Below are positions 1 through 64,000 of a stretch of 64,000 bases of DNA, piece by piece. The position numbers and the translations under genes were made by a program. Below the pieces are notes generated by a model. The model made no database searches. It had not been told where the DNA came from and was given only the letters and a program-made list of their open reading frames with translations. The stretch is from Armatimonadota bacterium (lineage in GTDB: Bacteria; Armatimonadota; UBA5829; DSUL01): the NCBI GenBank assembly GCA_020846715.1, contig JADLDK010000029.1, positions 1-64,000 on the forward strand, in the 5' to 3' direction. How positions within the stretch are numbered: position 1 is the first letter of the stretch; each line of letters starts with the position of its first letter.

Positions 1-1315
1 CACAGACGATCGCGGAAAGATACAGCACGAGCAATTGAAGCGAGCGCAAAATGGCTGGTATCCTGACAGCCTCAGGGAGTTGATTCACGAGTCGCACGGT
101 GCGAGCCAGGCCCCACACCGGGAAAACGAGTGCCGAGAGCAGCGCCAGTCCCTTGCGTCCAACGTCACCCGCAAACACGGCGGCAAACAGGACAACAACT
201 GTGATCCCAAAGGCCGCTCCAGCCGCCCCCGGTTTAAGATCAACAAACTCTGTCAACACCAGTATTACACCCGCCGCTAAGGCAATGGCCATCAGCAGTA
301 ACTCCCACCGGAGCGGATGTGGATCGCCGATGATGGACGCCGCTCCAGGGCGGTAGCCAGACTTGCGGAGTCCGCTGACAATCTCGTGGATGTAGCTGGC
401 ATTGTTCTCCAACGCAGTGGGCCCGCTCATTTCGATCAACCGGATATACAGCAGGCGTACATTGCGCTCTCGCGCCGCGCGAACGAAGCGCTCCACCGCA
501 GCGGGTTGCTGATAGTTGGCCATCTCTGAGCCCGATATGCTGTGAACGCGGATGTACCGGCCCTTCAAGAGAGTCCCCAGCTTATCTGAGCCTTTCTGCT
601 TGCTGAACTCAATATTGCCGAAGATGAGGTGTGAGCGCTCGAACCACTCCGCTGTCTGTTTCACCCCGCCGTTCCAGCCGAGCACTTCGTCTCCCGCGAA
701 AATAACCTTTTCGATGTTGAACGCCTGCATCTGCTTTGCCAGAAAACCCAGAAAGCTATCATTGACCTCGGAGAAATTGTTCACGCGGCCCACTACAGAG
801 AAGCCGAGCCTCCGTATCTGCCCAAGAATCTGGCTTTGCGTATCAAATCCGAGTGGCAGGCGCGCAATTTCTGCGGGCGGAAGGCTGAGAGGTCCGATGG
901 TTGTCCCCTGCTGAGAGCTTCCGCGGCGCTGTGGCTCCTCACTGAGAAAACCACCAGATCGGAGAGCTTCACGGATAACGCGGGAGATAAGAGCGGAATC
1001 GCAGACTATCTGATAGCGCAGTGCGCCATCTGTGGAGACCGGCTCAAGCCGCGCGGCGCCTATGTTCAGGTAGCTGCCGATCGTGCTCTGAGTGACGGCG
1101 ATACTGGTGACGCCACTGTTTTTCAGTTCGGTCAGAACATCGGTCAGACCCGGAGAGCCCGGGCGCGAAGCCAGAGACTGCACCTCGTCCAGATCAAGAG
1201 CTATCTGGACATTTCGATCAGCTTTTTCGACGGCGATTCGGCGCGAAAGAGTCGAAAATGAGCCCAGTAATCCGGGTACAAGCAAGGCAATGAACAGCAG
1301 ACGCAGGGATCTCAT
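1..1315 (-). CDS. DUF5693 family membrane protein (C terminus cut by window edge)
   Basis: This gene reads on the minus strand from an ATG at 1315 and runs off the left end of the window, with about 438 codons visible. The product starts with a single hydrophobic segment (RLLFIALLVPGLLGSF). A soluble region follows that contains phrases such as LPLGFDTQ, AGDEVLGWNGG and RLIEMSGPTALENN. The visible C-terminal part is a set of hydrophobic helices (LLLMAIALAAGVILVL, FGITVVVLFAAVFAG). This layout and wording match what I recall of DUF5693 proteins, membrane proteins of unknown role found next to polysaccharide or exopolysaccharide genes in Firmicutes and Armatimonadota. A possible ribosome site AGGAG lies about 18 nt upstream, so the start is moderately sure. 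It is probably co-transcribed with the rhomboid gene upstream, 46 nt away. Confidence 0.7.
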   Translation of the reverse strand, partial: MRSLRLLFIALLVPGLLGSFSTLSRRIAVEKADRNVQIALDLDEVQSLASRPGSPGLTDVLTELKNSGVTSIAVTQSTIGSYLNIGAARLEPVSTDGALRYQIVCDSALISRVIREALRSGGFLSEEPQRRGSSQQGTTIGPLSLPPAEIARLPLGFDTQSQILGQIRRLGFSVVGRVNNFSEVNDSFLGFLAKQMQAFNIEKVIFAGDEVLGWNGGVKQTAEWFERSHLIFGNIEFSKQKGSDKLGTLLKGRYIRVHSISGSEMANYQQPAAVERFVRAARERNVRLLYIRLIEMSGPTALENNASYIHEIVSGLRKSGYRPGAASIIGDPHPLRWELLLMAIALAAGVILVLTEFVDLKPGAAGAAFGITVVVLFAAVFAGDVGRKGLALLSALVFPVWGLARTVRLVNQLPEAVRIPAILRSLQLLVLYLSAIVC

Positions 1316-1361
1316 AGGGCCAACAACAGTCTTTCTCCTACAGGTACGCGCACCAAGTTCG

Positions 1362-2087
1362 CTACCAGCTCTTCCTTAACCTGCCTGTCCCTCTGCCTGT
1401 TTTGTGCCAACCGCCAAGCAGGATAAGCAGGATAATACCACTGGCAAAACCGCCGATATGCGCCCAGTAGGCGACTCCGCCGTCAATCTGAGCGCCACTC
1501 TGGAGATAGGCGCTTCCGATCTGTGTGAGTATCCAGATTCCAAGCATGAAAAAAGCTGGAACGCGCATGGTTGTCAGGACGAAACCGAACGGTACAAGAC
1601 AGTACACACGGGCGTTCGGATAGAGCAGAATGTAGGCTCCCAGCACTCCTGCTATGGCCCCACTGGCGCCAACTGTAGGTACAGACGATGAAGGCTCGGA
1701 GACAATGTGAGCCAGAGCTGCAAGAAACCCGGAGCCCAGATAGAAAACGAGATACTTCACATGCCCCAGCCGATCTTCAATGTTGTTTCCAAAGATCAGC
1801 AGATAGACCATGTTTCCGATGATATGCAGCCAGCCTCCATGCATGAACATGCTGGTAAAGATGGTGAGGTAAGGATCGGGGACTACCGGCGGATGCGGCT
1901 TCAAACCCGTGACATAGGCCGGCACCATCGCAAACTGCATGAGTCCGGCAAAACGGTGTGGCCCCATATCGGCAATCGCCAGCCCGTGCGCTTCCTGATT
2001 GAAAAACACGACTGCATTGATGGCCACCAGCGCCCAGGTGACGTAGGGCGTGAGTGTCGTCGGATTGTCATCTCGCAGCGGAATCAT
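1362..2087 (-). CDS. Rhomboid family intramembrane serine protease
   Basis: Polytopic membrane protein of 241 residues that cleaves transmembrane substrates within the bilayer. The nucleophile motif GASG is at residues 140-143 (Ser142), and the partner histidine is His210 in the segment AHIGGFASG. The conserved HGGWLHIIGNM stretch in the loop before the second helix is at 83-93. Six or so hydrophobic segments are visible, which is the usual bacterial rhomboid core with no extra soluble domain. The short N-terminal segment MIPLRDDNPT is typical of the family in Firmicutes, Planctomycetes and Armatimonadota. It precedes the DUF5693 gene by 46 nt in the same direction. The natural substrate cannot be told from the sequence. 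Confidence 0.9.
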   Translation of the reverse strand: MIPLRDDNPTTLTPYVTWALVAINAVVFFNQEAHGLAIADMGPHRFAGLMQFAMVPAYVTGLKPHPPVVPDPYLTIFTSMFMHGGWLHIIGNMVYLLIFGNNIEDRLGHVKYLVFYLGSGFLAALAHIVSEPSSSVPTVGASGAIAGVLGAYILLYPNARVYCLVPFGFVLTTMRVPAFFMLGIWILTQIGSAYLQSGAQIDGGVAYWAHIGGFASGIILLILLGGWHKTGRGTGRLRKSW

Positions 2088-2139
2088 TGCGTCTTGGAGA
2101 AGTTTACACTGTCAGTTGCACATCCTGCCGTCATAGAAC

Positions 2140-2180
2140 AAAGAAAACGCCTCCGCGGCTGTCAACTCCGCGGAGGCGTC
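2140..2180 (-). terminator. Rho-independent terminator after the small Cys-rich gene
   Basis: A perfect 12-bp inverted repeat (2147-2158 with 2168-2179, 9-nt loop) is followed on the minus strand by the T-rich run TTTTCTT. It lies 85 nt downstream of the stop at 2265 and before the rhomboid start, so it separates the two transcripts. Confidence 0.85.
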
Positions 2181-2264
2181 TCTCTACTTTTCTCCAGCCT
2201 GCTACAAGCAGATCAGGTGTCTTAAGACTTCTGGACTCCCATAAAAAGCGATACTATAACCCTG

Positions 2265-2594
2265 TCACTTCTCCTTCGCCGTATCATGCAGATCTGGCAA
2301 GCGGGTCAGCTCCTGCAGCTCAAAGTGAACATCTATGACTTCGTGAATATCTATGGGACCCATGCGGTCAAAGCGCTCTTTGTCGCTTTCCGTGACTTCA
2401 CAGGGCACATCCAGCAAAAGTCTCTCGTCCCACTCCTCCTGTTTGATAAACTGCTCGCCCAGGCGCTTGCAGCGAGAGCATCGAAACTTGAGCCACACGA
2501 AACTGGGTCCCGCGACTCTCAAGTAGTAGCCCTTCTGCATGACATCCTTTGCCACAACGCGGTTTCCACAGTTGCAGCGGATGTGAGTTCGCAT
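2265..2594 (-). CDS. Small Cys-rich (zinc-ribbon-like) protein
   Basis: Hypothetical protein of 109 residues. The N terminus carries CNCG (residues 7-10) and a CSRC pair near residue 39, an arrangement of four cysteines compatible with a small zinc ribbon. The rest is charged and probably alpha-helical, with an acidic C-terminal half (PCEVTESDKERFDRMGPIDIHEVIDVHFELQE). No signal peptide or membrane segment is seen, so it is likely cytoplasmic. It is a single-gene transcript, with an extended -10 promoter upstream and a strong terminator downstream. I do not recognise a named family. A role in nucleic acid or protein binding is only a guess from the cysteine pairs. Confidence 0.75.
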   Translation of the reverse strand: MRTHIRCNCGNRVVAKDVMQKGYYLRVAGPSFVWLKFRCSRCKRLGEQFIKQEEWDERLLLDVPCEVTESDKERFDRMGPIDIHEVIDVHFELQELTRLPDLHDTAKEK

Positions 2595-2651
2595 GCTCTG
2601 GCCTCCGTGCGGGGTCAGCCTCAGATTATCCCAAGATGGCCGCCCAATCAG

Positions 2652-2681
2652 ATTATAGCATAGCCGCGAGGCGCGTGACTA
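2652..2681 (-). promoter_or_regulatory. Extended -10 promoter for the Cys-rich gene
   Basis: On the minus strand TATAAT (2657-2652) is preceded by TGC, giving an extended -10 TGnTATAAT. The -35 is poor. The predicted start near 2645 leaves a leader of about 50 nt before the ATG at 2594. Confidence 0.5.
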
Positions 2682-3301
2682 TGACGGTACCTGGTGAATT
2701 TTTCTCCTTAGGTTCGAGGAGATGTCCGCGCGGCCGGCGCCATCTGAAATCTCTGCCTCCGCCATCCCGCTATCAATACTGGTTTGTGGCGCCCAGGAGG
2801 CCATTGGCACGCTTCGTGCCGGTATTATCAATGGCAGACTGTGGGGCGCGACCTCTCCGAGACGCATCCTGCTGCCTGCCAGCCGGCGGCTTGCGGGTGA
2901 AAGCCTGCTGCCTTCGGTATTGTGCATAACCCTGTTTCAGAAAAAACATCCGAATCTGTTGAAATTCGTTGTTTACAAAACTGAGGGGTATCGGTTAGTA
3001 TAGAAATGTGCTGGTGTCGATTCCTCACGTTAAGCCGCTTTTGCGGGGATCACTGAGGATCCACCTCCCGCGGAACATTTCGCTCGGCAAGGGAGCTCAG
3101 CGGCAGAGTTCAATTCTTTACCTGCTATTCGTGGGCTGCGTCTGATCTGATTTTGAATGTGGACTCAGCCGGAGATGACGCCCCCTGGCCGGACGAGTGT
3201 TAGTTCGTTTTGCGACGAGGTGTTGCGAGACGTCTCTCGAATGGTCTCCGGAGGGGGCTCCCGACAACGGAATTACACCGCACGAAATTTACTTTTCTCA
3301 C
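2682..3301. other. Non-coding stretch without a supported gene
   Basis: None of the short open frames here has protein-like composition, and I see no RNA gene. A weak plus-strand promoter-like pair (TTTACA near 2971, TAGTAT near 2996) is followed by a small GC hairpin. The 9-mer GTGAAAGCC at 2897-2905 also appears inside the 11-bp repeats near the sigH promoter. Confidence 0.4.
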
Positions 3302-3331
3302 TTGACGCCGCCGCAGGGCGAGCGATATAAT
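3302..3331 (+). promoter_or_regulatory. Sigma-70 promoter of the secreted repeat protein
   Basis: TTGACG (3302-3307), an 18-nt spacer and a perfect TATAAT (3326-3331). Predicted transcription starts near 3338, about 45 nt before the ATG at 3384. A GGAGA ribosome site at about 3371 fits that start. Confidence 0.8.
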
Positions 3332-3383
3332 AACCACAGCTACAGGTGTCTTCTGTCGGCTCTGTGGAAAGGAGAGATTCTAA

Positions 3384-4043
3384 ATGAAGAATCGGACAGG
3401 ATTTGCTCTTTTGGCAGCAACGATGGTGCTGGGGATTGCCGTCAGCGCGTCAGCTGCTCCTGTTACATCAACTATCACCCTCGGTACAGGCTGGAATATG
3501 ATTGCCCTGCCGACTGTTCCGCTCAACCCCGCTCCCGATGCGGTCCTCCAGGACCTCGCCAATGTGCAGGATGTTGACGGGAACATTGTTCGCTGGGACC
3601 CGATAAACCGATCCAATGTCCAGTTCTACTCCTTCGACCCCGAGAGCTTTGGCAATCTGCTGATTGGCGATGGCTACTGGGTGTTGAAGACCACCAGCGG
3701 GTCGCTGACCGCAAGCTATCAGGGCGTGGACGTGAGTGGCGATCATTGGATCAGCCTGCCGCGCAAGGGCTGGACTCTCATCGGCTATCCGAATAACACT
3801 CCGGCATCAAAGATCTATGATGACGTGTTGGTTACCAACGGCATCGAGACCAAGTCAATGGAAGATGCGATTGGAGCCGGATGGGTCAACGACTTTGCCT
3901 TCACATGGGACAATGGCAACCGCTCGCTTCTGTCAGTGAGTCTGAGCAGCGACGTTGGAGACCTTGTTGAATTGGAGAAGGGCAAGGGCTACTGGTTCCA
4001 GAGCAAGGTTGACAACCTGGCGCTTATCATTCCAGGTAGCTAG
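3384..4043 (+). CDS. Secreted protein with two GWN-GYW repeats
   Basis: Product of 219 residues with a clear Sec signal peptide (basic MKNR, hydrophobic core, ASA-AP cleavage near residue 25). The mature protein is two copies of a beta-rich unit. Copy one runs from GWNMIALP to GYWVLK, and copy two from GWTLIGYP to GKGYWF. Such GWN(L/M)I-xxP...GYWV units recur in surface and secreted proteins of many phyla, often as C-terminal modules. Here they form nearly the whole protein. It stands alone between a strong promoter and a strong terminator, which suggests high expression of an abundant exported or surface protein. No catalytic motif is visible and the function is unknown. Confidence 0.8.
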   Translation: MKNRTGFALLAATMVLGIAVSASAAPVTSTITLGTGWNMIALPTVPLNPAPDAVLQDLANVQDVDGNIVRWDPINRSNVQFYSFDPESFGNLLIGDGYWVLKTTSGSLTASYQGVDVSGDHWISLPRKGWTLIGYPNNTPASKIYDDVLVTNGIETKSMEDAIGAGWVNDFAFTWDNGNRSLLSVSLSSDVGDLVELEKGKGYWFQSKVDNLALIIPGS

Positions 4044-4074
4044 TCCGATCTGAACAAATTCCGTTAGGGATTGA

Positions 4075-4105
4075 AAGGCCTGTCGGAAACGGCAGGCCTT
4101 TTTTC
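4075..4105 (+). terminator. Rho-independent terminator
   Basis: The stem AAGGCCTG with CAGGCCTT is followed by a run of T residues (4099-4104), 32 nt after the stop at 4043. It closes the single-gene transcript of the secreted repeat protein. Confidence 0.9.
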
Positions 4106-4135
4106 TTGCCTGGATGACCGAGGTGTGCGGCGCCG

Positions 4136-4900
4136 CTAGGAGTGCCGGAGAGACTGAACAATAGCTGGCAGAGCACTGGCTGAAGGCTGGCGCACGTGGA
4201 CCTGCGCCAAAGCAGACAGATGCGTCTGGTTTGGGTTAAGCTCGATCACCGTCCCTCCTGCGCGCAACACGGCTTCCGCCAGGCCGTAGCCTCCACTGAC
4301 AAATCCGGAAGTGCCGACAACAAGAAGGGCGTCCGACTGCGTCGCAAAGAGCAGCGCGCGTTCGATCAGCCCTTCCGGGAGCAACTCCCCAAACCAGACG
4401 ACGCCGGGCCTCAGAAGTCCAGCACACTGACCACAGACAGGTAGATCATCCGTCTGACGAAGCAGGGCGGGGTTGATATACGCTTCGACGCGCTTTTCAG
4501 TGCCACAATGTGTGCATCTGACAGTCAACAAATCGCCGTGAATCTTGACGATTTTCTGGCTGCCGGCGCGCTCACTCAAGTCATCAACGTTCTGTGTTAC
4601 CAGCAGGAAGCGTGGGAATATCCTTTCCATCTCAGCCAGCGCCAGATGCCCTGGATTTGGCTTCACTTCCAGTAGCCGTTTCTGCCGCTCAGCATAGAAG
4701 CGCCAAACTGTCACCGGGTCTCGCTTGAAACCCTCTGGTGTCGCAACGTCCTCAACCCGATGGCCTTCCCAGAGGCCACCCTGATCCCGAAAAGTCTGGA
4801 GTCCGCTTTCCGCGCTCAGACCAGCGCCCGCAAACACCAGAATTTGACTGGCAGAGCGCAGGGCGTCAATTGCTGATTGAAGCGGTTGTTCTATGCCCAT
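4136..4900 (-). CDS. cobB: Sir2-family NAD-dependent protein deacylase (class III sirtuin)
   Basis: Sirtuin of 254 residues that removes acyl groups from lysines using NAD. Visible elements are the GAGLSAESG nucleotide loop (from residue 25), TQNVDD (102-107) and the catalytic His121 in IHGDL. The zinc cysteines are 129/132 and 156/159, and VVGTSG closes the Rossmann part. Tyr69 and Arg72 form the YxxR pair that marks desuccinylase/demalonylase-type (SIRT5/CobB-like) sirtuins, so negatively charged acyl groups are likely substrates. Length is normal for the class. The gene lies 20 nt downstream of the large glycoside hydrolase gene and may be read through with it, although a functional link is not obvious. 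Confidence 0.93.
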   Translation of the reverse strand: MGIEQPLQSAIDALRSASQILVFAGAGLSAESGLQTFRDQGGLWEGHRVEDVATPEGFKRDPVTVWRFYAERQKRLLEVKPNPGHLALAEMERIFPRFLLVTQNVDDLSERAGSQKIVKIHGDLLTVRCTHCGTEKRVEAYINPALLRQTDDLPVCGQCAGLLRPGVVWFGELLPEGLIERALLFATQSDALLVVGTSGFVSGGYGLAEAVLRAGGTVIELNPNQTHLSALAQVHVRQPSASALPAIVQSLRHS

Positions 4901-4920
4901 CCCACAATTATTCTGCTGCG

Positions 4921-7900
4921 TCAGTCGACAAAGTGAAGATGCACTCTTACTCGCTGGCCAAACGGCCCGCGGTCGACGCAGAGCATCCGCAGTGCAAGCT
5001 CTGATTCGATAAGCCCTTCTATACTGAGCTCCTGTACCGCAGACTCCTTCAAAGCAGGCACGTCGGCGCTCAAAGGCTTGCTGCCACTGTTATGAGCGTT
5101 TGTGTATCCGACGACTACGCTGCCCGTCTCTTCCCCGGCCAGCCAGGTTGCCTCCCCAGAATTAGTCAACGTTACCCTGAACTTGACTGGTTGGCCCGTG
5201 CGTACGTCAACAACTCCGTGAAGACCGTCCTGCCAGGACCCGTCCGCGGCTTGGACCTGCACGTCACTGATCTCGGCATTCAGATACTTCGGCGGATTGT
5301 CCTTTGTCCACGGTGTCCCTCCTACGGCGATGGCAGGGCAACAGCGACTGTCCGTTCCAGTCCCCGCCGTTTTGCACACCAGCCGACGCCCTTTCTTGAG
5401 CCCCGCAAGATAGTTGTCCCGAGCCTCAGCCCAGACACCGGCATAACCACTCACAAATCTATCCCGGTCGATTACAATAGCCCCATCCGCCGCCGGGAGT
5501 GCCAGCGCTTTGTCCGCCTTGCCAGACCAGTGTTGAATCACCTGCCCCGCCGGGCGCGGTTGCCCGTCCTGGCGGACAATGCCGTAGTCACTGTTTTCAT
5601 CTACGCGCAGGCCAGACGGGAACCACCAGGCCGCCGATCCATTCGCGTGCGAGCGCGTGAAGAGGTCATAGCTGCGCTCAAAATGTAGCGCCTGCCGCGC
5701 CAGAGTGTCAGGGTCGTCCGTGTCCGGCCACACGCTCTGACCGTACTCAGCCCAGAAGACTGGCTTTCCTCCCGAGACAAAACGGGCGTACTCAGTCGTG
5801 AAGCCACCGGCGAGATAGTTGTCCAACTCGCCGACGATGCCGTATCCCTCCGGTGAAATGAAGTCTAGATGCGCAGCGCCACTTGCAAGGTCCAGTGGCA
5901 TCGCTGCCGCGATCGCCATCTGCCCAGTACCTCCATACCCGGTTCGCGCACCCAGCATGTGGTTTGGATCGAGTGAGCGAATCAGTCGCGTGATTTGTCC
6001 GTATCCGCGGCTAACCATGTCATCTACAAAGCGGCGGTACGCAGCTACCATCTTCTGCCAGGGCCCATCGGTGATAAGCTGGTCGTCTGTGGGAGAGGAT
6101 AGGACGCCCGCGGCAGGGCTTCCACTGGAAAAGCCCCAGTCGTTTTGTGCTCGCGCAAGGCTCCCGTACTGCTCCTCAACCCACTCAGTCCACTGCGAAT
6201 CAAAACGTCTGCGTTGGTCCTGTCGGCCGAGATTTGGCTCCCATGCGAGATCGTAAGCAAAAACCTGCGGATTATCTTTGAGCCCAGGGGTTGACACCAT
6301 TTTCTTGACCAGGTCCAGATTTGGAGACAGAGGATTGGCGCCCTCAAAGAAGATATTTACGAAAATGTGATGCAGCCGGCAGCGTTCGAGGAAGTCGACG
6401 AGCTGTGGACCGTCGCCCGGACGCAGATACTGGATGCTGACAACGTTGACGCGCAACGCTTGCAGAACACCCAGATCCCTTTCGATGATCTCGGGATCAT
6501 AGCGCCCTGGACCCAGCCACGAATGCTGAAACTCGCGGGGCTCGGTACCGGTGATGTAACGGGGAAAGTAGTTGACGCCATTTGCGAAGAATGGGCGTCC
6601 GCGATAAGTGAACTGTCCACCATGCGCCTGAACGAAGTCTTTTGGATTATCGCCTGACACAGACAGTGCTTGGCTGATGATGTCGATCGGGCGACCGCCC
6701 GACAGGAGTACAGTCTTGAGCCGCGCAGGCCCTGACGTCAGGGTGTAAGGCACATCTGAGCTCTGCCATTTGCCTTCAGAGTGTCCGGCAATACTGAGGT
6801 CACCAGAAGCCAGTGGCCGCTCCGTCCCCTCCTGCAACAACATGGTCTGAATGCTGAGATGGGACGGGGAAGAGTTGAAGGCGCGCACGCACGCACCAGG
6901 CGACAGGCCACCGCTCGCACCGAGCGCGAACTCACCAACTCCCGCCGCACGCAGGAGCGGACCGGAAAACATGCGCGCTGTCAAATGAGCCGTCAGTTGA
7001 GCTATCTGCCTTCGCTGCTCCGGGGTCAGTGACTCAACATTCACGCCGATCCCCGCCCAGATACCTCCTTCGTACTCATCCGAAAAGTGAAGGTAGTACC
7101 ACGCCGCTGTCCCGCGCCACTGGCCGTGGTCGTCATAGGCGTCTACAACAGGGATGAACCTGGCGTGCGGCAACCCACTCTCTTCATAGCCGACACCCCG
7201 GCTTCGCCAGATGGGCATCCAGCCATGGAGATCTCCCGTCAGGGTGAAGCTCTCCGGGATAACAGCCTGATCCGAGCGCGCGCTCATCCGGCGAACACCA
7301 TCCATCTTGTACAATTTGTAAGATGGGGACAGCGTCTGCAGTTTGGGCTGCTGGATGTTCTGCTCCGGCAGAGCGCTGGCTACGCCGATATTGCGCACCC
7401 ACCAGAGATGCTCTCCGGGTGGCAATACCCCGAAGTTCTCCGCCAATCCGATGCACAGCGTCTTCGCATTGCGCAGATTCAGACGATCACCCGGGCCACC
7501 GCGACCGACGGAGTCGTTGTCAGACCAGTAATTGAAATCCGATGCGCTTAGCACATAGCGCTTCCATTTCTCAGTCACTCTCAGATCGGCTATCCAGCGC
7601 GATCCGTCTGTCTCCCGCCATTCCACATAGAGGCGCGGCGTGTGTTGGTCGCCGCGCGCTTCCAGCACTGTCAGGTCGAAGTGAGTAGGAACCTGTCCTT
7701 CGATGACCGGCGACTGATAGGTGTTCCACCCGTCAAGACGGGAGACGAAGCCAGCAAGCGCTCCGTCACGGATACTGAGGCGCTCATCAAACTCCGGGTG
7801 GTTTGTCGATCGCGCCCAATTGTGTTCGTCGCCAGCCTTGAACTCGAAAAGCAGCTTGGCGGGGGGCTTTTCTGCAGTCTTTTCGGCAGCCTCCGCAAGG

Positions 7901-8277
7901 CTTATCCACTGCCCTTCAGAGTGTACAAGTAGCGTGTCAAACGCAGGAGCGCCAACAGCCGTCAGGCAGCCACCCTCTTTGAGGTAGTGTGTAAGAGGGT
8001 CAAGCGCCGAAGCGGGGAAGCGGCGCGCGTCCGGCAGGACGAGAACGTCTGGATTTCCGGCTATCGCCTCAGTAAGCCCTTCTCTCTCCACTGAGCTGAC
8101 CGCAATTCCAGCCTCCTCCAGATGGGATCGAACACTGGCCGACCAGGCAGCGTCCGCGCTCTCCAGAAGGACTGCCCTGGCTCCACTCGCAGAGTTCACC
8201 GCCACAAGACACAGTAGACTAATGATTAGGAAGCGAAACAAAAACAGGGTGTCCAACTCTTTGCGCCCTCCCGTCAA
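4921..8277 (-). CDS. Large secreted clan GH-A glycoside hydrolase (GH42/GH5-like)
   Basis: Exported protein of 1118 residues. Residues 1-33 look like a signal peptide. Residues 35-115 resemble a Rossmann-like glutamine-amidotransferase fold of the type seen beside GH42 cores. Residues 145-300 look like a beta-sandwich carbohydrate-binding module. The (beta/alpha)8 region starts near 552 (GGQFTYRGRPFFANGVNY). Probable catalytic residues are Glu680 in DLAWEP (acid/base) and Glu844 in FWAEYG (nucleophile). Between them, at 692-717, is a segment of the form WxEWVEEQYGSLxRAQNDWG, typical of GH42-like enzymes. The C terminus (1000-1118) is another beta-sandwich. It probably attacks plant or microbial beta-glycans outside the cytoplasm; the exact substrate and family number cannot be fixed here. 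Confidence 0.8.
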   Translation of the reverse strand: MTGGRKELDTLFLFRFLIISLLCLVAVNSASGARAVLLESADAAWSASVRSHLEEAGIAVSSVEREGLTEAIAGNPDVLVLPDARRFPASALDPLTHYLKEGGCLTAVGAPAFDTLLVHSEGQWISLAEAAEKTAEKPPAKLLFEFKAGDEHNWARSTNHPEFDERLSIRDGALAGFVSRLDGWNTYQSPVIEGQVPTHFDLTVLEARGDQHTPRLYVEWRETDGSRWIADLRVTEKWKRYVLSASDFNYWSDNDSVGRGGPGDRLNLRNAKTLCIGLAENFGVLPPGEHLWWVRNIGVASALPEQNIQQPKLQTLSPSYKLYKMDGVRRMSARSDQAVIPESFTLTGDLHGWMPIWRSRGVGYEESGLPHARFIPVVDAYDDHGQWRGTAAWYYLHFSDEYEGGIWAGIGVNVESLTPEQRRQIAQLTAHLTARMFSGPLLRAAGVGEFALGASGGLSPGACVRAFNSSPSHLSIQTMLLQEGTERPLASGDLSIAGHSEGKWQSSDVPYTLTSGPARLKTVLLSGGRPIDIISQALSVSGDNPKDFVQAHGGQFTYRGRPFFANGVNYFPRYITGTEPREFQHSWLGPGRYDPEIIERDLGVLQALRVNVVSIQYLRPGDGPQLVDFLERCRLHHIFVNIFFEGANPLSPNLDLVKKMVSTPGLKDNPQVFAYDLAWEPNLGRQDQRRRFDSQWTEWVEEQYGSLARAQNDWGFSSGSPAAGVLSSPTDDQLITDGPWQKMVAAYRRFVDDMVSRGYGQITRLIRSLDPNHMLGARTGYGGTGQMAIAAAMPLDLASGAAHLDFISPEGYGIVGELDNYLAGGFTTEYARFVSGGKPVFWAEYGQSVWPDTDDPDTLARQALHFERSYDLFTRSHANGSAAWWFPSGLRVDENSDYGIVRQDGQPRPAGQVIQHWSGKADKALALPAADGAIVIDRDRFVSGYAGVWAEARDNYLAGLKKGRRLVCKTAGTGTDSRCCPAIAVGGTPWTKDNPPKYLNAEISDVQVQAADGSWQDGLHGVVDVRTGQPVKFRVTLTNSGEATWLAGEETGSVVVGYTNAHNSGSKPLSADVPALKESAVQELSIEGLIESELALRMLCVDRGPFGQRVRVHLHFVD

Positions 8278-8322
8278 TCACAATGCGAATAACCAGGCGT
8301 CCGAATCGCGCTGACGGCTACC

Positions 8323-8360
8323 ACAAAAAGCAAAAGAGGGCCTGCAATCAAGCCCTCTCG
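8323..8360 (-). terminator. Rho-independent terminator after sigH
   Basis: The stem AGAGGGC (8335-8341) with GCCCTCT (8352-8358) is followed on the minus strand by TTTTGCTTTTT. It lies 75 nt past the sigma factor stop and before the hydrolase start, so the two genes are separate transcripts. Confidence 0.8.
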
Positions 8361-8432
8361 CTTTCAATTCGCTGTCCGCCCGGCCGGCTCACCCCTCTGA
8401 AGCCGCCATACGGCCGGATCTGTCACCAGGAC

Positions 8433-9122
8433 CTAAGCAGCCTGCTCTTCGTTCATAAGCCAGCTAACAGGAGTCCCGGCCACCTTGCGCTTTATGCGAG
8501 CTAACGCATTGTCCACACTCTTGGTGTTACAGTGTAGATCCGTGGCAATCTCACGGTAGCTCTTGCCCATTTGATAACCCGCCAGCACTCGCCATTCAAA
8601 GTCGCTGAGCATCTGGCGAAGCATTGCCGACATGCGTCGGCTGTCTTCCCGGCGAAGAAGCAGCTCTTCCGGGTCTACCATATCCGGGGAGCAAAGCACG
8701 TCCGCCAGGCTCCATTCGCTGTCGGAGTCGTCCGCCGGATACTCCAGAGAAACCGAGGTGTTCAGCGGAGACTGCTTCTGGCGAGTAGCGGTCTTGATTG
8801 CGGTAATCACGTGGCGCTCTATACAGATGCGGGCAAAGGAGAGGAAGCTGATCTCCTTCTCTGAGCGATAGTCGATAATGGCCTGCCACAGACCAATCAT
8901 ACCGATCTGAAGCAGATCATCCTTCTCCGCGCCCATGAGAAAATAGGAGCGAACTTTAGTCCTAACCAGCCCGCGATACTTGTAGAGCAGATACTCCGAC
9001 GCCTTTTCTTCGCCAGCCTGGGCCCTGTCCACTATCTCGCGGTCTGATAACTGCATATAGCGCGATCTGGTACAGGGAGACAAATCCTGCACGCGTACGT
9101 CCGCCATAAGCGTCTGTGCCAT
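8433..9122 (-). CDS. sigH: RNA polymerase sigma factor, SigH (Spo0H)-like
   Basis: Sigma-70 family factor of 229 residues. Region 2 contains YRGLVRTKVRSYFLMGAEKDDLLQ, IGMIGLW and FLSFARICIERHVITAIKTATRQK. Region 4 contains FEWRVLAGYQMGKSYREIA and KSVDNALARIKRK. The wording follows Bacillus SigH closely, including the ITAIKTATRQK and DNALxRxKRK signatures. I chose the ATG at 9122, because a GAGGAA ribosome site precedes it and the conserved sequence begins soon after; an open frame upstream to 9293 adds a Cys-rich stretch that does not look like sigma factor. In Firmicutes SigH controls the transition to stationary phase. Here the regulon is unknown and no sporulation genes are visible. Confidence 0.9.
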   Translation of the reverse strand: MAQTLMADVRVQDLSPCTRSRYMQLSDREIVDRAQAGEEKASEYLLYKYRGLVRTKVRSYFLMGAEKDDLLQIGMIGLWQAIIDYRSEKEISFLSFARICIERHVITAIKTATRQKQSPLNTSVSLEYPADDSDSEWSLADVLCSPDMVDPEELLLRREDSRRMSAMLRQMLSDFEWRVLAGYQMGKSYREIATDLHCNTKSVDNALARIKRKVAGTPVSWLMNEEQAA

Positions 9123-9155
9123 GCTGCACGGTTCCTCGCAACAATCTGAGGTGGT

Positions 9156-9184
9156 GTGAAAGCCGCTGTCATTGTGAAAGCCGC
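9156..9184. repeat. Two direct copies of GTGAAAGCCGC in the sigH leader
   Basis: The 11-mer GTGAAAGCCGC occurs at 9156-9166 and 9174-9184, offset by 18 nt, between the sigH -10 and its start codon. A third exact copy is at 9470-9480, inside the transcript reading in the opposite direction. Confidence 0.7.
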
Positions 9185-9198
9185 CTCGACACTGCGGC

Positions 9199-9228
9199 AT
9201 TATACAGCAGCGTCCAGTCCGTTTGCAA
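9199..9228 (-). promoter_or_regulatory. Sigma-70 promoter of sigH
   Basis: On the minus strand TTGCAA (9228-9223), an 18-nt spacer and a perfect TATAAT (9204-9199). Predicted start is near 9192, giving a leader of about 70 nt that contains the two 11-bp repeats. Confidence 0.75.
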
Positions 9229-9329
9229 TGCTTTGACGAAATAAATGACGACAGGGTAACGCAGCCTGACCAGACGCAACACGTTGGCGTCAAACGCCTG
9301 TTAGAAGTACTAGATTTGCCTCGCTTTGG

Positions 9330-9359
9330 TTGACCGGACTCTCAGAGCGTGGATATACT
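9330..9359 (+). promoter_or_regulatory. Sigma-70 promoter reading toward the first giant secreted protein
   Basis: TTGACC (9330-9335), an 18-nt spacer and TATACT (9354-9359). It is divergent from the sigH promoter about 100 bp away. The next credible gene in this direction starts at 9985, so the transcript would have a leader of some 620 nt. Confidence 0.65.
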
Positions 9360-9365
9360 TAATAA

Positions 9366-9984
9366 AGAGCCCGTTCAAAGAGGCTCACGATCCCCATGCA
9401 ACGCAGCGGCGGCAGCGCGCTCAAGCGCCCTGCGCCAGGAGAAAGGCTGCCACGGTGCAGCCGTTGCCTGTGAAAGCCGCGCGTCTTCAAACCGGACGGC
9501 GACCGTCAATTGGACGGCTGCGGTCCGCGTTGGTTGCCTGTGGTTCAGACTGACAGAGGGAGTTTCAAACGTCCGCGTGGAGGCAGACAAGAAAGTGAAG
9601 GTGGGGCGAGCCAGCAGAAGGACTGGCCGTCGAAGCACCCGAGTCGTAAACCGCGCTGCCAGCAACGCGGATTCCCGCGGATGGGAAGGCATTCTGGCTC
9701 TGTTCTGCCTGACGCAGAAAGTTGACCGGGGCTATGTCCCCGGACCAGCCGATGTCATTCGTCCAGGAGACCGGCCTGCTCCTGTTGCCGATAGCCGCAA
9801 ACCGGGCAGCGTCGCCTGAACCAGCGTCAGCCGTCCCACAGCGTCATGGACTGAGTTTGTCCAACCGCCACACTCACGCAGTGGCGCCGGGTCGCTGTCG
9901 CCGCATCCGCCAAACTTCCACCGCCTCCGGTCAGCCCGGCCGTTATCGCCGGAGCCAGAGCAAAGCCCAGCCGCATTAGAACCT
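9366..9984 (+). other. Long untranslated leader with GC-rich hairpins
   Basis: No convincing gene lies here; short frames in all phases have biased, non-protein composition. Perfect 6-bp hairpins are visible at 9445-9462 (GGCTGC, 6-nt loop, GCAGCC) and 9726-9743 (CCGGGG, 6-nt loop, CCCCGG). The 11-mer GTGAAAGCCGC lies between them at 9470. I could not fit the region to a riboswitch class I know. Confidence 0.45.
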
Positions 9985-12900
9985 TTGGTACAGCTTTTGA
10001 CTCAAACTCAAAGCAGGCAACTGAAGCGCGCAGCCAGACCACCCTGGATCGTCATTCTCAGCACCGTGGTCTGCTTTCTCGTGCCTGCATGCGCAGAGGC
10101 GGCTGTCGGCATTTTCAACTGGTATCCGGTGCAATCCAGCCGCTACGTGACTGTTAATTACAGGCTGAACGCCGATGCGCTACACGGGCAGATCCGCATC
10201 CGCCGCGCCTCGGATAATCTGGTCATCCGCACTCTGCAACTGGCTCCTGAGGACCTGAGCCGCGGTCCGCATTCAGTCGTCTGGCTTGGGGACAGGGACA
10301 CCGGCGGTTCCGCGCTAACCGGCAGCTACTATGCGGAGATTTTCGTAGCAGCAGCTCCTGTTACAGAAGACCCGGCTCGCCCGTTTCTGAATCGTCACGA
10401 CCTGGGCTACTTTCCCGGGGCTCAGGCCCGCTACTCAGGCGTGGCGGTTGACACCAATCCGGCGAACAACAATCAAGTCAATCCAGAACTTTCTACGTAT
10501 GGGCTCATCTACGCTGCCAATATCGCTGATGCGCGCATTGAGGCGTACTATCCTGATCAGTGGGCAGACGTTCTGGTCTCTGGCTCTTCAATTCAGCCGA
10601 AACTAGCTTTCGACTCAAAAACGACCGGTAATCAGCTTTCGCCCTGGGGCTTGAGCGTTGCGCCGGACGGCCGGATATTTTCAACAGCTCGTTCAGCCGG
10701 TCCCGGCCAGGGATTCTGGAACTACAGCCCCGACGGCCTCTCATGGCATGTCGGACCGCAGAACACCGTGTCACAGGACACATTGGCTGTCGCGAATCCG
10801 GGGGGCGGAGCATTTCAGTTCCGATCCAGCGGAAACAGGATAGAGCGCGTTCAGGTCGCCACAGACCACACCTACCTCGACAGTCTACCGGGAGACTGGT
10901 CAAAGGTGGCGGACACTGTCCTGAGTGGCGCGGCTACCACTATCTTCGGATTCACTGCGGCGGGTGCGGGTTCTCTTCCGTCGCCGATGTGGACGACTCA
11001 GCCGGGCGCCAATCCATCCCTGCGGCGCTACACTGCGAACGGGAGTCTCTATAGCTATGATCCGGCATGGACGCTCCAACCCGGTCCGCTAACGCCGGGA
11101 GCGACGGCTGTGGGAGTGGCTGCCAGCCCGCTGGACCCAGCTTTGCTTGCGGTGGGATGCGAACGCTCTTCCAACAACCTTCTTCTGGTGCGAACAGACA
11201 CTCAAAGTGTTCAACGCGCGTTCAAACCGGCTTCGTCCCTTGTGCGATCTGTAACTTTCGATCCCGTCGGCAACGTCGCTATGATTTCGGACGGCAGCTC
11301 GCGCTCAGGCCCTCAGGCGCGGCTCAGTGTCTTCTTCCCGGAAGATTCTGGATCATCGGACACCCGCGCCACTATATCATTCCAACACACTTTCGGAAGC
11401 GTCGCTCCAAAGGCGCTGAACGCAACTGTCAGCAAATCAGAACTCAAAGAGAATGACCAGGACTCACTCGATCTGAGCGTAGAAGTCTATGACGGCGATG
11501 GGATTGTCGATCACGCTGGAGCTCGAGCCGATCTCTCGCCCCTCGGCTATTCTTCTTCAGCTGTTATGGTGGCAGATGTCATCGTGTCTCCAACAACACG
11601 GCGCTATACACTCACTGGCATCCGCGCGAAAAGCACAACGCGCGCGGGACTGGTTCCCATCGTGATAACACCGCTGGACAAGACTGGTCCGGGTGCGCCA
11701 ACGACTGTGATGGTGCGGATTGCCGGAGGCAGCATATCAGGAACAGTGCGGCACAAAGACGCGGGATTCACTATTGGAGGCGCTTCAGTCGTACTTCTTG
11801 ACACACTCTCGGGAAACCGCTACACCGCCACGACATCCAGGGCCGAGGGCACGCAGGGTCAGTTTCAGGTGGAGGTGAATCCGGGCAGCTACGACGTCTA
11901 TGCTGAAAAGGCTTATTATGCGCTGGGCGATTATCTGAGCTCCATCAGTGTGAAACAGGATCAGGTGCGCCCATCAGTCAATCCGACGCTTAAGGCGACG
12001 TCTGTTGAGCTGGCGAAGGACGCGCCAGATGGCTCGGAGATTTGTCTGGAAGGCGTGGTCTGCGCTCAACCCGCAGGGGTCGGCCCGGCAGGCGGAGCGA
12101 TTCCGGGTTTCAGCAATGACGACGGGCGCAGTGCGTCCAAATGGTACATCCGTGACTTCACTCACACTGGCCGCGTAGAAGGCATCACTGTGATGGACGA
12201 TGCGTTTCTACAGGGCTCAGTTCGTCCCTACAAAGGCCGTCAGGTGGTGGTGCAAGGTATCAAGCAAGCTCAGACCGGCTATGAGCCTGCGCTGATCAAA
12301 GTGCTGCATTTTCTCGACAAAGGACCGGCTTCCGGCTCAGTGCGGGCTGAAGAGCGCTCTCTGAGCGAGCTGGTGCGAATCAGCGGCTATGACGAGGAAG
12401 GCGATTGGGGGAGGCTTGTCAGAATCAGCCAGGCCACAGTCGTGCCAGGAAGCCAGAGAGACTCCGGCGGCGCTTATCTCTCTTTTCGCGTGACTGACCC
12501 GTCCACTTCGACTCCCTGGCTGGTGCGGGTCTGGAAAAGCGTTGGCGCGACTCTATCAAGCCTTCCGATGGACTACTCGGTATTTCCGCTGGAGGCCGTC
12601 GTCTCGCGCCTGGGCTACTTCGGAGAGAATGTGCTGGAGCCCAACGCTCTGCGAAGCCTGAGCGTTCCTGCGGCTGTGGTCAACTCTGTTGGAGAAGCCA
12701 AACAGCTCCACGACGGGCTGGAAGTGGACATTGCAGGGGGACAGGTTGTCACATATGCGCCATCAACCAACAGCAGCTTCTTCTATGTGGAGTCCGCCGA
12801 CATGGCGGCCGGTATAAGAGTGGAGATATCTGGCGCAACCGCAGCTTCTGCGCCAGCGCCGCGGCCGGGGGAGGCGCTGAGCCTGCGCGGTACACTTGCC

Positions 12901-13311
12901 ACACTGTCAAGTGGTGAGCGCGCGCTTCAAAACGCCGTGTACGCAGTTAGCGGAACAGGCTCCGTCCCGCCACTGAAGATGACCAACCGAACTGTTGGCG
13001 GAAAAGGCTACACGGATGGCAACGGGGTTCCCTCAAGCAGCCTCAGCAATCAGGGCATGCTTGTACAAACCTGGGGCAAAGTGACCAGGGTGGACACCTC
13101 TTCCGGCTATTTTCTGTTGGATGATGGCTCGCATGTGGATGCGGCAGACAGTGCGCCAGGCGTAAAGGTGCGCTGGACGGGTCTTATGCCCTCTGTTGGA
13201 GATCCGGTCACGGTGACAGGAGTCGTCAGTGCCGAAATGATCCAGGGAAAAATGATCAGAGTGCTCCTGGCGCTGGATCAGCCCTCTGCCGTGGTGCAAC
13301 TGCTGCCTTGA
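9985..13311 (+). CDS. Giant secreted protein: beta-propeller plus OB-like C-terminal modules
   Basis: Product of about 1108 residues. The hydrophobic export signal is at about 19-40 (WIVILSTVVCFLVPACAEA). Residues 43-122 resemble the FlgD-type Ig-like fold (RTLQLAPEDLSRGPHSVVWLGDRD). Residues 145-460 have repeated short beta blades that suggest a propeller (YGLIYAANIADARIEAY, GVAASPLDPALLAVG). Residues 582-650 look like a carboxypeptidase-regulatory or Cna-B beta domain. Residues 675 to the end form several OB-fold-like units. The last of these (900-1105) is clearly related to the C terminus of the next gene. The first codon in the frame is TTG at 9985 with no good ribosome site, so the exact start is uncertain; a start a few codons downstream is possible. 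Probably a cell-surface or extracellular protein, function unknown. Confidence 0.75.
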   Translation: MVQLLTQTQSRQLKRAARPPWIVILSTVVCFLVPACAEAAVGIFNWYPVQSSRYVTVNYRLNADALHGQIRIRRASDNLVIRTLQLAPEDLSRGPHSVVWLGDRDTGGSALTGSYYAEIFVAAAPVTEDPARPFLNRHDLGYFPGAQARYSGVAVDTNPANNNQVNPELSTYGLIYAANIADARIEAYYPDQWADVLVSGSSIQPKLAFDSKTTGNQLSPWGLSVAPDGRIFSTARSAGPGQGFWNYSPDGLSWHVGPQNTVSQDTLAVANPGGGAFQFRSSGNRIERVQVATDHTYLDSLPGDWSKVADTVLSGAATTIFGFTAAGAGSLPSPMWTTQPGANPSLRRYTANGSLYSYDPAWTLQPGPLTPGATAVGVAASPLDPALLAVGCERSSNNLLLVRTDTQSVQRAFKPASSLVRSVTFDPVGNVAMISDGSSRSGPQARLSVFFPEDSGSSDTRATISFQHTFGSVAPKALNATVSKSELKENDQDSLDLSVEVYDGDGIVDHAGARADLSPLGYSSSAVMVADVIVSPTTRRYTLTGIRAKSTTRAGLVPIVITPLDKTGPGAPTTVMVRIAGGSISGTVRHKDAGFTIGGASVVLLDTLSGNRYTATTSRAEGTQGQFQVEVNPGSYDVYAEKAYYALGDYLSSISVKQDQVRPSVNPTLKATSVELAKDAPDGSEICLEGVVCAQPAGVGPAGGAIPGFSNDDGRSASKWYIRDFTHTGRVEGITVMDDAFLQGSVRPYKGRQVVVQGIKQAQTGYEPALIKVLHFLDKGPASGSVRAEERSLSELVRISGYDEEGDWGRLVRISQATVVPGSQRDSGGAYLSFRVTDPSTSTPWLVRVWKSVGATLSSLPMDYSVFPLEAVVSRLGYFGENVLEPNALRSLSVPAAVVNSVGEAKQLHDGLEVDIAGGQVVTYAPSTNSSFFYVESADMAAGIRVEISGATAASAPAPRPGEALSLRGTLATLSSGERALQNAVYAVSGTGSVPPLKMTNRTVGGKGYTDGNGVPSSSLSNQGMLVQTWGKVTRVDTSSGYFLLDDGSHVDAADSAPGVKVRWTGLMPSVGDPVTVTGVVSAEMIQGKMIRVLLALDQPSAVVQLLP

Positions 13312-13371
13312 GACACGCACAACTCGACACACACTGGACGTCGAAATCGCGCATCTTTCACAAAAAGTCCG

Positions 13372-13400
13372 TTGACTCTACGCAGGGCAGACCGTATAAT
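13372..13400 (+). promoter_or_regulatory. Near-consensus sigma-70 promoter before the second giant protein
   Basis: TTGACT (13372-13377), an ideal 17-nt spacer and a perfect TATAAT (13395-13400). The start would be near 13407, leaving about 695 nt before the ATG at 14103. Confidence 0.85.
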
Positions 13401-13406
13401 GTAATC

Positions 13407-14102
13407 GGTTGCACAGCTTTGGACGGACACAGGCTCTGATCAATGCGCCGTTTCTGGGAAGATTCAATGGCGGTGGCGGTGGTAGAGCGAGACGGTGTTC
13501 ATCCGGCGCTGTGCGCTGCAGTGTTGGAAAGACTGCGGCGCTTCCGGATATTCAGGCGTGCGCTATTCATGAGTCCCTGCGCTCAGCGGGCGGTCGTGAG
13601 TTGGCGTCAACTGGGCGAAAATCCACGAAAATCTCGCTTTCTCCCCAGAGGTGTGGAATGACACCAGTAGATTACTCAGGGGATTTTGCAGGCGAATTGT
13701 GAAGCGGAACCGATTCCGCACCGAACAGAAGTGAGGTGCGGTAACGGGCGCGCCCATCCGGAAGCACGGGGTCGCCAGGCGAGAAGTTCTGAGGCTTGCA
13801 GGTCCAGAACAGGCGATTGGAAGACTCGCTCGGATAATAGCTATGTTTGCCGGGCAAAGGCTCTGCACTGAGTGATACGCGCTGTCTGCTGAAAAAGGCG
13901 GCGCATCTGGTGATTACGGGAAGTCAGAAACGGGTGACCGTGGCAGGCTCCTGATAGACCTTCAGCGAGGTCAGGGGGCGCATGCGCAGTCATCTGGCCA
14001 AACAGGTTCGTCACGGGAAGCGCGTCCGGATGTGCCTGGCAAATCAGAACACGTCCCGCGAGGTTCTGTTTCGCGAGACTCAGGTGAAGGAGGAGTTCAG
14101 TC
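13407..14102 (+). other. Long untranslated leader with hairpins
   Basis: No open frame here looks like protein. Hairpins include GCGGAA/TTCCGC with a four-base loop at 13704-13719 and GTTCTG/CAGAAC at 13786-13810. A strong ribosome site AAGGAGGAG (about 14087-14095) ends the leader. I did not recognise a known riboswitch or regulatory RNA. Confidence 0.5.
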
Positions 14103-17100
14103 ATGAAACGAAAATGGTTGGCCGCAGCGGGAGCTGTCTTTGCAGCTGCGCTGGTGGCTACGCTGCCCGGGCTGTCCCCGGCCCAGGCGGACACCGTGAT
14201 TGTGGAGAGCCGCCAGCCAGGTGGCGCCGCAACCGGTGATCCGCCGTACAAGGAGCTGTCCACAGGGTGGGCAAACTCCAGTGGCAAGAGTACGGCTCCG
14301 GGACTGAGCGGAACCGGCTGCCGATATACACCGGTGAATGCTACGCCGGACCCGAATCAGTCATTCAAAGTCACGCCAACTCTGGGAGTTGCGGGCGGCA
14401 AGTACCGCGTATCAGTTACGCACACCAATCTGAATACGTCTCCGGACATCGTGATAGGCGTAGCAACGACTAACGGCTCCGGACTTCCGGCGACTACGGA
14501 CGCTTTCCAGGCGCAGTATTCTAACGTCTGGCAGCAGGTCGGAGTGCTTCAGCTTGACGCGGGACAGACTACGCCAGTTGTCACCTTCAGCTACAGCTCT
14601 GGCACTTTTACTGACGTGAACGGGCGGTTTTATGCCGACGGTGTCAAGTTTGAATACATCCAGCCGTGTGAAGCGACTCCGGCGGTGACGGTGCCTGGTC
14701 CCCTGCGTCCTGGCGACACAAGCGTTACTGTGACCGGCGTTGCCAACAACGCGACATCAGTCAAAGTGTACTCTCTCTCTGGTGGGAGCCCACACCTCCT
14801 GGGCTCAGCAACCGTAAGCGGGCAGGACACTGTCAGCGTTCCGGTCAGCCCGGCCCTGACAGGCGGTCTTAAGATAGCCGCAACTCAGGTTGTCAGCGGA
14901 GTAGAGGGTTGCATTCCAGCCATTGGCGTTGTTGTCGGTGATGTGATTGTTGAGAGCCGCCCAGGCGGACAGAACTACAGTAAATACGCTGATACGGGAA
15001 CGTGGGGCAATAGCTCCGCCAAGAGCGCGGCGCCAGGGACGACGTCTGGAATTGGGTGCCGCTATGCCTATACAGTCGCCGCAGGCAATCCGGCTTTCAC
15101 AGTCTCGCCGACTCTATCGGCAGGCAAGCAGTACGGCGTGGATATTACCACCACAAACGCTAACGGAAACACTTCGCCGGACATTGTCATCGCAGTCACG
15201 CAGACTAACTCAACCGGGCTTCCTGCAACTACAACCGCCTTCCAGCGGGCAAATGGAACTGGACAGTGGATTCGCGTCGGTGAGTTGACTGTTGATTCCA
15301 ATCAGCAGAATGTGTCTGTAACCTTCACCTATGCGTCAGGGACACTCGCAGCGACGGGTGGACGCCTTTACGCGGATGCCGTACGCTTTGTGGACCTGTC
15401 CGATCCGTGCTCCAGCGCTCAGGCGCCTCCTGTCATCCCGAGCGTAACGGGCGAGTTGGGCGCAGGGCAGACTACTGTCCTGGTACCGGGGGTCGCCGCA
15501 AACGCTACAAAAGTGACAGTCTATGCGGATAGCGCGGAGATCGGATCACTCTCAAGCGGAGTTGCTGCAGGTGATAACACCGTAACAGTTGCGCCTCTGG
15601 TCAAGGGACAACAGATCACCGCCACTCAGACCGCAAACGGCATCGAAAGCTGCCGCGTCGCAGTTGGGGCGGTAGTCGGTGGCGGAGCCAACCCGAAGGT
15701 GCGCATCGTTGTGAACATCCGTGAGGACGACGCTCTTACCGGGCCGGTTGGAGCAACTGGAAGCAGCCCATCCGCTACGATCGCCTTTTTGGGCGCCACC
15801 GGAAGGGTCAACAACGGCTTCGGCAATGCGCCCATCGGCGGCAGAGTCATCACGCCAAGCGCCTGCTGGCAGACTGTGAGCTTCAACCGCGGGCCGGACC
15901 CGAACAACCCGATTGATCCGATCTACGAGTGGTCGGGGCCAAACGACCAGAAGTTGACCGGAAACTACGGCATTCTGGACTCCATCGGCTTCGCGATTGA
16001 AGGTACGGACAACGGCCCTTACAACATCTACATTGACAACCTGACGAACGGAACCACCCTGCTCCAGGACTGGGAGAGCGCAACTGTGGGGACAGAGGCT
16101 GTGCTCCTGAGCAAGCCGAGCTTCTCCGGAACCACCAGCGTTTTCCTGATGCCGCTGACAGGGCCCGTGAATCCGAACGACTCGGTCGTCAGTGACGACT
16201 ACGCGGATATTGGCTCGCATTCCTTGAGGGTCAAGTGGCAGTTCAAGGATACGGCTCCGATTGACTGGTTGCGACTTCCGCTTGTGGGCACCGGTGGCGG
16301 AGCGACTGTCAATCCGATGGTGGACCTGAGCAAGCCGATCTCCTTCCGCCTGCTTCTCTTGCCTGTAGGTGTCACGCCGGGCGCCGGGCCTGCGATAACA
16401 CAACACCCACAGGATAAGAGCGCCTCTGTCGGGGACAGCGTCACATTCACTGTCGCTGCCACGGGAAGCGGGACTCTGTCCTATCAGTGGCTGGAGAATG
16501 GCGCGCCGGTAGGGACTAACAGCGCTACTCTGACGCTGAGCAACGTGCAGGCGTCGGATAATGGAGCGAAGATCGTCGCAGTCGTGTGCGACAGCACAGG
16601 CTCGAAGGCGTCTAATGCCGCGACACTGACGGTGAATGCAGCGACGCCAATGTCTATCGGCGACGCCCGCCAGAAGACGGACGGCTCCACAGTGACAATC
16701 ACCGAAGGACAGGTCGTAACGCTAACCGGCGATGGATTCTTCTATATGCAGGATGCGCCCGGCAACGCAGGTATCCGCGTAGAGTCCTCAACAGCCGTAA
16801 ACCAGAACGACACAGTCTCGATCACTAACGCCACGATAGGAACGAACGCGAATGGCGAGCGCACCCTTAGCGGCGGCACAGTTACGGTGGGCGCTGCTGG
16901 TACGACTGTTGTGCGCAAGACAAACAACAAGAGCATTGGTGGCACGGGCTACGTCGATCAGTTCGGACTGACCAACCAGGGGCTTCTGATGAAGATATTC
17001 GGCAAGGTCACCAAGTGGGACTTCATGCCGGAGAACTACATCCTGGTGGACGACGGCTCAAACGTGAACGCCGAGGATACAGACCGGGGCATTAAAGTCA

Positions 17101-17231
17101 TCTCTGACTACTTCCCGCAAGCCATCGGCGAATATGTCACGGCAGTCGGTGTCGTAGGCTCTGAAATCAAGAATGGCAAGAAGATCCGGGTCCTCCGGGC
17201 ACTGCCTAACGGAGTCACGCTTCAGCAGTAA
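14103..17231 (+). CDS. Giant secreted protein: tandem 250-residue repeats, Ig domain, OB-like C terminus
   Basis: Product of 1042 residues with a Sec signal peptide (MKRKWLAAAGAVFAAAL, cleavage after AQA at about 29). Two tandem copies of a unit of about 250 residues follow (30-279 and 280-527). Each holds IVESRxxG, GCRY, NTSPDIVI, TGLPATTxAFQ-like text, and a C-rich end, and each is split into a carbohydrate-binding-like beta-sandwich and an Ig-like half. Residues 530-755 form another beta domain, 760-846 an Ig-like domain (SYQWLENGAPVGTNSATLTLSNV), and 850-1042 the OB-like module shared with the previous gene. No catalytic motif is seen. It is likely an abundant surface or S-layer-associated binding protein. 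The start is firm, because AAGGAGGAG precedes the ATG. Confidence 0.85.
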   Translation: MKRKWLAAAGAVFAAALVATLPGLSPAQADTVIVESRQPGGAATGDPPYKELSTGWANSSGKSTAPGLSGTGCRYTPVNATPDPNQSFKVTPTLGVAGGKYRVSVTHTNLNTSPDIVIGVATTNGSGLPATTDAFQAQYSNVWQQVGVLQLDAGQTTPVVTFSYSSGTFTDVNGRFYADGVKFEYIQPCEATPAVTVPGPLRPGDTSVTVTGVANNATSVKVYSLSGGSPHLLGSATVSGQDTVSVPVSPALTGGLKIAATQVVSGVEGCIPAIGVVVGDVIVESRPGGQNYSKYADTGTWGNSSAKSAAPGTTSGIGCRYAYTVAAGNPAFTVSPTLSAGKQYGVDITTTNANGNTSPDIVIAVTQTNSTGLPATTTAFQRANGTGQWIRVGELTVDSNQQNVSVTFTYASGTLAATGGRLYADAVRFVDLSDPCSSAQAPPVIPSVTGELGAGQTTVLVPGVAANATKVTVYADSAEIGSLSSGVAAGDNTVTVAPLVKGQQITATQTANGIESCRVAVGAVVGGGANPKVRIVVNIREDDALTGPVGATGSSPSATIAFLGATGRVNNGFGNAPIGGRVITPSACWQTVSFNRGPDPNNPIDPIYEWSGPNDQKLTGNYGILDSIGFAIEGTDNGPYNIYIDNLTNGTTLLQDWESATVGTEAVLLSKPSFSGTTSVFLMPLTGPVNPNDSVVSDDYADIGSHSLRVKWQFKDTAPIDWLRLPLVGTGGGATVNPMVDLSKPISFRLLLLPVGVTPGAGPAITQHPQDKSASVGDSVTFTVAATGSGTLSYQWLENGAPVGTNSATLTLSNVQASDNGAKIVAVVCDSTGSKASNAATLTVNAATPMSIGDARQKTDGSTVTITEGQVVTLTGDGFFYMQDAPGNAGIRVESSTAVNQNDTVSITNATIGTNANGERTLSGGTVTVGAAGTTVVRKTNNKSIGGTGYVDQFGLTNQGLLMKIFGKVTKWDFMPENYILVDDGSNVNAEDTDRGIKVISDYFPQAIGEYVTAVGVVGSEIKNGKKIRVLRALPNGVTLQQ
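14190..15683 (+). repeat. Two tandem 250-codon repeats inside the secreted protein
   Basis: Copy one covers 14190-14939 and copy two 14940-15683. The protein texts align along their whole length (VIVESR, GCRY, NTSPDIVI, GLPATT, GRxYADxVxF, NNAT/ANAT, GVEGC/GIESC). The DNA has diverged, so the duplication is old. Confidence 0.85.
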
Positions 17232-17266
17232 ACTGCTGATTCCGGACTTCTGGTGTGGAAGCTGAG

Positions 17267-17300
17267 GAGGCGGCCTGCGCTCTGCAGGCCGCCTCTTTTT
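17267..17300 (+). terminator. Strong rho-independent terminator
   Basis: A 12-bp perfect GC-rich stem (17267-17278 with 17284-17295, 5-nt loop) followed by TTTTT. It closes the transcript of the second giant secreted protein just before the convergent flagellar operon. Confidence 0.92.
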
Positions 17301-17312
17301 CGTGGCGGACAA

Positions 17313-17759
17313 TCAGCGGAGTGCTCTGATGAAGCGTTGTGAGGCGCCTTCGTCCAGGCTCTTCATCTCCTCGGATGCTTCTTTGCGCAGATGCTCCTCA
17401 CGCTGTTTGTCTCTATACTTCTCGAGCGCTTTGCGTGCCCTCATCGCCTCCATCGCTTCACGCATTTTGGCGTCAACTGCCTGCTGCGCGATGTGGACCG
17501 CATGCGCCTGGTCGGCGATTTCGTCGTCCAGAGCGCACAGAAAAGGATAAGAGGCGTACTCTGATGCGGGATTTTTTTCTGAAAGGCGGCGCAGCGCCGC
17601 CCGTTGAGTCAGCTCGCTCGCGCGCGATTTCAGCAACCGGAGCCGGGCTTCAGCACTGTCGCGCTCGCGCTGAAGCTCAGCCAAAGCGCTCAGCAGAATC
17701 TGCTCCTGAGACTGGCGCAGGTTCAATAGAGGCTGGAGACGGAAGGCAAAGCGCTTCAT
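17313..17759 (-). CDS. fliJ: Flagellar export chaperone FliJ
   Basis: Product of 148 residues, almost wholly coiled coil with heptad-like runs of Leu, Ala, Glu and Arg. It opens with [15 protein letters not shown], the usual FliJ start. FliJ sits in the FliI ATPase ring and links it to FlhA during type III flagellar export. The ATG overlaps the fliI stop by four bases (ATGA), which indicates translational coupling. It is the last gene of the flgB-to-fliJ operon, and its stop lies 12 nt from a convergent terminator. Confidence 0.9.
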
Positions 17760-19087
17760 TCGGCGTCGCTGGACGACACCTGAGCAAGCTGCTGGACAGT
17801 CTCGTCAAAATCCGCGCGCGCGTGGATGTCTTGCCTGAGAATCGAGTTAATAGCGTCGCGCGTGGCGATCGCTTCATCCACTTCGGCATTAGCTCCGGCC
17901 ACATAAGCGCCAATCGTGATGAGGTCTTCGTTGTCGCGGTACGCTGCCATCAGACGCCGCACGTGCCCCGCCGCGCGACGGTGCTCAGTTGAGGTAATCT
18001 CAGGCATGACACGGCTGACGCTTGCCAGCACATCGACCGCAGGATAGTGATTCTGATGGGCGAGATTGCGCGAAAGCACAATATGGCCGTCAAGAATCGA
18101 GCGCACCGAGTCCGCCACAGGCTCGTTCATATCGTCTCCGTCCACCAGCACAGTGTAGAGTCCGGTGATGGATCCCCTGGAGGAGGTCCCCGTGCGCTCC
18201 AACAGCTTTGGAAGCATGGCAAAGACGCTGGGAGTGTAGCCGCGCGTTGTGGGAGGCTCTCCGGCAGCCAGGCCGATCTCCCTCTGAGCCCAGGCGATGC
18301 GCGTCACAGAATCCAGCATCAACAGGACCCGCTTTCCCTGATCGCGAAAGTACTCCGCAATCGTCGTCGCTACCTGAGCGCCCCGCAGACGCTGAATCGA
18401 GACCTGATCAGAGGTGGCTACCACTACGACTGAACGCGCCAGTCCTTCCGGGCCCAGATCGCGCTCGATGAAGTCGCGAACTTCGCGGCCGCGCTCTCCA
18501 ATCAATCCGATGACGTTGATGTCGGCTTCGGTGTTGCGGGCTATCATCCCCAGCAGCGTGCTTTTTCCTACTCCGCTCCCCGCAAAGATGCCTACGCGCT
18601 GACCCGTCCCACAAGTGATAAGCCCGTCAATGGCTCTTACGCCCAGCGCCAGTCTCTGCGTGATTCGCTCACGCTCCAGCGGGTGCGGCGGCTCTCGAAG
18701 CGTCGAGGCGAAGTGGTTCGTCTCCACGGGTGGTTTGCCGTCCATCGGCCTGCCCAGCCCGTCCAAAACCCGTCCTAGCAGATCGTCTGAAAGAGCTACC
18801 TGCAGAGGGCTCCCTGTCGCCGACACCTCCGCGCCTTTGCCCAGGTCACCAATCTCTCCGAAGGGCATTAGCAGCACGCGGTCATCGTTGAAACCCACGA
18901 CCTCCGCCAGCATCGGGGGGTCATATCTATTGGGGTAGATTTCGCATATTTCACCCATCCGGGCTGCGGGTCCCGCCGACTCAACCAGCACACCAACAAT
19001 GCGCGAGACCCGTCCGTTCAGACGAATTGCGTTGACGCGCGATAGCGCTTGTGAGTACTTTTCGAGTTCGGGTGACTTCAGTGGCAC
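17756..19087 (-). CDS. fliI: Flagellum-specific ATPase FliI
   Basis: F1-beta-like ATPase that energises flagellar protein export. Walker A is [12 protein letters not shown], followed by [14 protein letters not shown], and Walker B is [11 protein letters not shown]. The substrate-side texts [24 protein letters not shown] and [11 protein letters not shown] are normal for FliI. I favour the GTG at 19087, which follows AAAAGGG and comes 22 nt after the fliH stop. It gives 443 residues, close to the Bacillus length. An in-frame TTG at 19126 would overlap fliH by 17 nt and adds 13 residues, so the start is open. Upstream fliH and downstream fliJ are its direct partners. Confidence 0.93.
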
Positions 19088-19109
19088 AGATCCAGGCCCT
19101 TTTCTGATC

Positions 19110-19724
19110 TCAAGCGGCTTCCTCAAGGCGCTTGTGAATCTCGTCTATCTGTGAGGACTGACGCCCGTCCAGAATACCGTCTGCTGACTCAACAATCACT
19201 CCGCCCTGCTCCACCCGGCGATCCTCAATGATCTCCAGATCGCGCACACCGTCCAACCACTCCGCAATATCCTCACGCGCACCTCGCACCATTTCGATAT
19301 CGGCGCGGTTGACTCGCAGGCGAACGTGCCCCCGGTCTCTCAGCTGCCGCAGCGCCAGACGCAATACCTGCAATACTGTCTCTGGAGCCTGCTGCACTTC
19401 GTGCGTCACAATTTTAGAAGCGATCTCGAGAGACAGCTTCAACACTTCGGGCTCCAGCGCGTCACAGATTCGCTGATAGTCCTCTTCCAGCGCGTTGCGC
19501 TGTTCGTTAAGCTGCTCGAGGGCCAGCCGAAAACGCTCAGCGCCTTCACTGAGACCCTCCCGAAAGCCCTGCTGGCGGGCTTCGTCACGTAAGGTCTGCG
19601 CCTGCGCTCGCGCCTCTGAGAGAAGATGCTGCGCCTGTTCTTCCGCGCTGACTGTTTCGTCCGCTTCGCTTACGCGCAGAAGGCGGGCGGCGATTGAAGC
19701 GGAATCCACGATGTAGGTGTCCAC
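19110..19724 (-). CDS. fliH: Flagellar assembly protein FliH
   Basis: Regulator and stator of the FliI ATPase, about 204 residues. The N-terminal half is a long Gln/Glu/Ala-rich coiled coil ([19 protein letters not shown]). The C-terminal half carries the V-ATPase-E-like domain ([38 protein letters not shown]). The chosen start is GTG at 19724, only 4 nt after the fliG stop. A longer open frame to 19841 would run antisense-like through the end of fliG in another phase and adds 39 residues that do not look like FliH. Its gene order is canonical. Confidence 0.85.
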
Positions 19725-19728
19725 CGGA

Positions 19729-20799
19729 CTAGACAAACTGCTCCTCAGAGTCCTGTGCGCCGTCGCGTGCGATAGTAATCTCGCCTTTCTCCTCCAGCGC
19801 CCGAATTGCCAGAGCAATGCGCTGCTGAGCTGCCTCGACATCCTTAAGCCGGACCGGGCCGCTCATCTCCATGTCCTCCTTAAGACTGCTGGCGGCGCGC
19901 TCGGACATGTTGCCAAAAATCTTCTCTTTGACGGCTTCCTGGCTGCCTCGCAGCGCCAGGCGGAGATCTTCCTGCTCCACTTCCCGCAGAATCGTCTGCA
20001 CGGCGCGGTCATCAATGAGCAGAATATCTTCAAAGACGAAAAGCTTGCGCTTGATTTCGTCTGCAAGCGCCGGATCGTCACTGGCGAGGCTGTCCAGAAT
20101 TGACCTCTCCAGCGCTCTGTCACCGGAGTTCAAAATGTCCACCAGCGACTGGACTCCACTCACCTGCCGCATCTGCTCTCCCTGCGACGCACTCGCCCTG
20201 TTCTTGAGTGCCTGCTCAATTTTGGCGAGCACTTCGGGGGACGCGGACTCCATTTTTGCGATGCGCCGCGTCACTTTCTGGCGCAGCTCGGCGTCCAGAG
20301 CACCCAGCACCTGGGCCGCACGATTTCCCGGAAGCTGCACAGTCACCAGCGCGATAGTCTGCGGTTGCTCGTTCTGCAACCAGCGCGCAAGCTGGAGTGG
20401 TTCTACATGCTGGAGCCAGTCCGAGGGCTCAGACCCGCGGCTGCTGACGATCTTTTCAATCAGGCTCGCCGCCTTCTGTGCACCAAGGGCCTGCTCCAAT
20501 ACCTGCCGCGCGTATTCCACTCCGCCCTGAGACAGCAGGCTCGTCGTCTGATAAAGACTCTCGAACTCCGCAAAGACCAGGCGCTTGGTCTCCATGTCCA
20601 CCTTTTCCTGGCGGACAAGCTCGTTAGCCAGACGTTCTACCTCGTCCTGCTTCAACTTGCTCATGATCTCCCCGGAAGCCTCAGCGCCGAGCGTGATGAG
20701 CAGGATAGCGGCCTTCTGCAGACCGCTTAAAGTTTTGCGTGGAGGGGCTGGAGGCGCACCCGATTCCTGGCTGAAAAGATTGAACTCTGTTGTTGCCAT
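19729..20799 (-). CDS. fliG: Flagellar motor switch protein FliG
   Basis: Torque-generating switch protein of 356 residues that sits on the FliF ring and contacts the stator. It shows the N-terminal FliF-binding helices (LSGLQKAAILLITLG), the middle-domain EHPQT-type motif as NEQPQTIALV, and the C-terminal charged torque helix region (IDDRAVQTILREVEQEDLRLALRGS). About 30 Ala/Pro-rich residues precede the conserved start. The ATG overlaps the fliF stop by one base (TGATG), so translation is coupled. Confidence 0.95.
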   Translation of the reverse strand: MATTEFNLFSQESGAPPAPPRKTLSGLQKAAILLITLGAEASGEIMSKLKQDEVERLANELVRQEKVDMETKRLVFAEFESLYQTTSLLSQGGVEYARQVLEQALGAQKAASLIEKIVSSRGSEPSDWLQHVEPLQLARWLQNEQPQTIALVTVQLPGNRAAQVLGALDAELRQKVTRRIAKMESASPEVLAKIEQALKNRASASQGEQMRQVSGVQSLVDILNSGDRALERSILDSLASDDPALADEIKRKLFVFEDILLIDDRAVQTILREVEQEDLRLALRGSQEAVKEKIFGNMSERAASSLKEDMEMSGPVRLKDVEAAQQRIALAIRALEEKGEITIARDGAQDSEEQFV

Positions 20800-22499
20800 C
20801 AGGCCGCTCTGTCCTCAGCCATCCACGTACGCACGATAGTGGCGACTTCTTCGGGATTCGATTTCGCCAGCTCCTGGGCTTCACCCACGGGGAGACCCTG
20901 CCCTTCCGGCGGACGCTTCATGTGAGGTGGACCATTTTCCTCACTACTAACTGAAGAGTCCGTGGCGAATCCGCCGCCGTCGGTTTCAGGCGCAAAACCT
21001 GCGAAAGACGACTCCGCACTGACGCCGGATGCGCCTGCCGCCGGAAACTCTCCACCGCCAAAGAGAGCGCCAGCTTCACCGGCGGCCTGAGACTGTGCGG
21101 CGCCTCCTGAGATTGTGATGGTCTGGCGTGAGATGGCCCCTTTCATAAACAGAGCGAATCCGACCAGGAGAATGACCCCGAGAGCGTTTCGTCCGACCCC
21201 GAGATAGCCGCCAAGCGAAGCGGCGATACCCGGACTCGGAGCGGGCTTCTGCTTTGGAAACTCGACGCTCTCGACGACGACTGCTCCATTAGAAGGTGTG
21301 ATACCGGCAGTCGCAGCGACTGTCCTGCGTATAGATTCCAGCTTTGCCGCCGGCACATCGCTGTCCACCATCACAGCTACGGAGACGCTCTGCACTTCAC
21401 CGGGCAGGGACTGGCTTTTACGCGTGGTCCGGTCAACCATATACTCGCGCTTGTACTGCTGGCGGTTGTAACCGTTGTCCTTTTGAGGTTGAACAGGTTG
21501 ATTGGTGGCCTGCGTGTTTGGCTGCGAATTTGATGCAACGCCGGGCGCCCCACCTGCAACCTGAGCCGCTCCCTTGCCGTAGGCTTCACTCGTCGTGTCG
21601 TCAACAGAGAGAAATCCGTTGTCATTGGTAGCGCCGGTGGGCTTGCTGTAGCTCTCGGTGGTCGTCTCTGTGGAGTCAAGTTTGAGCTGGGCATTGACAC
21701 GCACGACTGCTTTTGGGTTGCCCTGTGCGTCGCGCCCGACAACAGGCTCCAGCATCGTCTCGACATTTCTCTGAATCTCGTTCTCGATGCCGCGCTTGAG
21801 ATCAAGCTGGCTGGCGCTGAGACGGAAGCTGCTCGCAGACCCACTGCCCTCCGAAAGCAATTTCCCGCGCGTATCCACCACAGTTACGTGCTCCGGCTTC
21901 AGGCCTTCAACCGCCGCACTGACCAGATTGACGATGCTGGCTACTTTCTCCTGATCAATGTCCCCGGGGGAGCGCAGATTGAGCAGAACGGAAGCCGTCG
22001 CGTCCTTTTCTTTGTCCGAGTAGAGTGTGTCTTCGGGGATGTTGATGTGAACGCGGGCGTCTGACACCTGATCGATAGAGGAGATCGTGCGCTGCAGCTC
22101 TCCCTGAAGCGCGCGAATGTAGTCCATCCTCTGCGTGAAGTCTGTCACACCCAGTGTGCTTCGGTCGAAAATCTCGAAACCGACTGAGCCGCCCTGCGGC
22201 AGGCCGTCCCCAGCCAGATTCAACCGGACCTCATAGACATCCCGCGATGGAACCTCGACCGCTGTGCCGTTCGCAGATACCCGATAAGGCACCTTGCTGT
22301 CTCGCAGCTTCTGCACGATTCCGGCGGCATCCTCGGGTTTGAGGTTGGCGAAGAGCACAGTGTAGTCCGGCCGGCTGGCAATCATGGCGATCACTACGGC
22401 GGCGACTGTAATGCCGGCCGCAAAGAAAGTAACCATAAACCTCTGCGAAGATGTAAGATTCGCCCAGAGTTCCGGTAGCGCTTTGAGTTTAGATTCCAT
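20799..22499 (-). CDS. fliF: Flagellar MS-ring protein FliF
   Basis: Product of 566 residues forming the membrane ring of the basal body. It has an N-terminal membrane helix (FMVTFFAAGITVAAVVIAMIA), the secretin-like ring-building domains (RDSKVPYRVSANGTAVEVPSRDVYEVRLNLA; ARVHINIPEDTLYSDKEKDATASVLLNL), a low-complexity linker near 300-350, and a second helix near 440 (ALGVILLVGFALFM). The C-terminal tail is acidic and ends in the FliG-binding helix (VATIVRTWMAED). Length and order of parts are as in other FliF proteins. Confidence 0.94.
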   Translation of the reverse strand: MESKLKALPELWANLTSSQRFMVTFFAAGITVAAVVIAMIASRPDYTVLFANLKPEDAAGIVQKLRDSKVPYRVSANGTAVEVPSRDVYEVRLNLAGDGLPQGGSVGFEIFDRSTLGVTDFTQRMDYIRALQGELQRTISSIDQVSDARVHINIPEDTLYSDKEKDATASVLLNLRSPGDIDQEKVASIVNLVSAAVEGLKPEHVTVVDTRGKLLSEGSGSASSFRLSASQLDLKRGIENEIQRNVETMLEPVVGRDAQGNPKAVVRVNAQLKLDSTETTTESYSKPTGATNDNGFLSVDDTTSEAYGKGAAQVAGGAPGVASNSQPNTQATNQPVQPQKDNGYNRQQYKREYMVDRTTRKSQSLPGEVQSVSVAVMVDSDVPAAKLESIRRTVAATAGITPSNGAVVVESVEFPKQKPAPSPGIAASLGGYLGVGRNALGVILLVGFALFMKGAISRQTITISGGAAQSQAAGEAGALFGGGEFPAAGASGVSAESSFAGFAPETDGGGFATDSSVSSEENGPPHMKRPPEGQGLPVGEAQELAKSNPEEVATIVRTWMAEDRAA

Positions 22500-22546
22500 A
22501 CTATTTTGGGATGAGGCTGCTGTGGAGGCTGCTTACCGACCGCAGG

Positions 22547-22846
22547 TTACACCTGCATCCGCATAATCTCCTGGTAGGCTTCCAGCACCTTGTTTCGCAC
22601 CTGGACAGTCAGCTCCAGAGCCGTACTGGCCTTCTGCATAGCCAGCATGGCATTGTGCAGCTCGCTGAGGTCTCCGGAGGCGACCTTCTGGGCAAGTTGA
22701 TTGGCCTGATTCTCAAGGCCGGCCACCTGCTTTGTAGCATCTGTGAGGGCTTCACCAAAGCCGGAGTCAGCGCTACGCTTTGCTCCGGCAGCGCTGGAAC
22801 CAGAGTCAAGAGAAGCTGATGAGGGAATAGAAGTCTCAATACGCAT
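22547..22846 (-). CDS. fliE: Flagellar hook-basal body protein FliE
   Basis: Small rod-junction protein of 99 residues that connects the MS ring to the rod and is exported early. The conserved C-terminal half reads SELHNAMLAMQKASTALEL then VRNKVLEAYQEIMRMQV, the usual FliE signature. It lies between flgC (3 nt upstream) and fliF (47 nt downstream) in the normal order. Confidence 0.93.
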   Translation of the reverse strand: MRIETSIPSSASLDSGSSAAGAKRSADSGFGEALTDATKQVAGLENQANQLAQKVASGDLSELHNAMLAMQKASTALELTVQVRNKVLEAYQEIMRMQV

Positions 22847-22849
22847 GGA

Positions 22850-23269
22850 TTACCTCCGTCCTATTTCCAGCGCCTTCATCAGCATGGATTTCGTGGAGTT
22901 CATGACGGTGACGTTGGCTTCGTAGGAGCGGGTCGCGCTGATCATGTCCACCATCTCATCCACAACGCTGACGTTTGGCATGGTCACGTATCCGCGCGCA
23001 TCGGCGTCCGGATGGCCGGGCTCATAGACCTTCTTCAGTGGCGAGGGGTCGCGCGCAACCTCGGAGACTCTCACGCCCTCGGGGGAGTCTGACAGCAGGG
23101 ACTGATCCTGAAGTACAGTCTCGAAAACGACCTCTTTGCGCCGGTAGGGGCCGCCCTGCGACGTGCGCGTGGTGTTGACGTTGGCGATGTTCTCCGCAAC
23201 CACGTCCAGCCGTTCGCGCTGCGCAGATAAGCCCATAGCGCTGATATCAAAAGCAGACAGCTTGCTCAT
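22850..23269 (-). CDS. flgC: Flagellar basal-body rod protein FlgC
   Basis: Proximal rod protein of 139 residues. The N terminus FDISAMGLSAQRERLDVVAENIANVNTT contains the rod/hook ANxxN-type signature. The C terminus MVDMISATRSYEANVTVMNSTKSMLMKALEIGR is typical of FlgC. Both terminal helices are expected to pack in the rod. It follows flgB by 3 nt. Confidence 0.95.
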   Translation of the reverse strand: MSKLSAFDISAMGLSAQRERLDVVAENIANVNTTRTSQGGPYRRKEVVFETVLQDQSLLSDSPEGVRVSEVARDPSPLKKVYEPGHPDADARGYVTMPNVSVVDEMVDMISATRSYEANVTVMNSTKSMLMKALEIGRR

Positions 23270-23272
23270 GGC

Positions 23273-23656
23273 TTACCTTGTCCCTCCACTGATTACGGTG
23301 GTCAGCATACCACTTTTCAACCGGGTGAACTCAACCAGCGCGTTGTACTCGATAGAGTTGCGGGCAAGATCGGCCATCTCCCGGTCAATGTTGACGTTGT
23401 TGCCGTCCATTCGGGTGGAAGGCGTATCGTCTGTCTCCACAGAAGCCTTCAGACGCCTGGCCTGTTCAACATCGTTGACGGTTCCGTCCCGAAGCATATC
23501 CTTGAGGGTATCCTCAAAGTTGACGACACTGCGTCTGAAGCCGGGGGTATCCGCATTGGCCACGTTGTTGGCGATCGTGCGGTTGCGCTCGGCGCAGGCA
23601 TCCATTGTGGATGCAAGTACGGCGCGAGTGGGGTCGTCAAAAATTCCCAACACCAT
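23273..23656 (-). CDS. flgB: Flagellar basal-body rod protein FlgB
   Basis: Proximal rod protein of 127 residues. The rod motif appears as RNRTIANNVANADTPGFRR, and the C terminus SIEYNALVEFTRLKSGMLTTVISGG is typical of FlgB. I placed the start at the ATG at 23656 because GAGG lies 6-7 nt upstream of it; an ATG five codons further up would put that ribosome site inside the gene. It is the first recognisable gene of the operon, although a small open frame just upstream may precede it. Confidence 0.93.
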   Translation of the reverse strand: MVLGIFDDPTRAVLASTMDACAERNRTIANNVANADTPGFRRSVVNFEDTLKDMLRDGTVNDVEQARRLKASVETDDTPSTRMDGNNVNIDREMADLARNSIEYNALVEFTRLKSGMLTTVISGGTR

Positions 23657-23694
23657 AGCGTACCTCTTCATTCGCTAGAGCCTGGCAGGGGTTG

Positions 23695-23856
23695 TCATCT
23701 GCCGGCTTGCAGCTCAGCCAGCGCCACCAGCGGATTGTCCCCGCCGTTTGACGCTTGCGCGACCTTCGAGAGATTGCGCATTACCATATCAGCCGCTTCC
23801 GTGCGAACAAGAGCTGTTGCCAGTTGGGCCGCGCGCCATCCCTGACGCACAGGCAC
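23695..23856 (-). CDS. Possible small protein ahead of flgB
   Basis: A 53-codon frame begins at GTG 23856, has AGGAG 11 nt upstream, and ends at a TGA 38 nt before flgB. The product is Ala/Leu-rich and looks helical (WRAAQLATALVRTEAADMVM, then NLSKVAQASNGGDNPLVAL). I cannot assign a family. The composition is protein-like and the position suggests a small motility protein, but the frame is short and could be chance. Confidence 0.35.
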   Translation of the reverse strand: MPVRQGWRAAQLATALVRTEAADMVMRNLSKVAQASNGGDNPLVALAELQAGR

Positions 23857-24000
23857 TCACGAGACCACTCCTCATGAGTGACCTCGCGACACTCCTATCT
23901 TTGGCAGCGCCTGGTACTTTTTTCAGGTATGGAGAAGAGAATTTTTGCTCAAGGGGCTAAAGGTTTTTGCGATTTGTGTCGAAGAGGGCGCGGCGAAGGC
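23857..24000. other. Upstream region of the flagellar operon
   Basis: AT-richer than its surroundings. On the minus strand TTGAGC near 23950 is followed after 17 nt by a poor -10. No consensus sigma-28 site was found reading toward flgB, in contrast to the slt-fliK operon. Confidence 0.3.
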
Positions 24001-25086
24001 TCACACCCTGCGCCGCATGGTCCGGGCCAGAGCCGCTAACGACAGCCCTACGCCGGTCATAACAATGGACACGGGCTCCGGAGTGGGAGTCAGGAGATAG
24101 TAATTTCCTTGCGGACTAGAGGCCACAAGCTGCCCTGCATTGTTGTAGGCAACTATCTCCCGTATGGGAGAACCGATGCCTTCGGTTATCAGTGAGGTAA
24201 CGTCGCTCCAGCTACCGTTGTCCAGAATCCGGACGGAGCCGCCCGTCTGACCGTACTGCGCCCACACAACGGAACCAAATCCATTCATCAGCACGCGCCC
24301 CGCACTGTCGGAGATAGGCCGCGGCAGTTCGCCGATCACTTCCAACGCCCCAGCGCGCCACAGACCATATCCCGACCCGCTCACTGTCTGCCACTGAAGT
24401 AACACGCCTCCTGTATCGTCCAGCCCGAGCGGGTTGCAGGCAAATCCGACACCGGGGTTGCCAAGATCGGTTACGTGGCCGTTTGTCCAGAGAAAAGCGT
24501 GCTGTTGCGGGGAATCCGGGCTTCGCATGACACCAGCTACCTGCCCGGAGGAGTTCACGAGCCGGGCAGTGCTTGTTCCGTCAATGGAAGCTCCTATATC
24601 CACAACGCCATCTGGAGTCCATGCTATGGCGCGGCTGAGTCCCGAAACAGTCGTGGACCCGACAATCATTGCGCAGTTGTTGATGCCGTACGCATGCGGC
24701 CAGCCTTCGGGGACGCTTAGAAGGGTGAGCCGACCGCTGTCCCACCTGAACGCTGACAGGTCTCCGGCCACAACGTTGCCGACAATCTGATTGCTGTCGT
24801 TCAACGCCTCCGGAAAAACCGTCCGCTGATCCTTCGGAAACTGGATGTCGCGAGCGACGCCGTCCTGCCACAAGAACGCGCGAAAGAGGTTTGCGTTTGG
24901 TGACCGCTGGACGCCAAGAACAGCGCCGTTGTTGTTCAACGCCGCGATCGAGCAGACATGGCCGAACTCCGGCACTATCTGAAGCGCACTGTAGCCCGTC
25001 GTTTCGCCCCTGCTCGGAGAGGAGTACAGTGCTTCAGCAATTCCAAGAATGGCAACAGCGATGAGCGCTGCTTGTCTTGTACCCAT
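24001..25086 (-). CDS. PEP-CTERM-sorted extracellular protein with HAF repeats
   Basis: Exported protein of 361 residues. An N-terminal signal (MGTRQAALIAVAILGIAEAL) is followed by repeated beta-propeller-like units of the HAF type, for example RAFLWQDG, HAFLWTNGHVTDLGNPG and AIAWTPDGVVDIG, alternating with ALNDSNQIVG and VNSSGQVAG. The C terminus carries TPEPVSIVMTGVGLSLAAL followed by RTMRRRV. This is a standard PEP-CTERM tripartite signal, with a PEP-like motif, a hydrophobic helix and a basic tail, that directs export and processing by an exosortase. The protein is thus probably part of the extracellular matrix. No exosortase gene is in this window. Confidence 0.88.
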   Translation of the reverse strand: MGTRQAALIAVAILGIAEALYSSPSRGETTGYSALQIVPEFGHVCSIAALNNNGAVLGVQRSPNANLFRAFLWQDGVARDIQFPKDQRTVFPEALNDSNQIVGNVVAGDLSAFRWDSGRLTLLSVPEGWPHAYGINNCAMIVGSTTVSGLSRAIAWTPDGVVDIGASIDGTSTARLVNSSGQVAGVMRSPDSPQQHAFLWTNGHVTDLGNPGVGFACNPLGLDDTGGVLLQWQTVSGSGYGLWRAGALEVIGELPRPISDSAGRVLMNGFGSVVWAQYGQTGGSVRILDNGSWSDVTSLITEGIGSPIREIVAYNNAGQLVASSPQGNYYLLTPTPEPVSIVMTGVGLSLAALARTMRRRV

Positions 25087-25208
25087 GGCTGGACTCCCGC
25101 GCGGATCCCAACTTCATTGTAGCACATCACTCGACTTAATACAGCGCCTTCGAAATAAGTCGCAGGAACGCTTGAGCACGCGGCGGGTGATGTGAGGGCG
25201 CTGCCTCA

Positions 25209-25217
25209 TGCTACAAT
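25209..25217 (+). promoter_or_regulatory. Extended -10 promoter candidate for prfB
   Basis: TGCTACAAT fits an extended -10 (TGn plus TACAAT), with no good -35. It lies about 40 nt before the prfB start, and AGGAGG (25240-25245) sits 10 nt before the GTG. Confidence 0.45.
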
Positions 25218-25255
25218 GCCAGCGAAAGCAGAATACTACAGGAGGTATCCACGGC

Positions 25256-26357
25256 GTGCTAATTACGGACGCCCCCCGCGAGATCAAAGAGCTGCGAATA
25301 CGGCTCGAACAGATCGCGGACCATCTTTGACGTCGAAAGCAAAGCTAACCGCATTCGAGAACTGGAGCAGATAAGCGCCCAGCCCGGATTTTGGGACAAC
25401 CCGGATGAAGCCCAGAGTCTCATGACTGAAATGTCCAGGCTCAAAGGCGTTGTTGATCCCTATGGGGATATTCGCCAGCGCATTGACGATCTGGAAGTGA
25501 TGTCGGAACTGGTAGCGGAGTCGGATGAGGAGTCTGACCAGATAAGCCTACAGACCGAGTACCAGGCGTGCGTTGAAGCGCTCGAAGCCTTTGAGATGCA
25601 GACGTTTCTCTCGGGGCCGCATGACGAATCTAACGCCATTGTGGAAATCAACTCAGGCGCGGGCGGGACAGAAAGCTGCGACTGGGCGGCGATGCTCTTG
25701 CGGATGTATCTGCGATGGGCGGAGCGTCGCGGCTTCCAGACGGAGATTCTGAGTGAGGTTGAGGGTGAAGTCGCGGGTATCAAGAACGCAACTTTCCTGG
25801 TAAAAGGGCCGCTGGCGTACGGATATCTGAAGGTTGAGCGCGGTGTTCACCGGCTCGTGCGCATCTCTCCGTTTGACTCAAACGCCCGGAGGCACACCTC
25901 CTTTGCTTCAGTGGATGTGGTGCCGGAGATTACCGATGGGCCGGAGATTCAGATCAACCCGGACGATTTGCGCGTTGACACCTACAGGTCCAGCGGCGCT
26001 GGCGGACAGCACGTCAACAAGACAGACTCAGCTGTGCGCATCACGCACATTCCGACGGGAATCGTTGTTAGCTGTCAAAATGAGCGAAGTCAGCACCAGA
26101 ACCGCGAAGTGGCTATGCGTATTCTTGCGTCTAAACTGTGGGAGGTGCAGAGGCAGGAAGAGGAGGCTCGTCTGGCGGAGTTGCGCGGTGAGCAGCGAAA
26201 AATCGAGTGGGGCAATCAAATACGCTCCTACGTTTTCCAACCGTATCAAATGGTCAAGGACCTGCGAACGGACTTCGAAACCAGCGACGTTCAGGGAGTT
26301 ATGGACGGCGAACTGGACGCTATGATCGAAAGAGGATTGCGCGCGGGCATCCACTGA
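25256..26357 (+). CDS. prfB: Peptide chain release factor 2, with programmed +1 frameshift
   Basis: RF2 recognises UGA and UAA stop codons and triggers release of the finished protein. The frame opens at GTG 25256 behind AGGAGG, reads 24 codons to CTT, and meets TGA at 25328-25330. Shifting +1 at CTTTGAC continues in the frame that runs to 26357, for about 366 residues in all, the normal RF2 length. The catalytic GGQ is in SSGAGGQHVNKTDSAV, and the stop-recognition SPF is in SPFDSNARRHTSF. The autoregulatory frameshift is therefore conserved here. The Shine-Dalgarno-like stimulator just before the slip site is weak (only CGGA, four bases upstream) compared with the classic AGGGGG. If annotated without the shift, the gene would appear truncated at its N terminus. 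Confidence 0.95.
25322..25330 (+). other. prfB programmed frameshift site (CTT TGA C)
   Basis: The in-frame TGA after CTT at codon 25, followed by C, is the standard RF2 slip site. Reading resumes at GAC from 25329. Low RF2 raises frameshifting and so restores RF2. Confidence 0.92.
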
Positions 26358-26388
26358 AGTGTCAGACGCCTGCGCAAGAGGCATCAAC

Positions 26389-27048
26389 ATGAGGCTCTAT
26401 AAAAAGTGCGTGGCTGTTGGGGTTGTGTTAAGCCTGGCTGCCGTGTGCCTGGGAGTTGCCCACGAGGCGCAGGGCGCTGACGATACCGTCTCTGGAAAGG
26501 GCTCCACGAGCGCAGAAACGGGACTTGGCAATCTCGTTGCTGACGCTGTGCGTCAACTGGCCGATTGTCCGGTGGCGCTGCTTCCCGGCAGCAGTCTGCG
26601 GGAGTCCAACATCAAGCTCTCGGATCTGAATGCGCAGAGCGTCGCCGCGGCGCTAGTGGACCCGGACCAGCCTGTCGCGATCGTCTCTCTGACGGGAGCA
26701 CAGCTGCGGGACGCTCTGGAGCGCTCCGTCTCTCTGGCTCCAAAGCCCAACACCGGCTTCTTACAGATTTCTGGAATCAGCTTCGGCTACAGCTTGAGCG
26801 CACCAGCCGGGAAGCGCGTCGCGGACATCCTCCTCGGGCGCAAGGCTGTGAAGGCTGGTGACGACATTCGCGTAGCGATGCCCTCAGAGTTGGCCAAGGG
26901 TGGATTTGGCTATTTTCGCGTCTGGGGCAATCTCAAGGCCGTCAACCCCAGTCCCGGAACTGTGGAAGATGCGATTGGCGCTTTTCTTGCTTCCAAACCG
27001 GACGCGGCGACTTTTCTTACCGGCGGGCGGATTCGCAGGCTCCCGTGA
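26389..27048 (+). CDS. Exported stand-alone 5'-nucleotidase C-terminal domain protein
   Basis: Product of 219 residues with a signal peptide (MRLYKKCVAVGVVLSLAAVCLG, cleavage near AQGA). The mature part matches the C-terminal domain of the 5'-nucleotidase/UshA family: ETGLGNLVADAVRQ at the start, then VSLTGAQLRDALERSV, FLQISGISFGY, ADILLGRKAV, and a final IGAFLASKPDAAT. In UshA this domain binds the nucleoside. The metallophosphatase domain that carries the metal site is absent, both in this gene and next to it. I chose ATG 26389 because AAGAGG precedes it and the export signal starts there. It follows prfB by 31 nt. Confidence 0.85.
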   Translation: MRLYKKCVAVGVVLSLAAVCLGVAHEAQGADDTVSGKGSTSAETGLGNLVADAVRQLADCPVALLPGSSLRESNIKLSDLNAQSVAAALVDPDQPVAIVSLTGAQLRDALERSVSLAPKPNTGFLQISGISFGYSLSAPAGKRVADILLGRKAVKAGDDIRVAMPSELAKGGFGYFRVWGNLKAVNPSPGTVEDAIGAFLASKPDAATFLTGGRIRRLP

Positions 27049-27084
27049 CAACGTTTCTGACTGCATTTGACAGGCGCGGTGAGA

Positions 27085-28035
27085 ATGGGTTGTAGGGGCG
27101 CCTGGAAGCCGTTCCTGCTGCTCGTCGCGCTGAGCATTCTGCCAGTCGGTTGCGGCGGCAAGGTTCGGCCCGCTGCTTCGGCGCCGTCACCGACTTTTGA
27201 GTACAGCTTTGACGGGCAGCGGGCGCTTCAAGACATCAAGACGCAGTGCGCCTTCGGGCCGCGTGTCCCCGGACAACCCGGCCATGGGCAGTGCGCGAAG
27301 TGGATTCAGTCGCAGCTCCAGAAGACCGCCGATGAGGTGACGCTGCAGCGCTTTGAGCAGACGCTCGGCGGCAAGAGTGTCAACTTCACAAACATCATTG
27401 CGGTTTATGGAAGGCAGACTCCGCGCTCGTTGGCGCTGTGTGCTCACTGGGATACCCGGCCCTTTGCCGATCAGGAACTGGATGCGGACAAAGCCGCCAA
27501 ACCCATACCCGGCGCAAACGATGGCGCCTCTGGCGTTGCCGTCTTACTGGAGATGGGCCGGCTGTTCAAGCAGAAGCCGCCGCCGGACGGCGTGGTGATG
27601 GTGTTTTTCGACGGAGAGGACTACGGAAAAACGTCTGCGGAGATGTTCATTGGTTCGCGCTATTTCGCAAAGCGCTGGAAGAGTGTCCTGCCGGTCAAAC
27701 CCTGGCGTGGAATCCTGCTGGATATGGTCGGCGCAGCCGACATCCGCATACCGCGAGAAGCCATGTCAGACTCGGCGGCTCCAGAGTTACTGGATGCTAT
27801 CTATCAGCGCGCTCGGGACGCAAATCTGTCTCACGTCTTTCCGGACGAAGCTGGAAAACCGATTAATGACGATCACATCCCGTTGATTGAAGCTGGGATT
27901 CCCACTGTAGATCTCATCAGCTTTGAGTATGCATGGTGGCACACTCTGGAAGACACGCCGGACAAATGCAGTGCGTCGTCACTGAAAGCGGTGGGGGAGG
28001 TCGTTGCCCGGACCGTGTACGACTCTCCGCGCTGA
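27085..28035 (+). CDS. M28-family glutaminyl-peptide cyclotransferase-like lipoprotein
   Basis: Product of about 316 residues. The N terminus MGCRGAWKPFLLLVALSILPVGC is a lipoprotein signal with Cys as the first mature residue. The M28/QC zinc ligands are visible: His and Asp in CAHWDTRPF and GANDGASG, Glu in FFDGEDYG, and the final His in WWHTLEDTPDKCS. The segment DDHIPLIEAGIPTVDLI matches animal and bacterial glutaminyl cyclases. Such enzymes convert N-terminal Gln to pyroglutamate outside the cytoplasm; an aminopeptidase role is the alternative. The start could also be the in-frame GTG 6 nt upstream or TTG at 27067. Confidence 0.85.
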   Translation: MGCRGAWKPFLLLVALSILPVGCGGKVRPAASAPSPTFEYSFDGQRALQDIKTQCAFGPRVPGQPGHGQCAKWIQSQLQKTADEVTLQRFEQTLGGKSVNFTNIIAVYGRQTPRSLALCAHWDTRPFADQELDADKAAKPIPGANDGASGVAVLLEMGRLFKQKPPPDGVVMVFFDGEDYGKTSAEMFIGSRYFAKRWKSVLPVKPWRGILLDMVGAADIRIPREAMSDSAAPELLDAIYQRARDANLSHVFPDEAGKPINDDHIPLIEAGIPTVDLISFEYAWWHTLEDTPDKCSASSLKAVGEVVARTVYDSPR

Positions 28036-28055
28036 ACCAGACGAGAAGCGGAGCT

Positions 28056-28592
28056 TCAGCGCTCCTGCAAGTTCAGGCGAGCGGTAAAGAGCAGTGCGGC
28101 GACGGTCTTTACGTCGTGAATCTGGCCAGCAAGAGCCATCTCCAGCGCGCGCTCAAACGGCATCATCTCCACGCGTACATCCTCGTCCTCATCCTGCTGG
28201 CCCTGAGCGCTTCGCAGGTCCCGCGCCAGAAAGAAATGCATGCCCTCTGTGGAGTAACCTGGCGCAAGATAGGAGAAGAACATTCTCTCCAGAGAGCCCG
28301 CGGCCAGGTTCGTCTCCTCGGTCAACTCACGCGCCGCGCAGTCGCGAGGGTCCTCACCCTTGTTCAAGGTACCGGCTGGAATCTCAAGAAGCTCTGCTTC
28401 CACAGGCGCTCTGTACTGGCGGACAAGCACGATTTGCGCGTCATCAGTAAGCGCGACAATACCGACAGCGCCGTTGTGCTCAATAATCTCCCGCTGAAAC
28501 GCGCGGCCATCCGGCAGGCGCACGCGGTCCAGCCGAAGGCTAATTACCCTGCCGTCATATATTCGCTCAGACTCTGGACTGCTGCAGATCAC
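28056..28592 (-). CDS. nudF: Nudix hydrolase, ADP-ribose pyrophosphatase type
   Basis: Product of 178 residues. The Nudix box runs from GTLNKGEDPRDCAARELTEET to NLAAG, with the REL-EET core intact, so metal-dependent hydrolysis of a nucleoside diphosphate linked to another group is expected. The upstream EIPAG and the downstream SYLAPGYSTEGMHFFLA are the usual signature of ADP-ribose diphosphatases of the NudF type. It is the last gene of the minus-strand run that includes DUF3866, and lies 2 nt after that gene. The substrate is inferred from family resemblance. Confidence 0.9.
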   Translation of the reverse strand: MICSSPESERIYDGRVISLRLDRVRLPDGRAFQREIIEHNGAVGIVALTDDAQIVLVRQYRAPVEAELLEIPAGTLNKGEDPRDCAARELTEETNLAAGSLERMFFSYLAPGYSTEGMHFFLARDLRSAQGQQDEDEDVRVEMMPFERALEMALAGQIHDVKTVAALLFTARLNLQER

Positions 28593-28594
28593 CT

Positions 28595-29677
28595 CTACCC
28601 CCAGAACGTTTCCTTGAGCATCTCAGAAGCGCACCGGCCTGCAGCCGCAGCCGCCTGGAAGAACACGGGGTCCTCCGCGTAGCCGCGGCCCATACTGTTC
28701 ATAGGCACACTGTGGGATTGCAGCAGCGCAATCCCCTCTGATCCATCAAAGCTGCGAATCTCGTGCTTTTCAAACAGTTTCAGTGCTGCCAGTTGTTTGT
28801 GAGCTTCCTCCCGGAGAGCATCTTCAAGCAATGGGAGCGCGACTATGGACGCGCTCAGAGCGACTTTCGAGAGCACAGTCAGCGTGTGGTGACTGATAAG
28901 GCAGTGGCGAGCTCTGGGGTCCGCTTCGCTCATCCGCACGCACATAATCGCACGGCCGCCAAGCGATCCGGAAGCATTGATGGCTCCACCGGCTTCAAGA
29001 CCGGAAAAACCAAGCGCTGTGCCTGTTCCGACGTTGCCAGGCCCCTGGCAGACAATGGCAATATCTGCGCTCAGTCTGTGACGCGCAGCCGCAAGGGCGC
29101 TGTAAACATTGACAGCTTCACACATGCCTCCAAAGGCCTGACCGCAGGTGACCGTCGCGTCCAGAAGCTGTTCCCTCAGCAGCGTGCGGACGAGGTTGGA
29201 AATGCCAATGGGCAGGGCAGCCCCGTCAGTCATAATGTAGGCAACGCGCGCATCGGGTGTACGTGCTTTTATAGCAGCAGCCACCGGAGCAATGTGGCTG
29301 TGGAGTTGCGCCGCCACTACCGGCATTCCGCCGAGGTCTGGGAGAGTCTCTGCATCATCCGATGACTGCTCTTCCTCAGTGAGGACAGAGTGCTGCATGG
29401 GCGTGTAGCGCAGTTTCACAATGTGCCCTGCCCCTGCTGAAGATACGCTATTTGGCCGGGAGAGATTAGCGACGACAAAGTCATAGCCGCCTGTCCCCAG
29501 TCTCAGGGCGGCGGCAGTGGTATTGATCAGGACTTCATCGCCCTCCCGGACTTCTCCACACAGCGAGCGGTACGCTATGGTGGAGCGCACTTCGCCCTCC
29601 ACGTTCACATCCAGAAGGGTCGTCTCAGCGTCCAGAGTCTGCAGGCGCTGCACTGTCCCGACCTTGGTCTGAAGCAT
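28595..29677 (-). CDS. DUF3866 family protein
   Basis: Cytoplasmic protein of 360 residues of unknown function. It opens with a small beta-barrel-like part (DAETTLLDVNVEGEVRSTIAY; EGDEVLINTTAAALRLGTGGYDFV). A Rossmann-like core follows, with conserved text such as LHSHIAPVAAAIK, YIMTDGAALPI, TCGQAFGGMCEAVNVYSAL and VCQGPGNVGTGTALGFSG. Proteins of this kind are annotated DUF3866 in Firmicutes, Actinobacteria and Armatimonadota, and commonly lie near Nudix and peptidase genes, as here. It is spaced 2 nt from both neighbours, so coupling with them is likely. Confidence 0.88.
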   Translation of the reverse strand: MLQTKVGTVQRLQTLDAETTLLDVNVEGEVRSTIAYRSLCGEVREGDEVLINTTAAALRLGTGGYDFVVANLSRPNSVSSAGAGHIVKLRYTPMQHSVLTEEEQSSDDAETLPDLGGMPVVAAQLHSHIAPVAAAIKARTPDARVAYIMTDGAALPIGISNLVRTLLREQLLDATVTCGQAFGGMCEAVNVYSALAAARHRLSADIAIVCQGPGNVGTGTALGFSGLEAGGAINASGSLGGRAIMCVRMSEADPRARHCLISHHTLTVLSKVALSASIVALPLLEDALREEAHKQLAALKLFEKHEIRSFDGSEGIALLQSHSVPMNSMGRGYAEDPVFFQAAAAAGRCASEMLKETFWG

Positions 29678-29679
29678 CG

Positions 29680-30801
29680 CTACGCCTTACCGCTTGCGCG
29701 GACCAGAGCCCGGGCATACTGCGCACAGCGCACAAGGTCTGAAACGCTGATAAACTCCTCCGGCGTGTGTATTTTTTCATATCCGACGCCGACAACGGCA
29801 GTTGGGAGCCCCTTTGCGTTCAGAATGTTGCAGTCGCTGCCACCTCCGTGCGCCACCAGATCGGACTCCATACCGATGGAGCGGGCTGCGCGAAGCCCGA
29901 ACTCCATCAATGGATCCGTCGCCGCGTGTTTGTAGCCGAGATACTCCCGTGTTACTTCGACAGTCACCTCGACACCGGTTTCCACAGCCGCATCCTCACA
30001 GGCTTTGCGCATCGCCGCCACCTGCTCATCCAGCTTTTTTGTGTCACGGCTTCTGGCCTCGGCGCGAAGCTCACAGCTTTCGGGAATGATGTTGCGCGCG
30101 CTGCCTCCCTGAACGATGCCGACGTTGGCCGTTGTCTCCTCGTCAATTCTGCCCAGCTTCATAGCCGCTATAGCTCTGGCGGCAGCCTGGATGGCGCTGG
30201 CGCCCTCCTCCGGACAGACTCCCGCGTGAGCCGCGCGTCCGTGGAAGCGAATAACAATGTTATCGTGAGTCGGAGCAGAGGAGACGAGGTGACCCACGGG
30301 TTGACCCGAATCGAAAACGAAGCCCAGATCAGAGTTGATGGCGGACATGTCCAGCTCTTTGCTTCCGAGGAGTCCGATTTCCTCACAGATCAGAATCAGA
30401 ATCTGAATCTGCCCGTGTGCCTCCTGGGATTCAACGACAGACTGCACGCCCTCGATAATCGCGGCAATACCCGCCTTGTCGTCAGCGCCCAGCACAGCGG
30501 CGCCTTCCTGTCGGATAATGCCGTCCTCCTGGAGAATGCGGATTCCTTCAGTTGGCTGAACCGTGTCCATGTGTGAGCAGAGCAGGATATCAACGCCGCC
30601 CTCACCGCAAGCGGGAAGAGTTGCGATGATATTGCCCACCTCTCCGCCCAGTGCACTGCCCGCGTTGTCCGTTACTACCGAGCAGCCAAGCTGCGTCAGC
30701 TTCTCCGCAATGACTCTGGAGACGGCGCCCTCTTTCCGGGAAGGGCTGTTGATTTCGAGCAGGGAGAGAAAAGTATGCAGCAGACGTTCTTGATTAATCA
30801 T
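29680..30801 (-). CDS. M20 family peptidase T-like metallopeptidase
   Basis: Cytoplasmic di-zinc peptidase of 373 residues. Zinc and catalytic elements are visible in order: CSHMDT, LGADDKAG (bridging Asp), ICEEIGLLGS (catalytic Glu and zinc Glu), FDSGQPVG, and a C-terminal histidine in the segment YEKIHTPEEF. A dimerisation lid domain sits in the middle (HGRAAHAGVCPEEGASAIQAA). The pattern matches PepT-like peptidases of the M20 family, which release N-terminal residues from tripeptides. It lies 4 nt from the SIS gene upstream and 2 nt from DUF3866 downstream. Confidence 0.9.
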   Translation of the reverse strand: MINQERLLHTFLSLLEINSPSRKEGAVSRVIAEKLTQLGCSVVTDNAGSALGGEVGNIIATLPACGEGGVDILLCSHMDTVQPTEGIRILQEDGIIRQEGAAVLGADDKAGIAAIIEGVQSVVESQEAHGQIQILILICEEIGLLGSKELDMSAINSDLGFVFDSGQPVGHLVSSAPTHDNIVIRFHGRAAHAGVCPEEGASAIQAAARAIAAMKLGRIDEETTANVGIVQGGSARNIIPESCELRAEARSRDTKKLDEQVAAMRKACEDAAVETGVEVTVEVTREYLGYKHAATDPLMEFGLRAARSIGMESDLVAHGGGSDCNILNAKGLPTAVVGVGYEKIHTPEEFISVSDLVRCAQYARALVRASGKA

Positions 30802-30805
30802 AGCT

Positions 30806-31843
30806 TCAGCGAGTGATAGTGACTTTCGTCAGCCCGCGCGGACGATCCGGATTGTAGCCTTTGTTAAGTGAGAGATAGTACGCAAACATCTGCGCAGGAA
30901 TGATGTAGAACATAGGCGTCATAAGCTCGTCTATTTTGTCCGGCATGCGAATCCCGATAGTGGCGCGGCGCAGCGCTTCATCGTTGTTTGAATAGACAAC
31001 CGTCTCCGCGCGTTTCTGGGACAGCGTCTGGATCATGTGAAGCACACTTGTATAAGCCTTGCCATCAGGCGCGAACAAAAAGCAGGTGAGGCCCTCGTGA
31101 ACTACGGCAATGGGCCCATGCGCAAAATCCGCCACCGAATAGGGACGCGCTCCAACGTAGCTTGTCTCCTGAATCTTCAGGGCAGCTTCGTGCGCGGTGG
31201 CAAGATTGATCCCGCGCGCCATGACGAAACACTCCTCCATGAAGCGATAACGCGGCGCTGTGTCCTGAATGAACTCTTCGCTCTCCATCACAGCGGCCAT
31301 CGCATCCGGAACTCTTTGCAGCTCTTCCAGGAGACGCTCATTCTCAGCGTATTTCAGCGCAAAGAGATAGCACGCAGCCAGTGTCGCCGTATAAGTCTTG
31401 GTTGTAGCCACGCTCTTCTCTTCCCCCGCGTGGCAGCAGATTGTGTGCTCGCTGGCGCTGGCCAGCTCTGAGGAGACGTCGTTGGTGATAGCGACCGTCA
31501 ACCCTCCCCAGGCGCGCGCCTGTGCGATGTACTCCACTACGTCGGGGGATTGGCCCGACTGCGAAATCCCGATCACCAGGCAGCGGGAGAAGTCGAGGCG
31601 GCTGTCGTAAAGAGTCAAGACCGACGGCGCTGCCAGCGCGACTGGAATCCCCATCATTATCTCAAAGAGATATTTGGAAACTGTCGCCGCATGGTCGGAA
31701 GTCCCACGCCCAACGATAACAACACAGCTTATGTCCCGAGACTTCACAGTACGGCACAGTGACTCGATATTCTTCTGCTCATCTCGCAGGACCGCCTGAA
31801 CAGCTTTGGGCTGCTCATGGATCTCATCTATCATTGCAGGCAT
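30806..31843 (-). CDS. SIS-domain sugar phosphate isomerase/deaminase
   Basis: Product of 345 residues with two SIS domains, like the isomerase half of GlmS without the glutaminase half. Recognisable are IVGRGTSDHAATVSKY, ISQSGQSPDVVEYI and GEEKSVATTKTYTA in the first domain, and RGINLATAHEAALKIQETSY and FAHGPIAV in the second. Such stand-alone proteins act as glucosamine-6-phosphate deaminases (NagB-II), fructosamine deglycases or AgaS enzymes. The start is ATG 31843, with AGGGGG 7 nt before it; the longer frame to 31891 lacks a ribosome site. It shares a run with an MtlD-like gene, so amino sugar or sugar alcohol use is plausible. Confidence 0.87.
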   Translation of the reverse strand: MPAMIDEIHEQPKAVQAVLRDEQKNIESLCRTVKSRDISCVVIVGRGTSDHAATVSKYLFEIMMGIPVALAAPSVLTLYDSRLDFSRCLVIGISQSGQSPDVVEYIAQARAWGGLTVAITNDVSSELASASEHTICCHAGEEKSVATTKTYTATLAACYLFALKYAENERLLEELQRVPDAMAAVMESEEFIQDTAPRYRFMEECFVMARGINLATAHEAALKIQETSYVGARPYSVADFAHGPIAVVHEGLTCFLFAPDGKAYTSVLHMIQTLSQKRAETVVYSNNDEALRRATIGIRMPDKIDELMTPMFYIIPAQMFAYYLSLNKGYNPDRPRGLTKVTITR

Positions 31844-31934
31844 TTGGATTCCCCCTGTCCCCATGCAAACAACAGCAACGCGACTTTGCACACCGCAGAC
31901 TCCAGGCTCTGAGGTGTCTTACAAAAAGTATTTC

Positions 31935-33092
31935 TTATTGTGACTTAATATTATCAAGAACCAGCTTTCCGAGGGGACTGTCCGCCGCAACTCCGCAAAT
32001 CTCCTCAAAAGCCCTTCTCACCCCTGCTTCCCTGATAAGAGACTGAATCCTGACCGCCGAAGGGTCTCCAGGCTCACAAAACTCTAGCCCAGCCGCAACA
32101 GCCTTTGCGACATAGACTGGCTCTACTCCCTGCTCCAGGCAGAACAGCGCCCCGCCCACGAGGCGGTCATCCCGGCCCAGCTTGCGCACAGGATCTGCGC
32201 CTACACGGGCAACCGTATCCGCCAGTTTTCGATTGCCAAAGCGCGAAAGCAAATCCTCAATATGCGCCTGATGCTCTTCGGAGTCCAGCCCGTAGCGCTT
32301 CACAAGCGCCTGCCCCGTTTCCTCCATAACAGCGCGCGTCAGACTGTGAACCTGCGCATCTTCCATACACTCCCAGATAAACTTGAAGCCTCTGCGGGCG
32401 CCAAAATAAGCGCTGGCAGCATGTCCAGCATTGTGCGCATACAGCTTGCTGTCAACGTACGCCTGAAAATTGGCACGCGGCTGAACTCCGACGATGTCCG
32501 GAAGCTCACCCCGCAGCGCATCTGCGTCCACCGGCAGCTTCTTGTAAGCCTCAACTCGAATCCCAAGCGGGTCCAGCAGACGCTCTTCACCCGTTCGCAC
32601 CGGTACCATCCGGCCGACAACCGCCTGCGTGAAGCCGATTCTCTCATCTACCCACTTGGCGGTCGCTCTATCCAGACTGTTCGACACAAGGCTCTTCAAC
32701 GTCCCAGCAGCGTCCTGCATGTTTTCACAGACGATGATGTTCAGTGTGCCGTCCGGGCGAGCATTTCGCCTGAGCGTCAAGCCCCGGGCAATAGGAGCGG
32801 CTATGGAGGACAGAACATTGACGCCAACAGCCGTCGCCGCCACTTCACACGCAACGACCTCCTGTGCGACGGCTTCAATGTCTCTCCCATTAACAGCCCG
32901 CACGTTGCGAATGGGAATGGTTTCCTCAGGCTCAGAAGCCACTGTGATTGAATATTGGTGCAGTTCATTCAGTTTTTCGACAATTTCCGGCGCCACGTCA
33001 ACAAAGACAACCTCCAGTCCGGACTCACTGAAAAGCTGTCCGGTAAAGCCCCGGCCGATATTGCCCGCTCCGAATTGCAGAGCCGTCTTCAA
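31935..33092 (-). CDS. mtlD: Mannitol-1-phosphate 5-dehydrogenase-like enzyme
   Basis: Product of about 385 residues of the polyol-specific long-chain dehydrogenase family. The NAD-binding loop is ALQFGAGNIGRGFTG near the N terminus. The catalytic-domain texts IGFTQAVVGRMVP and KLYAHNAGHAASAYFGA match MtlD, which interconverts mannitol-1-phosphate and fructose-6-phosphate. I placed the start at TTG 33092 because it gives the usual MtlD beginning and length (E. coli 382). The open frame continues up to GTG 33137, but a TATAAT at 33134-33129 overlaps that part. No mannitol PTS is visible, so mannitol itself is not proven as the substrate. Confidence 0.85.
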   Translation of the reverse strand: MKTALQFGAGNIGRGFTGQLFSESGLEVVFVDVAPEIVEKLNELHQYSITVASEPEETIPIRNVRAVNGRDIEAVAQEVVACEVAATAVGVNVLSSIAAPIARGLTLRRNARPDGTLNIIVCENMQDAAGTLKSLVSNSLDRATAKWVDERIGFTQAVVGRMVPVRTGEERLLDPLGIRVEAYKKLPVDADALRGELPDIVGVQPRANFQAYVDSKLYAHNAGHAASAYFGARRGFKFIWECMEDAQVHSLTRAVMEETGQALVKRYGLDSEEHQAHIEDLLSRFGNRKLADTVARVGADPVRKLGRDDRLVGGALFCLEQGVEPVYVAKAVAAGLEFCEPGDPSAVRIQSLIREAGVRRAFEEICGVAADSPLGKLVLDNIKSQ

Positions 33093-33194
33093 CTGTCTGA
33101 TGTCTTCCTGTTCACCGTGATCCTGCAGATTATACACCGCAAACTCTCAGCGTGGAGCAATCCGAGTTGATAACAGCCGCCCGGTGAAACTCAG

Positions 33195-33233
33195 AGCAAA
33201 ACAAAGCGGCTGATCCGGTCAGATCAGCCGCTG
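33195..33233 (-). terminator. Rho-independent terminator after the HD/GAF/GGDEF gene
   Basis: An 11-bp perfect stem (33205-33215 with 33222-33232, 6-nt loop) is followed on the minus strand by TTGTTTTGC. It separates the signalling gene from the mtlD-led run. Confidence 0.8.
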
Positions 33234-33270
33234 CTCAGAAGTGTGTTTGCCGCAACCCGCAGAATCAGGC

Positions 33271-35148
33271 TTACGCTGCCCTTTCCGTCAGTCGAGTTCT
33301 TCGCAAGTCATTCTTGTTGGCGTACATCCGCTCATCGGCAACTGACAGCAGGCTCTTGACGTCACGGCCGTCCTCGCCAAAAGTTGCCGCGCCAAAGCTC
33401 GCGCCAAAGTCTATGGACTGCAGTCCCGGAAGAGAGCTGACATACTCTTCCACGGCGCAGGCCAGCCGGTCTATGGTTTCGCGGGCCTGCTCGGCGCCAG
33501 TTTCTGGAAGAATAATAACGAACTCGTCTCCTCCGTAGCGAACCACGCTATCGTAATCACGCACTGTGGTAGTAAAAAGGCGCGCCATATCGCGCAGCAG
33601 AGCGTCGCCGGCCGGATGTCCAAGGGTGTCATTGACGGCTTTGAAGTGATTCAAATCCACCGCAACAATGGAAAAGGCATGGTTGAGCCGGTTCGCGCGC
33701 GCCACCTCGTGCTCTATCTGCGCGCAGAAGAAGCGCAGGTTGAACAGACCGGTCAGCGGGTCTCTGTCGGCGCTCTCTCGCGTTGCCTCATAAATGCTTG
33801 CGTGAGCGACAGGCACAGACGCATGCCGCGCCAGCGTATCCAGTAGGTCCAGATCTTCAATGGTGAACTCTTTGTGCCGCCGGTACAGATTCACGGTCCC
33901 TAGCACTGTGTTCTGAATGCGAAGAGGAGCGATGGCAGCCCACTCGTAGTCCAGTTCAATCGGAGTTCCGTCTGTGGTCTCCAGAGTATCGCGACTCTGA
34001 CGGACTATGGTGGACCTTCGTTCAAAAGCGACGTGTCCGGTGCCCGATTGGCCAATGCGCGCTCGAGCTCCCAGAAGCTCGCTGGCCTCATGAGGCCAGG
34101 CGGTGACACACGAAATTGTTGATCCGTTTTCATCGTTCAAAAAGATCGCGCAGGCATCGCAGTCCAGAGCTGTGGCGATTTTTGGCGCGACATTCTCAAG
34201 ACGGCTGCTCAGATCCAGACTTGAGCTGACAAGCTGAGATATCTCCCACAGGGCGACAAACTGCTGGTTCACACGGGAGATGGCCGCCGCCGCCCGCTCT
34301 GATGGCGCGGACTCGACCTCGTCACAGCTCTGACTGATCTGCTCCGATATGCGCAGAAACGCGCTGACTATGGCAGGGTCGAAGTGAGCGCCGGACATGA
34401 TTCTAATGTGCGTCACAGCCTGACTGTGAGTCCAGCCACTGCTGTAAGTGCGCTTGGAGGTGACGGCTCCGTAGACGTCCGCAACCGCCAGGATTCGCGC
34501 TCCAAGAGGAATGTCTGTTCCCGATACCCGATCCGGATAGCCCGTGCCGTCCCAACGCTCGTGATGCGAGCGGATGTACTTCTGAACCGGCCACGGGAAA
34601 GGAATCCCTTCCAGAATCTGCGCCCCGATGATCGGGTGGTTGTGGATGGCCTGAAATTCTTCCAGAGACGGACGCCCTTTCTGAAGCAGGATGTGCTCCG
34701 GCACACCCAGCGTTCCCACGTCCAGCAAAAGCGCAGCCGTACGGATGCCCTGCACCTCATCCGCGCTCAGCCCCATCTCCTGCGCGATCTTCGTAGCAAC
34801 CAGCTCTACGATGGTCACATGGTCGCTACCGTGACAGTCCCGGGCATCTATGGCTATTGCCAGCGAGCGCAGCGTTTCGCTGTAGAGCCCGTCCCAGTCT
34901 CGATTGCCGCTTCCCAGGCGGCGGACTTCACTCTGGGACAGCTGCAGCGCCTGCCCCAGCAAAACCGCACAACCAGTGCCGAGCGCGGCGATGATAGCAG
35001 CCGGCAGTTCGAGTTCTCCACTCAGTGAAGTGGCTGCGAGAACCGTAAGCGCTGCGGCTACGGGCGCGAATATCAGACGGATGCAGGCGCGCAGGCGGCT
35101 GAGCTTCTCAGGGCCGCGCGCGGTTTGTTGTCTCCCAGAATCCGGCAT
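33271..35148 (-). CDS. HD-GYP-like/GAF/GGDEF signalling protein with degenerate HD motif
   Basis: Product of 625 residues. Two hydrophobic segments near residues 22-70 may anchor it. Residues 94-265 match an HD-GYP domain (HHERWDGTGYP at 195-205), but the metal motif HDxGK reads LLDVGT at 141-146. Both the HD histidine and the lysine are therefore replaced, and phosphodiesterase activity is doubtful. Residues 290-455 form a GAF domain. Residues 462-620 are a GGDEF domain with intact GGDEF (539-543) and an I-site RDYD (530-533) exactly five residues upstream. Cyclic di-GMP synthesis with product inhibition is therefore likely. Single-gene transcript closed by a terminator. Confidence 0.9.
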   Translation of the reverse strand: MPDSGRQQTARGPEKLSRLRACIRLIFAPVAAALTVLAATSLSGELELPAAIIAALGTGCAVLLGQALQLSQSEVRRLGSGNRDWDGLYSETLRSLAIAIDARDCHGSDHVTIVELVATKIAQEMGLSADEVQGIRTAALLLDVGTLGVPEHILLQKGRPSLEEFQAIHNHPIIGAQILEGIPFPWPVQKYIRSHHERWDGTGYPDRVSGTDIPLGARILAVADVYGAVTSKRTYSSGWTHSQAVTHIRIMSGAHFDPAIVSAFLRISEQISQSCDEVESAPSERAAAAISRVNQQFVALWEISQLVSSSLDLSSRLENVAPKIATALDCDACAIFLNDENGSTISCVTAWPHEASELLGARARIGQSGTGHVAFERRSTIVRQSRDTLETTDGTPIELDYEWAAIAPLRIQNTVLGTVNLYRRHKEFTIEDLDLLDTLARHASVPVAHASIYEATRESADRDPLTGLFNLRFFCAQIEHEVARANRLNHAFSIVAVDLNHFKAVNDTLGHPAGDALLRDMARLFTTTVRDYDSVVRYGGDEFVIILPETGAEQARETIDRLACAVEEYVSSLPGLQSIDFGASFGAATFGEDGRDVKSLLSVADERMYANKNDLRRTRLTERAA

Positions 35149-35723
35149 GGGTGGGTAGTATCCCCTTCACTCTCCTGATGATTTCGCTTTGCGCAAATTT
35201 GGAGCGGCAAAGTCTTCGACGGCAACGGAGCAGCGGATGCGTGCTCATCGGTCCAGATGCGTGGCCTGTAGAGGGCGATGCCGATCACAAAACGCGACGG
35301 GTGCGTTGTCGGCGGACCACCTGAGTTCTGGACATCTCCGGGCGTCGCGCAGTTAACCGGCCAGACTGCCAGGTCTGCGCTTCAGCGGACAGCGGCAATC
35401 CCGGGCTTCTGCCCTCTTGAGACTGGCGCGTCCTCACTCTCATTCATTCCACAACCGGGCGGCCTGGCAGGGATGCCGGGTCGAGGCGACCCGCCCCTGA
35501 AGCGGCGGCCACAAGATGAAAAAACCAGCAGCGAGAATGAACTCAGAGCCTACTGCGGTCACTGAGCAGAAAACAGTGACTCAATGACTTTTGCCACGAG
35601 AAGCAGTCCGCCAAAGCAGGTAATTTAGCGGGAACGGCCTTGCACGGCGCAACGCGTTGCTGTATGGTAACAGTGCGGGCCTGAGGGGATCCGACAACGA
35701 TAGACGAAAGACAGAGGCCAGAG
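35149..35723. other. Intergenic region without a supported gene
   Basis: Lies between divergent genes, so it should hold both promoters. No clean consensus pair was found. A hairpin GTCACTG/CAGTGAC with a nine-base loop is at 35558-35580. Open frames here have non-protein composition. Confidence 0.4.
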
Positions 35724-36545
35724 GTGCGCAAAAGAGTGCAAACACTGATCGTCGCCGCTCCTGTCGCCGTAGCATTGATGCTGTGGCCGGGAGGAGTGCC
35801 GGCAGTCGTAGCCACCACGGCTGTGCTGGCGCTGGCTTACGGCGAATACTGCCAGATGTGCCTCTCCGCCGGTATCCCATGCCGCCTGTGGTGGGGAGTT
35901 CTGGCGATAGTATTGTTTGCAGTCTCAGCGCAGGGGCGGACGCCAGTCGACGGGTGGATGCCAGATGCCTGGCTGCTGCTGGGTGCGCTGGTTCTAACGC
36001 TGGAGACACTGCGCCGGGAGCGCAAGCCGGTGTTGGCGCTGGGGGCCTCACTGCTCGGAGTGCTCTGGATTGGGGGGATGGGCAGTCTATTCCTGACGGT
36101 GCGCTTTTCCCAAATTCGCGAAGCCACCAGTGGCCCTCTGGAGCCCGGAGCATGGGCGGCTCTTGGATTGCTGCTTACGGTGTGGGCACTGGATATTTGC
36201 GCGTATCTGGGCGGACGAGCGTTTGGACGTATTCAGATAGCACCGTCAATCAGCCCAAAAAAGACTGTCGAGGGGGCTATCGTCGGCTTTTTTGCCGCGA
36301 CGGGAGTGGGGCTTCTGGTGGCCCCGTGGATGGGTCTTGGCGTGTGGAGCGGCGCTTCACTTGGAGCGGTTATCGGGCTTGCGGGACAGGCAGGTGATCT
36401 TTTTGAGTCGGCGATCAAGCGCGAACTGCAGGTCAAAGACTCAGGCGCAAGCCTGCCCGGGCACGGAGGGTGGCTAGATCGGATTGACAGCCTGTTGTTC
36501 GCATGCGCTGTGGCTGCGTGGTGGCTGGCGCGCGGGCCGCGCTAG
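35724..36545 (+). CDS. cdsA: Phosphatidate cytidylyltransferase
   Basis: Integral membrane enzyme of 273 residues that makes CDP-diacylglycerol from phosphatidate and CTP, the entry to phospholipid synthesis. Seven or eight hydrophobic segments are seen. The C-terminal CdsA signature is complete: SPKKTVEGAIVG, then SAIKRELQVKDSGASLPGHGGWLDRIDS, which holds the conserved Lys, Asp and Gly residues that bind metal and CTP. Start is GTG 35724 with GAGG just before it. The usual neighbours uppS and dxr are not adjacent. Confidence 0.93.
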   Translation: MRKRVQTLIVAAPVAVALMLWPGGVPAVVATTAVLALAYGEYCQMCLSAGIPCRLWWGVLAIVLFAVSAQGRTPVDGWMPDAWLLLGALVLTLETLRRERKPVLALGASLLGVLWIGGMGSLFLTVRFSQIREATSGPLEPGAWAALGLLLTVWALDICAYLGGRAFGRIQIAPSISPKKTVEGAIVGFFAATGVGLLVAPWMGLGVWSGASLGAVIGLAGQAGDLFESAIKRELQVKDSGASLPGHGGWLDRIDSLLFACAVAAWWLARGPR

Positions 36546-36581
36546 CTCAGAAAGCGCCCCCTCAGTCCACGCGCTCAAGAT

Positions 36582-37154
36582 CTACGGGGCGCGGTTACCC
36601 GAGGAGGCAACCTGGTGTTGGAGTGTTCTTACGGCACGGGCCAGACGCTCGCGATCGAACTCTGTGGCTGCATTCTTCTCGGCTTCGCGGTAGTTGGCCA
36701 GAGCCAGTTTTCCATCTTTGTCACAACGCCAGATGATGAAGCCGAGCGTCTCATAAAGCTCAGCAGACTTCGGGTTGTTGCGAATCCCTTCGTTGAGAAA
36801 CCGCTTGGCCTCCTGCGGCTTCTTCTGGTAGAGTCCCAGCATCCAGCCCCCCGAGGCGTAAGCCTGCGTGAAGTGAGGGTCCAGACTGGTGATCATCCTC
36901 ATCAGAGGGAGGATGTCCGTATCCTGTGCCCAGTTGGGGTTGTGCTCGACAAACTCATGATGATAGCTGTCCGCTTTCATCCAGAGCAGGTTGGCGAACA
37001 CGGTGCGAAACTGCCCGGCGAGACTTGCATAAACGGACGATCCACCAGGTGTGAGCTCTCTGTCGCGCGCGGTGTCGCGCGTGATGGAAGCGTCTGAGAC
37101 AATCGTTAGAGCGCCCAGCGCAAGCAGAGCAATCCAGACGCCTGACTTACGCAT
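36582..37154 (-). CDS. Exported or anchored TPR protein
   Basis: Product of 190 residues with an N-terminal hydrophobic segment (VWIALLALGALTIVS) and no clear cleavage site. Two or three TPR-like helix pairs follow (DPHFTQAYASGGWMLGLY; EAKRFLNEGIRNNPKSAELYETLGFIIW; KLALANYREAEKNAA). The segment FANLLWMKADSYHHEFVEHNPNW is reminiscent of TPR proteins found with ABC-2 exporters in Planctomycetes and Armatimonadota. It starts inside the end of the small His-rich gene (8-nt overlap), so it is the last gene of the exporter operon. The partner is unknown. Confidence 0.75.
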   Translation of the reverse strand: MRKSGVWIALLALGALTIVSDASITRDTARDRELTPGGSSVYASLAGQFRTVFANLLWMKADSYHHEFVEHNPNWAQDTDILPLMRMITSLDPHFTQAYASGGWMLGLYQKKPQEAKRFLNEGIRNNPKSAELYETLGFIIWRCDKDGKLALANYREAEKNAATEFDRERLARAVRTLQHQVASSGNRAP

Positions 37155-37377
37155 TTTGCCCGCCCTTTCTGCGCCCGATCAGACGCACCAGCACTACCGC
37201 TCCTGACCAGACTCCACCAAGAACCAGCATTTGAGCTGCGAGTTCCCCGCGCACCTGCGAAGACTCCCATTGATGATGGGCGTGGTGTTCACCTGCCTCA
37301 TGACACAAACCCGCACAGGGCGACAGAAGAATCGCCGCAGCAGCGAGAAATCGATAAAGGCGCGCGCGGATCGTCAT
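37147..37377 (-). CDS. Small His-rich membrane protein
   Basis: Product of 76 residues. An N-terminal signal or anchor (FLAAAAILLSPCAGLC) is followed by the His-rich stretch HEAGEHHAHHQW and then a second hydrophobic segment (LVLGGVWSGAVVLVRLIG) with a basic tail. The histidines would face the outside and could bind a metal. It overlaps the permease gene upstream by four bases (ATGA) and the TPR gene downstream by eight, so it is a true member of the exporter operon. No named family recognised. Confidence 0.65.
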   Translation of the reverse strand: MTIRARLYRFLAAAAILLSPCAGLCHEAGEHHAHHQWESSQVRGELAAQMLVLGGVWSGAVVLVRLIGRRKGGQNA

Positions 37378-38147
37378 ATCTCTCTCCGTGAAAAGACAGC
37401 GCTGGAGACCGCCAGTACGAAGCCTGTGTACACCACTGCGTAAGCCGCAACAAGGGCCAGATAGCTCGACGGGATTGCGATGTTGTGAATGAGTGCGTCC
37501 TTGAAACTGAAGCTGTCAAGATTCGGCAGAAGATAATAGACCGCCTGGAGGACCTGAGTCGCCACCGGTACGTGAGAGTTTTCGATGGCTGCGTGCAGGT
37601 ATCCGATCTTCATCTGCCCGAGAATGAACACAAAAAGACTCAACGTCGCGCTAACCATAGGAGACACGAGCAAGCTGAAGAACATGCCCACTGCCGCCAG
37701 CAAGCAGACCTCCAGAAAGACATATCCCATCCCCAGCGCCACAGCCGTGTCGAATTGATGCTCGTAAACGGCCAGAATGCCGAGAAAGACCAGTCCTATA
37801 AGCCCCATGCAGAGCAGGCTGGTGAGGCAGATTCCCAGATACTTCCCCAAAATATAGTCACTGCGCCGAACCGCGCGCGAAAGAGTCGGATAGGCGGTGC
37901 GGCTCTGGAGCTCCGCAGGAATACTCCCAACAGAGACGGCTATAGCCAGAATACCGCCCGAGAACAGAATGGCAGCCAGGGACAGGTCTTTGAGAATCTT
38001 GACCTGAACGCCCATATCGAAAAACGACAACAGGGTCGTGGAGGCGATGGCGGCAATGGTGAGAATCAGGATCACCTGCAGAAGCTGTTTGCGCAGATTC
38101 TCCTTGAAGGTCACCTTACCGATTGTCCAGATTTGTCTAAGATGCAC
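37374..38147 (-). CDS. ABC-2 type transporter permease
   Basis: Product of 257 residues with six hydrophobic segments (for example QVILILTIAAIASTTLLSF, AAILFSGGILAIAVSVG, LIGLVFLGILAVY). It has the usual ABC-2/NosY-like layout, including a cytoplasmic stretch with ELQSRTAYPTLSRAVRRSDYILGKYLG after the second helix. It partners the ATPase gene 24 nt upstream. The cargo is unknown. The downstream His-rich and TPR proteins suggest an accessory periplasmic part. Confidence 0.88.
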   Translation of the reverse strand: MHLRQIWTIGKVTFKENLRKQLLQVILILTIAAIASTTLLSFFDMGVQVKILKDLSLAAILFSGGILAIAVSVGSIPAELQSRTAYPTLSRAVRRSDYILGKYLGICLTSLLCMGLIGLVFLGILAVYEHQFDTAVALGMGYVFLEVCLLAAVGMFFSLLVSPMVSATLSLFVFILGQMKIGYLHAAIENSHVPVATQVLQAVYYLLPNLDSFSFKDALIHNIAIPSSYLALVAAYAVVYTGFVLAVSSAVFSRREI

Positions 38148-38171
38148 TTGCTTACAGTCCTCCAGGCGTTT

Positions 38172-39113
38172 TCACGCAGCCAGACGCAGAAACGCTTCTT
38201 CCAGAGTCTCCGATCCGGATGAAACAGAAAGCAGTTGCGCGCCCGCCCGCTCCAGCACTCCTATGACTGGGTAGATCTGTTCCGCTGAACATTCAATCGT
38301 CGTCTGGAAGGGCTCGTCTATCTCAATTCCAAGGGTTTGCAGGTCCTCAATGATTGACGCGGTCAACGACGAGGTCACTATTCTGACGGCGGTTTCGGGC
38401 TGCTTGACTTCGCTCGGTTTCCCGCAGGCGACAACCCGGCCTTTGTTCAGAACCGTGATCTGATCACACAGCGTGTCAATCTCCGAGAGAACGTGAGAGC
38501 TGAGGAAGACCGTGCGCCCTTCAGAGCGCATGCGCGCTATGATCTGCCGCATTTCGTGCCGTCCGAGTGGGTCCAGTCCCGAGGTTGGCTCATCCAGAAT
38601 CAGCAGGCGCGGACGGCCAAGCAAGGCTTGCGCAATCCCGACGCGCTGCTGGTTTCCTTTGGACAGGCGACTGAGTGGAAGGTTGCGATTCTGAGATAAA
38701 TGGGTGATTTCAAGAACTGAGTCAATCTGATCGTCGCGCTCGGAAGGCCGCAGGCCGAGCAGATCGGCATGCATTCGCAGAACCTCCTGCGGAGACATGA
38801 ACGCGGGGAAATATGGCTGTTCCGGCAGATAGCCAACGTGCCTGCGCGTTGTGTGCTCGCTGCACGGTTCGTCAAAAATGCGCAACTCGCCACCCGTCGG
38901 GCGCAGAAAGCCGAGAAGCATCTTGATCGTGGTGGTTTTCCCCGCTCCGTTCGCGCCGAGAAAACCAAAAACAACGCCCTGCGGAACGTCCAGATTCAGA
39001 CTGTCCACAGCCTTGCGGCTCTGATTGCGCGGGAGCCTGTAAACCCGGGTAACATTTCTGCACTCAATCGCCAGGGGCAGATTGTTGGAGGATGTGTGCA
39101 CTGAATCGGTCAT
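38172..39113 (-). CDS. ABC transporter ATP-binding protein (ABC-2 exporter type)
   Basis: Product of 313 residues. Walker A is GANGAGKTT, the signature is LSKGNQQRVGIAQAL, Walker B is LLILDEPTSGLDP, and the switch histidine is in VFLSSHVLSE. The C-terminal 80 residues form the extension usual for NatA/CcmA/NosF-type exporter ATPases. It is the first gene of a four-gene operon with the permease, His-rich protein and TPR protein. Confidence 0.93.
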   Translation of the reverse strand: MTDSVHTSSNNLPLAIECRNVTRVYRLPRNQSRKAVDSLNLDVPQGVVFGFLGANGAGKTTTIKMLLGFLRPTGGELRIFDEPCSEHTTRRHVGYLPEQPYFPAFMSPQEVLRMHADLLGLRPSERDDQIDSVLEITHLSQNRNLPLSRLSKGNQQRVGIAQALLGRPRLLILDEPTSGLDPLGRHEMRQIIARMRSEGRTVFLSSHVLSEIDTLCDQITVLNKGRVVACGKPSEVKQPETAVRIVTSSLTASIIEDLQTLGIEIDEPFQTTIECSAEQIYPVIGVLERAGAQLLSVSSGSETLEEAFLRLAA

Positions 39114-39363
39114 GCATTGCGCCTCTTATTTCACAGATGAAAGCGTCGAAGATAAGAACTCCACTTCCATTATTGGCGCAATGAAGAAACAGGATTAGAG
39201 AATTTCAGTGCGCAGCGCGCCGCGCGACACCGGCTGGGCGATGGTCTGGCCAAGGCTGGCGGCTTGGGTAAGAATGCACCAGATACCGAGCTCCAGGCGG
39301 ATACTTCAAATGGCGTCCACAGGTACACGCGTGTGGATGAGGGCGAACAAGAAGGCTTGACAT

Positions 39364-42165
39364 ATGCTGAGTCGTTGCAACGTTGTGCTGCTGATATTTG
39401 CGATTTGCCTTGCGTGCGCTGAGGCGCGCGCGGACATCACTGCCGGCGTCAAGGAGACCGTGCTTGACAATGGGTTGACGATATTGACCAAAGAGGTGCG
39501 CGTGGCGCCAGTTGTCAGCGTCAATGTGTTCTACCGCGTGGGCTCCCGCAACGAGCACACGGGCATCACCGGAATCTCTCATCTGCTGGAGCATATGATG
39601 TTCAAGGGGTCACAGCACTTTCCTCAGGGCAGATTTGAGCAGCTCATACACGATCGGGGCGGTATCAACAACGCTGCAACAACGACTGACTACACATACT
39701 ACTGGGAACTGCTGCAGAGTGATTACCTTGATCTGGCTCTGAGGCTGGAGGCCGACCGCATGCGCGGCGCTCTTTTCAACGCCAGAGACCTGGTCTCAGA
39801 AATGCCTGTCGTGCGCTCGGAAATGGAAGGAAGAGAGAACAGTCCCGACACGCTGCTGTGGCAGTTGGTGGATTCTACGGCCTTCCAGGCTCATCCGTAC
39901 CAGTGGCCGATCATTGGGTGGCGATCAGACGTTGAGGCCATCACGCGTGATCAGATTTACGCCTACTATCAGAAGTACTACGCGCCCAACAACGCCACTG
40001 TTGTCCTGGTCGGAGATTTTGACACTGCCAGTGCAGTAGCTCTTGTCAAGAAGTATTTCGGCGCCCTGAAACCGCTGCCGAAGCCACCTTCCGTCCACAC
40101 GCAGGAACCGGTGCAGCGCGGAGAACGTACCGCCGATCTCAGCACTGCCGGGAGCGCCCAACGCGTGCTGCTGAGCTGGAAGATTCCCTCTGAAAAGGAT
40201 CCGGATATCGTCGCCCTGGACGTGCTCGAACAGATACTCTCTGGCGGGCGATCCAGCCGGATTTACCAGGCGCTGGTGGAAAGCGGCATCGCGACAGATG
40301 CTTTCGCGTACTCGGCTACCAGGATTGACCCGTCTTTGTTCTACGCTGGCGCGACGGCTCAGGCCAACAGAACAAACGCAGAGATGGAAAAAGCGCTGAT
40401 GGCAGAGATCCAGCGGGTGCAGAGCACCCCGCCAGAAGCCGAAGAACTCCAGCGCGCCAAGCGCCAGATCGAAGCTGCCTTTGTGTTTTCCAATGACGAC
40501 GTCCGCAGCCAGGCGCAGCTTCTGGGGCGCTATCAGATGGTTTCCAACTGGCGGAGGCTTTCGGACTATCTCCCGTCCCTGGCCCGAGTGACGCCTGCCG
40601 ATGTGCAGCGCGTCGCAAAGAAGTATCTGATCCCAAGCACGCGAACAGCCGGTTATTTCACTCCCGAAGGACCTCCAGTTGCCGAAAGACCAGCGCCTGG
40701 CTCACCAGGTGGCCCCGCAAACTACCGGACGGGCGATCGTCCGCCGCTAGTACCGGTCTCCAACCAGAAACGCACAGGCGCCGCGATTGCCCAACAGCAA
40801 AAACAAAAGACGAAACCGCCAACTTCGGCCAACTCCGCCACAAACGCTGCACCTGTGCCGGATAGATCTCCGCGCAGAGCGATCAAACCTGTGCGCTACA
40901 CTCTGGGCAACGGTGTTGTTCTCATTGTACTGAACAATCCCGCGAACTCCAGCGTGAGCATCAGTGGCAGTCTGAACGCCGGTGGATGGCTGGAGGGGCC
41001 AGGCGAGAAGAACGTGTCGGACGTCACTGCGGATATGCTGAGCCGGGGAACTGCCACGCGCACCAGCCTGCAGTTCGCCAGCGCAGTGGAGGACATGGGT
41101 GCGGCTCTGTCTATCTCTTCAGAAGTCGAAAGCACGCGTATCACCGGGCGGTGCCTGTCTCGCGATTTTGAGAAGTGGACGGCGCTTCTTGCGGATGCTC
41201 TGCGCAATCCTGTCTTTCCAGAGCAAGACCTGGAGAGGCTGAAGGCACAGGATGTGTCGTTTCTTCAGCAGCAAAAGGAGTCCCCAGCGGCGCTGGCAGA
41301 GCGCGAGTTCATGAACCGGCTTTACCCTGAGGGACACCCTTACCACCCCGGTGACATTGATAAGGACATTCAGAGCTACAAGACCATAACCGCACAGGAC
41401 TTGAAGAGATTTCACAACCGCTACTACGGTCCGAAGGGAATGATTCTGACGGTTGTCGGCGATGTGACGCCGGAACAGGTGAAGGCTGTTGTGGAACAAC
41501 AGCTTGGCGGCTGGCCAGCTCAGGATGGCTACCGCCAGACTCAGATACCAGATGTGCCTGCAAGGAACAGCTCCTTCGACTACATCCGCGTGCCAGACAA
41601 GAGCCAGACAAACGCCGTCTACGGCTGGCCGGGCGGGTTGAAGCGTTCGGACAAAACTTACTACGCCGCCGTTGTGATGAATGAAATACTGGGCGGCGGA
41701 AGCGTGCTGACGAGCCGGCTCGGGCAGTCCATCCGTGGCAAAATGGGGCTGGTCTATGACGTGGGCACGGGTTTTCAGGCGACGCTGGGCGAAGGTCCAT
41801 GGGAAGCGACCCTCGGAGCAAATCCGGCCAATGCGGAAAAAGCCGTGCGCGAGTTGATTCGCGGGGTCGATCTGATGAAGTCGAAAGGGCCTACGCAGGA
41901 AGAAGTGAGAGTGGCGAAGCAGTACATTGTCGGAGTTCTCTCACTCAGGCTGGCGACGAACGCCGGAGTCGCCGGCTTTCTGCTCTCGTCAGAGTTCTAC
42001 AATCTCGGCCTGGACTATCTGAACACATTTCGCGATTTGTACGGGTCGGTCACGGCGGCACAGGTCACAGAGGCGGCGCGAAAGTATCTGCATCCAGAGT
42101 CGGCCACTCTTGTTGTCGCGGGACCGGCAGAGTCATTTCCAGATGTCACCAAAATCTCACAATAG
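39364..42165 (+). CDS. Full-length exported M16 peptidase (two fused halves)
   Basis: Exported protein of 933 residues with a signal peptide (MLSRCNVVLLIFAICLACAEARA). The N-terminal M16 half has the inverted zinc motif HLLEH at 73-77 and the later glutamate region VVRSEMEGR. A Pro/Ala/Gln-rich linker lies near 460-495. The C-terminal half (about 500-930) repeats the fold (VRYTLGNGVVLIVLNN) but has VTADMLSRGT in place of HxxEH, so it is the inactive partner half. Many bacteria encode the two halves as separate genes; here they are one chain, as in pitrilysin. A ribosome site GAAGG precedes the ATG. It probably degrades peptides in the periplasm. Confidence 0.92.
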   Translation: MLSRCNVVLLIFAICLACAEARADITAGVKETVLDNGLTILTKEVRVAPVVSVNVFYRVGSRNEHTGITGISHLLEHMMFKGSQHFPQGRFEQLIHDRGGINNAATTTDYTYYWELLQSDYLDLALRLEADRMRGALFNARDLVSEMPVVRSEMEGRENSPDTLLWQLVDSTAFQAHPYQWPIIGWRSDVEAITRDQIYAYYQKYYAPNNATVVLVGDFDTASAVALVKKYFGALKPLPKPPSVHTQEPVQRGERTADLSTAGSAQRVLLSWKIPSEKDPDIVALDVLEQILSGGRSSRIYQALVESGIATDAFAYSATRIDPSLFYAGATAQANRTNAEMEKALMAEIQRVQSTPPEAEELQRAKRQIEAAFVFSNDDVRSQAQLLGRYQMVSNWRRLSDYLPSLARVTPADVQRVAKKYLIPSTRTAGYFTPEGPPVAERPAPGSPGGPANYRTGDRPPLVPVSNQKRTGAAIAQQQKQKTKPPTSANSATNAAPVPDRSPRRAIKPVRYTLGNGVVLIVLNNPANSSVSISGSLNAGGWLEGPGEKNVSDVTADMLSRGTATRTSLQFASAVEDMGAALSISSEVESTRITGRCLSRDFEKWTALLADALRNPVFPEQDLERLKAQDVSFLQQQKESPAALAEREFMNRLYPEGHPYHPGDIDKDIQSYKTITAQDLKRFHNRYYGPKGMILTVVGDVTPEQVKAVVEQQLGGWPAQDGYRQTQIPDVPARNSSFDYIRVPDKSQTNAVYGWPGGLKRSDKTYYAAVVMNEILGGGSVLTSRLGQSIRGKMGLVYDVGTGFQATLGEGPWEATLGANPANAEKAVRELIRGVDLMKSKGPTQEEVRVAKQYIVGVLSLRLATNAGVAGFLLSSEFYNLGLDYLNTFRDLYGSVTAAQVTEAARKYLHPESATLVVAGPAESFPDVTKISQ

Positions 42166-44866
42166 CAGCAGCCAGAGTCAGAAATGTCTCCAGCCTCACG
42201 CAGCGCACATTTACACACAGCGGCTGGAGGCAATTCTTGCGCGGATGGTCGCGGAGCTGCGCCTGGACGGGGCCGAAGTGTTCCTCCTCGATGAAGAAGG
42301 CACAGCCCTCAAAGCGCGCGCTTGTGTGGACGCGAACGGCCGAGCCTGTCAGCTTCCCGCTGAGGCGGTAAACTTCAAGCGCGCAGGACGCATTGGACGT
42401 ATGCTCTCGGGCAAAGTCACCTCTATGACGCGGTCGCCAAGCGCGCCGCCGGACGAGTACAACCCGGATGCCGCAGCGCCGGTACAAATTGACGGGCGGA
42501 TCATGGGGCTGGTAGCAGTCAGCAAAGGAAGCCAGACACCGCGCGATTTGCCACAAGAGGCGATGGCGAGCTTTGCGGAAGAGATCGGGTTTATTGTTGA
42601 CTCCGCCGAGACCGAAGCCCGGATGGCCATCGAAGCTCATCACGAACACACGCTGTCCGAAGTGTCCAAAGCGATCTCCTCAGCATTGGACCCGAACAGA
42701 ATTCTGGAGATGGTCTCGCAGCTTATGGCGGAAGGCATCGGGGCCAGGAAATCGGCTGTTTATGTCTGGGAGCGAGACTTGCGACAGCTTCGAAGACGCG
42801 CTTCTCATGGCACGCTAAAGCGTACGAACAGGAAGCATGCGGTCATCTCGTTTGCGGAAGACCAGTCTCTGGTGGCAACGCTGGCCAACAACGAAGCCGT
42901 CCTCTTAGGCCAGCGCCAGAGGTCAGCGCTGGGCCAGAACCTGCTGGAGAGCGTGGACGCCACAAACGCCATAGCGGTACCCCTGATGAGCAAGGGACGC
43001 CTGGTAGCGGTGGCGGTTGTAAGCTGTCCCGAGACGCACACGGGATTTCCGGCGGACAACATAAGCCTGCTGATGGCTATTGCCGCACAGGCGGCTGTGT
43101 CCATCGAAAACGCAACGCTGTATGAAGCGCAGAACCGCGCCGTTACGGAGCTTGCGGCGTTGTATGCGGTGTCCCAGGCGCTGGCCGCATCACTCAACCT
43201 GAATGACGGACTCCAAATTGTGGCCGAAAGCATCTCGGCGGTGACGGGTGTCAGCAGATGTGGCGTTTTCCTGATTGAGCAGGGACGGGCGCACGGACAT
43301 CTGATTATCGGAGTCGCAGACGCCGAGAAGGAGCGCTTCAAACGGCTGAGTCTGGGCCTGTCTGAGCGTGAGACCGCTATGATGCAGGCCATAAAGGAGG
43401 GGCGACCCACTATTGTAGAGGGGCGCGCTACTCTTAGAGACGGCTACATGGCGGCGCACTGGCGTGTGAAGCGCATGCTGGTGGTTCCACTGATCTTTGA
43501 AGGCCGCACGGTTGGACTGGCGGCGGCGGATGAACCCGGCCATGCAGCCACTTTCAGCGTAAACACTGTCAAGGTGGCGGCGGCGATCGGCGAGCAGGCG
43601 GCGATCGCGATACAGAATGCCCGCCTTTACGAGCAGACCCGTCAGCACGCAGAGGAGCTTCAACTTCTCTGGGAGCTCGGGCAGGCGCTGGGCGGAGAAC
43701 TGGGACTCCCGGAGATGCTCGACACCCTCACTGATCATCTCAAGCGCCTGCCGAAGGTGACCGCCGTGTCCATTATTATCCGGCACTGGGATGGCTCGCT
43801 GCTGATTGCGCGCGAGGATGGGGAAAAGACAAGCTACCGCAACGAGCGCGCGCTGACTGACCCGTGCGACGTTCAGGCTCTGCCAGCGCTTCAGGGGCAG
43901 GGCGCGCAGGTCATTCGCAACGTGCGCAGGCACGCAAGTTGCCTGCATCCGGAGCTGCGTTCGACTGAGTCTTCCGCTCACTCCATCCTGGCCATGCCGC
44001 TGGTGCAGGAAAACAAGACTATTGGCCTGATTAACGTCATCTCCTCAGAAGACAGAGACTTTGCGACAGGGGAGATGCGTCTGATTGGCAGCGTAGCGTC
44101 TGTGGCATCAGCGGCCATCGTCCGCGGACAGGTCTATGAACGTGAGCGGCGCATAGCAGAAACGTTTCAGCGCAGTCTATTACCCGAAGTCCGAGATCAG
44201 TACGACGATTACGAGATCGCGCAGCACTACGCGGCGGCGCTGGATGAGGCGCGTGTGGGAGGGGACTTCTACGACGTCTTTGAAATGCACAACGGCAAAA
44301 TTGCCTTTGTCATAGGAGACGTGAGCGGAAAAGGGCTCGACGCCGCCATTCACACAGCGACAGCCAAGTATCTGGTTCGCGCCTTTGCCTTTGAAGAGGA
44401 AGACCCCAGCAAGGTGCTTTGTCGCGCAAATGACGCCCTGTGTTTCTATGTGCCGGTGTCGATGTTTGTCACTTTGTTCCTCGCTGTGCTAGACACGGAA
44501 AGTGGCATCGTGTACTATGCCAACGCCGGCCATGAACTGCCGCTGTTGTGGAGCGCCGAAGATTCGCGTTTTCGAAGCCTCGCGTGTACGGGACGGGCTC
44601 TGGGATTCCTCGCTGGCTGTGACTACCTCACCGAACAAGCAACCATGAAGCCTGGTGATGTGTTCATAATGTACACGGATGGTGTGACGGAAGCGCGCCG
44701 GGACGGGAAGTTTCTGGATTCCTCCGGAGTGCGTGACGCAGCCGCGCCGCTTGTGGGATCCAGCGCCAGCCGGATTGCCGAAGCAATTGAGAGCACGGTA
44801 AGGAACTTTGCCGGGGGGCGACTGCGCGATGATATTGCACTCTTGGTAGTGAAAAGACAGGGCTGA
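42143..44866 (+). CDS. Multi-GAF SpoIIE-type (PP2C) serine phosphatase
   Basis: Soluble protein of about 907 residues. Four GAF-like sensor domains in series can be made out (roughly 10-150, 175-330, 345-505 and 520-680; for example AVIGEQAAIAIQNARLYEQT ends one of them). The SpoIIE/RsbU phosphatase domain follows from about 700, with metal-site motifs GGDFYD, GDVSGKGLDAA, YTDGVTEA and LRDDIALLVV all intact. Such phosphatases remove phosphate from a STAS anti-anti-sigma protein in partner-switching circuits, and the next gene encodes exactly such a protein. The ATG at 42143 overlaps the M16 gene by 23 nt; a TTG at 42110 is the alternative start. Confidence 0.92.
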   Translation: MSPKSHNSSSQSQKCLQPHAAHIYTQRLEAILARMVAELRLDGAEVFLLDEEGTALKARACVDANGRACQLPAEAVNFKRAGRIGRMLSGKVTSMTRSPSAPPDEYNPDAAAPVQIDGRIMGLVAVSKGSQTPRDLPQEAMASFAEEIGFIVDSAETEARMAIEAHHEHTLSEVSKAISSALDPNRILEMVSQLMAEGIGARKSAVYVWERDLRQLRRRASHGTLKRTNRKHAVISFAEDQSLVATLANNEAVLLGQRQRSALGQNLLESVDATNAIAVPLMSKGRLVAVAVVSCPETHTGFPADNISLLMAIAAQAAVSIENATLYEAQNRAVTELAALYAVSQALAASLNLNDGLQIVAESISAVTGVSRCGVFLIEQGRAHGHLIIGVADAEKERFKRLSLGLSERETAMMQAIKEGRPTIVEGRATLRDGYMAAHWRVKRMLVVPLIFEGRTVGLAAADEPGHAATFSVNTVKVAAAIGEQAAIAIQNARLYEQTRQHAEELQLLWELGQALGGELGLPEMLDTLTDHLKRLPKVTAVSIIIRHWDGSLLIAREDGEKTSYRNERALTDPCDVQALPALQGQGAQVIRNVRRHASCLHPELRSTESSAHSILAMPLVQENKTIGLINVISSEDRDFATGEMRLIGSVASVASAAIVRGQVYERERRIAETFQRSLLPEVRDQYDDYEIAQHYAAALDEARVGGDFYDVFEMHNGKIAFVIGDVSGKGLDAAIHTATAKYLVRAFAFEEEDPSKVLCRANDALCFYVPVSMFVTLFLAVLDTESGIVYYANAGHELPLLWSAEDSRFRSLACTGRALGFLAGCDYLTEQATMKPGDVFIMYTDGVTEARRDGKFLDSSGVRDAAAPLVGSSASRIAEAIESTVRNFAGGRLRDDIALLVVKRQG

Positions 44867-44874
44867 TTTGTGAC

Positions 44875-45687
44875 GTGGTACAATCCGCAGTAGACATCTG
44901 GACAGTCGCCGACGCGAAAGACGAGCTTGCCATAAGAGGCGAGATTGACTTTCACTCTTCGGAAGACCTGAGGAAAGCCATCTGGCGCCATTTTGAAGCA
45001 GGCAGGAAAAACCTGCGGCTGATGCTCGAAGGGGTGGACTTCATCGACTCAACTGGTTTGTCCGTCCTTCTTGACGCCGTGAAAATGGCGCGCGCCCGTG
45101 GCGGTGGCATCACTCTGGTGCGCCCGACGCGCCAGCTTCTGCGGGTGCTGTCTGTCTCGGGCTTCGCCCCATTTTTCGGCTTGGACCTGCACGATGGGCA
45201 CAGCAGGGAAGATCAGGCGCAGGAGCCCGCAGAGGACGAGGGGCTACAGACTGAGACTTTTGAGGCAGAGGCGCGTCCGGAGAATATTGGCAATCTTCGC
45301 CAGTGCGTTATCGGCTTTGCGAAAAAGCTTCCCTTCACGAAGCAGGAGCTGGACGACATCAAGCTGGCGGTCGGGGAGGCTACCACCAACGCGCTTCGCT
45401 ACGGCTGCCCGACCGGCCGCGAGATTGTGCGCATCACGTGTACGCGCAAGGGGCGAAGGTTCAGTGTTCAGGTCAGCGACCCCGGCCCTGGGTTTGACCC
45501 GGACAAAGTGCCGCCAGTGACCGGAGATGAACTCACCGAAGGCGGCAGAGGCATCTATTTTATGCGCTGTCTGATGGACGAGGTGAACTTCACATTCACA
45601 GGTGGGGGAACCACCGTTGAGCTCGTGAAGTGCATCCCCGAGCGCACCGCCGAGACTCCTCATGACCTTGCCGCCGCGACCAACTGA
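44875..45687 (+). CDS. STAS antagonist fused to a serine kinase-type HATPase (anti-sigma factor-like)
   Basis: Product of 270 residues with two domains that are usually separate proteins. Residues 8-105 are a STAS domain with the phospho-acceptor text FIDSTGLSVLLDA. Residues 128-258 are a GHKL-type ATPase of the RsbW/SpoIIAB family: N box EATTNALRYG, G1 DPGPGFDPD and G2 EGGRGIYFMR. A short acidic linker (EDQAQEPAEDEG) joins them. The chain therefore holds both the kinase and its own substrate domain. It starts 8 nt after the SpoIIE-type phosphatase, which should reverse the phosphorylation. The final target, a sigma factor or another protein, is not evident nearby. Confidence 0.9.
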   Translation: MVQSAVDIWTVADAKDELAIRGEIDFHSSEDLRKAIWRHFEAGRKNLRLMLEGVDFIDSTGLSVLLDAVKMARARGGGITLVRPTRQLLRVLSVSGFAPFFGLDLHDGHSREDQAQEPAEDEGLQTETFEAEARPENIGNLRQCVIGFAKKLPFTKQELDDIKLAVGEATTNALRYGCPTGREIVRITCTRKGRRFSVQVSDPGPGFDPDKVPPVTGDELTEGGRGIYFMRCLMDEVNFTFTGGGTTVELVKCIPERTAETPHDLAAATN

Positions 45688-45748
45688 CTAACTCGCTCAA
45701 ACGCGGCCGGACCGACAGCCCTTTGCTGAATGAAGTGACTGAGAGCTT

Positions 45749-47098
45749 CTAGGGAACGGAACGATCGACCGGGAAATCCGCAGAAGGCGTCCAGGCGCTG
45801 TCCAGGATCTCATCCATCTCTTTGATTACTTCGGGATACTGCTCCGCTAGGTTTTTCTTCTCCCCCAGGTCTCTGCTCAGGTCGTAGAGCTCCGTGGGTT
45901 TGCCAGGAGCCAGACGCACGGCCTTCCAGTCGCCTTTGCGCGCCGCCTGCTGGAATCCTTTCTCATGAAACTCCCAGTAGAGATAGTCATGCTGTTTCTG
46001 GGGCTTGCCCAGAAGCGCCGGCGCCATGGACAGGCCGTCGATATTCTCAGGACACTTCGCTCCGGCGAGCTCGGCAGCCGTCGGGAGAAAGTCCCAGAAC
46101 GCCCAGACCTGATCACTCACTTGACCTGGCGCGATCTTACCAGGCCACCGGACGGCCATGGGAACCCGGATACCGCCTTCGTACTGATCCCGTTTGATGC
46201 CGCGCAGGGGACCGCTGCTCTGGAAAAACTCCGCATGCCCTCCCCCCTCACGGTGCGGCCCGTTGTCCGATGTGAAGAAAACAACCGTGTTGTCGTCCAG
46301 TCCTTCGGCTTTAAGCAGATCCAGCAGCTTTCCGATGTCGCGATCCATGCGCGTGATCATGGCCGCCTTGTTTTTCTCCGGTTGCGGCCAGGGCTTGTCG
46401 GAATAAGGCTCATCGGAAGGCACTTCCATGCCGTTTCCAGTTTCGCCGGTCTTTTCGTTGTTCGCATGCGGGATAGTGTAGGCCAGATACAAAAAGAATG
46501 GTTTCTCCTTATGCTGCCTTACCCATTGCAGCGCTTCCTGTGTGAAGAGATCGTGTGAGTAGCTGCCTGGAGCAAGTTCGACCTCCTCATCGTTTCGCCA
46601 GAGCGTCTTCGGGTAGTAGTTGTGGGCCAGCGTCTGATTCCGGTAGCCATAGAAATAGTCAAAGCCCTGCTTCCGGGGAGTGCCTTCACCTTCAAGGCCT
46701 AGTCCCCACTTGCCGATCAAGGCGGTGGAATAGCCAGTCTCCTGCAGGACTTTCGCAACCGTGGTGTCTTTGGCGCCCAGCATAGCGCCCTTGTTGCCCC
46801 GGATAACCGTGTGCCCGGTATGATAGCCAGTCATCAGTGCGCATCGGGACGGAGCGCAGATTGTCGCCCCGGAATAGGCTTGCGTAAAGCGCACACCCTC
46901 AGCAGCCATTCGATCGATACTGGGCGTGAGTATCATCTGCTGTCCGTAGCAGCCAACATCACCGTAGCCAAGGTCGTCCGCGAGGATGAAGATAATGTTG
47001 GGCTTCCGTGCCATCTCAGCAGCATTGGCGCGAGCTGCTGCGGCCGTTAGAGGGATGGTCAGCGCTGACACGGCGCAAAGCATAGTCGGTACATTCAT
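45749..47098 (-). CDS. Exported type I sulfatase
   Basis: Product of 449 residues with an N-terminal signal (TIPLTAAAARANA). The metal-binding ADDLGYGD and the formylglycine motif CAPSR (Cys81, followed by CALMTG) are intact, as are GKWGLG and SDNGPHREGG. The gene thus encodes an arylsulfatase-like enzyme that hydrolyses sulfate esters after a maturase (FGE or anSME) converts Cys81. It probably releases sulfate from sulfated polysaccharides. No maturase gene is visible here. The gene stands alone, convergent with the STAS-kinase gene. Confidence 0.92.
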   Translation of the reverse strand: MNVPTMLCAVSALTIPLTAAAARANAAEMARKPNIIFILADDLGYGDVGCYGQQMILTPSIDRMAAEGVRFTQAYSGATICAPSRCALMTGYHTGHTVIRGNKGAMLGAKDTTVAKVLQETGYSTALIGKWGLGLEGEGTPRKQGFDYFYGYRNQTLAHNYYPKTLWRNDEEVELAPGSYSHDLFTQEALQWVRQHKEKPFFLYLAYTIPHANNEKTGETGNGMEVPSDEPYSDKPWPQPEKNKAAMITRMDRDIGKLLDLLKAEGLDDNTVVFFTSDNGPHREGGGHAEFFQSSGPLRGIKRDQYEGGIRVPMAVRWPGKIAPGQVSDQVWAFWDFLPTAAELAGAKCPENIDGLSMAPALLGKPQKQHDYLYWEFHEKGFQQAARKGDWKAVRLAPGKPTELYDLSRDLGEKKNLAEQYPEVIKEMDEILDSAWTPSADFPVDRSVP

Positions 47099-47492
47099 AA
47101 GCTCAATTCCCGAGTGGGTCGTTTCGCCCTATCATAGCCCAACACCTGGAGCCAAGTCCAGAACAGATGAGCCAAAGCGCGCCTCCTTCCAATATAGAGA
47201 TCAGAAAGACTGCGCAACTGGTACGGGTGAGGGAATATTGTGGTTACGCAAGGCAATAGACGTTCAGTCTCTTCAGGATTGCGCCAGATAATGATATACT
47301 CTGTAAAGGACCGGGCGCACACGCCTGCGACAGGTAGTCCGCGCTGCCATAGGCGCCTGCAAATAGCTCTTATTTCGCTACTGTCCGCCAGTGGTGATTA
47401 CAGCTTGAGCTGCGACCGGTGGTAGAGCTACACACCGGTAGACGCTGTGCGGCCCGCAGATTTCAGGGGCTAAGGAAAGCAGGACTCGGAAG
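47099..47492 (+). promoter_or_regulatory. Region upstream of cdaA with a promoter candidate
   Basis: TTCAGG (47272-47277), a 17-nt spacer and TATACT (47295-47300) could start the cdaA-cdaR-glmM transcript about 185 nt before the start codon. The rest of the stretch shows no gene. Confidence 0.4.
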
Positions 47493-48407
47493 TTGGGGCT
47501 TCCAAACTTCTTTTGGGCTAATGTCTGGAGCGGGGGTTGGGTTTCTGTCCTGACCACCCTTCTGGACATTGCGGTTATTGCCTTTGCGCTTTACAAGCTG
47601 ATTATGCTCGTGAAGGGCACGCGGGCATGGCAGATTCTGTGGGGGCTGGGCATTTTCTTTGCGCTGATTTTCATCAGTGAAAAGCTGCAGTTGCACACGC
47701 TCAACTGGGTTCTGCAGAAAATCGTCCCTCTGGGCCCTGTGGCTATCGTCATCCTCTTTTACCCTGAGCTACGCCATGCGCTGGAAGAGATGGGCCGTAT
47801 CGGCTTCTGGGGACGTGGATTCAGCTTTCTGGGCAGGGAAGACCTGGCGGTGGTGATTGAGGAAGTTGTCAAATGCGCCACGCGCCTGTCCAGGGGAAAA
47901 ATCGGGGCGCTTATCGTCATTGAGCGCGAGACGGGACTGGACAACATTGTACAGACTGGCACCCGTCTGGATGCAATAGTATCCTCAGAGCTGCTTTCCA
48001 CCATTTTCTATCCAGGGAGTCCTCTTCACGACGGCGCGGCTGTGCTGCGCTCGAACCGCATTATCGCCGTCAGTTGCACCTTGCCGCTTTCCGACAGCCC
48101 GCACGTGTCCGCAATGATTCACACCCGGCACAAGGCCGCTATGGGAGTCACGGAGCAGTCAGACGCCGTAGTAGTGGTTGTGAGTGAAGAAACCGGGACG
48201 ATTTCTCTGGCGCTGGAGGGGCGGCTGGATAGAGGGCTTGACGGTGACTCCCTGCGGGAGCGCCTACAGGAGCTGCTGTCGCCTCCTGGATCCGACAATA
48301 CCGGGCCGAGCCGCATTTTGCGCTGGAAAAGCTTCCCAGGCAACAATATCGAGAAGAGCGGCAAGGAGCAAGCCAGCGCCTCCTCAGCCCAGTCAAAAGC
48401 GCCGTAA
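47493..48407 (+). CDS. cdaA: Diadenylate cyclase CdaA (DacA)
   Basis: Membrane enzyme of 304 residues that makes the second messenger cyclic di-AMP from two ATP. Three N-terminal helices (LLDIAVIAFALYKLIMLV; GLGIFFALIFI; VAIVILFY) are followed by the DAC domain with HDGAAVLRSNRI (DGA at 180-182) and the second motif TRHKAAMG, where the canonical RHR reads RHK. The C-terminal tail is Ser/Lys-rich. Start is TTG, because AGGA lies 8 nt before it and no ATG is in frame nearby. The order cdaA-cdaR-glmM is the one conserved in Firmicutes, tying cyclic di-AMP to cell wall precursor supply. Confidence 0.93.
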   Translation: MGLPNFFWANVWSGGWVSVLTTLLDIAVIAFALYKLIMLVKGTRAWQILWGLGIFFALIFISEKLQLHTLNWVLQKIVPLGPVAIVILFYPELRHALEEMGRIGFWGRGFSFLGREDLAVVIEEVVKCATRLSRGKIGALIVIERETGLDNIVQTGTRLDAIVSSELLSTIFYPGSPLHDGAAVLRSNRIIAVSCTLPLSDSPHVSAMIHTRHKAAMGVTEQSDAVVVVVSEETGTISLALEGRLDRGLDGDSLRERLQELLSPPGSDNTGPSRILRWKSFPGNNIEKSGKEQASASSAQSKAP

Positions 48408-48431
48408 GAAAGCTGTGGTGAAACCCTTCTA

Positions 48432-49361
48432 GTGTTCCGTCAGAATGCTGTCTACAAGATTGCAGCCATCGTCATAGCTATCGCTCTCACCGTCTATGTG
48501 TACGGAGAGCGTAACCCACCGACTATCCGCACTTTGCAGATTCCGCTGGAGACCAGAAAGCTTCCTGCAAATGTCGGCGTCAAGTCAGTCCCGGAAAACG
48601 TTCGCGTGCAGGTGGATGGCCCGAAAGACTCGGTCATGCGTGTGACGGCAGGGATGATCCGGGCCTATGTTTCTCTGGACGGACTCAGCCCCGGAGACCA
48701 CAGGTTGCTTGTGCGCCTCGATCCCGCCAACAGCCTCCCGCCTGACATTCACGCTTCCGCCGCAGATGCCACGGTTCCGGTAAGCTTGCAGTCGCTGGAG
48801 CGTCAGACACGGCCTGTTGAGCCGGTTTTTCTAAGGCCGCCACCTCCCGGGTTTACCTACGGCTTACCGGCCGTCAAACCTTCCGTGGCTTATGTAGGCG
48901 GCCCGACTCAAGACGTGGAGCGCGTTTCCCAACTTCAGGTTGTGGTAGATGCTGTGCCCACGCCGAATAAGACGATAAGTGGTAGCTTCCCGATCCGGGC
49001 TGTGGATTCCAATTCACTTGAAGTGGATGATGTGACCGTCAAACCGGGGACCGCGACAGTGCAGGTACAAATTCAGGGCATGCCTGCACAAAAAGAGATA
49101 TTTGTAAGTCCCAACGTGAAGGGCGTTCCGGCGCCTGGTTTTCAGGTCAAGAGTATCAGTGTCGTACCTCAGTCTGTCACGGTCACCGGCGGCCCTGACA
49201 GTATCGGCAAGCTCAACTTCGTCACGACGGATGAAGTGGACATCTCGGGAGCAACAACCGATGTAGTGAGAAGTGTGCAGATGCTGCTGCCGGATGGCGT
49301 CACGGCGCAGGGATCGCGCAGAGTGCGAGTTGATGTTAATGTGGAGGCACGCCCGCAGTAG
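48432..49361 (+). CDS. cdaR: CdaR-like YbbR domain protein
   Basis: Product of 309 residues with one N-terminal membrane helix (KIAAIVIAIALTVYVY) and three or so YbbR repeats outside (NVRVQVDGPKDSV; PSVAYVGGPTQDVERV; KGVPAPGFQVKSISVVPQSVTVTGG). CdaR binds and modulates CdaA. It sits between cdaA (24 nt) and glmM, in the conserved order. Start is GTG 48432. Confidence 0.9.
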   Translation: MFRQNAVYKIAAIVIAIALTVYVYGERNPPTIRTLQIPLETRKLPANVGVKSVPENVRVQVDGPKDSVMRVTAGMIRAYVSLDGLSPGDHRLLVRLDPANSLPPDIHASAADATVPVSLQSLERQTRPVEPVFLRPPPPGFTYGLPAVKPSVAYVGGPTQDVERVSQLQVVVDAVPTPNKTISGSFPIRAVDSNSLEVDDVTVKPGTATVQVQIQGMPAQKEIFVSPNVKGVPAPGFQVKSISVVPQSVTVTGGPDSIGKLNFVTTDEVDISGATTDVVRSVQMLLPDGVTAQGSRRVRVDVNVEARPQ

Positions 49362-49387
49362 TGGGCCAGACAACAGACAGGCAGGCG

Positions 49388-50737
49388 ATGCGTAACTATT
49401 TTGGCACAGATGGAATCCGCGGCGTTGCGAACAGAGAGTTGACGGCGGATCTGGCATTGAGAATTGGCGCTGCGGCAGCCAAGGTCCTCCTGAACCGCCC
49501 TCACGGCGTCAGCGTACTCATTGGGCGGGACCCGCGTATTTCGGGTGACATGCTGGAGAGCGCGCTCGCGGCGGGGTTCGCGTCGCGAGGAGCGGATGTC
49601 ATACTCGTTGGCGTCATTCCAACGCCGGGCGTGGCGGTGCTGGTGCGCGAAGCCGATGTTGACGTCGGCTGTGTCATCTCTGCCTCCCACAACCCTGTAG
49701 AATACAACGGGATCAAGTTTTTCGGGCAAGACGGGGAAAAGCTCGCAGATGAGACAGAGAGCGAAATCGAGTCTCACCTGAATGACCCGGTGAATCAGGC
49801 ACTGCCGGTTGGGGAAAACATCGGTCGCTTTCTGCGCCAGCCTCAGCGAGTCGAGCGCTATGTCTACGCCGTCAAGCAGACAGCCCGCCGCAGACTGAAT
49901 GGCCTGAAGCTGGTGATGGATGGGGCGAACGGCGCCGCCTTCGATCTTGCGCCGCGAATATTTCGCGAACTCGGAGCAGAGGTTGTCACCATCGGGTGCG
50001 ATCCGGACGGCGCGAACATCAACGCGGGGCTTGGTTCTACGCATCCGGAGCGCATGCTTGAGATGGTGCAGCGGGAGGGCGCCGACGCCGGACTGGCCTT
50101 CGACGGAGACGCCGACCGCGTGCTCATGGCTTCTGAGGACGGAAAACTCGTGGATGGTGACAAGATTATGGCCATCTGCGGGATAGACATGGACCGCCGG
50201 GGTGTCTTGCCCGGCCGGCGCGTCATCGCTACAGTGATGAGCAATGTGGGACTGGAAGTGGCGCTCCAGCGGCACGGAATTCTGCTGGACAGGGTGGAGG
50301 AAGTCGGTGACCGCTACGTCGCTGAAAGGATGAGAGCTACAGGCGCGCGCATTGGTGGAGAAAAATCCGGCCACATTATACTGTCGGAATACACGACCAC
50401 TGGAGATGGAATGGTGACGGCGCTCCAGGTGCTGGGAGCTATGCAGGACGCTGACAGGCGCTTGTCTGAGCTGGCAAACGAGGTAGAGGAATATCCACAG
50501 GTTCTGGACGGTGTGCGGGTGCGAGACAAGAGCCGCTGGAAAGAGAATCCGGCCATCAGCAGCGCCATTGATGAAGCGTCAAACGCGCTGCGGGGGCGTG
50601 GCCGCCTTCACGTCAGAGCCTCTGGAACCGAACCTCTCATACGAGTGATGGCGGAGGGACCGGTCGAAGCGGAGCTGAAAGAGCTGGTTGGAGGAGTCTG
50701 CTCGGCGATCCGCGAGACCATCGGCGCAGAGAATTAG
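49388..50737 (+). CDS. glmM: Phosphoglucosamine mutase
   Basis: Product of 449 residues that converts glucosamine-6-phosphate to glucosamine-1-phosphate for peptidoglycan and lipopolysaccharide precursors. The start MRNYFGTDGIRG is the family N terminus. The active-site serine is in VISASHNPVEYNG, the metal loop is FDGDADRVL, the sugar loop is GGEKSGHI, and the phosphate loop is RASGTEPLIRVM. An upstream GTG at 49361 overlaps the cdaR stop and would add nine residues; I prefer ATG 49388. In other bacteria GlmM forms a complex with CdaA and limits cyclic di-AMP synthesis. Confidence 0.95.
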   Translation: MRNYFGTDGIRGVANRELTADLALRIGAAAAKVLLNRPHGVSVLIGRDPRISGDMLESALAAGFASRGADVILVGVIPTPGVAVLVREADVDVGCVISASHNPVEYNGIKFFGQDGEKLADETESEIESHLNDPVNQALPVGENIGRFLRQPQRVERYVYAVKQTARRRLNGLKLVMDGANGAAFDLAPRIFRELGAEVVTIGCDPDGANINAGLGSTHPERMLEMVQREGADAGLAFDGDADRVLMASEDGKLVDGDKIMAICGIDMDRRGVLPGRRVIATVMSNVGLEVALQRHGILLDRVEEVGDRYVAERMRATGARIGGEKSGHIILSEYTTTGDGMVTALQVLGAMQDADRRLSELANEVEEYPQVLDGVRVRDKSRWKENPAISSAIDEASNALRGRGRLHVRASGTEPLIRVMAEGPVEAELKELVGGVCSAIRETIGAEN

Positions 50738-51401
50738 CGTACCGCACAGCAGGGAAGACGCGTCGGCGTCTGTCTGTTCGCCTCCTGCCGACGGTAAGTC
50801 TGCCACCCTTCGCATCAGGACTGTACTACAGGTCCCGACAAAAACCTCTGCAATTTACTGGGAATTCGTGTTATTATGAATTGTGTGAAAGTGCCAAGCC
50901 CGCTGGCCTTCATCTGCTGACTTCGGGCAAGCGCTAGTACACTTTCACGCAAGATTTTCATTAGAGTCATATCAGGGTAGCTTCCTGCCCTTCCTGCTTC
51001 GGCCACTCAGCGTCATTTGTCCAGAAGCTGATTTTTGTGACATTTCGAGTCCGGCGCCCACGCGAGTCTTCTGCTGTAGTGGATGACCGTGCGGACAGAT
51101 TTGTCCCAGGAGATCGGCATGCATCTGGCTTTTGCAACTGGCGCAGAATGACGCGCTGGACTGAAGCGCCTCTCACAACAAGGAAGCTCATCCGTCCGCC
51201 TGTTTCAGTCTTCGGGGCGCGTCCTCGGCGACGCTTTGCGACCGCGCATTGAGCCTGAAGGCACTTTGTACGGAATGAAACAGGAAGGCGAGCCAATCCC
51301 CGCGCCTGTTCAGGCGCCGTAACGCTGGGAAGACCGCGCGAGCAGCTCTCGTGCCCAGGCCACTCTCCAGCGCTAGACCGTGTTGAGAAGGTAGTATTAT
51401 T
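50738..51401. other. Gene-free region after glmM with one structured element
   Basis: No open frame here is protein-like. The only strong feature is the inverted repeat at 50885-50948. A hairpin-poor GC-rich stretch follows to the start of the next gene. Confidence 0.45.
50885..50948. repeat. 64-nt element closed by a 9-bp perfect stem
   Basis: GTGAAAGTG (50885-50893) pairs with CACTTTCAC (50940-50948), and inside it GCCCG (50898-50902) pairs with CGGGC (50924-50928). The layout resembles a small structured RNA or a protein-binding site. The tail lacks a proper T run, so it is a poor terminator. I could not match it to a known RNA class. Confidence 0.55.
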
Positions 51402-52211
51402 GTGAGTCACTTGAGCGCTATTGGGCTGCCAGTTGGCAGCCAGGACGAATTTCGGCAACTGACGTACCAGGCCTACAAGAACGGCCGGCCCGTGGAGTCA
51501 CCTTCGGGTGGATATGTGACGTGGAGCCCGTCCCCCGGTGTCCAACTCTGGGTTGAGCTGAACACTGAGCGCGCTATTGTTGGGTGCAATCCGCATTTCT
51601 GCGGCTCCGGGAGCATTCGAGTGGGCGTCGCCCAGCATTATACGGGGTACGCAACACCGCTTGAAGGCCGCATATACGGCTGGGTGGAGCCGATAGAAGG
51701 ATACGTGGATATCGGGCTGTACCCGGTCGTCATCGATTTTCCAGACTGGGACGTGTCAAAGGACCGCCTTCCCGTTGGCGAGGTGGCGAACATTCAGGTC
51801 TCGGCATTCGCGCACGAGCTCTACTGCTATCCTAACGACGGCGCTTTTGAGATGGCGCAGACTCAAGATCTGAAGTGGGCGCCCGAGTCGTTTGTTCTCA
51901 GCGGCGGATGTGACAGCTCCGAATCAGACGGCGCGCCTCCGGTTCCCGAGGCGATCTTCGCCGGGCACGTGCAGACGTCAGAGCTCCGGCGCAACAAAGC
52001 CACTCGCGAAGTCTTCCGCTATCTGACTGTCAAGACGCTGGGGGGTATTTATGACGTTGTAGCGGATCCGTCCGTCGTCCAGGGTGAACCCATTGAAGGC
52101 GGCGTTGTGCAGGGATCGTTCTGGTTGAGCGGTCGCCTGGCGCGGGAGGAAGCGAAGTCCGCAAGCGCCAGCCCACTGCTGGAGCGACTGCGAAAATGCG
52201 TGGGCGGTTGA
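51402..52211 (+). CDS. Conserved hypothetical two-part protein
   Basis: Product of 269 residues without signal or membrane segments. The first half carries CNPHFCGSGSIRVGV and then ATPLEGRIYGWVEP; the second has AIFAGHVQTSELRRN and VFRYLTVKTLGGIYDVVADP. The halves look like two related small beta-barrels (PLEGRIYGWV against IEGGVVQGSFWLSG). I do not recognise the family and no catalytic motif stands out. Start is GTG 51402, with AGAAGG about 11 nt upstream. It is convergent with the sugar importer genes and apparently a single-gene transcript. Confidence 0.7.
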   Translation: MSHLSAIGLPVGSQDEFRQLTYQAYKNGRPVESPSGGYVTWSPSPGVQLWVELNTERAIVGCNPHFCGSGSIRVGVAQHYTGYATPLEGRIYGWVEPIEGYVDIGLYPVVIDFPDWDVSKDRLPVGEVANIQVSAFAHELYCYPNDGAFEMAQTQDLKWAPESFVLSGGCDSSESDGAPPVPEAIFAGHVQTSELRRNKATREVFRYLTVKTLGGIYDVVADPSVVQGEPIEGGVVQGSFWLSGRLAREEAKSASASPLLERLRKCVGG

Positions 52212-52248
52212 GGCGCGCTAACCCGAGTTTCGATAACAGCCCGCGCAC

Positions 52249-54243
52249 TTACTTGAAACTCGGCAGAATAATGCCCCGCATGATGATGTTCTGACAGAAA
52301 ACGAAGATCAACAGAGTCGGGATGGCTGCTATAGCCAGCGCCGCCATCACCACATACTGCGGTGACAGAAGCTGGAGCTCATACAGCCACACCATAATCG
52401 TCCACATCTTCGGATCCTGGCACACCAGGAACGCAAACATGAAATTGCCGTAAGCTACGGTGAAGCTGGACAGCGCGATGACCGCCAGGACAGGCTTTGA
52501 GAGCGGCACAGTGATCTGCCAGAACATCCGCCCTTCGCTTGCCCCGTCTATAATCCCCGCCTCGTAGAGCTCTCTGGGCAGACTGTCGAAGAATCCTTTC
52601 AGCAGGAAGATGCTGTACCCACTCGCCACTCCGGGCAGAATCAGCGCTGCAAAGGTGTTGAGCAAATTCAGATTCTTCAACAGTAGAAACGATGGGATCA
52701 TCGCGACTTCCGCTGGGAACGCCATGGTCGCCAGGAGAAACAGAAGCACCCGGTGTCCGTAGCGCAGGTTGTAGCGGCTGAGTGAGTAAGCGCACAGCGG
52801 ATTGACAATCAGGTGCGTGGTAATGGCCAGAAATACATAGAAAAAGGTATTGAACACGGCCCGGCCGTGGCGTCCAATATAGTCCCAGACCATCTGAAAG
52901 TTCGCCAGAGCGAAATACTTGCGCAAGGCAGCGGAATTGTTGAGCGTGTAGCTCCAGTCCTCAAGCTGAAAAGGCGGCACGGCCTCCGCTATTGAGTTGT
53001 AGTTGAGGCCGTACGCCCTGTTCAGCGCTTTCACAGACGAAAACTTCTTTTGAAGCCATGCCCTGTAGCGGTTTTCCGATCCGTCCGGATGGAGCGAACC
53101 GATGGGCGCCGGACCCGCAATGAAGTCCATCCAGTCTGTTAGAATCTGCCCTTCACTCGGTAGCTCACCTGGGAGCGGCACGGTGTCAAATGAGGAATAC
53201 GGCCGCTGGTGAGCGATTTGAAGCTGCTGAAGGCCAGTGTAACGGGTCTTGAGAAACGCTCTCCAGGCTGGGGCAGCGGAGGCGTCTACGCGCATGAAGC
53301 GAAACGGAAGCTGTGTCCGTACGAACTTCTCCCAATCTGCGCGCTCAGCGGGCGTAGCCGGCATGGCTTCGGGCAGGTGAATCTCACTGAAGTAGCCGTA
53401 CTGTGTGCCCCACGCCTTGTTCAGCGCGTGGATGTCGTCCTCATACTGGTCCTGACTCAGAAACTCTTGAAAGATCGGATCTACGCGCACGACCAGTTTG
53501 AAGCGCTGCGGAGCCTGCGCCTTGAACACCTTCCACTCCCGCATTTTGCGTGTGTCATCCAGGTTCCATTCCCGCTTTGTCTCCCGCTCCATCGGCGTCA
53601 GAACACTGGCGAAGGAGGTATTTTCTTCTCCGTAAGCTGCATTCAACCGATTTATCGTCCCATAGCGCTTCTCCAGCCATGCTCGGTACAAATCCAGCAG
53701 GCGGCTTGGCGCGCTGGCGGGAGCGGCAGGGCGCCCGGCGTATCCGGCGACAACAAAGCGTCCGGGCAGAGCGGCGCTGAAGCGTCGCCAGTCAGCGAGT
53801 TGTCTGCGCGCTTCAGGTGAGTGCGGGTTTACCGGGGGGAGTCGTAACGGATTCAGTCCACGCGTTTGTCCCTGAAAATAGTTGACGGAGCCGTTCCACA
53901 TCTGTACAACTGCCTTTGCAGCGGAGTTTTCTGGCCACACCTGAGGGGGTACGACGGCCTGCAGGTTGGCCCAGTCTGTTCCGTAACGCTCATTGATGCG
54001 GACCATATCACCGCTGTAGCGAATCTCCACCTCTTTTGCGAACAGTGCAGTGACGTCGTACAGATAGCGGGGGACAGGACGGTAATCGGAGTAGTCGGCC
54101 TCACTGGAGACGCTGGCGCCAATCATCAGGAGGAACGGATACACCATCGTCACCGCGCCAAGGGTGAGGATGACGTACATCAGCGCGATACCCAGCCTGA
54201 CCTTCCACGACCGCCTCCCAACAGCAGGGATGATGCCCGACAT
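52249..54243 (-). CDS. MalG-type sugar ABC permease with a 390-residue repeat insertion
   Basis: Product of 664 residues, against about 280 for an ordinary MalG-like permease. Residues 17-42 are the first membrane helix. Residues 445-664 hold the remaining helices and the EAA loop that docks the ATPase (ELYEAGIIDGASEGRMFW at 558-575). Between them, residues 50-440 are a hydrophilic insertion, expected outside the cytoplasm. It contains five copies of a motif of the form (Y/W)xxFLxxRYxxLxxLNxAYGTxYxSF. The copies lie near 67-99, 185-216, 257-293, 326-360 and 393-424, the later ones at intervals of about 70 residues and each preceded by a WxxF segment. The motif resembles a segment of GH42-like hydrolases. 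The gene lies 6 nt after its fused partner. Confidence 0.88.
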   Translation of the reverse strand: MSGIIPAVGRRSWKVRLGIALMYVILTLGAVTMVYPFLLMIGASVSSEADYSDYRPVPRYLYDVTALFAKEVEIRYSGDMVRINERYGTDWANLQAVVPPQVWPENSAAKAVVQMWNGSVNYFQGQTRGLNPLRLPPVNPHSPEARRQLADWRRFSAALPGRFVVAGYAGRPAAPASAPSRLLDLYRAWLEKRYGTINRLNAAYGEENTSFASVLTPMERETKREWNLDDTRKMREWKVFKAQAPQRFKLVVRVDPIFQEFLSQDQYEDDIHALNKAWGTQYGYFSEIHLPEAMPATPAERADWEKFVRTQLPFRFMRVDASAAPAWRAFLKTRYTGLQQLQIAHQRPYSSFDTVPLPGELPSEGQILTDWMDFIAGPAPIGSLHPDGSENRYRAWLQKKFSSVKALNRAYGLNYNSIAEAVPPFQLEDWSYTLNNSAALRKYFALANFQMVWDYIGRHGRAVFNTFFYVFLAITTHLIVNPLCAYSLSRYNLRYGHRVLLFLLATMAFPAEVAMIPSFLLLKNLNLLNTFAALILPGVASGYSIFLLKGFFDSLPRELYEAGIIDGASEGRMFWQITVPLSKPVLAVIALSSFTVAYGNFMFAFLVCQDPKMWTIMVWLYELQLLSPQYVVMAALAIAAIPTLLIFVFCQNIIMRGIILPSFK
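52972..54045 (-). repeat. Five repeats encoding GH42-like WLxxRYGxLxxLNxAYG motifs
   Basis: Protein-level repeats in the loop of the MalG-type permease. Clear cores are AWLEKRYGTINRLNAAYG, QDQYEDDIHALNKAWGTQYG, AFLKTRYTGLQQLQIAH and AWLQKKFSSVKALNRAYG. The first copy (EVEIRYSGDMVRINERYGTD) is the most divergent. Confidence 0.75.
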
Positions 54244-54249
54244 CTGTCT

Positions 54250-56748
54250 CTATTCTCCCTGCGCCGCCGAGAAGCGGATGTCTCGCAGGATACGCAGTTG
54301 GTACATTGTGAAACCGATGAGCATACTTCCCATGATCCAGGCCGCCGCCGTGGCGTACCCAAACTTCAGATACATGAATGCGTTGAACCAGACCTCCAGC
54401 CCGATAGTGTGCGTAGCGTAGAGCGGGCCGCCGCCAGTCATAACGAAAATGTTCTCCATAGCCTTGAACGACCCGATGAAAGCACCCACCAGGTTGATGA
54501 TGATAAGCGGTTTCAGAGTTGGCAGGGTGACCCGGAAAATCTTGGTGAAAACCCCCGCGCCGTCCACGTCCGCCGCCTCATACATGTCTTCTGGAATACC
54601 CTTCAGAGCCGCCAGGTAGATGATGCTTCCCGGCCCGGCGCCAGCCCAGACAGCCGGAAGAATGACCCACGCCATCACAGCCAGCGGATGCTGCGAGTCA
54701 TTGAGAAACTGGTAAGGCTCCTTCATGCCGCCAAACGGGGCGAGCATAAACGACAGCAGCGAATTGAACAGGCCCTGAAATGTCGGGTCGTAAAACCACT
54801 TCCACAAAAAGAGAATGATAATGCCACTTGTGACCGCTGGCAGATAGTACAGCGTACGGAACAGCATCTTGCCCCGTGGAATTTCGTTGAGAAGAAGCGC
54901 GAGAAAGATCGGAATGAAAAAGCCCATCCCGAGAGTCATCGCCGTGTAGAGAAAGCTGTTTTTGAGTCCGATCCAGAACTCCTGACGCCCGAAGGCTTCG
55001 ATGAAGTTGTCCAGACCCACCCACCGGCTGACTCCGATGACCATATAATCCTGGAAGGCCATGATCATTCCGCGCACCAGCGGGTAATAAGCCCAGACGG
55101 CGATGGACAGAACCGCCGGCAACATGAAAAACCAGGCAATCGCATGCGTTTTCCACCCGCCCCGCGCGGCGATCTGGGAGTCCAGCGCCCCCTCAGAGTG
55201 GGCCGCAGCCAGTGTGCGCACCTGCCGCACTCCGACAAGGGCCACCGTAGTCAGCAGAAAAGCCACCACAACCCAGGCGATCGTCCGCTTTCGGCGCATT
55301 TCCTCAGGGGGGGTGTAGTTCAGGAGCTTCGCGTCGATTTTGGAGGCGGCATCCGCTAGAATGCGCCTTGCGGACATGTTCGGAAACGCCTCAGCGCGCT
55401 CCAGAGGCTCGTCCAGCAGCGCATAAATCATCTGGCAGTTTTCACCGTGAGGCTCGGGGCGACCCCACTTGAAAGCGTTTTCGTTAGCCTCCACCCACTG
55501 CTTCGGAACTTCCTTCAGATATTCGCTGTAGCCGTACTTCTTGAGAAGTGGCGGGTTTACGAACTTGGCCATCCCTGCTTCGACAAAGGCCTTCGTGCGC
55601 AGCCTCTCCGCTTCTTCAGAGCGCTGAAACTTAATGAACTCCCACGCCATGTCGCGCACGCGTTTATCCTTGATCAGCGCATTGATCCCCCACATGCTCG
55701 CGTTGATCTCGTTGGCGTGTCCGGCCGGGCCTGCAGGCAGCGCGCTGATGCCTATCAGGCTTGGATTCTGGGTGGAGTTGCCATTGGTGACTGTTTCCGA
55801 GAGATACCCCATCCACATCCCGACTTTGCCACGGTCAATGTAGGACACGGGATCGGTGGTGCGGATTGAGACGCCCTTGACGGGTTTGCCATCCCGCTCC
55901 CAGAGCCCGATGCGCATCTTGCGGTAAAAGTTGAGCGCTTCGACGCCGGCGGGTGTGTCAAAGGCCGCGCGCCACTGGCCCGAGGCGTCTCTCGCGACAA
56001 CATCCGCCCCAGCCTGCCACAAAAAGTCTGTCCAGTGATAGGAAGTCCCGTGAGGCGTTCCGTACCAGAGAAATCCAAACTGTCCTTTGGAGGGGATTGT
56101 GAGCTTCTGGCAGTATTCGTAGAACTCTTCCCACGTGCGCGGGCCGCGGTTCGGGTTGATGCCTGCCTCCTTGAACAGGTCTTTGCGATAATACAACGCC
56201 ATCACCCACTGCTGAAACGGCATGCTGTAGATCTTGCCATTCAGGGTGATGACCTCCATCACCTTGGAGTTGATCCCCTCCAGGACCTTAGGATCGCGCG
56301 CGACGTACTCGTTCAGAGGGTAGAGAAAGCCCTGTTTGACATAGCTTTCAAGCTGGCGGAAGTTCACGTAGAAGACGTCCGGCGCTGTGCCACCAGCCAT
56401 GGACATCAGGAATCCGGATTCGGCCGCCTGCCCCTGAAGTTGAATCCCGCTGGCCGGCGCCACTTCCACATTCGGGTGAAGCTGGAGAAAGCGTTCGTAC
56501 ACCGCTCTTCTGGCCCTGTTCCATGGGTCGGAAGCGTCCTTCTGCGGAATAGCTGCCCAGGTCGTCGTGCCCGTGCTCAGACGCAGCATTACCTTTGGTT
56601 CGCCGAGCGCCCGGGCGGCGCTACAGATGAGGACAGAAAAGCAAGCCAGAAGCCCCACCCAGACGCGCAAAGCTTTGCGCGCCGCGGCGCTGCGCAAGTG
56701 CAGAGTGTTGACTCGAGTTGTCGGCATTCTGGTGAATAGACCCGGCAC
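54250..56748 (-). CDS. Solute-binding protein fused to a MalF-type sugar ABC permease
   Basis: Product of 832 residues combining two normally separate parts. After a hydrophobic signal or anchor (about 28-45), residues 50-475 form a family 1 extracellular sugar-binding protein (VYERFLQLHPNVEV; MAGGTAPDVFYVNF; GKIYSMPFQQWVMALYYRKDLF; TWEEFYEYCQKL). A membrane helix at 488-506 joins it to the MalF-type permease at 535-825, with the MLPAVLSIAVWAYYPLVRGM start and the EAA loop GIPEDMYEAADVDGAG at 717-732. The binding protein is thus tethered to the transporter. Its MalG-type partner is 6 nt downstream. No ATPase gene accompanies them, so a shared MsmK-like ATPase elsewhere is expected. Start GTG 56748 or ATG 56727. 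Confidence 0.9.
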   Translation of the reverse strand: MPGLFTRMPTTRVNTLHLRSAAARKALRVWVGLLACFSVLICSAARALGEPKVMLRLSTGTTTWAAIPQKDASDPWNRARRAVYERFLQLHPNVEVAPASGIQLQGQAAESGFLMSMAGGTAPDVFYVNFRQLESYVKQGFLYPLNEYVARDPKVLEGINSKVMEVITLNGKIYSMPFQQWVMALYYRKDLFKEAGINPNRGPRTWEEFYEYCQKLTIPSKGQFGFLWYGTPHGTSYHWTDFLWQAGADVVARDASGQWRAAFDTPAGVEALNFYRKMRIGLWERDGKPVKGVSIRTTDPVSYIDRGKVGMWMGYLSETVTNGNSTQNPSLIGISALPAGPAGHANEINASMWGINALIKDKRVRDMAWEFIKFQRSEEAERLRTKAFVEAGMAKFVNPPLLKKYGYSEYLKEVPKQWVEANENAFKWGRPEPHGENCQMIYALLDEPLERAEAFPNMSARRILADAASKIDAKLLNYTPPEEMRRKRTIAWVVVAFLLTTVALVGVRQVRTLAAAHSEGALDSQIAARGGWKTHAIAWFFMLPAVLSIAVWAYYPLVRGMIMAFQDYMVIGVSRWVGLDNFIEAFGRQEFWIGLKNSFLYTAMTLGMGFFIPIFLALLLNEIPRGKMLFRTLYYLPAVTSGIIILFLWKWFYDPTFQGLFNSLLSFMLAPFGGMKEPYQFLNDSQHPLAVMAWVILPAVWAGAGPGSIIYLAALKGIPEDMYEAADVDGAGVFTKIFRVTLPTLKPLIIINLVGAFIGSFKAMENIFVMTGGGPLYATHTIGLEVWFNAFMYLKFGYATAAAWIMGSMLIGFTMYQLRILRDIRFSAAQGE

Positions 56749-56974
56749 ATGTCTTCACACACATATACCAGGGGTTGACAAAACTACGCGCGGATAGTCC
56801 CTACGAGACAGCCACGATGGGACAATGATAAAGGATTTCTCGCTTTAGATGCCGGGTTCCTTCAATTCGGAGCGCATGGCGGAACGGCTCCGTGAGCCAT
56901 TAGCGAGGCGGAGCGTACAAAACAGCCTGGCAGCCAGCGACGCGACAGCGCTGCGTCCGTACCCTCAGCCCGGT

Positions 56975-57997
56975 TCATGGGCCGACAAGCTGGCGAACGA
57001 GCAGGTAGCTGAGAGCTCCCAACAACGCGCAGACCGGCAGGGTCATCAGCCAGGCTGCGACAATCTGGCGGATAATCCCCCAGCGCACGCCCTTCAGGTT
57101 CTTCGCGGCGCCCACGCCCATTACAGCCGAGGAAATCACGTGCGTTGTGGAGACAGGGGCATGCACGTGGGTAGCCAGCATAATCACTGTCGCCGCAGAG
57201 GTCTCCGCCGCGAAACCATGCACGGGCTGGAGTCCGATCACCTTGCGCCCAACGGTCTTGATGATACGCCACCCGCCGCCAGCCGTTCCAAGAGCCATCG
57301 CGGCGGCGCACGATAGCTTCACCCACAAAGGAACGCTAAAGACCGGCGAAGGAGCGGTGCTGAGACTCATCAGCGCAAGTGTGATGACGCCCATCGATTT
57401 CTGAGCGTCGTTTGCCCCATGTGAAAATGCCATCACCGCAGCGGACACAGCCTGCACTTTCAAAAACCACTTGTTCAGACGGCTTGGCGGTTTGTTGCAG
57501 AACAGCCAGGCGATGATCACCATAGAGAAGACGCCAATGAGGAAGCCGAGTATGGGCGAGAGGATCAGCCACGTGATGATATGCCCGAGTCCCGCGTAGC
57601 TCCAGTTGAGCGCGTGAACGCCGTGCGAAGCGGCGACTGCCGCGCCCGCCAGCGCGCCTATGAGCGCGTGACTGGAGCTGCTGGGCAGGCCCCGGTGCCA
57701 CGTGACCAGATTCCACGCGATAGCGCCAATTAGCGCAGACAGCACCAGCAGTTGGTAATCGTGGTACTTGGAGGTATCAATAATGCCAGTGCCCATTGCC
57801 TTCGCGACACCAGTCCACAGAATGGCTCCAACAAAGTTCGCAATGGCTGCCATGATGATGGCGGTGCGCACACTCAGCGCCTTCGTCAGAACACTGGTGG
57901 CAATAGCATTGGCTGTGTCGTGAAAACCATTAATGAAGTCGAAAATCAGAGCCAGGACGACGACGCAGCCGATGACGATGAGTGCGGGATCAGGCAT
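56975..57997 (-). CDS. pit: PiT family inorganic phosphate transporter
   Basis: Membrane protein of 340 residues that imports phosphate coupled to protons or sodium. The two inverted family repeats are visible: FDFINGFHDTANAIATSVLTKAL near the N terminus and AFSHGANDAQKSMGVITLAL in the second half, each with its Asn-Asp/His signature. Ten or so hydrophobic segments occur. The DUF47 gene lies 65 nt upstream in the same direction, the standard pairing for PiT systems. Confidence 0.93.
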   Translation of the reverse strand: MPDPALIVIGCVVVLALIFDFINGFHDTANAIATSVLTKALSVRTAIIMAAIANFVGAILWTGVAKAMGTGIIDTSKYHDYQLLVLSALIGAIAWNLVTWHRGLPSSSSHALIGALAGAAVAASHGVHALNWSYAGLGHIITWLILSPILGFLIGVFSMVIIAWLFCNKPPSRLNKWFLKVQAVSAAVMAFSHGANDAQKSMGVITLALMSLSTAPSPVFSVPLWVKLSCAAAMALGTAGGGWRIIKTVGRKVIGLQPVHGFAAETSAATVIMLATHVHAPVSTTHVISSAVMGVGAAKNLKGVRWGIIRQIVAAWLMTLPVCALLGALSYLLVRQLVGP

Positions 57998-58062
57998 ACA
58001 GGGCGGCTTTCAAAGTCTTCGAACACCTTAGTTCGGCCTGTCTCAATCGCCTCGTTGAGAAC

Positions 58063-58689
58063 TCAGGCGTTCTTGACAACAATACCTTCCAGAATGTGCG
58101 CGACATGCTCGCATTTGTCGATCGCCTCTTCGAAATGGTCGTAAATCTCCCGCCATTTCATGGCTTCCAGAGGCTCCATAGCGCCGCTGAATATCTGCTT
58201 CAGAGCTTTGCGATTGATGCGGTCGCCTTCGTTCTCGAAGTCGTTCACACGCACGCAGGGGTCAAGAACTTTGCGTGTGTCGCGCAACTCACTCAGGTGT
58301 GAGACGGCTTTTTGCACCTCTTGTGTGGCCTGGAGAATCACATCGGCCATCTCTATTGCTTCAGATGTGGGCTCGGTGACAGCGTACAACACAAGGCGGT
58401 CACAGGCGGATTCGATGAAGTCCGTAATATCATCCAATCCGTCTGCCAGCGCGTGGATGTCTTCCCGATCGAGAGGGGTGATGAACGAGTCGTTCAGGCG
58501 CTTGAAGATGTCGTGAAGGATAAAGTCGCCCTCGTGCTCCGCTTCAACAGCTCGCGCGGACATTTCCGGGGCTTTGTTGAAGTCCTTCACCATCTCGTTG
58601 AGCACTTGAGCCGCCTTAACAGCGTTAGCCGCCGCACGGTCGAACAATTCGAAGAATTGCTCTTGACGCGGCATCAAGTGGAGTTTCAT
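58063..58689 (-). CDS. PhoU-like DUF47 protein, PiT accessory
   Basis: Cytoplasmic helical protein of 208 residues with PhoU-like three-helix bundles. Typical text is EHEGDFILHDIFKRLNDSFITPLDREDIHALADGLDDITDFIE in the first half and VNDFENEGDRINRKALKQIF in the second; both contain the Glu/Asp metal-cluster motifs of PhoU relatives. DUF47 proteins are encoded with PiT transporters and regulate them, as the position here suggests. On the minus strand TTGACG (58771-58766) and TATACT (58745-58740) lie upstream, but with a 20-nt spacer. Confidence 0.92.
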   Translation of the reverse strand: MKLHLMPRQEQFFELFDRAAANAVKAAQVLNEMVKDFNKAPEMSARAVEAEHEGDFILHDIFKRLNDSFITPLDREDIHALADGLDDITDFIESACDRLVLYAVTEPTSEAIEMADVILQATQEVQKAVSHLSELRDTRKVLDPCVRVNDFENEGDRINRKALKQIFSGAMEPLEAMKWREIYDHFEEAIDKCEHVAHILEGIVVKNA

Positions 58690-58775
58690 GTGGGAGCGAC
58701 CTCCCCGAGCCCGGTTCTACGTACACTCATGTCCACAAGAGTATACACCATTCCGGCCGGGCAGGCGTCAACTAA

Positions 58776-59273
58776 TCAGGCGGCTTTTTCCAACAGCGTT
58801 TCAGTTTCAGCAGGTGAAGCGAGGCTAAGGCTGACGCAAAGCTCAACCTTTCCGTACGCGCTGAGCAAAGGGATGACTAGAAACGCCCGGCAGCCCCCCG
58901 TTGGCACGCGCACTCCGCGCAAAGTCTCCCCAGCCGTAACAGTGGCCTCGATACTTGCGTTCGCAAACGCCTCCGTGGCCTGCGTGGAGAGGGTCTTTCC
59001 GAACTCGCCTAGAGCGCCGGAAGCCACAGCGTCCATTCTGTGCAGTTGCTGCCCAAGCAGTGATCCCGCAATCCGGGTGGCACTCACGGTGGACATTCCG
59101 TAGAGCGCAACTCCCGTAAGGGCGCCGCTTACATCCAGAGTGAGAGTGACCTGCTGAGAAGTGACAGTGGCGCGGCGCAGCGACAATGCCCCGCGCTGCG
59201 GAGTTTCTCCGGTAATTTTCTCAAGTGAATCAACGCCCGCCTGAAGAAATGGGACGACGTATTCCAGCTTCAT
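58776..59273 (-). CDS. cheX: CheX-like chemotaxis phosphatase, active-site Asn replaced
   Basis: Product of 165 residues with the CheC/CheX fold, which removes phosphate from CheY. Typical texts are FLQAGVDSLEKITGE at the start, LTLDVSGALTGVALYGMS in the middle and ATVTAGETLRGVRVPTG near the end. In the helix that normally carries ExxN the sequence is SGALGEFGKTLS, so Glu90 is present but the Asn position is Lys93. Activity may be altered. I chose ATG 59273, where the conserved domain begins; a TTG at 59306 with GAGG upstream is a real alternative. It ends the slt-fliK-flgD run, 105 nt after flgD. Confidence 0.8.
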   Translation of the reverse strand: MKLEYVVPFLQAGVDSLEKITGETPQRGALSLRRATVTSQQVTLTLDVSGALTGVALYGMSTVSATRIAGSLLGQQLHRMDAVASGALGEFGKTLSTQATEAFANASIEATVTAGETLRGVRVPTGGCRAFLVIPLLSAYGKVELCVSLSLASPAETETLLEKAA

Positions 59274-59378
59274 AGGGTGTGTTCTGGTCGCAGTGTGAGA
59301 CGCCAAGTGAGATTACCTCACCTGGATTATTCCGCACCCAGCGGCATTTTGGAGGCGACTGCGACTACTTGGACCAGA

Positions 59379-59801
59379 CTATCGCACTTCGACAACCCAG
59401 GACATCGGGAACTCTTGCTTGCCGATGCGCAGCACAGGCCCGTCTTTTCCCGCGAGAGCAACCGAATCCACGACTCCTACGGCCGGTTCTCCGTCTCCGC
59501 TCGGATCAAGGACACTCACGGTCTTGCCAATCAGCGATACCGCCTGCTGAGATTGCGCTGCCGTAGTGCTGGAGCTGAGCGCAGAGTCAATCGAGGACAG
59601 CTTTTCGACAGTCGTAAACTGCGCGAGCTGAGCGATGAACTCCTTGTCCTCCATCGGATTCATGGGGTCCTGATTCTGAAGTTGTGTTATGAGCAGCTTG
59701 AGGAACAGATTTTTGTCCGCCTGAATCTTGTCCGCGGCGCCAAGCTGTGTCGTGCCCGCTGTCTCGCCGGTTCCCTGTGTTGCTGTTATTGTTGATGCCA
59801 T
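59379..59801 (-). CDS. flgD: Flagellar hook assembly (capping) protein FlgD, short form
   Basis: Product of 140 residues that scaffolds hook subunit assembly. The conserved N-terminal core NLFLKLLITQLQNQDPMNPMEDKEFIAQLAQFTTVEKL is clear. The C-terminal part is a small beta domain (SLIGKTVSVLDPSGDGEPAVGVVDSV). The Ig-like FlgD domain of longer homologues is missing, as in several Firmicutes-type FlgD proteins. It follows fliK in the usual order. Confidence 0.93.
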   Translation of the reverse strand: MASTITATQGTGETAGTTQLGAADKIQADKNLFLKLLITQLQNQDPMNPMEDKEFIAQLAQFTTVEKLSSIDSALSSSTTAAQSQQAVSLIGKTVSVLDPSGDGEPAVGVVDSVALAGKDGPVLRIGKQEFPMSWVVEVR

Positions 59802-59988
59802 AGCTGTTTTCTATCCGGTATTTGAACTAGACAATCTGATCCTGTCAGAGAGCGCGAATGAGTCTGCAGCGCCTGCCCCGCTTCCACGCCGAAATTTGTT
59901 ATCTGCGCTTTCCGGGAGAGCTCTGAGAAACACTCTTCCGGGCCGCCAGCGCAAGGAGCTACTCCTTTTGAGCGATTGCCAGTAGCGC

Positions 59989-61665
59989 TCATGCGAAGAA
60001 ATCCATCAGCGCGTTTGTGTCCGTTTTTCCGAAGAAAGTCTCTTGCTCATGCGACAGATCAGCCGGGCTGATACGAGCTCCGGAATACTCCGACGTGCGC
60101 GTCTGAGGCTGCTGCTGCCAGTGAAAGGCGCCGCGCTGCTGATCGAAATGTCCAAAGGAGGCTCCGAAGTCCGGCATGCTGAGGTTGTCCAGCTTCAAGC
60201 CTGCCTGCTGCAGGGTGTCTCTCAGGTCGTCACGGTGAGCCCAGAGCAGGTGGTTCGTCTGTGGCGACTCGGCGCGAAGCTGCGCCTGCACTCCCTGCGC
60301 CGTCAAGGCAACTTTGACATGAAGCACGCCAAGCTCTGGAGGATCTAGACGGACAGTCAGGCTGGTCGGGCCGCGCTGCGCAGCCCGCTGCGCCGCTTGC
60401 GCCACCTGCTCGATCGCGCGCGCGGGATTGGCCGCAGGGGTATCCTGGCTGGCCGGAGCGCCCGTTCCCGCGTCAGTGCGGCTTGTGTGAGCGCCCTCTG
60501 CAGTTGACCCGGCGTGGGCAGAGCTGTCAGCAAGCGCGCGCTCGAGGCCGTCTTCGGAGTTATTGCCACTGCTGTTATGCTGCGGCCGGCGCGCTTCGGT
60601 GACGCGAACAGTAGCGGACGATAGCCCCGGAGAAGCGGACGCGGTATCCACGCCAGATTCTGACACAGCAGCCTTTGCTCTGGTCTCACTACTCGGGAGT
60701 TCGCTCTCATCAGTGAGCGGCTCGTCTTCAGATGTCTGCGAATTGCCCGAGAGCGACACACCGGGGAGAAACGACTGGGCGGCGACTTCAGCCTGAGCAG
60801 GCTGCGTTGCGTGCGGCGCTTGCTGCGAAATGTGTGCCACCGGCGCGACAGTACCGACTACCTGTGAGGGCTGGTCAACAACGGCGGATGGCGACGGATT
60901 GGGTTCGGGACCAGAATCGGAGGGGCCAGGCCTATGCTGCTGGCCGGAATAGCTTTGGGCGATTCCGACTGACGCGGACTGTCCGCGGAGCATTTCTACG
61001 GTTGGAGTAGTCCGGGATAAGCTATTCGCATCAGTCGTCTGGACTGGAGACCGTGCCTGCATCGTGAAGCTGGAATTATCGGAATGTACCGGCGTGGAGT
61101 CCGCCGGCGGGTTTGCAGCCGTAGAAGACGAGCGAGATTGATCAATAGCTTTTGTTGGCGACGTGACGCACGGCTCCACACCAACGGCCTGCGCTGCTTG
61201 AGCTAAGTCTCCACCTGCCGCCTGGTTCAAAGTCTCGGGCGCGATCGCTGCTGAAGGAGGTCTGTTCAGAGTCTCACGCGCAGAAGAGGGAATGCTATCA
61301 AGCGCCTCCGGCGCCACAGCCGCAAGATATCCGCTTTCAGCAGTGGACGTGGGGTCATGAACGCCCGGGGAGCAAATCAGGCCCGTCAGAGGGTAGGCTT
61401 GCCGGGCCAGCGCCAATGTATCGTCCTCAATATCCCGAGGCCCGCTCGGCCTGGGCCGGCTTTCGTCTTTGTCTGAGAGATTCGACTTGTGCCGGTTTGC
61501 CGGTGATTTCCCGCTGCCAGCCGTGGATTCAGTTGAGACGGCAAGCAACTGCTGGCTGAACGCTCCGCTCGCCCTGCCGTCCGGTGCGGTAGAACCGGGA
61601 GAAGGGGCAACCTCCGATGCAGGCGAGAGAACCGCCACCAAAGCGCTGCTCAAGGCATCACTCAC
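59989..61665 (-). CDS. fliK: Flagellar hook-length control protein FliK
   Basis: Product of 558 residues. The first 380 or so are low-complexity Ser/Ala/Pro/Thr-rich ruler sequence. The C-terminal globular domain is recognisable from the text TSLTVRLDPPELGVLHVKVAL and LLWAHRDDLRDTLQQAGLKL, the flagellar hook-length domain that switches export specificity. The ATG overlaps the transglycosylase stop by four bases (ATGA). The disordered part is poorly conserved, so only the C-terminal domain supports the name. Confidence 0.9.
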   Translation of the reverse strand: MSDALSSALVAVLSPASEVAPSPGSTAPDGRASGAFSQQLLAVSTESTAGSGKSPANRHKSNLSDKDESRPRPSGPRDIEDDTLALARQAYPLTGLICSPGVHDPTSTAESGYLAAVAPEALDSIPSSARETLNRPPSAAIAPETLNQAAGGDLAQAAQAVGVEPCVTSPTKAIDQSRSSSTAANPPADSTPVHSDNSSFTMQARSPVQTTDANSLSRTTPTVEMLRGQSASVGIAQSYSGQQHRPGPSDSGPEPNPSPSAVVDQPSQVVGTVAPVAHISQQAPHATQPAQAEVAAQSFLPGVSLSGNSQTSEDEPLTDESELPSSETRAKAAVSESGVDTASASPGLSSATVRVTEARRPQHNSSGNNSEDGLERALADSSAHAGSTAEGAHTSRTDAGTGAPASQDTPAANPARAIEQVAQAAQRAAQRGPTSLTVRLDPPELGVLHVKVALTAQGVQAQLRAESPQTNHLLWAHRDDLRDTLQQAGLKLDNLSMPDFGASFGHFDQQRGAFHWQQQPQTRTSEYSGARISPADLSHEQETFFGKTDTNALMDFFA

Positions 61666-62204
61666 CGTTCGCCGCCTTTCCAGCGCGCCATTACAGCGGC
61701 AACATAGTTGCGCGTCTCTGCGTACGGCGGGATCCCGCCATATTTCTCCACAGCGCCTGGCCCTGCGTTGTAAGCGGCGACTGCAAGATCAGCAGAGCCC
61801 AACCGATCCAGCAGGCTCCGCAGATACCGCGCTCCGCCCATAATACTCTGTTGCGGGTCAAAAGGATTGTCCACACCGAGCGACCGAGCCGTTGCAGGCA
61901 TGAGCTGCATCAATCCCTGTGCACCGGCGGAGCTGACAGCGTTCGCGCGGCCACCGGACTCGCACATCATCACGGCGTGAATCAGCGCGGGGTCGAGGTC
62001 GTAGCGGCTGGCGGCTTCGGCGATTATGTCCTGGTATCTGGCGCCCGCGCCTGTGTCCGCTGAGCTGCCAAGCGCAGCGGCAAACCGCGACGCAAAAGCG
62101 CCGGGCGAAGCAGCCGCGGAAGGCTCTTCTCCAGAAAGACGCGCGATGCGCTCTTCAATCTCAGCTATCCGGCTCTCTACATTTCTGACGCTGTCAATGT
62201 CCAT
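61662..62204 (-). CDS. SLT-type lytic transglycosylase of the flagellar operon
   Basis: Product of 180 residues. An N-terminal coiled coil (VRNVESRIAEIEERIARLSG) and an Ala/Ser linker precede the SLT domain, which has the catalytic Glu in VMMCESGGRANAVSSAGAQGLMQLMP and the later AVAAYNAGPGAVEKYGGIP. It cleaves peptidoglycan, here probably to let the rod or hook pass the wall. I placed the start at ATG 62204, because GGAA precedes it and a sigma-28 promoter lies 60 nt upstream; the open frame continues to 62348 but would cross the promoter. No signal peptide is seen, so export through the flagellar channel is possible. Confidence 0.88.
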   Translation of the reverse strand: MDIDSVRNVESRIAEIEERIARLSGEEPSAAASPGAFASRFAAALGSSADTGAGARYQDIIAEAASRYDLDPALIHAVMMCESGGRANAVSSAGAQGLMQLMPATARSLGVDNPFDPQQSIMGGARYLRSLLDRLGSADLAVAAYNAGPGAVEKYGGIPPYAETRNYVAAVMARWKGGER

Positions 62205-62263
62205 AACATTTCCGGCTGCAGAAGGCGAGTACGAACAGACGCACTCTTTGCCGTCACCTCTAT

Positions 62264-62290
62264 TAATCGTCACTATTTGCGCAGACTTTA
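62264..62290 (-). promoter_or_regulatory. Sigma-28 (FliA/SigD) flagellar promoter
   Basis: On the minus strand TAAAGTCT (62290-62283), exactly 11 nt, then GACGATTA (62271-62264), against the consensus TAAAGTTT-N11-GCCGATAA. Its position fits transcription of slt-fliK-flgD-cheX with a leader of about 50 nt. Confidence 0.75.
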
Positions 62291-62403
62291 GAGATTTCTC
62301 GTGGGGTGGTGCTGGCTCAGGGCGCAGAAAGGAGGTGAAGAAGCCCACTTAAGTCGCGACACTGCTTTATCTGCAGACAAGTTGAGGGTAAAGACAAGGT
62401 TTT

Positions 62404-62421
62404 TTTGCGCAATTGCGCGAA
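62404..62421. promoter_or_regulatory. Palindromic operator candidate upstream of the LacI gene
   Basis: GCGCAATTGCGC (62407-62418) is a perfect 12-bp palindrome, extending to 18 bp with one mismatch. It lies 60 nt before the regulator start and may be its own binding site. Confidence 0.5.
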
Positions 62422-62477
62422 GATATCAGCAATGAAGGCGTCTCACATTGCTAAGCTTATGCGCAACGGAGTACGCT

Positions 62478-63515
62478 GTGCACCGTAGCCGCGTACACGC
62501 CACACTGGAGGACGTCGCGCGAGAAGCAGGCGTTTCACAGACAACGGTTTCGTACGTACTCTCTAACAGCAAGCACGCTCAGCGCATCAGCCAGGCAACC
62601 AAGCTCCGGATAGCCGAGGCCGCCGAGCGCCTGGGATACAGCCGCAACTCCATCGGCGCAGCCTTGCAGCGCGGCTACACAGATCTGGTTGTGCTGATGG
62701 CTGTAGGTTGGGATCTGGCGATTGGTCATTCGGCTGTTACCATGGCGATTACACGCGCAGCGGGAGCGCAGGGGCTGGCGACAATTGTGGATGTCGCGTC
62801 GGATGACTCGGAAGCTCTGCTCTTCCTCAGACGCGTGAAGTCGCTGAATCCCTATGGCCTGTTCCTTCTCTGGGACACTGTCAGCCACCCGCTCCAGGAC
62901 CTCATGCGCCTTCAGGAGTCCGGCCTGCCCATTGTGCATCTCATGCCGACAGGGGTTTCATCCATCCCCACTGTGACTGCCGACCGCAAGGCTGGTACGG
63001 TTATGGCAGTTCGCAGACTGGTGAGTCTCGGACACAGAAAGATTGGGATGCTCACTCACGCGGAATCGGTCAAACAAACGGCAATCCCAAAGATTGAAGG
63101 CTATCGCCAGGCCCTTCAGGAGGTGGGTATCCGTGAAGAGCCTGAGCTTTTTGAGGCGGTGGGACCGGAGTTCGACGATGGATACGAAGGGTTTCGCCGG
63201 CTCTATGGCAGACGTCCGGATATTACGGCAGTTATCTCTGTGGGTGACCCTCCCGCGCTCGGAGCGATCGCAGCGGCGCAGGATATGGGCCTTCGAGTCC
63301 CACAAGAAGTATCCATCGTGGGGCACGCTGGGTCTCCGGAAGGGGAGAACTTCAGGCCGAAGCTTACAACTGTAGCGGCGCCCCCGAAAGCTGTAGCGCA
63401 ACGCGCGACGGAGATGCTGATGGCACTGCGCAGAGGAGAGGCACAGCCCTCATCCACATTGATTCCTATGGAGATTATCGAGCGCGGTTCCACCGGCCCG
63501 GCGCGCCGGAATTGA
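62478..63515 (+). CDS. LacI family transcriptional regulator
   Basis: Product of 345 residues. The N-terminal helix-turn-helix and hinge read ATLEDVAREAGVSQTTVSYVLS and RIAEAAERLGYSRNSIGAAL. The effector domain (about 65-335) has the periplasmic-binding-protein fold (VTADRKAGTVMAVRRLVSLGHRKIGMLTH; ISVGDPPALGAIAAAQDMGLRVPQEVSIVGH). Start is GTG 62478, with GGAG 7 nt before; an upstream ATG at 62448 would add ten residues. It likely senses a sugar and could control carbohydrate genes such as the importer or hydrolase in this window, but no link is shown by position. Confidence 0.92.
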   Translation: MHRSRVHATLEDVAREAGVSQTTVSYVLSNSKHAQRISQATKLRIAEAAERLGYSRNSIGAALQRGYTDLVVLMAVGWDLAIGHSAVTMAITRAAGAQGLATIVDVASDDSEALLFLRRVKSLNPYGLFLLWDTVSHPLQDLMRLQESGLPIVHLMPTGVSSIPTVTADRKAGTVMAVRRLVSLGHRKIGMLTHAESVKQTAIPKIEGYRQALQEVGIREEPELFEAVGPEFDDGYEGFRRLYGRRPDITAVISVGDPPALGAIAAAQDMGLRVPQEVSIVGHAGSPEGENFRPKLTTVAAPPKAVAQRATEMLMALRRGEAQPSSTLIPMEIIERGSTGPARRN

Positions 63516-63524
63516 GGTGTTACT

Positions 63525-63734
63525 GTGATTTTTCCGCCAGGCAAAATGCGAGTGATAGAAGTCTATGACGCAAAGCAGTCCGAAGAAGGCTGGCTGGAGC
63601 TTGACATCCGCAGCGTCGATCTGGAAGGCGCAGGCAAGATTTATATTGATCTTGACGAAATTGAGGAGCTGAAGGCGAGGCGGTCAGCGGAAACTGACGC
63701 TTTGGAACGGGCGAAAAAGCTGCTGGGCGGATGA
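63525..63734 (+). CDS. Small hypothetical protein
   Basis: Product of 69 residues, acidic with a basic helix at the end (LKARRSAETDALERAKKLLGG). The first half is beta-like (MRVIEVYDAKQSEEGWLELDIRSVDLEG). Start is GTG 63525 with GAGGT upstream, 9 nt after the LacI stop, so it is co-transcribed with it. No family recognised. Composition, ribosome site and position support a real gene. Confidence 0.65.
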   Translation: MIFPPGKMRVIEVYDAKQSEEGWLELDIRSVDLEGAGKIYIDLDEIEELKARRSAETDALERAKKLLGG

Positions 63735-63758
63735 GTGAATGGCGACTGGTAGTCCCGG

Positions 63759-64000
63759 CTACTGCGCCAGCGCGCGGACTTCTTCGTCTGAGAGCTCATG
63801 CGTAATCTGAACGGCCAGATAACGCCCGGTGACGCCCGGCACCGCTTTGTACTTCGGGACACCCTTCACGCTTAGAATTATCTCATCAGTCGCCCGGTTA
63901 TCAAGGCGAACGCAATCACCCGGTTTGAGAGCCAGGAGATTGTTGATGCTCACAGGCACGGTTCCGAGCAAAGCTTCCAGATAGACAGTTGAGGAGCCAA
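63759..64000 (-). CDS. fliM: Flagellar motor switch protein FliM, C-terminal part (partial)
   Basis: The frame enters from the right edge, and about 80 C-terminal residues are visible. They form a SpoA (surface presentation of antigens) domain: LLGTVPVSINNLLALKPGD, VRLDNRATDEIILSVKGVPKY and GRYLAVQIT. FliM ends in exactly this domain, which binds FliN in the C ring. The short tail fits FliM better than a separate FliN, but a FliN-like protein is not excluded because the N terminus is outside the window. Confidence 0.8.
   Translation of the reverse strand, partial: GSSTVYLEALLGTVPVSINNLLALKPGDCVRLDNRATDEIILSVKGVPKYKAVPGVTGRYLAVQITHELSDEEVRALAQ

Follow-up and report, generated by a model that had tools for sequence, protein, structure and literature searches.

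The analysis of a 64,000-nucleotide stretch from an Armatimonadota genome assembly (GCA_020846715.1, contig JADLDK010000029.1; hereafter the window) identified a CUT1 permease of the MalG/UgpE type that carries an insert of tandem repeats, predicted to fold as a helical solenoid, between its first and second transmembrane (TM) helices. The repeats are five copies of a helical hairpin resembling one found in glycoside hydrolase family 42 (GH42), and the gene adjoins one that encodes a solute-binding protein (SBP) fused to the partner permease. We propose, with a probability of about one half, that the solenoid is a rigid periplasmic scaffold arm that stands beside the tethered SBP on the importer and restrains or docks it. 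None of the three components (permease family, SBP fusion, hairpin) is new in itself; their combination with a solenoid of variable length is, as far as our searches show, apparently undescribed. No description of such an insert-bearing importer was found in the open-access (PMC) full-text literature, where the remark of the preliminary description of this DNA that no described importer is built in this way therefore holds. Few transporters are as well understood as the type I ABC importers; a repeat solenoid on their outer face is apparently undescribed.

The permease, its fused partner and its ATPase

The permease is encoded by an open reading frame of 664 amino acids on the minus strand (52249..54243). 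It contains a BPD_transp_1 domain (PF00528; Pfam, 2.3e-14) at residues 490–657, and its best solved relatives are AlgM2 (1.5e-16) and MalG (3.5e-13). A Foldseek search with the full AlphaFold2 model returned AlgM2, SugB and MalG, and the matches listed covered the permease part only. The permease core (residues 445–664; 52252..52911), delimited by Pfam, the homologue alignment and Foldseek, contains a conserved EAA-type loop that begins at residue 561 (EAGIIDGASE). These results bear out the MalG-type permease of the preliminary description, whose coordinates, 52924-54096, correspond to residues 50–440 of the reading frame. Plus-strand open reading frames (53209-53820 and 53866-55359) overlap the same stretch; the minus strand was taken as coding because the minus-strand MalG protein is conserved. 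In keeping with a CUT1 importer, a partner permease and a family-1 SBP share the operon with MalG (54250-56748). A promoter and terminator scan of the operon gave no signal exceeding the shuffled expectation.

The partner gene lies upstream of MalG on the same strand (832 amino acids; 54250..56748, minus), and its stop codon is six bases before the MalG start codon. According to the reading frame, Pfam and hydropathy, its product comprises an SBP_bac_1 domain (residues 46–480; 55309..56613, minus; 1.4e-41), one extra TM helix (residues 489–507; 55228..55284, minus; hydropathy) that tethers the SBP, and a MalF/UgpA-type permease. The SBP and the permease thus share one polypeptide, as had been described before. 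Relatives of the SBP include trehalose/maltose-binding and arabino-oligosaccharide-binding proteins (1eu8, 3.3e-20; 6rjy, 7.6e-19), and we infer a sugar-type substrate from the SBP and permease families. The MalF part of many homologues (for example L045, L071 and L090) has approximately 61 additional residues, hydrophobic in character and perhaps forming two further membrane helices, after the position of residue 671 of the window partner, which is without them.

Across relatives, the insert-bearing MalG adjoins an SBP-MalF fusion at 56 of the 66 testable loci (named loci with enough upstream sequence) by automatic calling and at one more as a single-ORF case, giving at least 57/66. Some of the non-adjacent partner calls are probably overlapping antisense reading frames picked by the automatic calling. 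At two Firestonebacteria loci (L041 and L042), an SBP-MalF gene was looked for beside the permease and not found. Both domains were present in 62/63 clustered partners. In a Hydrogenedentota bin (L081:7250-11815, plus strand), the SBP, MalF and insert-bearing MalG are in one frame of 1522 amino acids, with the first residues of MalG missing at the junction; this three-part fusion may be genuine or may result from a deletion in the assembly. Other SBP-MalF fusions in the same phylum as the window (L205, L206, L207 and L209; 28–31% identical) adjoin MalGs that have no insert, and the SBP can therefore be tethered where there is no arm.

No ATPase gene was found beside the SBP-MalF/MalG pair. The genome contains a single OB_MalK gene, outside the operon (L212, C5:74540-74704), compared with 14 MalG-type matches, so that a MalK-type ATPase is available at a distance. 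Shared ATPases are an established arrangement for CUT1 importers (PMC7658222), and the importer is presumably energised by this single distant MalK. The OB_MalK gene adjoins a gene for an alpha-L-rhamnosidase.

Repeats and predicted fold of the insert

Hydropathy analysis placed the first TM helix at residues 24–42 (residues 13–44 in the AlphaFold2 model; 54112..54207, minus) and the next from residue 462, with none between them. The distance from TM1 to the core is 380 amino acids, compared with 15–98 in seven MalGs from the same phylum that have no insert. The insert, at residues ~62–444 (52912..54060, minus; bounded by this distance and by the full-length and insert-only AlphaFold2 models), therefore lies between TM1 and TM2, as the preliminary description had placed it. 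Pfam reported Glyco_hydro_42 in the insert (1.1e-15) in three stretches, the best of which aligned residues 257–312 with positions 153–213 of the 376-position profile.

An iterated hairpin profile located hairpins at about residues 69–102, 187–219, 260–293, 328–360 and 394–426, and the repeats were delimited by this profile, per-copy hidden Markov models (HMMs) and AlphaFold2. Repeat 1 (residues 64–104; 53932..54054, minus) is the most diverged copy and consists of the hairpin only in the AlphaFold2 model. It is followed by a low-confidence, lineage-specific linker (residues 105–142; 53818..53931, minus; pLDDT <50 at 120–131), which is missing from most homologues in the alignment. Unit 2 (residues 143–222; 53578..53817, minus) comprises a helix, a 3-residue strand and a two-helix hairpin, and is followed by unit 3 (residues 231–297; 53353..53553, minus), which holds the best Pfam GH42 stretch, unit 4 (residues 298–363; 53155..53352, minus) and unit 5 (residues 366–430; 52954..53148, minus). 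In 110 sequences, the hairpin profile detected five copies in 54 and four in 34, at recurrent positions.

Each per-copy HMM was made from one repeat column of 64 homologues, including the window MalG, which limited circularity, and was searched against the window insert and 2000 shuffled versions of it. The five profiles matched other copies at 7.8–33 bits, compared with shuffled maxima of 3.0–8.3 bits. Two pairs fell short: R4 scored R1 at just 2.3 bits, and R2 did not match R4. Chance repeats were thus ruled out, and the earlier claim of five repeats stands.

AlphaFold2 models with 64 sequences were confident for the full-length permease (pLDDT 88.3, pTM 0.84), and so was the model of the insert alone (pLDDT 90.3, pTM 0.87), which was a solenoid of ~67-amino-acid units. 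In a typical unit, a helix (DWxxF) leads through a strand of three residues into a hairpin of two helices (WLxxRYG / IxxLNxAYGT). A disordered insert, which the preliminary description had named as evidence against its reading, was ruled out by the two models. A Foldseek comparison of the insert-only model with the PDB gave zero matches at E ≤ 0.001, and accordingly no global match to a solved alpha-solenoid repeat fold at that threshold. The weaker matches were mainly chains of GH42, GH50, GH14 and GH167, and the tighter of these were local, covering 33–46 residues.

When the unit profile was compared with the PDB, it matched GH42 (1kwg, 1.7e-8, residues 156–196), a GH14-type amylase (3.9e-8) and a GH50-type agarase (1.1e-5), in each case over the hairpin half only. 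The insert therefore shares with the GH42 beta-galactosidases (PF02449) a helical hairpin of ~40 amino acids (WLxxRYGTIxxLNxAxGT). In GH42 there is one copy, inside a catalytic TIM barrel and with an FWSQR-type segment of five additional mid-motif residues (GTAFWSQRYRSF versus GTxYxSF), whereas in MalG the hairpin is in tandem, without the segment and without the barrel. The same hairpin is present in GH14 beta-amylases, GH50 agarases and GH167 by profile and local fold match; these differ from the insert as GH42 does, but the GH14 amylase 3voc is also without the extra segment. Since the unit profile matches several hydrolase barrels, the repeat contains a structural hairpin common to them, and the novelty lies in repeating it in tandem away from any barrel. 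The motif resemblance noted earlier is upheld by the 1kwg match and by a Pfam Glyco_hydro_42 label in 61/64 homologues. The statement that a segment from the GH42 core is repeated was correct for one ~40-residue hairpin; this is not the core in the catalytic sense, and GH14, GH50 and GH167 have the hairpin too. A fragment of a TIM barrel, smaller than a fold, may have been reused as the repeat unit. As the PDB match covers only the hairpin half, an origin of the complete unit in a single beta-alpha unit of the GH42 barrel, though attractive, is left as conjecture.

In the 64 homologues, the best-conserved insert residues are mostly repeat-core W, F, Y, N and P. Unit-specific near-invariant residues are also present (R309 in 63/64, R224 in 59 and K70 in 59), and these are candidates for an interface. 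Conservation is lower in the insert than in the core, with mean relative entropies of 1.6 and 3.25 bits, respectively. Since Pfam already tags the insert-bearing permeases, databases show the two domains together even if the combination is undescribed; as the tag is a beta-galactosidase family label, automatic annotation may overstate the number of hydrolases in these phyla.

Distribution and proposed role of the insert

Relatives were scanned in one genome per species. The best 80 loci of a longer list were mainly from the Armatimonadota, Firestonebacteria, Kiritimatiellota, Lentisphaerota, Verrucomicrobiota, Planctomycetota and Hydrogenedentota, mostly diderm groups, with a few labelled otherwise. 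In a census of three phyla with the insert profile (E ≤ 1e-20), the insert was present in about half of the sampled genomes of the Armatimonadota (112/205), in nearly a third of those of the Verrucomicrobiota (89/289; the phylum of a Lentisphaerae locus) and in 10/294 of those of the Planctomycetota (the phylum of a Planctomycetes locus). Within phyla its occurrence is patchy. The search in other phyla that the preliminary description had proposed thus finds the insertion beyond the Armatimonadota.

In a core-only tree, the insert-bearing MalGs form one clade against the seven insert-less ones (SH-aLRT 100), on long outgroup branches. Later shortenings took place within the insert-bearing clade: short inserts (220–246 amino acids, ~3 units) form one nested clade, and the mid-size inserts need four changes. 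Inserts of 481–569 amino acids, with 6–8 units detected, occur in some Verrucomicrobiota and Planctomycetota genomes, and the step from 353 to 493 amino acids (+140) amounts to about two units. The unit number therefore ranges from ~3 to ~8 across relatives, with five in the window MalG. The partners tested upstream of long-insert forms have the usual SBP-MalF layout, and there was no sign that insert length tracks SBP size. Such natural variants on a near-constant partner are a ready series with which to probe the extra-membrane part of the importer.

According to the scaffold reading, the first periplasmic loop (P1) of MalG would have been enlarged into the solenoid of ~67-residue units, and the arm would stand beside the tethered SBP domain and restrain or dock it. 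The docking would be of the kind seen in the association of the E. coli MalF-P2 loop with MalE, and MalE is reported to contact both MalF and MalG in MalFGK2 (PMC3150292). The periplasmic side of the insert is predicted from MalG topology, and the scaffold role is likewise a proposal. The P1 position of the insert, the confident solenoid and the adjacent SBP-MalF at no fewer than 57 of the 66 loci argue for this role, as do the conserved repeat-core residues and the reported contacts of MalE with both permeases. The roughly three-fold variation in unit number on a partner of near-constant layout argues against it, as do the insert-less MalGs beside other SBP-MalF fusions and the two Firestonebacteria loci without an adjacent SBP-MalF. 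Because unit number is labile, a tight, fixed-shape cradle is disfavoured, and the arm could instead dock to another partner or guide glycans. More tentatively, a helical element shared with glycoside hydrolase barrels may have been captured into the P1 loop and amplified into a new solenoid, with unit number tuning the grip on the SBP or on a long glycan; no ABC importer is known to have a periplasmic arm of adjustable length.

The preliminary description had suggested that the loop might hold or feed long oligosaccharides. A solenoid that binds these and passes them to the tethered SBP, with a unit number that fits glycan length, would agree with the presence of the hairpin in carbohydrate enzymes, with the oligosaccharide binders among the SBP relatives, and with the clustering of a paralogous pair with GH42-like, CBM9 and oligogalacturonate-lyase-like genes. 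The repeats are, however, without the FWSQR-type segment and the remaining GH42 barrel, conservation in the insert is highest mainly at repeat-core positions, glycan-degradation neighbours are not common to most loci, and unit number varies while the layout of the SBP partner is constant; the suggestion thus fares poorly, and we regard it as unlikely. Slightly less likely still is an arm that contacts a periplasmic or outer-membrane partner (a transporter, peptidoglycan or a hydrolase), its units following the distance to be bridged. Insert length does vary partly by whole units while partner layout is constant, the lineages among the best 80 loci are mostly diderm, and a GH42M-bearing protein is encoded directly downstream of the paralogous pair, but the neighbourhood has no conserved third gene and no partner was found.

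Repeats that grew and shrank without a dedicated function would account for the lower conservation of the insert, its labile unit number and its patchy presence. This neutral explanation is improbable given that the insert is kept, with intact frames, in more than 200 sampled genomes of several phyla, and that the repeat-core residues and the near-invariant R309, R224 and K70 are conserved. That the permease is joined to a glycosidase domain, whether active or degenerate, as the Pfam label in 61/64 homologues might imply, is highly improbable. The best stretch matches only the one short profile segment (61/376 GH42 positions), and does so repeatedly; the remaining barrel is absent, as is the five-residue segment, and the model is a solenoid with no global match to a complete (beta/alpha)8 GH42 barrel. 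The insert was on these grounds rejected as an enzyme and probably has no catalytic machinery.

Compared with known systems, the permease shares its family and core fold with E. coli MalG (MalFGK2-MalE), AlgM2 (an alginate importer) and SugB (LpqY-SugABC), which likewise operate with a partner permease, a family-1 binding protein and a MalK-type ATPase. Those chains are without the repeat insert, at 264–305 amino acids in their entirety. Their binding proteins are separate polypeptides, and the P2 loop of E. coli MalF is not a tandem repeat. Like the insert in its predicted location, MalF-P2 is an extensive periplasmic part of a CUT1 permease, and it is associated with the binding protein (PMC3150292). 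The enlargement there is in MalF, whereas here it is in MalG and is repetitive. In the MalE-MalF fusion of Bdellovibrio, the binding domain is tethered to MalF as it is here, and the SBP-MalF fusion alone is not new; no MalG solenoid is known in importers of that type.

Gene neighbourhood and the paralogous copy

No conserved third gene was found among the 66 operon-like neighbours scanned, and the assignment of a substrate from the gene neighbourhood was dropped on that ground. The genome contains a second copy of the importer (L210, C41:66000-85500), with an SBP-MalF and an insert-bearing MalG on one strand. Directly downstream of this pair, on the same strand, is the gene for the GH42M-bearing protein (987 amino acids), and the pair is beside genes for a CBM9 and GH42-like protein of 1401 amino acids and an oligogalacturonate-lyase-like protein. 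These neighbours support carbohydrate use for the paralogous copy only.

Elsewhere in the window, a protein of 1118 amino acids (4921-8277, minus strand) has a weak, below-cut-off GH42 match (0.0025) to barrel positions 123–298, and three adjacent genes (47493-50737, plus strand) resemble CdaA, YbbR and GlmM by eye. Upstream of the importer is a PHO4-family phosphate transporter (Pfam; 56975-58689, minus strand), and the small gene that adjoins it resembles the usual PhoU-like partner.
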